From: a virus
IMG/VR virus record: IMGVR_UViG_3300010885_046521
Coordinates: 1 to 29,179 of that record
Length of the DNA: 29,179 nucleotides
Reading direction: 5' to 3' (one strand)
Shown here: positions 1 through 29,179 of the stretch, piece after piece
How the letters are laid out: each line of letters begins with the position of its first letter
Position numbering within the stretch: position 1 is the stretch's first letter
Program-made: the position numbers and the translations under genes
Notes under the pieces: generated by a model
What the model saw: the letters and a program-made list of their open reading frames with translations, nothing else
Told to the model about the DNA's origin: nothing
Databases searched by the model: none

Positions 1-81
1 AGCCTAACGGGGTCGGGGGAGGGGCCGGTCAGTATACACGACTTTCCGGCCCATTCTCCCCACTTCCTGTCGCCTTACGGA
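1..81. other. Non-coding junction region upstream of the terminase genes; candidate cos/pac region
   Basis: No gene is seen here. Together with 29117-29179 it forms the only gap between the 117-aa gene and the small terminase gene if the map is circular. Its first 11 bases (agcctaacggg) are repeated as the last 11 of the window. It holds a long imperfect hairpin (16-61). Packaging sites of tailed phages commonly lie beside or inside the small terminase gene, so this is the natural place to look for a cos or pac site. That role is inferred from position only. Confidence 0.4.
16..61. repeat. Large interrupted hairpin with a TATACT in its loop
   Basis: GGGGAG+GGGCCGG (16-28) pairs with CCGGCCC (46-52) and, after a 3-base bulge, CTCCCC (56-61), giving 13 base pairs. 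The 17-base loop contains TATACT on the minus strand (31-36), which resembles a -10 box; no good -35 is seen 16-18 bases upstream of it. It could end the transcript of the 117-aa gene, protect RNA ends, be part of a packaging site, or mark a promoter. The sequence does not decide between these. Confidence 0.5.
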
Positions 82-435
82 CTAGAGCTCGCCCTCTTCA
101 AGGATGATCTCGCAGTTGACAGACGTATGCGAGGCCGAAAACACGAACAGCTTCGCCGCCATCGCGAGCCCGGTCATTCCGTTTTTACCTCGAAGCACAA
201 CCAGCGGGTCTTGAACCGTGAAGAACTGCGTGGCAGGACTCGTGCCGCCATCGGTCAACGTCTGGTCTGCGCTGAATGCCAGGTTCTTAGACGCCTTGTC
301 CCTGTTGTGGAGCGTCACCTTGAGCGGCATGTTTGCCGGCAGGATGATCTCACGGCACAGGCCGGAGCTAGCCGGCGTCTGCGTGTGAGCGACGAACGGA
401 AGGACGGAGACAGATGACAGGTCGAGAGCTGGCAT
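82..435 (-). CDS. Hypothetical protein, possible virion beta-sandwich protein
   Basis: A 117-aa protein beginning MPALDLSSVS, with a good ribosome site (AAGAGGT) just upstream of the ATG. The sequence is rich in alternating hydrophobic and polar residues (VTLHNRDKAS, LFVFSASHTS) with no clear membrane span or signal peptide, and looks like an all-beta protein; the tail is acidic (EEGEL). I do not recognise a family with certainty. It is the last leftward gene before the terminase pair across the circular junction, so a minor head or decoration protein is one possibility. It lies 32 bases after the 132-aa gene and is probably in the same transcript. Confidence 0.7.
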   Translation of the reverse strand: MPALDLSSVSVLPFVAHTQTPASSGLCREIILPANMPLKVTLHNRDKASKNLAFSADQTLTDGGTSPATQFFTVQDPLVVLRGKNGMTGLAMAAKLFVFSASHTSVNCEIILEEGEL

Positions 436-467
436 GCTTACCTCTTGTGGCTGACGTTAGGCGGGCG

Positions 468-866
468 TTAGTTCTGTCCGTTGCCGTGGCGCTTGAATGC
501 TGCACTAGCAGCAAGGAAGCCCGCTAGCTGCGCGTCTTGGTACGCTTCGTGAGTAGCCTCACTCGCGAGGTTTAGCTTGGGCTTGGTTCGATGCACGCCA
601 CCATTCAGCGCGAGGTCGATAGCCCATCGCACGTCTACTGCTTCGGCGTCCGTAGTTAGCGAGTTGCCGCCGTCAAAGACGAGCTGGGTAAGCTTCTCGC
701 CCTTGTAATACCCTGGATTGAGCTTCACCCAGAGCACCTTGTCAGCTCGGACCCATGCCCATCCGGCATCGTCCGACTCGTCAGGGTCTCCCTCGCCAAC
801 CCATATGGCGAACATGTGCGACCCGCCCGAGCTGTCTTGATACCCGCGAACGTATTCGCTCGCCAT
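468..866 (-). CDS. Hypothetical protein
   Basis: A 132-aa soluble protein whose ATG overlaps the SSB stop (TAATG arrangement), so it is likely co-translated with SSB. The N-terminal half is acidic and aromatic-rich (GEGDPDESDDAGWAWVRADKVLW). The C-terminal half looks helical and ends in basic and amide residues. No catalytic motif, zinc site or membrane span is visible. Its position directly behind SSB suggests a role in DNA metabolism or its control, but this is context only. Confidence 0.75.
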   Translation of the reverse strand: MASEYVRGYQDSSGGSHMFAIWVGEGDPDESDDAGWAWVRADKVLWVKLNPGYYKGEKLTQLVFDGGNSLTTDAEAVDVRWAIDLALNGGVHRTKPKLNLASEATHEAYQDAQLAGFLAASAAFKRHGNGQN

Positions 867-1252
867 TAGTAGAGGTTCCCATAGCCCAGATCGTCGCCCT
901 GGGTCGCGGGCTTCTCGCTGTTGCCGCCAGCCACTCCCAGGAAGCGCACAGTCTCGGCGACTACCTCCGTGGTGTAGCGGTCCTTGCCGTCCTTATCGGT
1001 CCACTTGCGCGTGGCCAGCCGGCCCTCGACGTAGACCTGTCGGCCCTTGGCCAGGTACTTACCGCACGCTTCGGCCTGCTTTCCCCAGACGACGACGGTA
1101 TGCCACTCGGTGGCTTCCTGCCGGTTGCCCTCGCGGTCCTTGTAGCTGGACGTGGTAGCCATGCGCAGTTGCGCAACGGACTGCCCGCTGGGCGTGGACT
1201 TCGTTTCGGGGTCTTGCCCGAGGTTGCCCACGAGCGTCACACGGTTGATCAT
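866..1252 (-). CDS. ssb: Single-stranded DNA-binding protein (SSB)
   Basis: A 128-aa bacterial-type SSB. Residues 1-110 form the OB fold: the start [16 protein letters not shown], the core around [15 protein letters not shown] and the strand [18 protein letters not shown] are family hallmarks. It should coat single-stranded DNA during phage replication and recombination. The linker is very short and the protein ends [10 protein letters not shown], without the acidic DDIPF-like tip that cellular SSBs use to recruit partners. Its ATG overlaps the stop of the 78-aa gene (ATGA), and it follows the replication initiator by one small gene, so it belongs to the replication operon. Confidence 0.95.
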
Positions 1253-1485
1253 CGTTCCTTCTCCTTCTTCGGTTTGAGCCCGAGCCTTTGCGCGGGCGGC
1301 ACATCGCCGTAGGGCGTGCGCCTTTGTGTGGACACGTAGCCCGAACAGCTAGGCGCGTCAGCGTAGACCCGCGCGAGGCCGTCAGGCGTGGGGCTCGCCC
1401 ACTCGGCAAGCCATGCGGCGGCGCTGTCGTATGGCGACGTGCAGGTACGTTCCCAGCGGCGACAGGTGAGGCAGTCGCCGGTCAT
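1249..1485 (-). CDS. Small hypothetical protein with N-terminal cysteines
   Basis: A 78-aa protein that overlaps the end of the initiator gene (ATGA) and the start of ssb (ATGA), which strongly supports translation. The start [15 protein letters not shown] carries three cysteines in a C-x2-C-x6-C pattern, with a fourth near residue 47 (PSCSGY), so a small metal-binding fold is possible. The end is strongly basic (KPKKEKER). No family is recognised. A helper of replication initiation is a guess from position only. Confidence 0.75.
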
Positions 1486-2450
1486 GCCGTTCGCCTGGAA
1501 GCCGCGGCTTCTTGCTCAGGCGTGAGCCAGCCCAGGGCGCGAAGCTCTGCCAGGTGATCGGCCTGGACCTCCAGCGGAGGCGGCGGTGCTGGGCTGGCCG
1601 CGACGGCCTCCTCCCGTTCCAGCATGCGCCTAGCCTCACGAGGCCGTATACCGATGTCCCGCGCGAGCTGGCGCACCAGGTCTGCTCTTGAGGCGCTCGG
1701 CAGTTCCGCAGGCAGGACAGGCGCGGCCACCTGGGCAGGCGCTGGCGCAGTTGGCCTCGCAAAGCGCGAACCCGGAGGCAGCTTCGCTCCCCTCATGCGC
1801 TCCGGAAGTTCAAACCCCGAAGGGCTCCCCTTCTGTTCCCCCCTGCTTGCAGGGGGGCTAGGGGGGTCGCTTGGCTCTGCTCGGTTCTGCTCGCTGTGGG
1901 GGTAAGGGGGATCTTCTGTACCTTCGGTGTAATCTCTGTGTAATGGGGGGACCGATTTGGCCCCCTCCCTGGGGACCGATTTGGCCCCCTCCCTGGGGAC
2001 TGCCTCGTGGGAGGGAGGGGACCGATTTGGCCCCCTCTGAGGGGACCGATTTAGCCCCCTCCCCCCTGGGGGGTGGGGACCGATTTGGCCCCCTCCCTCG
2101 TCTAGGGTGGGGACCGATTTTGCCCCCTCCCCCTGCAGCTCCACAGACGCCGGAATGGTGAGCCGGTAATGGCTCGCCGTCTGCCCCGCGCCTCGCGTGA
2201 CCTCGACTAGCCCGCCGGCCTCCAGGCGCTTGACGGCTTCCGGGATGTGGTCGCGAGCGATCCCCGTGTCTCTGGCGAGCGCCGCCATTCCCCAAGACCA
2301 GCCGTCGCGCTTCGCGTTGTAGCGCGAGAGCAGCACGAGGTAGACGCGCAGCGCCCGGAGCGGCAGGGCCTGGACCTCTTCGCATGCCGCGAGCTGGATG
2401 GGCACAATCCCAAAGGCGCCGCCGAGAAGACCGATGCTGCGCCGCCTCAC
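1482..2450 (-). CDS. Replication initiator-like protein with N-terminal winged helix and internal iterons
   Basis: A 322-aa protein starting at a GTG that overlaps the stop of the preceding small gene (GTGA). Residues about 25-105 look like a winged helix (LPLRALRVYLVLLSRYN, MAALARDTGIARDHIPEAVKRL, then a GLVEVTRG wing), as in phage and plasmid initiators. Residues about 107-190 are low-complexity and encoded by six 19-bp DNA repeats. A proline-rich linker follows, then a helical C-terminal part (ADLVRQLARDIGIRPREARRML). An initiator gene carrying its own origin repeats is the lambda O arrangement, with SSB downstream. The protein probably binds the repeats and loads host helicase. No helicase gene was seen in the window. 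Confidence 0.8.
   Translation of the reverse strand: MRRRSIGLLGGAFGIVPIQLAACEEVQALPLRALRVYLVLLSRYNAKRDGWSWGMAALARDTGIARDHIPEAVKRLEAGGLVEVTRGAGQTASHYRLTIPASVELQGEGAKSVPTLDEGGGQIGPHPPGGRGLNRSPQRGPNRSPPSHEAVPREGAKSVPREGAKSVPPLHRDYTEGTEDPPYPHSEQNRAEPSDPPSPPASRGEQKGSPSGFELPERMRGAKLPPGSRFARPTAPAPAQVAAPVLPAELPSASRADLVRQLARDIGIRPREARRMLEREEAVAASPAPPPPLEVQADHLAELRALGWLTPEQEAAASRRTA
1947..2127. repeat. Six iteron-like 19-bp repeats; candidate replication origin
   Basis: On the plus strand GGGGACCGATTTGGCCCCC occurs at 1947-1965, 1971-1989, 2017-2035 and 2075-2093; one-base variants are at 2041-2059 (TTTAG) and 2109-2127 (TTTTG). Starts are spaced 24, 46, 24, 34 and 34 bp. Each unit is an imperfect palindrome (GGGGACC against GGCCCCC). 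The peptide encoded differs with reading phase (GAKSVP, GGQIGP, LNRSP, PNRSP), so the DNA rather than the protein is conserved. A less GC-rich stretch with two GTGTAAT repeats 11 bp apart (1927-1944) borders the array on the side downstream in the gene, the place of the A+T-rich unwinding region in lambda ori. Confidence 0.85.
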
Positions 2451-2611
2451 CTCCCACCTTCCCGCAGCCGGCGCCGAAGGGCCGCATGCTCCCGCTCCTG
2501 ATCGCGCACCTCGCGCAGGGCTCGGTCGAGGTTTGCCTTCGTGATGCGCAGCTCTTCGCGCAGGCGCGCAAGTTCAGCAGATGCGCCACATGCGCACGTT
2601 TCGGTTTCCAT
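2447..2611 (-). CDS. Small coiled-coil protein upstream of the initiator
   Basis: A 54-aa frame starting METETCACGASAELARL and ending RRRLREGGR; its TGA overlaps the GTG of the initiator gene (GTGA), which supports translation and coupling. After a cysteine pair (C6, C8) nearly the whole protein is one charged amphipathic helix likely to form a coiled coil. The ribosome site is weak. It could regulate or partner the initiator; no family is recognised. It is the first gene after the tandem hairpins and so the likely first gene of the replication operon. Confidence 0.6.
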   Translation of the reverse strand: METETCACGASAELARLREELRITKANLDRALREVRDQEREHAALRRRLREGGR

Positions 2612-2640
2612 GATGTCTCGCAGGCCATCGCAGGGGAAAT

Positions 2641-2681
2641 GCGGGGGGCTTGATGCCCCCCGCTACGGGTAGCTAGCCCGT
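2641..2681. terminator. Tandem hairpins between the virion-like gene and the replication genes
   Basis: GCGGGGGGC (2641-2649) and GCCCCCCGC (2655-2663) form a perfect 9-bp stem with a 5-base loop. Next to it ACGGG (2665-2669) pairs with CCCGT (2677-2681). On the leftward transcript the strong stem is followed by ATTTCCCC, a short T run. It probably stops transcription leaving the 195-aa gene, or acts as a leader or attenuator for the replication genes. Confidence 0.65.
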
Positions 2682-2700
2682 GTCCTGCGAGGACGTGAAC

Positions 2701-2728
2701 AGACTAACGCCCACTCACGCCCCGTCAA
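2701..2728 (-). promoter_or_regulatory. Candidate leftward promoter for the replication operon
   Basis: On the minus strand TTGACG (2728-2723) is followed after 16 bases by TAGTCT (2706-2701). The -35 is a 5/6 match to the sigma-70 consensus, the -10 only 3/6. It lies just behind the 195-aa gene, and the first coding start to its left is at 2611. The tandem hairpins would lie in the leader of its transcript. Confidence 0.35.
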
Positions 2729-2736
2729 CAGACGGT

Positions 2737-3324
2737 CTAGCCGATGATCTCGACGGTCATGGCGTCGAGGCGCGCCACGTTACCGGCGTTCGCCACCGAC
2801 CAGGTGCCGATCAGGTCGAGCACGTTCGCGGCGGTCGTGTCAACCGTGACGCTCGCCGTGCCCACGACCTCGGCGCCAGCCACGTAGCCACCCGCGGCGG
2901 CAAAGAGGTGCTCGCTCGCCGCACGCACGGCGCCAGAGGCACCCGTGCTACGCACGAGGATGTCCGCGCGAAGGTGGAACACGTCGCTCGTGGCCGGGTC
3001 GCGCGCAGCGATCGTGGTGATGGTCGCCGACCCGAGCTTCAGCACCACGCCGAAGGTGTCCGTGCTGTTCTGCCCGGTGATCGTGCCGAGGGCCATGACG
3101 CGAATGTGCGTGCCCGCGGTGAGCGAGCCCGCCGGGAGGCTGACGCTACCGAACGAGGTGGCGGCGGTCGTGTTCTGCACGAGCGAGCTCTGCACGGCGT
3201 AGATCTGCCCGCCGACCTTCGCGGCTGGGTGGCCGGTCACGTCGCGCTTCGTGGTGATCACGCCATTGACGGCGGCGTCGTGCTCGAGGGAGCGAGACTG
3301 CATGAGTTCGGCAAGCTTGGACAT
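2737..3324 (-). CDS. Virion-like beta-rich protein (fibre or head decoration type) inside the early region
   Basis: A 195-aa protein. Residues 1-40 are helical (MSKLAELMQSRSLEHDAAVNGVI); the rest is Ala/Thr/Val/Gly-rich with many short beta strands. It ends in a segment like those at the tips of phage fibres and decoration proteins (NVLDLIGTWSVANAGNVARLDAMTVEIIG). No cysteine, membrane span or catalytic motif is visible. I infer a virion protein from composition and the C-terminal pattern, not from a firm family match. It lies between DNA-metabolism genes, flanked by strong hairpins on both sides, with a possible promoter of its own, so it may be expressed separately from its neighbours. Confidence 0.7.
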   Translation of the reverse strand: MSKLAELMQSRSLEHDAAVNGVITTKRDVTGHPAAKVGGQIYAVQSSLVQNTTAATSFGSVSLPAGSLTAGTHIRVMALGTITGQNSTDTFGVVLKLGSATITTIAARDPATSDVFHLRADILVRSTGASGAVRAASEHLFAAAGGYVAGAEVVGTASVTVDTTAANVLDLIGTWSVANAGNVARLDAMTVEIIG

Positions 3325-3342
3325 CTGGGGACTCCTGTGGGA

Positions 3343-3374
3343 CGGGTGCGCGCTGAGGATAGCACGCGCACCCG
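3343..3374. promoter_or_regulatory. Perfect 10-bp hairpin with an extended -10-like loop
   Basis: CGGGTGCGCG (3343-3352) pairs perfectly with CGCGCACCCG (3365-3374). On the minus strand the loop reads TGCTATCCT, an extended -10 pattern (TGn plus TATCCT at 3361-3356), with only a poor -35 upstream. It sits between the multi-HTH gene and the 195-aa gene. It could end the former transcript, start the latter, or both. Confidence 0.45.
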
Positions 3375-3384
3375 CCGAGGTGTA

Positions 3385-4116
3385 CTAGGCCGCTTCAACC
3401 CTCTGTCGCCGCTGACGCAGCTGCAGCCGACGCTCCGTCAGGGCGCGCATGCGGTCGGCCTCCAAGGGCTTACGGCTGTACTTCAGCGGAGGGAGCCCGC
3501 TGCGCTTGATGTAGAGGCGTAGGCCGCTCCCGAACGAGTCCGGGTCGCAGTCGAGTCCCAGCAACCACACGATCTCGCGGAACCGCCAGCCCTCACGCGC
3601 CAGCATGTAGCGCGTGGCCCAATCCTGGCAGCGGTTGGCCCCGCCGCGCTTCCGCATGTTGACGCCATCCTTGACCAGCCGTGCGTACACAGAGCGCGCC
3701 GTGTGGCCCATGCGCGCCCCGATCTCGCTGCACGTCATGCCCGAACGGTACATGTTTGCCGCTCGTCGCGCCTCTGAGGTCCGCCACATGTGCGCGTGAG
3801 ACAGCGAGAGGCCGTGCAGATGCACCCAGGCCAGCACGCCATCCCGCGTTCTTCCGATGGCCTTGCCGATCTCCCTGGCCGTCGCGCCCTCTTCGACCAT
3901 GCGCGTAACGGTAGCGCGCTCTTCGTCAGTCCAGGCGCGGACAACGCCGGAGCGCAGCGGGAGCCCGAGGCGCTTAGCTGCCTTGCCTGTGGCTCCACGC
4001 AAGCTCCTCCAGGGGCCGGCGTAGTCTGTGAGCTCGGCGATGCTGGCCCAGCTGGCGCCCTCGTTCCACATTTCGATACGTCGCACCGCCAGGGCGATCC
4101 TCGCCGACTTATCCAT
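3385..4116 (-). CDS. Multi-HTH DNA-binding protein with a GcrA-like segment
   Basis: A 243-aa protein from the preferred ATG, which has GAGG six bases upstream; an ATG four codons earlier (4128) has no ribosome site. Four homeodomain-like helix-turn-helix units are visible, at about residues 8-53, 62-103, 115-152 and 167-207. The second (WTDEER ... EGATAREIGKAIGRTRDGVLAWVHLHGL) follows the spacing of the GcrA family, whose members bind methylated promoter DNA in alphaproteobacteria. The third reads SGMTCSEIGARMGHTARSVYARL. The C-terminus is a basic helix. It overlaps the methyltransferase stop by 8 bases, so the two are probably made together. It could be a regulator or a sequence-specific nuclease accessory; no nuclease motif is visible. 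Confidence 0.75.
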   Translation of the reverse strand: MDKSARIALAVRRIEMWNEGASWASIAELTDYAGPWRSLRGATGKAAKRLGLPLRSGVVRAWTDEERATVTRMVEEGATAREIGKAIGRTRDGVLAWVHLHGLSLSHAHMWRTSEARRAANMYRSGMTCSEIGARMGHTARSVYARLVKDGVNMRKRGGANRCQDWATRYMLAREGWRFREIVWLLGLDCDPDSFGSGLRLYIKRSGLPPLKYSRKPLEADRMRALTERRLQLRQRRQRVEAA

Positions 4117-5209
4117 AGTCGGCCTCATGGGCGAAGAGCGGCCCGAGCGTGTATCGGATGCGGGCTAGCGCGATCTCGGCATACTCCGGCGACAGCTCGC
4201 AGCCGATGAAGCGCATGCCCTCCAGCATCGCCGCGCGTCCTGTCGAGCCTGAACCCGTGAATGGATCTAGCACCGTCCCACCTGGTGGCGTGACCATGCG
4301 CACGAGGTAGCGCATCAGTTCGGTAGGCTTCACCGTGGGATGTACATTCACGAGATCTGTAGCCGTTCTGCTCGCGCCTGCTCTCGGTGACTTTGTTCCG
4401 GCGCTGCCATCCTCACGTCCAACGGCCTGTGCGCCTGTGCGCCTAGGCAAATCTCCAAGCGCCTCCTCCCTGTCATCCCGTCCAGCCTTCGGCGTGTAGA
4501 AGAAGCGCGCCGCATCCCGCAGGCCATCGGTCGCTTCGTCGCTGCCATCGTGGATGAAGTTCGCGGGCCAGCGATCGCCATCCGCTCGGCACCCATCCAC
4601 ATTGATCGCCCCCGTCCCATGCCGCAGCACGTTCGCCGCGACCGTGCCGACCAGCGGCTTACGCGCAAGGCAGATCGGCTCGTGCGCGGGCTTTAGGGCC
4701 GTGCCCCATCCGGCCCATCGGCGGGCGTCGTCGGTGGCGGGGGCGGTGAGCGGTTCGGGCTGATTTCTAGTTCCGTCTGGGCCACCGCCAACGGTAAAAG
4801 TGTTTCCGCCGGGGCCGTTTGGATAACGCTCCGCGTGCTTCACCCCAACCACCTCCCTCTGAGCCCCCGCCGCCTTGTCGATGGCCTTCGACACGTCCAA
4901 CGACTTCGGGAACCCCGACCCGTAGACCCACATGATCTGGTCCCGGATCTCGAACCCGGCGTCCTCGATCGCGCAGGTCATGCGATGGTACGTGCGCGAG
5001 CCCGAGAAGGCGAGCAGATGCCCGCCTGGCTTGAGCACGCGCAGGGCCTGACGCCATACGTCCACGTCATAGGCGATACCTGACGCATCCCAGCCCTTGC
5101 CCATGAAACCCAATTCATAGGGCGGGTCGCAGACGACAGCGTCCACGGACGCATCCGGAAGCGTGCGCATCATGTCTCGGCAGTCGCCGACGAGGATACG
5201 CGCCCTCAC
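4109..5209 (-). CDS. Orphan site-specific DNA methyltransferase (N6-adenine or N4-cytosine)
   Basis: A 366-aa enzyme that transfers a methyl group from S-adenosylmethionine to an amino group of A or C in DNA. The catalytic motif IV DPPY is at 28-31 and the SAM-binding motif DPFTGSGSTG at 315-324, preceded by HPTVKP (290-295). This catalytic-first order is the beta class. The middle (about 105-285) holds the likely target-recognition part. The chosen GTG overlaps the RusA stop (GTGA); a longer frame to 5296 would run into rusA and lacks support. No restriction enzyme lies nearby, so it may protect phage DNA or mark it for its HTH neighbour. The base and site methylated cannot be read from the sequence. 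Confidence 0.93.
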   Translation of the reverse strand: MRARILVGDCRDMMRTLPDASVDAVVCDPPYELGFMGKGWDASGIAYDVDVWRQALRVLKPGGHLLAFSGSRTYHRMTCAIEDAGFEIRDQIMWVYGSGFPKSLDVSKAIDKAAGAQREVVGVKHAERYPNGPGGNTFTVGGGPDGTRNQPEPLTAPATDDARRWAGWGTALKPAHEPICLARKPLVGTVAANVLRHGTGAINVDGCRADGDRWPANFIHDGSDEATDGLRDAARFFYTPKAGRDDREEALGDLPRRTGAQAVGREDGSAGTKSPRAGASRTATDLVNVHPTVKPTELMRYLVRMVTPPGGTVLDPFTGSGSTGRAAMLEGMRFIGCELSPEYAEIALARIRYTLGPLFAHEADYG

Positions 5210-5667
5210 GGCACTACCTCGCGCACAGTCACCTCGACGCATGGGCGCATGCCGCCGAATGCATAGAACGATGCCGCGGCAATGCTGACGACGCACCGAT
5301 CGTTGGTGAGCACGCCCCCGATCTGCATCGCGTCGAGCACGATCTTCACGACGTTATCCAGGTCATGACGTGTCGTTGCTGGGAGTGTAATGTCCTCCCC
5401 TGCGCGGAACGTGCGCCAGCGGCGCGCATCGCACCATTTCGGGCGAGCCTTTGGGGCGGCGTGGTAGGCCGTGACTTCGACCTCCACAAGAGGGCAGCCC
5501 ACGTCTATAGCGGGCGCGTCCCCATGGGCCTCGCGCAGCTGGAAAGCTGCCTCATGCTCCCAGGCGCGCGTAGTCTCCGGCGTGCGGGCGGTGCCCGTCG
5601 CGCGTGTGAAGACAGGCCGGCCCTTGCCGCGTGGCTCCAGGTGGATCGTGTAGCGGCGCTCGATCAT
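5206..5667 (-). CDS. rusA: RusA-type Holliday junction resolvase
   Basis: A 153-aa endonuclease of the RusA family, which cuts four-way DNA junctions as a dimer using Mg2+. The N-terminal GKGRPVFTR (14-22) and the acidic stretch DLDNVVKIVLDAM (102-114) followed by ND (122-123) match the family motif P-D-x-D-N-L...L-D-x-L...D-D. The length is normal. The start is the ATG in the overlap with the preceding gene; an upstream start at 5721 would lie inside that gene. It probably resolves recombination intermediates or debranches DNA before packaging, together with the ERF annealase and SSB. Confidence 0.93.
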   Translation of the reverse strand: MIERRYTIHLEPRGKGRPVFTRATGTARTPETTRAWEHEAAFQLREAHGDAPAIDVGCPLVEVEVTAYHAAPKARPKWCDARRWRTFRAGEDITLPATTRHDLDNVVKIVLDAMQIGGVLTNDRCVVSIAAASFYAFGGMRPCVEVTVREVVP

Positions 5668-5960
5668 CGCTCCCCCTCGCGGCGGTGCTCGCCGCGTTCG
5701 ATGGCGTCTGCGAGTGGGCACCCCCTCGGGCGGAAATTGGTAGTCTCAGCCTCAGACCGCAGCCATGCCACCACAGCGGCGCGCTCCTGCGCCACTTCAC
5801 GGCGCAAGGTGTCCACCTCTGCAAGCAAAGCTCGTAGGCCGCGGTTGACTTCCTGTTCGATGTCCAGGGCGTCGATAAGCTCCAAAACTACCGGCGCGAC
5901 ATGGATCCCCTTGGTGGCCTTCTCGGCAATGCGTGCGCGCAGCTCTGCAAGGTCGATCAT
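5664..5960 (-). CDS. Hypothetical coiled-coil protein
   Basis: A 98-aa protein, MIDLAELRAR... to ...RREGER, whose start and stop both overlap the neighbouring genes (ATGA), supporting translation. Residues about 35-75 (VNRGLRALLAEVDTLRREVAQERAAVVAWL) form a strong amphipathic helix likely to be a coiled coil. Similar short proteins are common between repressor and recombination genes in phages, and their roles are mostly unknown. No family is recognised. Confidence 0.75.
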   Translation of the reverse strand: MIDLAELRARIAEKATKGIHVAPVVLELIDALDIEQEVNRGLRALLAEVDTLRREVAQERAAVVAWLRSEAETTNFRPRGCPLADAIERGEHRREGER

Positions 5961-6178
5961 GCGTCCACCATTCCCGCCCGAACGGCGGCGTTGAATGCCT
6001 TGGTCATGCCGACTTCCGCAGTTGGCGCACGCCCTCGCACGTCGTCACGAGGCGTCGGGGCGTTGTACTCCCAGGCCCATTCGCCAGACGCCAGCCGCTC
6101 CACGATAAGCAGCGCACGCGAGGCGGGCAGCTCCAGCACGAAGCGCCCGCGGCGCTCACTCCAGGTCACAACCTTCAT
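5957..6178 (-). CDS. Hypothetical protein
   Basis: A 73-aa protein starting MKVVTWSERRGRF. The ATG overlaps the stop of the 39-aa membrane protein (ATGA) and the stop overlaps the next start, so it is coupled on both sides. A longer frame from 6208 would run into the upstream gene. The N-terminal half looks like short beta strands (FVLELPASRALLIVERL). No recognised domain. It belongs to the leftward early operon behind the repressor. Confidence 0.7.
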   Translation of the reverse strand: MKVVTWSERRGRFVLELPASRALLIVERLASGEWAWEYNAPTPRDDVRGRAPTAEVGMTKAFNAAVRAGMVDA

Positions 6179-6294
6179 CGGGCGTCCCCCTTCGCGAGCG
6201 GGATGCAAGCGACGGCGACCAGCCAGAGGAGGCCACCGATGGCGAGCGTGGGGTTGCTGTCGAGGAAGGCGTTGAAAGCGTGAAGGGTAGACAT
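6175..6294 (-). CDS. Small predicted membrane protein (39 aa)
   Basis: The frame begins MSTLHAFNAFLDSNP and has a very good ribosome site (AAGGAG six bases before the ATG). Residues about 17-34 (LAIGGLLWLVAVACIPLA) form one membrane span, followed by a short charged tail. It ends in an ATGA overlap with the next gene. The signals at both ends make it a convincing gene despite its size. Function unknown; small early membrane proteins of phages often act in superinfection exclusion or alter the host membrane, but nothing here proves that. Confidence 0.65.
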   Translation of the reverse strand: MSTLHAFNAFLDSNPTLAIGGLLWLVAVACIPLAKGDAR

Positions 6295-6304
6295 TCGGAA
6301 CTCC

Positions 6305-6532
6305 TTAGATGCTGTCGGCAGGGGTGGTGAGCTTGACGCCCTCGTGCACGATGCGGGCGATGTCCTCGCCCGAGAGCCCGAGAGCCTTGTAGAGGCGCAT
6401 GATCGACGCGGCAGAAGGGCGACGGCGCCCGTTCTCCCACGCCTTCACCGCGGAAACCGTCACGCCTACGGCGGCGGCGAGCGTGGCCTGACTGAGGCCG
6501 GCGTTCTTTCTTAGCTGACTGAGGCGACCCAC
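6305..6532 (-). CDS. Cro/CI-type transcriptional repressor (XRE family HTH)
   Basis: A 75-aa protein with one XRE-type helix-turn-helix over residues about 4-60 (LSQLRKNAGLSQATLAAAVGVTVSAVKAWENGRRRPSAASIMRLYKALGL). The start is GTG with an excellent AGGAGG eight bases upstream. There is no C-terminal dimerisation or peptidase domain, so it is Cro-like in size rather than a full LexA-type CI. It is the first leftward gene beside the divergent control region and probably binds the 54-bp palindrome to control both its own and the rightward operon. Confidence 0.92.
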   Translation of the reverse strand: MGRLSQLRKNAGLSQATLAAAVGVTVSAVKAWENGRRRPSAASIMRLYKALGLSGEDIARIVHEGVKLTTPADSI

Positions 6533-6547
6533 TTTCTTTTCCTCCTA

Positions 6548-6601
6548 GGGTTGACGAGCAGACACCCCTCCTTTAGTTAGGGGGTGTCGGCCAGTCAACC
6601 C
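6548..6601. promoter_or_regulatory. 54-bp nested palindrome: operator with overlapping divergent promoters
   Basis: Outer arms GGGTTGAC (6548-6555) and GTCAACCC (6594-6601), and inner arms GACACCCC (6561-6568) and GGGGTGTC (6581-6588), share one exact centre between 6574 and 6575. Each outer arm carries a -35-like box on its own strand: TTGACG rightward (6551-6556) and TTGACT leftward (6598-6593). The core CTTTAGTTAG would supply -10 boxes for both, 16-18 bases away, though neither is a good consensus match. The element lies between the repressor and the ERF gene. The likely binder is the XRE repressor. Confidence 0.75.
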
Positions 6602-6617
6602 CCGACGCGGAGAAAAG

Positions 6618-7358
6618 ATGCACCTGCAATCAGAAACGATCGGCGAGCTGGCAAAGGCCCTCGCCCAGGCCCAAGGCGAGATGGGCGCGGCGGCAAAGGA
6701 CGCCTCTAATCCTCACTTCAAGAGCCGCTATGCGGACCTCGCGAGCATCATGGACGCATGCCGCGCTCCCCTGGCGCGTCACGGCCTCGCGGTGAGCCAG
6801 CTTCCCGCACGTCGCGAGGATGGTTCCGTCATGCTGACGACGCTCCTTATGCATTCCAGCGGGGAGTTCATCGGTAGCTACATGACGGCGAAGCCTGCCC
6901 AGGAGAACCCTCAGGTGCTGGGCTCGATGCTGACCTACCTCCGGCGCTATGCGCTCGCGTCTGTGGTCGGCGTCGTTTCAGACGACGACGACGGAGAGGC
7001 GGCGACGGCCCCCACGCGCAGGCCCGCCCAGGAGCCCCCCAGGGCGCCCGCAAGGCCCGAGCCTAGCCAGCGCCCGTCCGCTCCTCCTGCCGCGCTTGTA
7101 GAGGCCGTAGAGCGCGTGCAAACGCGAATGGGCGGGACGGCGGACTTCCACCGCTCGACCGATTGCCCGAAGTGCGGCGGTCCCATGTGGGACAACCGCG
7201 AGAAGAAGACGAACCCGAAGGCGCCCGACTTCAAGTGTCGCGACAAGGGATGCGACGGGACCATCTGGAAGTTCAAGGCGCCGCCCGAGCCTGTTCCCAT
7301 CCCCGGCGGCTTCCTGGAGCGCGACGGAAACGACTTCCCCGACGAAATCCCCTTCTAA
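6618..7358 (+). CDS. erf: ERF-family single-strand annealing protein with zinc ribbon and SSB-like acidic tip
   Basis: A 246-aa recombinase that anneals complementary single strands. The N-terminal ERF domain (about 1-122) contains the typical NPHFKSRYADLASIMDACRAPLARHGL (31-57) and YLRRYALASVVGVVSDDDDG. A proline/alanine-rich linker (130-160) follows, then a four-cysteine zinc ribbon (C183, C186, C207, C212). The last eight residues, DFPDEIPF, resemble the acidic tip of E. coli SSB (DFDDDIPF). The ATG follows a GGAG ribosome site. It is first in the rightward operon, with an exonuclease next to it, as in annealase-exonuclease recombination pairs. Confidence 0.93.
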   Translation: MHLQSETIGELAKALAQAQGEMGAAAKDASNPHFKSRYADLASIMDACRAPLARHGLAVSQLPARREDGSVMLTTLLMHSSGEFIGSYMTAKPAQENPQVLGSMLTYLRRYALASVVGVVSDDDDGEAATAPTRRPAQEPPRAPARPEPSQRPSAPPAALVEAVERVQTRMGGTADFHRSTDCPKCGGPMWDNREKKTNPKAPDFKCRDKGCDGTIWKFKAPPEPVPIPGGFLERDGNDFPDEIPF

Positions 7359-7369
7359 GGAGCTGACCC

Positions 7370-8110
7370 ATGCTGTTCATCGACATTGAAACCCTCCCCC
7401 CGCTCGGTTGGGACGACGCAAAGATCGACGCCTACGTGCGCGAGCGCGTCCCCGGAACCTTCAAGAAGCCTGAGAGTATTGCGCAATGGTGCGAGGAGAA
7501 CCGTACCGAGGTCTTCGCGCGTGCGGCCCTCGATTGGCGCGTGTCTCGCATCGCCTGTATCGGCGTGATCTATGACGACGGCGACACCGTCATGGAAGAC
7601 TGCTTTATGGGAGGCACGACAGACGCGCACGAGGCGCAGGCCCTCCGCAATCTGGACGACTTCCTGAGCGCAGCCGCGGCGCATGACGGCGCCGTGTGCG
7701 GGCACAACGTCCTGGGCTTCGACCTTCCCCGCCTGCACATCACGTCAGCGCGTGTCGGTAGCTCGCTCACGTCATGGCTCGCGCAGCTGTCGCGTCACTC
7801 TCGGTCGCGCGTGGTCGATACGATGCACCTCGCCTTCCCGACGCGCGAGCGCGTGGGCCTCGCGGACCTGGGGGAGGCGCTCGGCATCGGCGGGAAGTCC
7901 GGCCACGGAAGCGAAGTCCTGGCCATGTACACCGAGGGCCGTCACGGCGAGCTCATGCGCTACTGTCTCGCTGACGTGCGCCTGACGCGCGAGGTCTACC
8001 GCCGCCTATCCGGAGAGCTTCCGGCCTATGCGCCGACTACGCCTCTGCTGAACATGGATCGGTACCAGGTGGCGGCGCTGATCGATAACGCCATGCGGAG
8101 GGATGCATGA
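7370..8110 (+). CDS. DnaQ-like (DEDDy) 3'-5' exonuclease
   Basis: A 246-aa nuclease with the three exonuclease motifs of the RNase H-like DEDD superfamily: FIDIET at the start (D5, E7), GHNVLGFDLPRL (D118) and YCLAD with the tyrosine type (Y198, D202). It has no polymerase domain and most resembles the free-standing proteins related to the exonuclease part of family B polymerases. AAGGAG precedes the ATG, 11 bases after the ERF gene. It could make single strands for the annealase or trim ends. Strict 3'-5' polarity is inferred from the family. Confidence 0.9.
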   Translation: MLFIDIETLPPLGWDDAKIDAYVRERVPGTFKKPESIAQWCEENRTEVFARAALDWRVSRIACIGVIYDDGDTVMEDCFMGGTTDAHEAQALRNLDDFLSAAAAHDGAVCGHNVLGFDLPRLHITSARVGSSLTSWLAQLSRHSRSRVVDTMHLAFPTRERVGLADLGEALGIGGKSGHGSEVLAMYTEGRHGELMRYCLADVRLTREVYRRLSGELPAYAPTTPLLNMDRYQVAALIDNAMRRDA

Positions 8111-8424
8111 TTCGCGCGCAGCTCCACAAGATCGACGAAGCCCTGCAGAGCGCGATCCATCGCATGCGCAGCGCCGAGGAGGGATTCGCCACCTATGACG
8201 AACCCTACATGCGCGGGCAGGCCCAGGGCATCGCGCGCGCTCGGCGAGAGCTTGTGCGCGTGTCCGAACTTCTAGTGTATGCACTAGAAGATGCGCGCAG
8301 TATTGACGCGCTCGCCGCTCGCGAGATCCGCGCCATGGCCGCGGAGCGTGGCGATGTGGCCTACTACGGACCCGAGGCGCTCCAGGCGTTCGCCGCGGAG
8401 CTTGCGGAGAGTGACCATGACTGA
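8107..8424 (+). CDS. Hypothetical helical protein
   Basis: A 105-aa protein whose ATG overlaps the exonuclease stop (ATGA) and whose own stop overlaps the next gene. It is mostly charged helix (KIDEALQSAIHRMRSAEEGF, RARRELVRVSELLVYALEDAR). There is no cysteine and no membrane span. No family is recognised. It is co-transcribed with the recombination genes. Confidence 0.75.
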   Translation: MIRAQLHKIDEALQSAIHRMRSAEEGFATYDEPYMRGQAQGIARARRELVRVSELLVYALEDARSIDALAAREIRAMAAERGDVAYYGPEALQAFAAELAESDHD

Positions 8425-8752
8425 CGCGGAAGCCGAAGCCTTGGGCCGTCGCCTCGTGGCCTGCAAGAGCTTCCGGGTGATGCGCGGCATGCTGGACATG
8501 CAGGGCCGGACGTGGGGACGTGACCTTCTCTGGAGGTGGCGCAACGATCTAGACGTGCCTGACCTACGCGACCCTGCCACTCTCGGATGCCTGCTCGCGC
8601 TGGTGCGGGAGGCGTGGGACGATCCTCGCTTAGTTTGTGTCCCGTGGCGTCTGCAATGGGCAGTGGATCGTGTGTGGGAAAACAACGGCAGACTGTCCGT
8701 AGCTCACACCGAGGCCGAGGCCCTCGTCGCCGCGCTGGAGGCTGCCCCCTAG
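8417..8752 (+). CDS. Hypothetical protein, last gene of the rightward operon
   Basis: A 111-aa protein starting MTDAEAEALGRRLVACKSF, chosen because its ATG overlaps the upstream stop by 8 bases. It is rich in tryptophan and arginine (RTWGRDLLWRWRNDLDVPDL, WRLQWAVDRVW) and mostly helical. Short proteins of this style occur in phage early operons, but I cannot name a family. It ends 7 bases before the terminator hairpin. Confidence 0.75.
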   Translation: MTDAEAEALGRRLVACKSFRVMRGMLDMQGRTWGRDLLWRWRNDLDVPDLRDPATLGCLLALVREAWDDPRLVCVPWRLQWAVDRVWENNGRLSVAHTEAEALVAALEAAP

Positions 8753-8758
8753 CAGAAA

Positions 8759-8785
8759 GCCCCGGTGGACGAATCCCACCGGGGC
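8759..8785. terminator. Hairpin terminator between convergent operons
   Basis: GCCCCGGTGG (8759-8768) and CCACCGGGGC (8776-8785) form a perfect 10-bp stem with a 7-base loop. On the leftward transcript it is followed by TTTCTGC and on the rightward by CTCTTGCTC, so both tracts are weak but usable. It is placed to end the rightward operon and the leftward late operon. Confidence 0.85.
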
Positions 8786-8943
8786 CTCTTGCTCGTCCCG
8801 CACCATTACGGGGCTCGCTGCCGCTCCCCAAGTTCCAGCTTCAGTCGCGGCGCAGACAGCGTAACGGGAAAGCCCCCGCCGCGCACCATGCGTAGCGAGG
8901 GCGGCGCGCTGTCGCCACCACAGGGAGCGCGCTTGCGTGTCTC
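8786..8943. other. Short gap between convergent operons with one doubtful frame
   Basis: A stretch of about 160 bases with no convincing gene. It holds the doubtful 27-aa frame listed separately and a long-range GACAGCG/CGCTGTC pairing. Nothing else is seen. Confidence 0.4.
8806..8889 (-). CDS. Possible 27-aa peptide or readthrough tail
   Basis: The frame MVRGGGFPVTLSAPRLKLEL... ends at TAA just before the terminator. It has no ribosome site. It lies in the same phase as the preceding 104-aa gene, and the 45 codons after that gene's TAA contain no stop, so it might be a readthrough or decayed tail of that protein. The residue pattern looks coding, but GC-rich DNA often gives such frames by chance. 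Confidence 0.25.
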   Translation of the reverse strand: MVRGGGFPVTLSAPRLKLELGERQRAP

Positions 8944-9258
8944 TTATCCGCGCTCGACTACCATGGCCTCCACGCGGCGCACGTCTTCGCATTCGCCCGT
9001 GACGTAATACACGCGGAAGCCGGCGCCCCACTCACCGCGGGCCGCGCGAATGGCACGCTTGCGGAGCTGGCGCATCCTTGTGGGCTCGTCGGGCGCCGCG
9101 GCGCAGGCATCATGCGACACGAGGCGCACGCGGAGAACGGTAGGCGTGACCTCCTCGACGCGCACCGAGAGCGTGAGCCCTACCGGGATCTCGCACGCAT
9201 CGAGGTATGGCCGCAGCTCGGCGAGCGTGGCGACCTCTGGCGGGTGCGCGCAGTCCAT
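8944..9258 (-). CDS. Hypothetical protein behind the endolysin
   Basis: A 104-aa protein whose ATG overlaps the endolysin stop (TGATG), so it is probably translated with the lysis genes. It has a C-terminal beta-rich part (GFRVYYVTGECEDVRRVEAMVVERG) and a basic middle segment (RMRQLRKRAIRAARG). No signal peptide or membrane span is visible, so it is not an obvious spanin. Function unknown. Confidence 0.75.
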   Translation of the reverse strand: MDCAHPPEVATLAELRPYLDACEIPVGLTLSVRVEEVTPTVLRVRLVSHDACAAAPDEPTRMRQLRKRAIRAARGEWGAGFRVYYVTGECEDVRRVEAMVVERG

Positions 9259-10064
9259 CAGGCCCCAGGGAGCGCGAGCAGTCGGGGGAACACGGACACG
9301 TCCTTTGCGGCCACGAGCGCATCAGCGGCGGCAAGCGTGACGCCCAGGAGCGATACGATGGCCTGCTTCGTCTTCGGTCCCGGCATGCCGTCCACCTTGC
9401 CGATATCGGCGCCCGCTCGCTGGAGGCACGCCTGCAGGATGTGCCCGTAGGTCTGACAGTCGCCCGAATGGCCCACGAGGATCGCGCCCACCTTCGCAGC
9501 CTCCTCGTACCCGAGGCGCTTGAGCACGCCGGCCAGGTCGCCCCAGAAGTCGAAATGCCACGCCTCGCTAGCGCCTTCGTCCGCGGTCTTGATGATCGGA
9601 GCCCAACCGGTCGCCTTTGCGCACTCCCACAACACGTCCAGCTGCTTGTCAGCGGGGACGCCTGGGAACTTGAGAGCGCCCAGGTGGATGTCGATAGCCC
9701 GCCCGCCGTTGTGCATGCTGCGACCAGGCAGCGCGACAAATGCCGCCTTCATGGTCGCCGCGTTGAAAGCCGCCGTCCCAGGCTTAGGCTTACCGGCCTT
9801 CGCCCAGGTGTCGTACTTCGTGCGCGCCGCCTGCTGCACGCCTACGTCGCGGTGGAGCTCGGTCACGCGGAAGTCGCCGCCTCGCGCAGTCACTGCCTCG
9901 TGGAGAGCGAGCAGCGCAGCCGCCGCCGCGGGCGTAGCGATGCCTGCCTTGCCCAGCTTGGCAAGCGGGGTGAGCGCATGGCGAGGTCCGGATGTGCCGC
10001 CCGTGCGCGCGTAGCTGGAGAGGATCCGAGGATCGACGGGAACCAGGGGGACGATACCGCTCAT
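9258..10064 (-). CDS. Endolysin: M15-type peptidase with C-terminal peptidoglycan-binding segment
   Basis: A 268-aa lytic enzyme. The zinc peptidase motifs of the VanY/M15 group are present: S-x-H-x-x-G-x-A-x-D at 116-125 (H118, D125) and E-x-W-H at 167-170 (E167 catalytic, H170 zinc ligand). It should cut peptide bonds in the cross-links or stems of peptidoglycan. Residues about 195-250 (VGHSGDCQTYGHILQACLQRAG, VDGMPGPKTKQAIVSLL) resemble a peptidoglycan-binding type 1 repeat. No signal peptide is visible, so it needs a holin for export; two membrane proteins lie directly upstream. Its ATG overlaps the end of the 177-aa gene. Confidence 0.93.
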   Translation of the reverse strand: MSGIVPLVPVDPRILSSYARTGGTSGPRHALTPLAKLGKAGIATPAAAAALLALHEAVTARGGDFRVTELHRDVGVQQAARTKYDTWAKAGKPKPGTAAFNAATMKAAFVALPGRSMHNGGRAIDIHLGALKFPGVPADKQLDVLWECAKATGWAPIIKTADEGASEAWHFDFWGDLAGVLKRLGYEEAAKVGAILVGHSGDCQTYGHILQACLQRAGADIGKVDGMPGPKTKQAIVSLLGVTLAAADALVAAKDVSVFPRLLALPGA

Positions 10065-10594
10065 GCCTTCTTTCCCTTGGCGCTCGCGCGCTTGGTGGAG
10101 GTTTCGATCACAGTCACGCGCTCCTCGAGCTCCTCGACCTGCACCACAAGCGGAGCCAGGCGAGAGGACTTGGCGCGCATTTCATCTACGGAAGTCGCCG
10201 CAGCTTGCGCCTTGCCTTCTGCTGCAGCAATGCGAGCCTCGATCTCGTTGTGCTTAGCGATGCATTGTGGGGGACTCACCGTGGGCTGGTTGGCCTTGAG
10301 CTCCATTTCGCGCAGCTTCAGATCGTGCGCCTCGCGGCTGCGCTGGCTGTAGAACTTCCAGCCGCCGGCCCCGAACAGCACGGCGAGAACGGCGACCAGC
10401 AGGCCGGCGCTTCCCTCTTGCTTGCCGAGGAGGCCCTGCAGCTCGCCCGCGGCGCTGGACGCCTCCGCGGTTACGTCATGCGTGGTCGCTTGGAGGCCCT
10501 CGACGCTGACAGGAACGACAGGCTCTTGAACCAGCGGCACCACATCGCCGACAGGCGCGGCGACAGGCTCGGTCACTTCGATAGTCTCAGGCAT
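10061..10594 (-). CDS. Membrane-anchored coiled-coil protein of the lysis cassette
   Basis: A 177-aa protein. An acidic, Val/Pro-rich N-terminal part (1-58) precedes one membrane span (about 62-78, SAGLLVAVLAVLFGAGG). A long helical region (80-165) with heptad character follows, then a basic end (KRASAKGKKA). One span plus a long coiled coil is the shape of an i-spanin, but the long N-terminal part is atypical; it may instead be a holin-like or virion protein. It starts in a TAATG overlap with the 93-aa gene and ends in an ATGA-type overlap with the endolysin. Confidence 0.75.
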   Translation of the reverse strand: MPETIEVTEPVAAPVGDVVPLVQEPVVPVSVEGLQATTHDVTAEASSAAGELQGLLGKQEGSAGLLVAVLAVLFGAGGWKFYSQRSREAHDLKLREMELKANQPTVSPPQCIAKHNEIEARIAAAEGKAQAAATSVDEMRAKSSRLAPLVVQVEELEERVTVIETSTKRASAKGKKA

Positions 10595-10875
10595 TAGCGG
10601 GCTCCCGTGTGCGTGTGCGCCATGCTGGCGACGGCTGAAAGCTGGCGGTCGATAGCATCAAGGCGTCCTTCGATACGTCGGAGCGAGGCGCCGAGAGCCT
10701 CTAGCTGGGCGTCCGTGCGCGTGTCCTCGATCTGCCCCGCCTGTGCGTCTTGGGACATGATGCCAAGAGCGCCACCGCCGCCGGCCATCGCCGCGCCCAG
10801 CAGCAGCAAAGACCACACAGGTACCGGCACCATTCGCCTAGTCCACGCGCTGTCGCTTGCGCCTGTGTCTGCCAT
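10594..10875 (-). CDS. Small membrane protein, holin candidate
   Basis: A 93-aa protein from the ATG that has GGAGG upstream; a longer frame to 10908 lacks support. One membrane span (about 18-40, VPVWSLLLLGAAMAGGGGALGIM) is followed by a charged helix (DTRTDAQLEALGASLRRIEGRLDAIDRQL). The charged helix and C-terminus probably lie on one side of the membrane. Size, position and the single span fit a class III-type holin or a holin partner, an inference from context. Confidence 0.75.
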   Translation of the reverse strand: MADTGASDSAWTRRMVPVPVWSLLLLGAAMAGGGGALGIMSQDAQAGQIEDTRTDAQLEALGASLRRIEGRLDAIDRQLSAVASMAHTHTGAR

Positions 10876-10911
10876 GCTGAATACCTCCCCACAGCGCGAC
10901 AATAACACAGA

Positions 10912-10934
10912 CGCCAGCCCCTAGAAGGCTGGCG
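10912..10934. terminator. Hairpin between tail and lysis genes
   Basis: CGCCAGCC (10912-10919) pairs with GGCTGGCG (10927-10934) across a 7-base loop. On the leftward transcript it is followed by TCTGTGTTATTGT, a T-rich tract. It is a likely terminator or attenuator that would lower readthrough from tail genes into lysis genes. Confidence 0.65.
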
Positions 10935-10956
10935 GCATGTGATTGAATTCGTGAGG

Positions 10957-11154
10957 TTAGACGCGGAATAGAACGACGTTGACATCTTCAGCGTCTACCC
11001 CGGCGCAGTAGTCCTCGCCGAACTCCACCGCAGACACGCCAGCAGGAAGGCGATCGATGTCGAGCGCAGGCATGGCGCCTTGGCCCACCTTGAGCGTTTT
11101 TACGGACGGATAAACCTCGAGAATTGCCAACACGTAGTCGGTGATAGGTTCCAT
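10957..11154 (-). CDS. Small hypothetical protein behind the tail fibre genes
   Basis: A 65-aa acidic protein, MEPITDYVLAILEVYPSVKT to ...VNVVLFRV. The ATG has GGCAAGGA upstream and follows the 326-aa stop by 8 bases; the longer frame to 11454 overlaps the fibre gene and is rejected. It looks like a small mixed alpha/beta protein. Function unknown; it could be a fibre assembly helper or minor virion protein. Confidence 0.65.
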   Translation of the reverse strand: MEPITDYVLAILEVYPSVKTLKVGQGAMPALDIDRLPAGVSAVEFGEDYCAGVDAEDVNVVLFRV

Positions 11155-11162
11155 TCCTTGCC

Positions 11163-12143
11163 TCAGTACGTCAGGACGCATGCATCCTGCGCGGTAGTGG
11201 TTGACGAGCCGACGATATATCCGACATCGACGCCACCGTTTCGCCAGACGTTCCCGCATACCGCATCGCGCGTGTACCAGCAGGAGCGCAGCACGCCCCA
11301 AAAGGTGCTGTTTGCCTGCGCCATCGGCATGGGAAGCCGGGGGATCTCGCCGCTTCGGGAGGTCCAGGCCGGCGGGAAGGCAGCAGTCCCTCCGGGTGTG
11401 AGCACGCGAGAAACCGGGACGATCGAGGTCAAGCCGATGTTGAAGACGCCACAATGCGCGACGGCATTCGCCGTACCGTGCGAGAGGATGCCGGTAGAAG
11501 AACCGAAGTATTCAAACCACATGGTGGCCGACATATTTGCCGTGCTGCCGGTTCCCGCCATCAGATAGACCCGCCCATCGCTCTCGCCGCCGGTCGTGGA
11601 CGTGGTAGACATCGGGTCGATCCAGGCCCCGAGCGCCATACCGCTAGTGACCCCGGTGGCGCTCTCGGCGAGCACAACGACGCATTGCTCCTGGCTCTCC
11701 CAGAGGAAGACGCGGTCGTATGCGATGGTCGCAAACACGCGCGAGCCTCGCCAGTAGCCGGAGAAGCCCGTGGTGAACGGCTGCGCATTGAACCAGCTCG
11801 TGTAAGCGCCAGCTCCGCGCGCCATTCCGTAGACAAGAGCGTTCGTCTGGGTCGCCGTGTCAGGCGTCAGGAAGGTGTAGGCGCGTACCGTAGTCGCGCC
11901 GCCGATGATGTATCGGAACCCCAGGGCGTTCGTCGGGGGATTTCCATAGGCAGCTTCCGTGGTGCCCGCGATCTGCTCGCGTGCCCAGGTCCAGGCCGAA
12001 CCTGTCCCCGGCGTGCGTACCGCTCCGCTTGCGTAAGTCGTGGCGATGCCGAGCGTGTAGAGAGCGTCGAGGGCGCCGCTGATGGACCCAGCGGTAAACG
12101 TCCCCATTCCGACGTAGCGAAAGTTCGTGGTGGCGAGCGGCAT
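11163..12143 (-). CDS. Tail-associated structural protein
   Basis: A 326-aa Gly/Thr/Ala-rich, beta-type protein, MPLATTNFRYVGMGTFTAG..., with many aromatic residues. Its start overlaps the previous stop (TAATG). A run of beta strands (VFATIAYDRVFLWESQEQCVVVLAE, RVYLMAGTGSTANMSATMWFEYFG) suggests a lobed virion domain. It lies between a short fibre-like protein and the lysis genes, where siphoviruses keep tail-tip and receptor-binding proteins. No enzyme motif is seen. Confidence 0.75.
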   Translation of the reverse strand: MPLATTNFRYVGMGTFTAGSISGALDALYTLGIATTYASGAVRTPGTGSAWTWAREQIAGTTEAAYGNPPTNALGFRYIIGGATTVRAYTFLTPDTATQTNALVYGMARGAGAYTSWFNAQPFTTGFSGYWRGSRVFATIAYDRVFLWESQEQCVVVLAESATGVTSGMALGAWIDPMSTTSTTGGESDGRVYLMAGTGSTANMSATMWFEYFGSSTGILSHGTANAVAHCGVFNIGLTSIVPVSRVLTPGGTAAFPPAWTSRSGEIPRLPMPMAQANSTFWGVLRSCWYTRDAVCGNVWRNGGVDVGYIVGSSTTTAQDACVLTY

Positions 12144-12673
12144 TAGGTGATCGTCCCTGGGTAAGATTCAGCCGTGAACGCTACGGCGAAGGTTTCTACC
12201 TGCTCCACGATTTCGGCAGCTTCGGCTGTGAACGCAACGGCAGCGATCGGGATTGCGACCCATTGCAGGATGCCGCCTCGCCTCGCGAGCATGGTTTCGT
12301 CCGTAGTCGCGGCGAGCGCCGCTGCTGTGCCGCCGCTGTCCCAGGTGGCTACCGCATTAGCCGCGCCCGTGTGCCCGCTGGAGCTCCACCCGAGGCCGGT
12401 AGTCGAGCTGTGCGCGGGGACTGCAGGCGTCCCGTGCGAATGGTCGCCGCGTGCGTAGTCGGTAGACGTTCCGACAACCGGGGCCTGCCCGTAGCTAGTC
12501 TCGCTCACGACTGAGCTAGCAGGCGTGCCACCGCCGCCACCAGACGCGGAGACAGTCACCGTGAGCACGCTACCGCTGACAGTCTCGGTGATCGTGACGT
12601 TCGAGCCCGCGGCGATCTGAGCAGTCCGGACGAATTGCCCCACGCTGTTCCGTGTGAGAGGTACGCGCGCCAT
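12143..12673 (-). CDS. Tail fibre-like protein
   Basis: A 176-aa protein. The N-terminal strands (IAAGSNVTITETVSGSVLTVTVSASGGGGG) lead into YGQAPVVGTSTDYARGDHSHGTP, a histidine-containing motif (DHSHG) often found in trimeric phage tail fibres. The rest is Ala/Thr-rich, with a repeat near the end (VAFTAEAAEIVEQVETF / VAFTAESYPGTIT). It follows the tail-tip protein directly (TAA then ATG). A role in host attachment is inferred. Confidence 0.8.
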   Translation of the reverse strand: MARVPLTRNSVGQFVRTAQIAAGSNVTITETVSGSVLTVTVSASGGGGGTPASSVVSETSYGQAPVVGTSTDYARGDHSHGTPAVPAHSSTTGLGWSSSGHTGAANAVATWDSGGTAAALAATTDETMLARRGGILQWVAIPIAAVAFTAEAAEIVEQVETFAVAFTAESYPGTIT

Positions 12674-14266
12674 TTATGCCCCGGCCTCGATGTATCGCAG
12701 AGTGAACAGGAGCGCGCCGGTATCCTCCCAGGTCACTCCCTCGATCAAGCAGAGCTGGTCAACTGCTGCGACCTCCGCATCCGTCAGCGTCACGAGGTCG
12801 CCGCGGCGCAGCCATCCCAGCCGACGAGGCGCCGAATACTGCACGCGCCTGGAAGGCTGGCCGAAGCGCGCAGCCTGCGCGATGCCGACGCGAACCGCGG
12901 TAGCGTCGTCGTGCACAACGGTTGTCTCCAACACCTTGCGCCGATTCCCGTACCGAGCGAACGGCGCCGCTAGCTGGCGAATGGTCGTGCGGATGTCGTC
13001 TACCGTGGTGACCTCTCCGGCCACGCGACGAGTGAGCGCGTAGGTTTCCTTCGCGGGGTTCCAGCCGTACCGGATCTCGATGTGCGTAGCGATCTCGTCG
13101 CTGCCCTCGTAGGCGATGCGTCCCGCCCGCTCGATCTCAGGGTCGGCGCCCGTGTCCAGGCTGGCGATAGCCGCGGACGTGGGAGGGTAGACAGGCCAAG
13201 AGTAGGGGTACACGCCCGTGGGGCCTGCCGCCATGGCGAACGGGAACACATCAGCGAGCACGCCCGTGACGTACTCCCCGAGCGTTACGGGCTCGTCGAT
13301 ATAGCCCGAGGTCGCGTAGGCGTTCAGCATGGCGCGCGCTGCATCCATGCGTCCCCAATCCACGCGGAGGGCCGAGCGCCGGAACACGTAGGAGAGAAGG
13401 TCACCGAGCCCACGGATCGCGTTCGCGCTTTCGTCCACCAGCGCCGCGCCTGTGTTCCAGATGGCGTGCAGAGGGTCTTCCAGGTTCAGCGATGTGCTCG
13501 CCGTGTTGACCACAACCCAGGCCACGATCGGCATGCCTCGCGTCTGCCCGAAGACCTCGCGAATGTCGGTGTAGTAAATCGGGCACGTCTGCACAGTTCC
13601 GGCGGCGTCCACGATATCGACGCTGAAGGAGTCCACGTAGTGACAGGCGACTCCCAGGTAGACCGTACTGCCCACCGCACCGATGATCGGCGTGGGGCTC
13701 CCAGGTCGCGTCCCGCCTCCAGGTGTGCCCCACACCATCGGGACGACTGAGCCGCCGTCCACCGCCTGCGCTGCTGGGTTTGTGCTCACAGCCTGGGCGA
13801 GCCAATCGGCGATCACGATCGAGTCAAGCGGGAGCGTGGTCTGAGTGTCGGCGACCATTTCCTCAAGGCTGCAGGTAACGGGCTCCCATTCGGCGCCGTA
13901 CTCCGGGTCCACGAGCTGGCCCTGCACGATCACGCGCCGCTCGCTCCAGGCCGTACCCTCTGCCCATTGCGAAAGCTCGCCCAGGGCGCCGTCGAGGGCG
14001 TGGCCTGCCTGCACCAGCTCAGGCACAGATACCGGAAGCATGAAGGAGAGCGGCACCGAGAGGCGAGGCGCCTCGACGCTCCAGATCTCCAGGGCCTCCT
14101 CGACGGCTGGCGCGTCCACGAGGTCTGGCGTAGCCTCGATCGTATCGGTGCCGTCCGTGATGTCGAGCCGATCAGTAGACAGGTAGAACGTGCCGCCCGC
14201 CCAGGTGATCGATAGCACCCAGTAGAGCTCCCCGCGTAGCTGCGCCTCGCTCCACCTGTCCGTCAT
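12674..14266 (-). CDS. Tail-tip or baseplate hub-like protein
   Basis: A 530-aa protein overlapping the 1094-aa gene by ATGA. It starts MTDRWSEAQLRGELYWVLSI and has an N-terminal half rich in beta strands (ITWAGGTFYLSTDRLDI, WEPVTCSLEEMV). The C-terminal part (RRVQYSAPRRLGWLRRGDLVTLTDAEVAAVDQLCLIEGVTWEDTGALLFTLRYIE) looks like the domain at the end of many phage tail-tip proteins that assemble at the distal end of the tube. I assign it from position and fold-like pattern, not from a catalytic motif. Confidence 0.75.
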   Translation of the reverse strand: MTDRWSEAQLRGELYWVLSITWAGGTFYLSTDRLDITDGTDTIEATPDLVDAPAVEEALEIWSVEAPRLSVPLSFMLPVSVPELVQAGHALDGALGELSQWAEGTAWSERRVIVQGQLVDPEYGAEWEPVTCSLEEMVADTQTTLPLDSIVIADWLAQAVSTNPAAQAVDGGSVVPMVWGTPGGGTRPGSPTPIIGAVGSTVYLGVACHYVDSFSVDIVDAAGTVQTCPIYYTDIREVFGQTRGMPIVAWVVVNTASTSLNLEDPLHAIWNTGAALVDESANAIRGLGDLLSYVFRRSALRVDWGRMDAARAMLNAYATSGYIDEPVTLGEYVTGVLADVFPFAMAAGPTGVYPYSWPVYPPTSAAIASLDTGADPEIERAGRIAYEGSDEIATHIEIRYGWNPAKETYALTRRVAGEVTTVDDIRTTIRQLAAPFARYGNRRKVLETTVVHDDATAVRVGIAQAARFGQPSRRVQYSAPRRLGWLRRGDLVTLTDAEVAAVDQLCLIEGVTWEDTGALLFTLRYIEAGA

Positions 14267-17200
14267 ACCTCCTCCTCGATGCGGATCGTGGAGGTCCGCA
14301 CGATCTCACCATTCGCCGCGGAGCCGGTGATCCACTCTTCGCCTTGGACAGTCTCTACACTCACGTCCGATACGATGCGCCCGTAAAGCATCAGGTCGGG
14401 ATGGGACGCCGTCCACATGGTCCCGAGCGCCTTACGCTCGATCCAGGGCAGGTAGACGACAGGGGTTGCGCTTCCGTAAAGCTCGGACACGAGGCCCTCG
14501 ACGGAGAGGGGAGCGTCAAAGTGCGTAGCCGCGGCTTCGCCTCCGGACGTTGCAGCCAGCACGTAGTCAGGCGGGGAGGCAGAGCGGAGCGCCGTCACAT
14601 CCGATCCATCCGTCCACCCGAACTCAACCCCGCGGCGGGACGGCCCGAAGACCTGGGCGCGGCGGGTGCCGCTACGTCCCGTCGTCAGGTCCACATTCGC
14701 CGCACGATCAATCGAACGGCCCCACGAATACCTGCGACCGAACGCGAGGATGGAACCGAGGACCATCGTGCCGATCTGGAAGTAGCCCTCGACCGTGTGC
14801 TGCGCCTGGATGGTCAGTCGATAGCCCGAATAGCGAGGGTCGTTATTCCAGACCAGGAGGCCCGAATTGTGGACGATTGCGCCGTTCGTCCCGCTTGCCG
14901 CCATGCCGCTAATGTCTTGGAGCTGCAGCCGGATGCGACGTGCGGTCTGATTGGTCCAACTGCCCTCGCTGGACTTTCCGATACGCTTAGCCGTCTGCCC
15001 TGCAGCCGCTGTGGTGTCTGGGACGAAGCGCGTGCCGTTCAGAGCGCCATAGCTCCAGAAGTAGCCGGCGCTCGTGGACGCGGACGTGTCGGGTTCGACG
15101 ATCGACCCATTGCGCACCCAGCGCAGACTAGAGGCTTCCGCGCTCATGTCGATCACACCGATCGTCGTGTAAGCGCCTGCGCCCGAGCGCCCTTCAAGCG
15201 TGGCCGTCCGGAAGTTGCAGCCGCCCAGGTAGAGCGCGCCCAGGGGGCCGCGAAGCGGAGACAGAGAGAGCGCCGTTAGCTCGGTGTCCCACACGAGGAC
15301 TTGCTGCGTGGTCACAGTAGAGCGCCACGGCTGGCGAGGCGACGGGGCAACGGCGGGAAGCACGTTGGAGATCCCGTAGGTATACCTAGGCTCGATCGTC
15401 CAGGTATCGCCCGCAGTCGTCGGGCCGGAGATCGCGCGTACCGTGGTCCCGAAGTCCAAGGTCTGCAGGTATGCCGAGAAGGGGCGACCAGGGAGGCCAG
15501 CGGGAAGCGCGAGGTCGTAGACGCTAGACGCGCTCGCCGCCGCGTTCCATCCGACGCCGTACCAGTTGCTGTCGCCGATCGCGAAGTTGCCCCACGTTAC
15601 GGACGTGGCCGCAGCGACAACGCCACCGTTCACGAGGGCCGCGGTGTTTGCCACTCGCAGCGAGGGACGAAGCGTGATGAATGCTCCCGCGCCCGTGCCC
15701 ACGTACACGACAGCGCGACCGATCGCGCCGTCATTCTCCAGGAAGGCGCGCACCTGGATCACCGCGGCGGCGGTTACCGTCGTCGTCGCGATGGTGCCGC
15801 CTCCGACAGCGTCGATCACCGATACAGTCGTCCCCGAGTAGGACACTCGGATCCCGTAGCTCTGCGTCCCGTTGGAGCTCGACAGGCGCAGCTGAGAAGT
15901 CCCGCTAACAGAGCTCCACTCAGCAAACGCGGCGACCGTGTGCGAGGTCGTGAGCGCCGGCCCCGCCTGCGTGTAGCTGTTCACGCTAGCAAGCGGCGTA
16001 TTGATGTTGAGATAGCCGGCAGCGTTTAGCGCCACAGCCGGGGCGCCGATGGTCGCGAGCGTCCAGCCTGCGGAGTTGGGGAGCCAGTAGGGCACCCAGG
16101 TAAGGCGAGAGCCCAGGAGCCTGTCGGAGGTCGCTTCCGTGGCCGGCGCCCAGGGCATGCATGCCGTCGCGTACCCTGCAAAGGTCGTGATCCCTACCTG
16201 CCCCGGCCAGGTCGGGGAGTCCCACGCGCTCACGAGGCGCAGCGTCCCGGCGTAAGCGGTGAGCGTGCCGCCGCTCCACTCCTGCCCGCCGGCAGAGAAC
16301 GCGACATTAGGCACAGTCACGCTCGGCACGCCTACCGCCACGAACTCCTGGAAGATGTCGACGGTAGTCTTCGCGACCTGGGTCTGCTGCCCTGTCGAGA
16401 AGTCCACCGAGAACACGTAGGCCGTACCGTCTTCGTCGCGCGCGGCGCATAGCTCGGTAGAGTTGGCGAGGCGCCCGTCAGCGGTGAGCGCGGCAGAAGG
16501 AGCCGTGAGCGCGTCTAGCTCGATCGTCGGAACGGTTTCCCATCGCGCCCACGCGGAGGGCATCACCTTGTAAAGCACCGCGGAGCTTGCGCCCCATCGC
16601 ACGTTGGAGCTCCCGCAGAAGACGACTAGGAACGTCCCCAGCGCGTTGGTGACGATGTCGTGAGCGCCGCCCGTGTATTCGTTGTCCGCGGTCGTATTGT
16701 CGACGGCCTGCACGAGCGCGAAGCTAAAGCCGTTGTCTGCGCTCGCATACTGCCGGAAGCTGTCGGCGACTACCGCGGACGTGTCGCGGAAGGACAGGAG
16801 CATAAGCACCTGGCCGTTTGCGTAGGCAGCGCGGAGCCGACGCGGAGCGGCCAGCGTGCCGTCGAGCTCGTCACGGATCACGCTATCGGCGCTCTTCGTC
16901 CACGTCGCGCCGTCGTCGTCGCTCACCCAGGCGCGGATCGTGTACTGCCCCGAGGCGATGGCCTTGGTGGACAGAAGCAGGATCTTCCCATCGGGAAGCG
17001 GAACCAGCGTGGGGCAATAGGTCGCGAGCGCCGTTAGCTGCGTGTCGATCGTGATCGTAGACGTGACTGCGCCGACAGTCCGGAGAATGACCAGGGCGCT
17101 CGTGATGCCGACAGAGGTGAAGCGATGCGCCGCCGTCAGGAGCGTACCGTCGCTCGTGTGAACCGCGTGGAGGCTTCCGTACTGGTTGGCCGCGCCGCCG

Positions 17201-17547
17201 CTCGCGAAGGTGTGCAGAGGCCCCCAGCCCGAGAAGACAAGCGGTCCATTCCAGCCGAGCCAGTTGACGCCATTCGTCCGCATGGCGAACGCCCCAGGCT
17301 CGATCTGTCCATCGGGCGAACCGCTCACGCCACCCGCGCGCACAGTCTGCAGCGAGATCTTACTGCCGTCCGAGGTGGCGCCGCCGGCCTCCAGGGTCAT
17401 CGCGGTTTCACGCCCAGCGACAGGAACACCAGGGGCCGCGCCGGCCTGCGTGTAGGTGCTGTTCGTAGCGTTGAAGCTGTTGGCGTTGATCCGCGTGTCG
17501 TGCACGAGGATCCCGCGGAGGGCGTTCACGGTTACTGCGCTTCCCAT
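14263..17547 (-). CDS. Large tail protein with sialidase-like propeller and lectin-like domains
   Basis: A 1094-aa protein and the largest in the window. Residues about 100-420 contain two Asp-box motifs of sialidase-type beta propellers: S-x-D-x-G-x-T-W at 209-216 and S-x-D-x-G-x-S-F at 269-276. A lectin-like beta-sandwich follows around 520-660 (QLRLSSSNGTQSYGIRVSYSGTTVSVIDAVGGG). The C-terminal third is beta-rich (RRIRLQLQDISGMAASG, RYSWGRSIDRAANVDLT) and ends acidic. It follows the tape measure by 3 bases. It probably binds or degrades surface glycans; catalytic residues cannot be confirmed, so binding without hydrolysis is possible. Confidence 0.8.
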   Translation of the reverse strand: MGSAVTVNALRGILVHDTRINANSFNATNSTYTQAGAAPGVPVAGRETAMTLEAGGATSDGSKISLQTVRAGGVSGSPDGQIEPGAFAMRTNGVNWLGWNGPLVFSGWGPLHTFASGGAANQYGSLHAVHTSDGTLLTAAHRFTSVGITSALVILRTVGAVTSTITIDTQLTALATYCPTLVPLPDGKILLLSTKAIASGQYTIRAWVSDDDGATWTKSADSVIRDELDGTLAAPRRLRAAYANGQVLMLLSFRDTSAVVADSFRQYASADNGFSFALVQAVDNTTADNEYTGGAHDIVTNALGTFLVVFCGSSNVRWGASSAVLYKVMPSAWARWETVPTIELDALTAPSAALTADGRLANSTELCAARDEDGTAYVFSVDFSTGQQTQVAKTTVDIFQEFVAVGVPSVTVPNVAFSAGGQEWSGGTLTAYAGTLRLVSAWDSPTWPGQVGITTFAGYATACMPWAPATEATSDRLLGSRLTWVPYWLPNSAGWTLATIGAPAVALNAAGYLNINTPLASVNSYTQAGPALTTSHTVAAFAEWSSVSGTSQLRLSSSNGTQSYGIRVSYSGTTVSVIDAVGGGTIATTTVTAAAVIQVRAFLENDGAIGRAVVYVGTGAGAFITLRPSLRVANTAALVNGGVVAAATSVTWGNFAIGDSNWYGVGWNAAASASSVYDLALPAGLPGRPFSAYLQTLDFGTTVRAISGPTTAGDTWTIEPRYTYGISNVLPAVAPSPRQPWRSTVTTQQVLVWDTELTALSLSPLRGPLGALYLGGCNFRTATLEGRSGAGAYTTIGVIDMSAEASSLRWVRNGSIVEPDTSASTSAGYFWSYGALNGTRFVPDTTAAAGQTAKRIGKSSEGSWTNQTARRIRLQLQDISGMAASGTNGAIVHNSGLLVWNNDPRYSGYRLTIQAQHTVEGYFQIGTMVLGSILAFGRRYSWGRSIDRAANVDLTTGRSGTRRAQVFGPSRRGVEFGWTDGSDVTALRSASPPDYVLAATSGGEAAATHFDAPLSVEGLVSELYGSATPVVYLPWIERKALGTMWTASHPDLMLYGRIVSDVSVETVQGEEWITGSAANGEIVRTSTIRIEEEV

Positions 17548-17550
17548 TTG

Positions 17551-19563
17551 TCAGCCCCCCTTGTGCCCGAGCCTGCGCCCAGCCTGTAACGCACGGGGCA
17601 AGGTGGCGTTCGTCTTCAGATGGTCGCGCACGAAGTAGTCAAACGCCTTGTGCTTATAGACGATCTGCACAGCGCCGCTCCCATGCCCGAGAGCGCCAGC
17701 GTTCGCCGCCTGGATCGTTTCATCCCCGAGGGCCTTACGCCCCATGGGGTTCAGCACGGCCTCTCCGTTGCGAACGATCGCCTGCTGCTCGTCGGGTTGG
17801 CCAACGAGCCCGCCCTTGTGGAACTTGGGTTGCGTGGCCATCACAGTCGCCATCTGCACAGCGCCTGCCGCGGTAGCCGCCGCCGCCGCGATGAAGTTGA
17901 ACGGAGGCGGGGAGCTAGCCAGGGCCTGGGTCGCAGCCGCTGCCGTGTTGACTGCGATCTGCGCCATCTGCAGGGCCTTCGTAAGCTCGAACTGCTTACG
18001 TGCGGCCTCGCGCGCATCCTTCACGCGCTGGTCCGCTTGCTCGCGCTCCTGCATCGTGGCGTCCTCGCCAAGCGCATTCCGCTCCTTGATCGCTGCCTTC
18101 ACCTGTCCGTTGAGGTGCTTCTGGTATGCGTCGGTGACTGTGCTGATGTTGCTGAAGAGCTTCTGGCTGTAGCCATCGACAGACTCAAAGAAGGCAGCGG
18201 CGGCGTCTAGATCGAACGTCTTCTCTTGCTCGGCCTGCAGGCGCTTGAGGGCGGCGACGGCGTGATCATGCATGGCGACGTATCGCTGCCCCAGCTCCTC
18301 CGTGGGCGCGCGGGTGATCGCGAGCGACAGGTCAGCGATCATCAACTCCAGCTCAGTCGCCTTGTCGAGCGCCTCCTCTGGGAACATGCCGCGGATGCGA
18401 TCTGAATACTTCGCAAGCGCCTGGTCATGCTCCCCAGCGAGCTTCTTAGCGAGCGCGTCTGCCGCCGCGGTGGCCCGCTCCTGACCTTCGACCCAATCCG
18501 CGTAAGCCTTCTCGGCATCTTGAACGGCTTGCTCTGCGTCCTTGATCGCTTTCTCAGCCGCCTTGTCGGCTTCCGCCTTTCGCTTTGCCGAAGCTGCCGC
18601 CGCCTTGTCACTCGCCGCGGCGGCATTCTTGGCCCTGACACCTGCGACCTCCGCGGCGGTACGCTGCTCCGCGACAGCTGTCCCCTGCTCAGTTGCCGCG
18701 GCGGCGTTCTTCTGTGCTTCCTGAAGCTTTCCTGTGAACCCAACGTATTCTGCTGTGACCTCAACAAGTTCAGCCAGTTGGGGGATATTTGCGCCTGTAA
18801 TCTTGTTGAAAATAATAACAGCCGGCATCAGCAGGTTCAAACCAAAGGCGTAGTCCTTGATGGAATCTACGATTGCTCGGTTGCGGATCTCGATCTTCTC
18901 TGCCGTGGTCACCTCCGCGTCGAGCTTGGTCAAGTAATTGCCGAGGTCAGACGCCACCTGCCGCCGCGCGATAGCCTCGTCATAGGCGGCCTGCGTGATC
19001 TTGCCAGAGGCGAGCGCGGCCTCAAGCGCGGCCTCCTTTGTGAGCTGCAGCTGTTGAGTAACGAATTCGTTAGCGACCTTGGCCACGCGAGCGGCCTCTG
19101 CCTGACGCTCCATATCGGCGTTCATCACAGCGAAGGCAGCGGCGGCGGCTACCGCGGCTACGGCTACGGCACCGAGCACAGGCCCCGACAGCCCAGCGAG
19201 CGACCCCGCCGCCACCTCCCCAACGTCGGCAACATCGGAAAGGCCACGCGCGGCATTTCCTAGCGCGGGGCTCACCATGTCCAGGGCGCCCGAGAGCTTG
19301 GCGCTATTACTGCCTGCCTTGCCGAACTTGTCGCCCATGTCGCCGACAGCCGAGCCAGCCTTTGCGGCGCTCTCGCGAGCGGCGTCCATCGCCTTCTTAG
19401 ACGCCTCGCCCGCCTGCTTCGCTGCCCGCTCGGAAGCCTTGAAACCCTTGTTGAGCTCCGAGGCCATGGCGCGGGCTTGCTCGGCGCTGATGCCTGGGAT
19501 GCTCCCCAGCTGCTTACGAAGGCCGCTGATGTCTGCTTCTACGTTCCATTCTACGGTAGGCAT
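17551..19563 (-). CDS. Tail tape measure protein
   Basis: A 670-aa protein in the position after the tail chaperones. The N-terminal region (1-120) is charged helix; one hydrophobic segment is at about 124-147 (LAGLSGPVLGAVAVAAVAAAAAFA) and another around NLLMPAVIIFNKITGANIP. Long Ala/Lys/Glu coiled-coil stretches follow, then a Gly-rich part with the phrase FHKGGLVGQPDEQQAIVRNGEAVLNPMGRKAL that is common near the ends of tape measure proteins. By the usual 0.15 nm per residue it predicts a tail near 100 nm, so a siphovirus. No lytic domain is visible. Confidence 0.93.
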   Translation of the reverse strand: MPTVEWNVEADISGLRKQLGSIPGISAEQARAMASELNKGFKASERAAKQAGEASKKAMDAARESAAKAGSAVGDMGDKFGKAGSNSAKLSGALDMVSPALGNAARGLSDVADVGEVAAGSLAGLSGPVLGAVAVAAVAAAAAFAVMNADMERQAEAARVAKVANEFVTQQLQLTKEAALEAALASGKITQAAYDEAIARRQVASDLGNYLTKLDAEVTTAEKIEIRNRAIVDSIKDYAFGLNLLMPAVIIFNKITGANIPQLAELVEVTAEYVGFTGKLQEAQKNAAAATEQGTAVAEQRTAAEVAGVRAKNAAAASDKAAAASAKRKAEADKAAEKAIKDAEQAVQDAEKAYADWVEGQERATAAADALAKKLAGEHDQALAKYSDRIRGMFPEEALDKATELELMIADLSLAITRAPTEELGQRYVAMHDHAVAALKRLQAEQEKTFDLDAAAAFFESVDGYSQKLFSNISTVTDAYQKHLNGQVKAAIKERNALGEDATMQEREQADQRVKDAREAARKQFELTKALQMAQIAVNTAAAATQALASSPPPFNFIAAAAATAAGAVQMATVMATQPKFHKGGLVGQPDEQQAIVRNGEAVLNPMGRKALGDETIQAANAGALGHGSGAVQIVYKHKAFDYFVRDHLKTNATLPRALQAGRRLGHKGG

Positions 19564-19572
19564 CGCTCCCCC

Positions 19573-20148
19573 TTACGCGGATAGCCGGCGGGCTACCGCT
19601 TGCATCGCCTTCTCAAGTTCGGGAATACGCTCGTTTGCTAGGCGCTTACCATAGTCATTGACAAGCACCTTCCATAGGTTCTTGGCATCCCGCGGCGCGG
19701 AGCCAGGTGGATCGATTTTGAACACGCCCACAGCGCGACGTGTGCGCGTCCATCGCTGCACCGTGTAGCCGGCAGGGATTTTGCCCGTTGCGCGGTATGT
19801 ACTCATGACGTGAGAGAATTCATCATCGGTCACGCGCTGCCCCAAGCGTGAGAAAGGGCCTGCGCGGCGCACGTAGTACGTAGACTTCTCGTGGCTGAAG
19901 ACGACTCCGCGGAGCTTGTCAGGCCCAAGGCGAAGCTCGTAATCGATACCGCCGCCCGTCTTGCCCGTGCGCTCGATGACATTCTTGTACCACTCTGCTC
20001 GCGCGTGGTCTGTCACGTCAGCGGTAACGCCCTCGACGGCACGCTTGATCTCGACGTAGGTAGTCGAAATCATGTTGTCTAGTGCGCGCTCCAGCTCCGG
20101 CCCGATGGACACCGAAGCGCGCCCGACTGTGATCTTCTTACCCGCCAC
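19573..20148 (-). CDS. Tail protein resembling HK97 gp10-type completion proteins
   Basis: A 191-aa protein starting at GTG inside the end of the frameshifted chaperone frame. Helical N-terminal part (ELERALDNMISTTYVEIKRAVEGVTADVTDHARAEWYKNVIERTGKTGGG), then strands with aromatic-basic surfaces (EKSTYYVRRAGPF) and a helical end. The first half resembles the gp10-like head-tail joining or tail completion family. That gene is usually placed before the tail-tube gene, not between chaperones and tape measure, so the assignment is tentative. Confidence 0.65.
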   Translation of the reverse strand: MAGKKITVGRASVSIGPELERALDNMISTTYVEIKRAVEGVTADVTDHARAEWYKNVIERTGKTGGGIDYELRLGPDKLRGVVFSHEKSTYYVRRAGPFSRLGQRVTDDEFSHVMSTYRATGKIPAGYTVQRWTRTRRAVGVFKIDPPGSAPRDAKNLWKVLVNDYGKRLANERIPELEKAMQAVARRLSA

Positions 20149-20685
20149 CCAGCCCCCAGAAGGCCCGCGCCTCTGGAGCTATCCTATCACCTTCGCGCGG
20201 GCGGGGTTGCTTGCCTGTGGCCTTGGCCGGCGGCGTGTGCTTCACGCGCCACCAAGCCAAGACGCGCTCCTGGGCCTCCAGGGGCCAGCGATAGAACGCT
20301 TCCGGGTCGCCGCAGTAGGTAAGCCCTATCTCCAGGGCGAGGGCGTCTAGGGCTCCCCCTGCCCCGCGGTAAAACCCTCAAGCTCTGCGACCTCCGCTTC
20401 CCGCGGCACGTCCACGATAAGCTCCAGGGCCTTCTGCGCAGCGCCGTAGATCTCGACCTCCGGGATGCCGAGCCCGATCAGCTCGTCCAGCGTGTCGGCG
20501 CCCACGTCGAGCGCGTGGCCTCGCTTCCACTTGGTACGCAGGGGCTTCGCAGCCCAGCACGCATTCAGAGCGGCGCACAGCCCCAGGAGCGGGCTCTGCC
20601 CAACAGCCATGCGGCATTCCGTGATCGTAGCGAAGGACGCCGGCTTGACGAGCGGCGCCGTGAACTTCCCGAGCTTGATTTCCAT
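20138..20685 (-). CDS. Tail assembly chaperone fusion product (GT type) by -1 frameshift
   Basis: Reading -1 at the G run near 20355-20359 joins the first 110 residues of the 112-aa chaperone to 72 more, giving 182 aa. The extension begins GALDALALEIGLTYCGDPEAF, contains the helical LEAQERVLAWWRVKH and ends FWGLGGG at a TAA overlapping the next start. It fills a 200-base space that otherwise has no gene. Lambda G/GT-style chaperones occupy this place in siphoviruses and use the fusion to load the tail tube protein on the tape measure. The shift is inferred. Confidence 0.75.
20347..20685 (-). CDS. Tail assembly chaperone (G type)
   Basis: A 112-aa protein starting MEIKLGKFTAPLVKPASFATITECRM with an excellent ribosome site (GGAGGAAGGA). 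A longer frame to 20793 runs back through hairpins into the tube gene and is rejected. It is helical and ends EGFTAGQGEP just after the slippery G run. Between tail tube and tape measure this is the expected first chaperone, made in excess over the frameshifted form. Confidence 0.85.
   Translation of the reverse strand: MEIKLGKFTAPLVKPASFATITECRMAVGQSPLLGLCAALNACWAAKPLRTKWKRGHALDVGADTLDELIGLGIPEVEIYGAAQKALELIVDVPREAEVAELEGFTAGQGEP
20353..20361 (-). other. Candidate -1 ribosomal frameshift site
   Basis: In the zero frame the codons are CAG GGG GAG (20361-20353). The run of five G lets the glycine tRNA on GGG slip back one base onto an identical GGG; the next codon becomes GGA. It is not a perfect X-XXY-YYZ heptamer. 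The stop for the short product follows two codons later. The open -1 frame downstream is the main evidence. Confidence 0.6.
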
Positions 20686-20709
20686 TCCTTCCTCCGTGAA
20701 CGTGAAACG

Positions 20710-20758
20710 CCCCCCGCACCTAGTAGCACGGGGGGAGTCGGGCGTGGGATGCGATCCC
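20710..20758. terminator. Two hairpins between tail tube gene and chaperone gene
   Basis: CCCCCCG (20710-20716) pairs with CGGGGGG (20729-20735) over a 12-base loop, and GGGAT (20746-20750) with ATCCC (20754-20758). On the leftward transcript the larger stem is followed by CGTTTCACG. They probably cut expression after the abundant tube protein. Confidence 0.6.
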
Positions 20759-20765
20759 GCGCGGG

Positions 20766-21257
20766 TCAGACGGCCGTGATCGAGCCGTAGCAAGTCCCGT
20801 TCAAGGTGAACGAGTTCGGGTCGCCTTCCGCGAAATCGATAGAGATGCGGTTGCCGACGAGGGTAAGCACGTGATCCGTCGCCTCCCCCAGCGTGGTGCC
20901 CTCGATGCTGATCACACAGTCCAGCCCATAGGCATCGCTGTTAGCGATCGTGCTGACCGCAGCCGCGAAGGTGCCGGTCTTATTCACGGCATCCCAAAGC
21001 GTCTTCGAAACGGAGTCGCTGAGCTCCGTCATGTGCGCCGAGAAGGACCACGTGGGGAAGGTCTGCGACACAAGACGCACCGAGCCCAGGGAGCCGCGGT
21101 CGAGGTAGGTCGTCACCTCGGTGTTGGAGTTAGCCGACAGACCCGAGATCGAGAAGTCTCCACTCTCAAACTCGACGTTGATGGCGATGGGCGTGCCGGT
21201 CCCGTCTCGGAGGACGATTGCCCCGTCTCGAAAATTCTTCACGATTGGAAGCGCCAT
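20766..21257 (-). CDS. Major tail protein (tail tube)
   Basis: A 163-aa beta-rich protein (VTTYLDRGSLGSVRLVSQTFPTWSFSAHMTEL, then a helix-like segment KTLWDAVNKTGTFAAAVS, and a C-terminal strand pattern HVLTLVGNRISIDFAEGDPNSFTLNGTCYGSITAV). The length, the fold pattern and the location between the tail completion gene and the chaperones fit a siphovirus tube protein, which stacks as hexamers around the tape measure. It has a clear AAGGGG ribosome site, and hairpins after it suggest separate high expression. Confidence 0.85.
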   Translation of the reverse strand: MALPIVKNFRDGAIVLRDGTGTPIAINVEFESGDFSISGLSANSNTEVTTYLDRGSLGSVRLVSQTFPTWSFSAHMTELSDSVSKTLWDAVNKTGTFAAAVSTIANSDAYGLDCVISIEGTTLGEATDHVLTLVGNRISIDFAEGDPNSFTLNGTCYGSITAV

Positions 21258-21267
21258 TTGATCCCCC

Positions 21268-21711
21268 TTACTGCAGCGGAAGTGTGTGGATGATGCGGAA
21301 CGTTATCACACCGATGACCCACTCACCTATGGTGTTTGTCTCGCGCGTGGCGCTTACTAGCTGCACCTTGTAGGACAGGGGCCACGTCGCGTCGTAGGCC
21401 ATGAGCTTGTTAATAACGAGGCTCTCCGCATCGAGGGCGTCGTCGTAACTGTCGCTCATCCCCTTCGGCGCGAGGCGCCAGGAGTAGCGTAGGTCGAGCG
21501 TCGTCTCGACGAGCAGGCCCTCTGCAGGGCGTCCGCGGTAGGCGCGGAGGTCGTCCGTCGTCGTTGGGTGAACCGCAAACGCCTTGTGCGCGATGCTATC
21601 CGCGTCCCGCCCAAAGTTGTCAGGAGCCACGCGGGACTCCTTCCACCCGGTCAAGGTGAGGATCCGCGTCGTCACGTCCTCGCGCAGCTGGCGTACCGTC
21701 TTGCTGGCCAT
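21268..21711 (-). CDS. Tail terminator or completion-like protein
   Basis: A 147-aa protein starting MASKTVRQLREDVTTRIL; the ATG is in a TGATG overlap with the previous gene, so the longer frame to 21759 is rejected. The pattern of helix, then strands (AEGLLVETTLDLRYSWRLAP), a helix (DALDAESLVINKLM) and a final strand pair (KVQLVSATRETNTIGEWVIGVITFRIIHTLPL) resembles the small tail terminator proteins that cap the tube under the head. It sits directly before the tube gene, as expected. Confidence 0.75.
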   Translation of the reverse strand: MASKTVRQLREDVTTRILTLTGWKESRVAPDNFGRDADSIAHKAFAVHPTTTDDLRAYRGRPAEGLLVETTLDLRYSWRLAPKGMSDSYDDALDAESLVINKLMAYDATWPLSYKVQLVSATRETNTIGEWVIGVITFRIIHTLPLQ

Positions 21712-22472
21712 CAGTAAAACCCACCGAAGCGCGGGTAGCCGCCGCGGCCATTCAGCCACACGGTCGAGGAGCCCGCCTTCTTCGTGTTCGGGTTGATCTT
21801 GTTCTCGTCGGCCTCGTCGTAACTAAAGCGCAGCTGGTTCCACGCCTCGGTGTACATGCGCTGGTAGTGCTCGGCGAGGGCCTGCCAGCGCCCGCCGTCT
21901 CCGGCGCTTGTCTGGAAGTCGGTGAACACGAGCTGAAGCGTCAGCGCGAGGTGACAGTCGCGCATCGCGCTCGGCTGGATGATCAGGTAGGGTCGCCGGC
22001 CCTGCGCCACGAGGCGGTTCGTGATCGTGGCCCACGCTTCGTCGAGGTAGTCCTGATAGCTCGTCGTGCCCGTGGCAAGGAGCGACGGAAGGTCGGAGTG
22101 CCGCCGGAACAGGTCGGCGTCCGTCACCACTGGGTAGAGGGTTCGGCGCGTGAGTGCGGCATCCTGTCTAAACACATTCTGAACCGTCGCCGTCATTTGA
22201 AGGGTCCACTCGATGAGCCACCCCTCCTCGAGCGCGAGCGACGTGGTGGCGGTCCCCAGGAGGGCGTAGGTCGCCACGCTCCCGGTGATCGTCACAGCCG
22301 CGGCGTTGATCACGACCGTCCCGTCTGCACGGTAGATCGTGATCGTGCCGGAGAGCGGAGCCACGAGGGCACCCGCTCGGAAGATGGGGCACGTGAGGTC
22401 TTGGTTACGGCCACGCTCGATCGTCTCGCCAGAGCGGAACCGTGCCGTGTACAGCGTCTCGCTGATGCTCAT
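21711..22472 (-). CDS. Head-tail connector or neck protein
   Basis: A 253-aa protein in the connector position. Residues about 1-95 are beta-type (LTCPIFRAGALVAPLSGTITIYRADGTVVINAAAVTI); residues 115-215 are helical (DADLFRRHSDLPSLL, YQDYLDEAWATITNRLVAQG, WQALAEHYQRMYTEAWNQLRF), like head-tail adaptor proteins. The end is Gly-rich (LNGRGGYPRFGGFY). I infer an adaptor from position and the helical part; no family is certain. Confidence 0.7.
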   Translation of the reverse strand: MSISETLYTARFRSGETIERGRNQDLTCPIFRAGALVAPLSGTITIYRADGTVVINAAAVTITGSVATYALLGTATTSLALEEGWLIEWTLQMTATVQNVFRQDAALTRRTLYPVVTDADLFRRHSDLPSLLATGTTSYQDYLDEAWATITNRLVAQGRRPYLIIQPSAMRDCHLALTLQLVFTDFQTSAGDGGRWQALAEHYQRMYTEAWNQLRFSYDEADENKINPNTKKAGSSTVWLNGRGGYPRFGGFY

Positions 22473-22488
22473 CGTGCCCCCCTCGCCG

Positions 22489-22629
22489 TCACTTATCGCG
22501 TTCGCGACGATCGGCCTTCTGCGCTCTCTCGCGTGCGATCTGCTCGGCGCGCTGCGTCGGCATCCCGCCCTCGACGAGGCGGCGCGTCATGGCGTCCTTC
22601 GCCGCTGCGATGTCCTTACGCTCGCTCAC
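22489..22629 (-). CDS. Small charged protein in the connector region
   Basis: A 46-aa frame MSERKDIAAAKDAMTRRLV... ending RRERDK. Its GTG overlaps the stop of the 208-aa gene (GTGA), and it fills the only gap between that gene and the connector. It is one long charged helix. A small head protein or an assembly helper is possible; there is no family match. Confidence 0.55.
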   Translation of the reverse strand: MSERKDIAAAKDAMTRRLVEGGMPTQRAEQIARERAQKADRRERDK

Positions 22630-23252
22630 GCCTTCGTCCTCTTGGCGGGAGTATACATGCGGTCGGTCGCCGCGCGCATCTCATCGAGGCGCTTCTGCTC
22701 GACCGGCAGCGCGAGGGCGCTACCCGGATGCGTGGGCGCGCGCGTCTGATGCTCGGTCACTCGGCGCTCCTGACGCTCCACCAGCACGCCGATGAAGTCG
22801 GGATCCGGGATCTTGATGATGCCGTCCGCGACGAGGCGCCGCAGGAACGCACGGTAGCCCTCGGTGTCGACCGTCATGCGGGTCTGCCCCGCGACGAGCT
22901 TGGGCTTCTCCCACTTCGACAGGAACACGGGACCGTTCGCCCCCGCATACTGCACACAGTAGCCGCCCGGCTCGATCTCCCACGGGACGACCGTCATACC
23001 CTTCTTGCCCAGGTGCACCTCCGCGAGCGCCGTGTCGCCGTTCTTGTCCACCCTGTTCAGACCAGGGATCGCAACCATCTGCCCGAGGTCGGGAAGCCAC
23101 TCGCCCTCGACGCACTGCCAATGTCCCGGATGGTGGGTATACCACCACGCCGCGTTGCTCGGCATGTTGAGCATGGTTGCCATGCCCTGCGGGCGAGAGG
23201 CGGGTTGAGCGGCGAAGGTGCCGCCGTCAGATGCCGTGAAGTTCGCAGCCAT
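22626..23252 (-). CDS. Head-associated hypothetical protein
   Basis: A 208-aa protein from the ATG with AAGGGAGA upstream (MAANFTASDGGTFAAQP); a GTG six codons earlier lies inside a hairpin and is less likely. The central part is beta-rich (GEWLPDLGQMVAIPGLNRVDKNGD, KGMTVVPWEIEPGGYCVQYAGANGPVFL), followed by a helical C-terminal region (DTEGYRAFLRRLVADGI, EQKRLDEMRAATDRM). It directly follows the major capsid gene, a common place for minor head or neck proteins. No family is recognised. Confidence 0.7.
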   Translation of the reverse strand: MAANFTASDGGTFAAQPASRPQGMATMLNMPSNAAWWYTHHPGHWQCVEGEWLPDLGQMVAIPGLNRVDKNGDTALAEVHLGKKGMTVVPWEIEPGGYCVQYAGANGPVFLSKWEKPKLVAGQTRMTVDTEGYRAFLRRLVADGIIKIPDPDFIGVLVERQERRVTEHQTRAPTHPGSALALPVEQKRLDEMRAATDRMYTPAKRTKA

Positions 23253-23266
23253 TGAGTCTCCCTTAC

Positions 23267-23329
23267 GCACGAAGGCGTGCCCGTACCATAAGCACGGACA
23301 CGCCCCGATGCTAGGCGGCAGCGCCTAGC
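23267..23329. terminator. Hairpins behind the major capsid gene
   Basis: GCTAGGCG (23310-23317) pairs with CGCCTAGC (23322-23329), an 8-bp stem with a 4-base loop, starting 7 bases after the capsid stop. A second short stem (23267-23271 with 23276-23280) lies next to the following gene. No T run follows, so RNA stabilisation or partial termination is as likely as full termination. Confidence 0.55.
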
Positions 23330-23335
23330 AGGCCA

Positions 23336-24262
23336 TCACAGGTCGCTGACGATGCCAACGCCCTTGAGGTCCTGCAGCTCGGCGACGCCGAGGAACGAGG
23401 ACCCGACGACCTTGGTCAGACCCGAGGCGGCGTCACGTTCCCACTCGACAGCCACGGGGGCGCCGGCCGGGATGATCACGCCGCCAGCCGCCTGGATGGG
23501 CGCCGGGGTGCCGAGGGCGTAGGCGATCGCGCCGTTGCCGAGCATCATCCCGCGGTAGTCCGCGCCCGCGTTGGCCGTAGGGACGAAGCTGGAAACGTGG
23601 ACGTTGACGCCAAATAGCTTTCCCTTCAGGCTGGAACCCATAGCGGAAGTCTGCTCCTGATTGGCGGCGATGTACTGCGCCGGGCCAACCTCAACACGGA
23701 GGCTGCTCATCAGGTCGTTGTACTGCTGCGGGTGCAGGATGCAGTCGTACTCGCCCATGACGCTCTGAAGCTGGAGGGCGAAGATCGCATCGTAGAACGT
23801 GTCCGTCGTGAGGTCCACAGTCGTCGTCCCAACCTGCGTCGAGAAGCCGCTGGAGAGCGCACACGCGAGCTGGTTGAAGCGACCGTTGAACGCCGTCACC
23901 ATCGCGTTGGTGAGGCCCTCGAGGTCCACGCCGCCCGGAACGGAGTTGGAGATCCGCGCGAGGTCGGTGAGGTCGTAGCGCAGCGCCTGACGCGCCACCA
24001 CGACCGTCGCCGCAGCGGAGGTGATCGAGGTGTTGCTGACGCTCACGCCGTCGCCGGGGGCGCTCATAATGTCGGTACCGTTGAGGCCGACGACGGGCAC
24101 CTGGATGCTGTCGCTGCCGGTGCCGTTGACCGACCCGACATTCAGAAAGCAGGGGGCGTTGCGAAGGCTTCCGGTGTCGGCAAGCTTCATCACGATCGAC
24201 TGATAGAGAACCGCGGCTACGCGGGCGTTGCCGTCGAGAGCGGCAAAATCGATATTGGCCAT
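23336..24262 (-). CDS. Major capsid protein
   Basis: A 308-aa protein, MANIDFAALDGNARVAAVLYQ..., directly behind the scaffold gene and with one of the strongest ribosome sites in the window (AGGAGG). Helical N-terminal part, then alternating strands and helices; segments such as DCILHPQQYNDLMSSLR and SSLKGKLFGVNVHVSSFVPTANAGADYRGMMLGNGAIAYAL are typical of HK97-fold capsid proteins of the smaller type. It should form the icosahedral shell. Hairpins on both sides suggest that it is expressed at its own level. Confidence 0.88.
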   Translation of the reverse strand: MANIDFAALDGNARVAAVLYQSIVMKLADTGSLRNAPCFLNVGSVNGTGSDSIQVPVVGLNGTDIMSAPGDGVSVSNTSITSAAATVVVARQALRYDLTDLARISNSVPGGVDLEGLTNAMVTAFNGRFNQLACALSSGFSTQVGTTTVDLTTDTFYDAIFALQLQSVMGEYDCILHPQQYNDLMSSLRVEVGPAQYIAANQEQTSAMGSSLKGKLFGVNVHVSSFVPTANAGADYRGMMLGNGAIAYALGTPAPIQAAGGVIIPAGAPVAVEWERDAASGLTKVVGSSFLGVAELQDLKGVGIVSDL

Positions 24263-24329
24263 AGTGGCCTCCTAGAGAGGTTCGAGGTTTGCCGCGCCTA
24301 TCGCTGTTGACGGGAGTTCGGCCCGAGCG

Positions 24330-24347
24330 CGTGGGGTTGCCCCCACG
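24330..24347. promoter_or_regulatory. Hairpin between scaffold and capsid genes
   Basis: CGTGGGG (24330-24336) pairs with CCCCACG (24341-24347) over a TTGC loop. It lies near the expected start point of a possible capsid promoter and in the capsid mRNA leader if transcription comes from upstream. No T run follows on the minus strand. Confidence 0.45.
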
Positions 24348-24350
24348 GCT

Positions 24351-24380
24351 ACCTTACGCCGCTCTGTGACAGACTGTCAA
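24351..24380 (-). promoter_or_regulatory. Candidate capsid promoter with palindromic -35 region
   Basis: On the minus strand TTGACA (24380-24375) is followed after 18 bases by TAAGGT (24356-24351). The -35 is perfect, the -10 a 3/6 match. A perfect 13-bp palindrome, TGACAGACTGTCA (24367-24379), covers the -35 and could bind a regulator. It overlaps the end of the scaffold gene. Confidence 0.35.
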
Positions 24381-24925
24381 GGCGTGCGGATCGCCGCCTG
24401 AATCGCGGCCGCGTTTGCTTTGTACTCGGCCGGCGTGAGGCGCATGATCGCCTCGGGCGTCCACGTCGTCGTCGCCGGGGGCGTCTGCGTCACGGTCCCG
24501 GCGTTGCTCTTGGGGAGCGGTGCTCCCACGGCGGGAGCGGCTGCGGGAGCCGGGGCCTCGGGCAGGTACGCGCGCACCGCCTTCGGCAGGTTGTCCTTGT
24601 TGCCGAGCCACTCCGCGAGCGGTGGGCGACCCTCAGACGGGAGGCGCGAGTACGCGTGCTGCACGTACTCCATGCCCTCGGCGTCGGTGATCCCCGCGGC
24701 CGAGATCTCGCGCTCGATGCGGAGCGCCTCGCGCTCTGCCTTGCTCGCAGCCTTCGCCTCCTCGACCTGCGCCTTGTACTTCTCAGCAGACTCGGCCAGC
24801 GGCGCCAGCTCGCCGACGCGGCCCTCGAGCTCCTTCACGCGTGCGACCAGCTGACGGATGCGCGCTGCCGCTCCACCGTCGCCGCCCTCGGTCGTGGTCG
24901 TGGTCGTCGTTACTTCTTCGCTCAT
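24377..24925 (-). CDS. Scaffold protein
   Basis: A 182-aa protein starting MSEEVTTTTTTTEGGDGG; its ATG overlaps the preceding stop (ATGA), and a longer frame to 25402 is a shadow of neighbouring genes. Residues 20-75 form a long charged coiled coil (AARIRQLVARVKELEGRVGELAPLAESAEKYKAQVEEAKAASKAEREAL). A Pro/Ala-rich linker and a helical end (PEAIMRLTPAEYKANAAAIQAAI) follow. This is the usual design of phage scaffolds directly upstream of the capsid gene. It would be expelled or cleaved during head maturation. Confidence 0.85.
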   Translation of the reverse strand: MSEEVTTTTTTTEGGDGGAAARIRQLVARVKELEGRVGELAPLAESAEKYKAQVEEAKAASKAEREALRIEREISAAGITDAEGMEYVQHAYSRLPSEGRPPLAEWLGNKDNLPKAVRAYLPEAPAPAAAPAVGAPLPKSNAGTVTQTPPATTTWTPEAIMRLTPAEYKANAAAIQAAIRTP

Positions 24926-25356
24926 GCTTCCTCCTCGCGCTGTTGTTGGACGCGCTCCCATACTGCTAGCTGCCGTCTTGCCCACGCCCGCCCCGGTGCT
25001 CCGCCCCAAAGATCCCACGCGATACGTCCGGCGCTCGGATAGTCCGGGTGCCCTGGCTTCGCTGCCGGCGCGTCTAGATCGCGCTCGTGTCGCGTGAAGT
25101 AAGCGACCATGCGCTTGATCGTTTCGATACTCACGACCTCGCGGCCTGCGAGCTGGGAAGCACGGCGAGCTCCAACCAGCGTCCCACCGCGGTTGTACTT
25201 CTCGCGGTTGGCGAGGCCACGCTTCGCGACCGCAGCGACATCGACGGGGGCGCGGAGCTCGAAGCCCATCGCGCGCTCGTCGCGGAGGAACCGACGGTAG
25301 ACCGCCGGGGCCTCGCGCTTGAGGTAGTCGCGCTGCGCGTCCGACAGGAACGGCAC
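24922..25356 (-). CDS. Conserved phage protein between portal and scaffold
   Basis: A 144-aa protein starting at GTG in a TAGTG overlap with the portal stop. The C-terminal half carries a pattern I recognise from many phage head clusters, sometimes fused to prohead proteases: R..QLAGREVVSIETIKRM..YF.RHE.D.......HPDYPSAGRIAWDLWGG.PGRAWA. Its role is not known to me. It holds the slot where a maturation protease is often found, but no protease catalytic residues are visible. Confidence 0.75.
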   Translation of the reverse strand: MPFLSDAQRDYLKREAPAVYRRFLRDERAMGFELRAPVDVAAVAKRGLANREKYNRGGTLVGARRASQLAGREVVSIETIKRMVAYFTRHERDLDAPAAKPGHPDYPSAGRIAWDLWGGAPGRAWARRQLAVWERVQQQREEEA

Positions 25357-27356
25357 TAGCCACCCTCGGGCGTGGCCAGCGTGAACCCGCGGCCGACCTC
25401 ACCCATCATGGCGTCCGCCGCATCGGCTGGCATGTTGAAGAACTGCACCAGCATCGCCACGCCGGTAGCGCGGGGGAGCTTGCCCTCGGCAACCGCCGTA
25501 ACGATGCCCTGCGCGGCCTGCACCTGGGCGCCGTTCATCGCCACCGCGGAGGCGGGCACGCCTGCCTCGGTAGCTGCGGCGGCCACGCTCTCCTCCGGGG
25601 CTGCGGCCTGCGGCGTCTCCGCGCTGACCTCCTCGGACATGTCCTCGGCGTCGTCCTCTTCGTCGTGGATCTCCACCGCGGCCTCTACCTTCGGGCCGAT
25701 GCCCAGGTAGCCGCGGGCCTCGCGGAGGCTCTCGATCACGGCAGCGATCACAGCCGCATTGGCCTCGTCGAGCTCCAGGGCGCCAAGCGCCTCCTCGGCC
25801 GCATCGAGCTCCTCGCCGACCTCGGACATGGCCTCCGCGTGTGCGGGGGATACGTCGGGTGCGGCCGTCGCCGGTCGTACCTCCGAGTCTCCTTCTTCCG
25901 CGGCCGGCGACGCGCTTACCATCATCCGCGCCTCGGCCATCTTCGCCGCGGAGATCTGCTCGAGGCGAGCCACCGCGTCCTCGTGGGTCAGCGAACCGAA
26001 CAGCCGGAGCGCCTCGACCTTATCCATAAGCCCGGCCTCCATCATCTCCATCGCGTGAGCGCGCCGGCTGGCGAGCTCCTCGGGCGAGAGCGGGATCTCC
26101 CGGTAGTGGACCGAGTACCCTCCCTCCGGGAACTGCGTGCCCATCGCCCGGTTGTAGAGGGTCGCCGAGATGGCGACGAGGCGCTCGTCCGCGTCCCGGA
26201 ACTGCATGACGTACTTGCGCTGCGCCGTGCGCTTGCCGTCTTGGCTGAGGCTGATGGCGTAGCCGCTCTTGGCGCTGCCGCTCGTGCGCTGAAGGTCGGT
26301 TGGTGCGAGGCCCGCGTCAGTCGCGAGCCGGTGCGCGATCGCAGCGATCGTCGCCTCGATCTTCTCAACGTCCGCGCCCGCGACGAACTGACCGACCTGC
26401 GGTTGCTGTTCCATCGCCGCGTCGAGCATTAGGATCGTCGTCGGGTCGGTCACGACCTCGACGCGCTGACCACGGCTCCCACCGTCGACCATGTCAGACC
26501 CGGCGATACGCACGCCGATCGCGTACCGCTGGGGGAACGAGGCGTCGCGCAGGGTGTGCGCAAGGAAGCTGTAGTAGACCGCGAGGTTGAGGCTACCCTC
26601 GTAGAGCTCCACGCCGTTGAAGGCGTCGAAGAGCCGGTCGCCGTACAAGCTCGCATGGTACAGCACGACCGGCAGGATCGGGGTGCCGTCCGCGCGCCGG
26701 TACGGGTAGTCCGCGCCCGAGTACGTGCCGCCGAGCACCTCGAGGGTCACGTCCTCGCCCATGCCCGAGTCCTTCGCAAGACGCACCGTGTAGGACGGCG
26801 CCGCCGGGTCGCGAATGTCCAGGACATCGTAGGCCCAATGCGCCTCGCCTCGGATGTGCCGAAGCCGGATCTCGGCGTAGGCGAGCGGCGTCGTCGGCCG
26901 GCTCGGGTCGGCCTCGGCGATCGTCATATCGGGGGACACCGGGCGGTAGATCAGTCGGCCGTCCTCGACATCGATGCGCATCCACATTTCCCGGAGCGCG
27001 ATCACCATCGACTGAAACCGTGCCATCTGCGGCCAGAGCCCGGAGCGAGCGATCAGACCATTCGACCCGCAGAGCTCGTCCACCGCCCCGCCGGCCGTGT
27101 TGTGGGAAACATCCGGGGGGGCGTCGTACAAGGTGGCGAGCTCGGTCGCCACGACCTTGAACGGGTTGCTGCTGATGTCGGGAATACCCCACGCCTGACG
27201 GCGCGTGCTGCCCAGCTGCGCCTGTAGACGGTCCTCGAGGAGGCGCACCCACCGGCCCTCCATCAGCGCACGCCGATGCCGGGTGTGCTCCCAGCGCGAT
27301 GCCTCTTCCGGGTTCGTGGGCGCGGGCGGCTGCGGCATCTTGGAGTAGGCGTACAT
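25356..27356 (-). CDS. Portal protein
   Basis: A 666-aa protein between the large terminase and head genes, where the portal is expected. It forms the twelve-subunit ring at the head vertex through which DNA is packaged and ejected. The N-terminal part (ISSNPFKVVATELATLYDAPPDVSHN) and the middle (FVAGADVEKIEATIAAIAHRLATDAGLAPTDLQ) are typical of portal wing and clip regions. The C-terminal 170 residues are unusually Ala/Glu-rich (DAAEEALGALELDEANAAVIAAVIESLREARGYLGIG) and probably form an extra helical barrel or coiled segment. The ribosome site is AAGGGGGA, 9 bases behind the terminase stop. Confidence 0.9.
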   Translation of the reverse strand: MYAYSKMPQPPAPTNPEEASRWEHTRHRRALMEGRWVRLLEDRLQAQLGSTRRQAWGIPDISSNPFKVVATELATLYDAPPDVSHNTAGGAVDELCGSNGLIARSGLWPQMARFQSMVIALREMWMRIDVEDGRLIYRPVSPDMTIAEADPSRPTTPLAYAEIRLRHIRGEAHWAYDVLDIRDPAAPSYTVRLAKDSGMGEDVTLEVLGGTYSGADYPYRRADGTPILPVVLYHASLYGDRLFDAFNGVELYEGSLNLAVYYSFLAHTLRDASFPQRYAIGVRIAGSDMVDGGSRGQRVEVVTDPTTILMLDAAMEQQPQVGQFVAGADVEKIEATIAAIAHRLATDAGLAPTDLQRTSGSAKSGYAISLSQDGKRTAQRKYVMQFRDADERLVAISATLYNRAMGTQFPEGGYSVHYREIPLSPEELASRRAHAMEMMEAGLMDKVEALRLFGSLTHEDAVARLEQISAAKMAEARMMVSASPAAEEGDSEVRPATAAPDVSPAHAEAMSEVGEELDAAEEALGALELDEANAAVIAAVIESLREARGYLGIGPKVEAAVEIHDEEDDAEDMSEEVSAETPQAAAPEESVAAAATEAGVPASAVAMNGAQVQAAQGIVTAVAEGKLPRATGVAMLVQFFNMPADAADAMMGEVGRGFTLATPEGG

Positions 27357-27365
27357 GGTTCCCCC

Positions 27366-28754
27366 TTACCCCAGCCTAATCGATGTAGGCTGGTAAAGTC
27401 GCCTCGTGTAAAGCTCGAGGCAATAGCGTAGCCCGTCTATGCTGTGCTTATGCTCGCTGGCCTCGCGGCCGTCGAACTTCTGTAGGTCGTCGATGAGGCC
27501 GCGGCATCGCGGGTTGATCGAGAAGTCGCCGCGGAGCATGGCGGCGCTCAACACCCGGTAGCCCTCGAAGACCGATCCGCGAGGTTTGTACGCCGTGTGA
27601 ATGCGGAAGGGTAGCGACCCCGTGGGCAAGCGCAGCGACCGCTCGAACGCCGACATCAGCATCGCGTTCGACTTCAGCGACCCGTTCTTCTTCCCGTAGA
27701 CCTTACGGTCGCCGACCCACCTGTCGACCTGCTCCCACCGCAGGCCGCAGCGACGGAGCATGGTGAGGATCGCCGCGGCGTCCTGATCCGGCGTGGTCAT
27801 GCCGTCGCTCACAACCTGATCGAGGACCCAGATCTTCGGATGCCCCTCGCCGCCATCGCGGACCAGCGCCGTCAGGATCGCCACCTGAGCGCCGGCCTCG
27901 GTGCCGTGATCGATGCCGACGCCGATAAGGGCCTCGCCCACGGGGGCGTCGGCGCGCACGTGCGTCGTTGGGTCGAACATCTTGAAGACGCGGCCCTCGA
28001 CCCACCCGGAGTCCCACTCGCCGTGGATGCGCTGGGCTACCTCTTGCGGGAGGATCTGCGCCGTGAGCTTGTCGATGTCCTCCTGCGTCAGTAGCGGGCG
28101 CCCGCCGATGGGCGTAGTGTTCTCCACCGTCAGCGGGAAGTGCAGATCCTGCACGGCGCCATCCTCCACGAGGCGCTTGAGCCAGCCAAGGGGGAGCCCG
28201 ATAGGCGTAAGCGTGATCGCGATGCGCCCCCGCTGGCGCAGAACTCGCGCCGCAAGCTCAGACCAGATTTCCTCCGGGGGGGGCTCGTCGATCATGACAT
28301 AGTCCACCGTTGCGCCAGCCAGAGCGATGGCCCCTTGGTTCACGGTACGGATGCGTAAAACCGAACCATTCCGAAACCTTATAATAGGTGTGCGCCCACG
28401 GAAACCGCGGCCTGGGGTGTATTCGCAATCCGGATCGATAGAATCCTTGGGGAGCAGCGCCCACAGCTTCCCCTGGATCGCTAGCGACTGCTCCCAGGAC
28501 ACGACGACTACCCAGGCTTCAATAGGCGCCGCCTTGACCAGCGTGTGAGGATGGGAGCCCAGGCACCGATAGATGCAGTCCGCGAGGCCGGCCCAAGTCT
28601 TCCCGAGCTGGTTCCCGGCGCGCAACAGGCGGATGGGATGGTTGCTCTGAAGAAAGGCAAGCTGGGGAGGCGTGGGGCGGAAGTAAGCCAGGGGATCGGC
28701 ATGCGCCCGCCGGGCGAGCGTGTTCGAGGCCGTGGCCAGCGCGGAGAGGTTCAG
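27366..28754 (-). CDS. terL: Terminase large subunit, probable CTG start
   Basis: A 462-aa packaging motor if started at the CTG (28754-28752) that overlaps the small-subunit TGA and has GGAG five bases upstream. Walker A R-A-G-N-Q-L-G-K-T is at 45-53 and Walker B VDYVMIDE at 151-157. The nuclease half contains GVGIDHG (D282) and WVLD (D312). The segment before Walker A (LAYFRPTPPQLAFLQSNHPIRLL) is typical of terminases and must be part of the protein, yet this frame has no ATG or GTG, and only a TTG at residue 44, which would cut off that whole part. Alternatives are another rare start, a frameshift from the small subunit, or a base error. Confidence 0.9.
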   Translation of the reverse strand: MNLSALATASNTLARRAHADPLAYFRPTPPQLAFLQSNHPIRLLRAGNQLGKTWAGLADCIYRCLGSHPHTLVKAAPIEAWVVVVSWEQSLAIQGKLWALLPKDSIDPDCEYTPGRGFRGRTPIIRFRNGSVLRIRTVNQGAIALAGATVDYVMIDEPPPEEIWSELAARVLRQRGRIAITLTPIGLPLGWLKRLVEDGAVQDLHFPLTVENTTPIGGRPLLTQEDIDKLTAQILPQEVAQRIHGEWDSGWVEGRVFKMFDPTTHVRADAPVGEALIGVGIDHGTEAGAQVAILTALVRDGGEGHPKIWVLDQVVSDGMTTPDQDAAAILTMLRRCGLRWEQVDRWVGDRKVYGKKNGSLKSNAMLMSAFERSLRLPTGSLPFRIHTAYKPRGSVFEGYRVLSAAMLRGDFSINPRCRGLIDDLQKFDGREASEHKHSIDGLRYCLELYTRRLYQPTSIRLG

Positions 28755-29116
28755 GCAGACTCCACGAGGCGCATGGGCACGCCTCCGCGCCGAATGGCGA
28801 TTGCATCCTCCAGGCGCTCCAGGTGCTGAGCCGGCAGAGCTGCGATCGCCTGCACCATGATGCCCATGAGCTGCTCGTCGCTCATGCTGTCGTCGGGTGC
28901 GTTGGCCTTCGCCAGCGCCGCGTCCAGCTCGTCGCGCGTCTGAAGCGCGAGCCGCTTGGCGCTCACCGCGGCCTGCCAGCTGCGCGCTTGCTCGGCCTGC
29001 GTCACCAGCTCCTCGGCCTGCTGGAGCGCCTGCCGCAAATAGTCCACGCGGTCGATCGTGTCGGGGAGCTTCCCGTAGTGCGGGCGCTCGCGTGGGCGTC
29101 GGCGTTCGGTTGGCAT
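28751..29116 (-). CDS. terS: Terminase small subunit candidate
   Basis: A 121-aa protein directly before the large terminase. The basic N-terminal part (MPTERRRPRERPHYGKLPDTIDRV) is followed by a long helical, likely oligomerising region (VDYLRQALQQAEELVTQAEQARSWQAAVSAKRLALQTRDELDAALAKA). Size, charge layout and position fit a small terminase, which recognises the packaging site as a ring. No classic HTH is obvious. The ribosome site is AAGGGG, and no good sigma-70 promoter was found between it and the window end. Confidence 0.75.
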   Translation of the reverse strand: MPTERRRPRERPHYGKLPDTIDRVDYLRQALQQAEELVTQAEQARSWQAAVSAKRLALQTRDELDAALAKANAPDDSMSDEQLMGIMVQAIAALPAQHLERLEDAIAIRRGGVPMRLVESA

Positions 29117-29179
29117 TTCGGCCCCTTATTTTGCTGTCAAGGTTGGCGTAGAGAGAGAGAAAGTCGAGAGCCTAACGGG
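29117..29179. other. Non-coding end region with terminal repeat
   Basis: This is the upstream region of the small terminase gene. It contains a GA-rich tract (29151-29163) and ends in agcctaacggg, the same 11 bases that open the window. No gene or clear promoter is seen; a TTGACA on the minus strand has no matching -10 before the ATG. With 1-81 it is the likely packaging or junction site. Confidence 0.45.

Follow-up and report, generated by a model that had tools for sequence, protein, structure and literature searches.

A zinc ribbon and an SSB-like acidic tip recur together on ERF-family phage annealases

The viral window analyzed here, i.e., the whole 29,179-nt stretch of IMG/VR record IMGVR_UViG_3300010885_046521, encodes an ERF-family single-strand annealing protein as well as a single-stranded DNA-binding protein (SSB). 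A preceding sequence-only reading had noted that the annealase ends in an SSB-like acidic tip that the phage's own SSB lacks, and had proposed that the recruitment of partner proteins may have moved from the SSB to the annealase. We asked whether this placement of the tip is an accident of one sequence or a pattern of the family, and which role it suggests. Both starting observations hold: the annealase ends in ...NDFPDEIPF behind a Cys4 ribbon, and the SSB has a short degenerate tail without a DFPDEIPF-like tip. The respective features are compiled in Table 1.

Table 1. Features of the window, with the evidence for each.
Feature	Position	Strand	Evidence
Phage SSB, OB-fold family, 128 aa, degenerate tail	866..1252	-	PF00436 E 1e-39; tail compared with relatives
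Replication-initiator-like protein adjoining the SSB	1482..2450	-	phrog_270 E 2e-7; synteny comparison
ERF-family single-strand annealing protein, 246 aa	6618..7358	+	PF04404, phrog_2324; nearest solved structure Gp77 (9y6u) by sequence and fold
ERF/Rad52-fold annealing core, residues 12-137 by Pfam (about 1-137)	6651..7028	+	Pfam match; AlphaFold pLDDT about 90 over residues 1-120
Pro/Ala-rich linker, one short helix (residues 158-170)	7029..7163	+	alignments; low pLDDT and helix call
Predicted Cys4 zinc ribbon CPKCGGPMWDNREKKTNPKAPDFKCRDKGC, residues 183-212	7164..7253	+	sequence; conserved in relatives and other annealase families
Variable flexible linker, residues 213-238	7254..7331	+	low pLDDT from about residue 221; high column entropy
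SSB-like acidic tip DFPDEIPF, residues 239-246	7332..7355	+	sequence; conserved in relatives
DnaQ/PolB-type 3'-5' exonuclease gene directly 3' of the annealase gene, 12 bp gap	7370..8110	+	PF10108 E 2e-10

The annealase matches PF04404 in the Pfam scan (E 4e-25, 88.9 bits versus a cut-off of 25) and the Erf-like family phrog_2324 of PHROGs (7e-42). Its predicted fold agrees with Gp77 (9y6u) at a TM-score of 0.78 by target and more weakly with RAD52, i.e., a Rad52-like fold is predicted. The annealing core is thus common, by sequence and predicted fold, to the known Erf-like annealases (PF04404, phrog_2324, Gp77). Most of these have, in contrast, neither ribbon nor tip, while an adjacent SSB is often tipped. 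In the alignments, the Pro/Ala-rich linker of the window annealase stands where ribbonless ERFs have their C-terminal region. It is followed by the predicted ribbon with its four cysteines (CPKC-x20-CRDKGC), which is modeled fairly confidently (pLDDT about 76-84, residues 181-220) and for which no curated match to a topoisomerase/reverse-gyrase zinc ribbon was found, all Pfam/NCBIfam scores being sub-threshold. The tail behind it is disordered in the AlphaFold model (mean pLDDT 46-55, residues 221-246).

DFPDEIPF has the makeup of the bacterial SSB C-terminus (SSB-Ct, DDDIPF), i.e., acidic residues and then a hydrophobic residue-P-F at the C-terminal end, with a preceding linker that is disordered in both cases (here judged by pLDDT). 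The bacterial SSB-Ct, however, sits on an OB-fold SSB and the annealase tip on a Rad52-fold protein with a predicted zinc ribbon. The OB-fold domain (PF00436) was not found in the annealase, whose sole Pfam match is ERF. That is, the annealase is not an SSB, but may have the hub-like role of one.

To see how far the arrangement extends, we used a set of 146 distinct ERF sequences from annotated phages, IMG/VR and genomes; the ERF search kept 80 of 594 matches. The tip is present in 45/47 ERFs with ribbon versus 1/99 without. The ribbon, already placed ahead of the tip by the sequence-only reading, is thus tightly coupled to it, and an occurrence by chance in only one sequence is excluded. Respective Fisher tests give 5e-34 for all sequences and 8e-23 for representatives, both ignoring relatedness; these p-values overstate independence, since the ribbon ERFs fall into few lineages, while other annealase families repeat the pattern (see below). 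On the tree of ERF cores, parsimony places 5 ribbon changes, and at least 2 are forced by supported branches; a test of phylogenetically independent pairs on this tree found too few pairs and has no power. Among the ribbonless ERFs, one (L280:2995-3873) has a different cysteine-containing C-terminal extension that ends in the tip GGDDEIPF; a tipped annealase may have arisen independently there.

Nearly all relatives with the ribbon, to identities as low as about 50%, retain the tip. Tails of the IMG/VR relatives vary (DFPDEIPF, PPDEIPF, SDDDIPF, TDDDMPF, DEDGPGFPF, DEEIPY), yet acidic residues and then P-F/Y are retained throughout. When the tails are aligned at their right ends, the entropy is 0.24 bits at P (-2) and 1.0 bit at F/Y (-1), compared to about 2.4-3.4 bits at positions -8 to -30. 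That is, the variable linker is followed by two final residues that hardly change, and this contrast holds without treating lineages as independent. In shuffled versions of the last 40 residues, a tip arises in 0.35% of cases versus 81% observed. Furthermore, among 12,224 ORFs outside the SSB and ribbon-bearing groups, only 62 have a tip ending, many of them being mini-SSBs beside tipless ERFs, and no window ORF of 60 aa or more other than the ERF ends in a tip. The ribbon-tip counts, the shuffling and the tail entropy together rule out a chance origin of the tip.

We also compared where the tip is found in loci with and without a tipped annealase. Annotated phage records supplied 19 loci, in which no ERF but 6/7 recognized SSBs are tipped; one further tip-bearing SSB of these loci, from Escherichia phage BrunoManser, was missed by the SSB query. 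Of 90 representative tipless ribbonless ERFs, 55 are accompanied within 3 kb by a same-strand ORF that ends in a tip, in most cases immediately downstream, while such a neighbor within 3 kb was found for 0/26 ERFs with ribbon and tip. The difference also holds for loci with at least 1.5 kb of downstream sequence (41/58 versus 0/25), all of these counts carrying the same relatedness caveat as the ribbon-tip p-values. The tip-bearing neighbors are mostly SSBs or proteins of about 85 residues that are ssDNA-binding in PHROGs. This agrees with a published neighborhood survey, in which almost 80% of Firmicutes phage erf genes are associated with ssb (PMC8093625).

The simplest reading of these gene arrangements is of the 'Rosetta-stone' type: most phages would have a separate annealase and tip-bearing SSB, while here one fused annealase-ribbon-tip protein would combine both. 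The counts support a tip on the annealase instead of on a neighboring SSB as a family pattern. The sequence-only reading had called for a survey of ERF endings and of SSBs in the same genomes; in our set, the tip recurs on ribbon ERFs, with no tipped neighbor within 3 kb. Its proposal that a recruiting role may have moved from SSB to annealase is supported in this family-wide form as regards the placement of the tip, but not as a transfer from the window SSB, for reasons given below.

Three observations on neighboring proteins are recorded here for their own sake. Beside ribbonless ERF genes, mini-SSBs with a length of about 80-110 aa end in DDxPF (L250:3420-3677, L295:3633-3878, L318:4230-4514 and many more); they are ssDNA-binding according to PHROGs, and those scanned have no Pfam match over the cut-off. 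Several phage SSBs (L216, L220, L214, L241, L204, L215 and others) run 8-20 residues past an internal DDDIPF, e.g., DDDIPFAPATLPFPRHTIHAI; a buried SSB tip would be odd. In a Clostridioides difficile phage, a function-unassigned protein of 299 aa (phrog_2367, L059:154-1053) upstream of the ERF ends in SDDDVPF.

Turning to the window SSB, a 95%-identical SSB ends in GDDLGYGIPY and the next five relatives in DDLGYGNGPW, such that its clade points to a degenerate tip, not to an abrupt loss. Degenerate tails of this kind (GIPY, GNGPW) are found on the closest SSBs, among them those of the ribbon-ERF contigs L169 and L170, which fits a relaxed need for an SSB tip but would not prove it. Among 36 records, many of them fragments, only the window and a near-identical contig have both a ribbon ERF and a PF00436 SSB. 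The two remaining records with an SSB (L032, L033) combine a ribbonless tipless ERF with an SSB ending in DDIPF. Several SSB-less records of about 30 kb, i.e., near-full-length, keep the ERF tip. Relative to the window, one of them (G007, 30.1 kb) is a circular permutation and therefore spans both the window ends and the position of the SSB. Window positions 1 and 29179 adjoin in G007, so the window record is probably near-complete.

In the SSB-less relatives, primase- and helicase-like proteins appear to replace the initiator-like protein and the SSB. This swap of the replication module within one phage family is located at window positions 866-2450 versus 22343-24537 in G007 and 22545-24905 in G002. 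In the window and five relatives checked, the ERF is the sole recognizable tip carrier, apart from a doubtful 123-residue ORF of G017 ending in MMSPY. The ERF tip is thus kept with or without an SSB, since the SSB-less near-full-length relatives are tipped as well. Together with the swapped module, these relatives rule out a transfer of the tip from the window SSB as an explanation for the family.

The window annealase has a portable ribbon-linker-tip cassette in place of the usual ERF C-terminal region. Given these patterns, we consider it slightly favored, at a probability of roughly 55%, that host proteins whose usual docking site is the host SSB are recruited by the tail. SSB tips dock many genome-maintenance proteins. 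The annealase would sit on ssDNA where phage DNA is replicated or recombined, and its tip would there fill the SSB-tip pockets of host proteins such as RecO, PriA, RecQ or ExoI. These would so be brought to the annealing complex, and the phage SSB tail would not be needed. The ribbon may add a further ssDNA contact, such that the annealase would do part of the job that a separate SSB does beside other ERFs.

The tip might instead dock a protein of the phage itself, the foremost candidate being the exonuclease whose gene lies 12 bp downstream, as in the two-component recombinase of lambda exonuclease and Red-beta. A DnaQ/PolB-type exonuclease follows 18/47 ribbon ERFs versus 1/99 ribbonless ones, and E. 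coli ExoI, which binds the SSB tip, is itself a DnaQ-fold nuclease. In other ribbon-ERF clades, however, the tip persists although no exonuclease of this type was detected downstream, and the tip is also found on proteins of bacterial genomes. The former makes a phage exonuclease unlikely as a universal tip partner and points to a host partner, and we regard docking to a phage protein as improbable.

The ribbon and tip are also found beyond ERF proteins. Matches of a ribbon-only search comprise ERF proteins, a Rad52/22 protein (L104), a Sak4-like AAA protein (L108), a tipless RecT protein (L037/L109) and two uncharacterized families (L103/L110, L105). A search of 50,697 annotated phage records did not recover the ribbon. 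In genomes, 15/16 matches are from Gemmatimonadota. Gemmatimonadota Rad52-type proteins end in x-P-F in 14/16 cases with ribbon versus 1/14 without, the latter being a doubtful ORF assignment; no such ribbon-Rad52 protein was found in the viral contigs searched. One RecT and one Sak4-type protein of this phylum carry both ribbon and tip, and a ribbonless Sak4-type protein (L377) is tipped as well. The SSBs of Gemmatimonadota end in DDDLPF in 11/11 loci read (DEDDDLPF). Of 246 Planctomycetota genomes, the sole match was the one that encodes the previously found L111 ERF.

Gemmatimonadaceae furthermore encode a stand-alone protein of 160-225 residues that consists of two tandem predicted zinc ribbons and a DDDDLPF-type tip. 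This uncharacterized double-ribbon protein is located at L113:5926-6495, L115:5971-6465, L116:5959-6474 and in other loci, with a similar chromosomal neighborhood in these three; one of its neighbors resembles what we take to be TldD/PmbA. As a tentative extension, which we consider rather doubtful, zinc ribbon, linker and SSB tip could form a portable cassette that serves as an in-cis, OB-fold-free SSB substitute, fused to ERF-, Rad52-, RecT- and Sak4-type annealases or alone as the double-ribbon protein, and that reverses the usual polarity of an annealase engaging the SSB tail. With regard to the host of the phage, the sole plasmid match of the ribbon is from Gemmatirosa, and a terminase search in 298 Gemmatimonadota genomes gave one marginal match only. 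The window SSB scores best against NF005406/PRK06958, presumably a Burkholderia-type model.

The bacterial proteins also bear on a competition of the annealase with the host SSB for its partners, as raised by the sequence-only reading. As a decoy, the annealase would strip the host SSB of partners, such that host repair or defense would be weakened and no helper recruited to phage DNA. The tip type is the same as that of bacterial SSBs, and one tip per subunit would make the annealase multivalent if it forms rings as other ERFs do. Since bacterial Rad52-type and double-ribbon proteins share the cassette, it is not only an anti-host device, and we give the decoy little credence.

Regulation within the annealase itself is a further candidate. 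Here, the acidic tip would mimic DNA, fold back on the core or ribbon of its own or an adjacent subunit and be freed by ssDNA binding, as proposed for the SSB tail. The annealase tail is acidic and disordered in the model, and the E. coli SSB tail weakly contacts its own DNA-binding site according to a report as cited in another paper. On the other hand, it is the P-F end that is most conserved, not acidity alone, tip and ribbon occur on several different cores, and an exclusion with tip-bearing SSB neighbors is not expected from autoregulation, which we thus consider unlikely.

The recruitment of host proteins is supported by the conserved P-F end, the disordered tail, the exclusion of tipped neighbors and the recurrence of the coupling on Rad52-, RecT- and Sak4-type proteins. 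The near-full-length relatives that are tipped without an SSB and the DEDDDLPF endings of Gemmatimonadota SSBs add to this. In the cultured systems Sak4/SSB-HK620 (PMC5928155) and Sak-80alpha/SSB-80alpha (PMC11846896), the annealase depends on the SSB tail to cooperate efficiently with the SSB, which also speaks for recruitment, though there the tail is on a separate SSB and in the window phage on the annealase. The Sak-80alpha C-terminus has been proposed to engage the acidic tail of SSB-80alpha (PMC11846896), and the C-terminus of lambda Red-beta interacts with SSB. This polarity would be reversed in the window phage, which counts against recruitment. A Red-beta-like C-terminal domain is common to several annealase families (PMC8093625), i.e., it is likewise a C-terminal module apparently shuffled among annealases, but it is helical and HTH-like instead of a ribbon with tip.

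A description of the ribbon-tip cassette was not found in the open-access literature. The Deinococcus annealase DdrB, however, has been described with an SSB-like C-terminal motif that was later reported unnecessary for radioresistance (PMC3834827), which tempers both the claim of recruitment and its novelty. Judged by description, DdrB resembles the window annealase as a non-SSB annealing protein with such a motif. To our knowledge, it has a different fold and no known zinc ribbon. An SSB-type tail on an annealase is thus already known, and the ribbon-tip coupling on ERF is a variant of it. The dispensable DdrB motif and the few independent origins on the ERF tree would also suit a tip of little present function, inherited by descent in few lineages or serving solubility only. 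Given that the last two residues are constrained behind a freely varying linker, and that the tip recurs on several annealase families, we consider this very improbable.

How annealases and SSBs work together is a key open question in phage recombination and in recombineering. Natural annealases with an SSB tail of their own, often in genomes without a phage SSB, let the importance of this tail be tested directly. Tipped annealases are also a natural comparison for the question why the success of an annealase depends on the bacterium.
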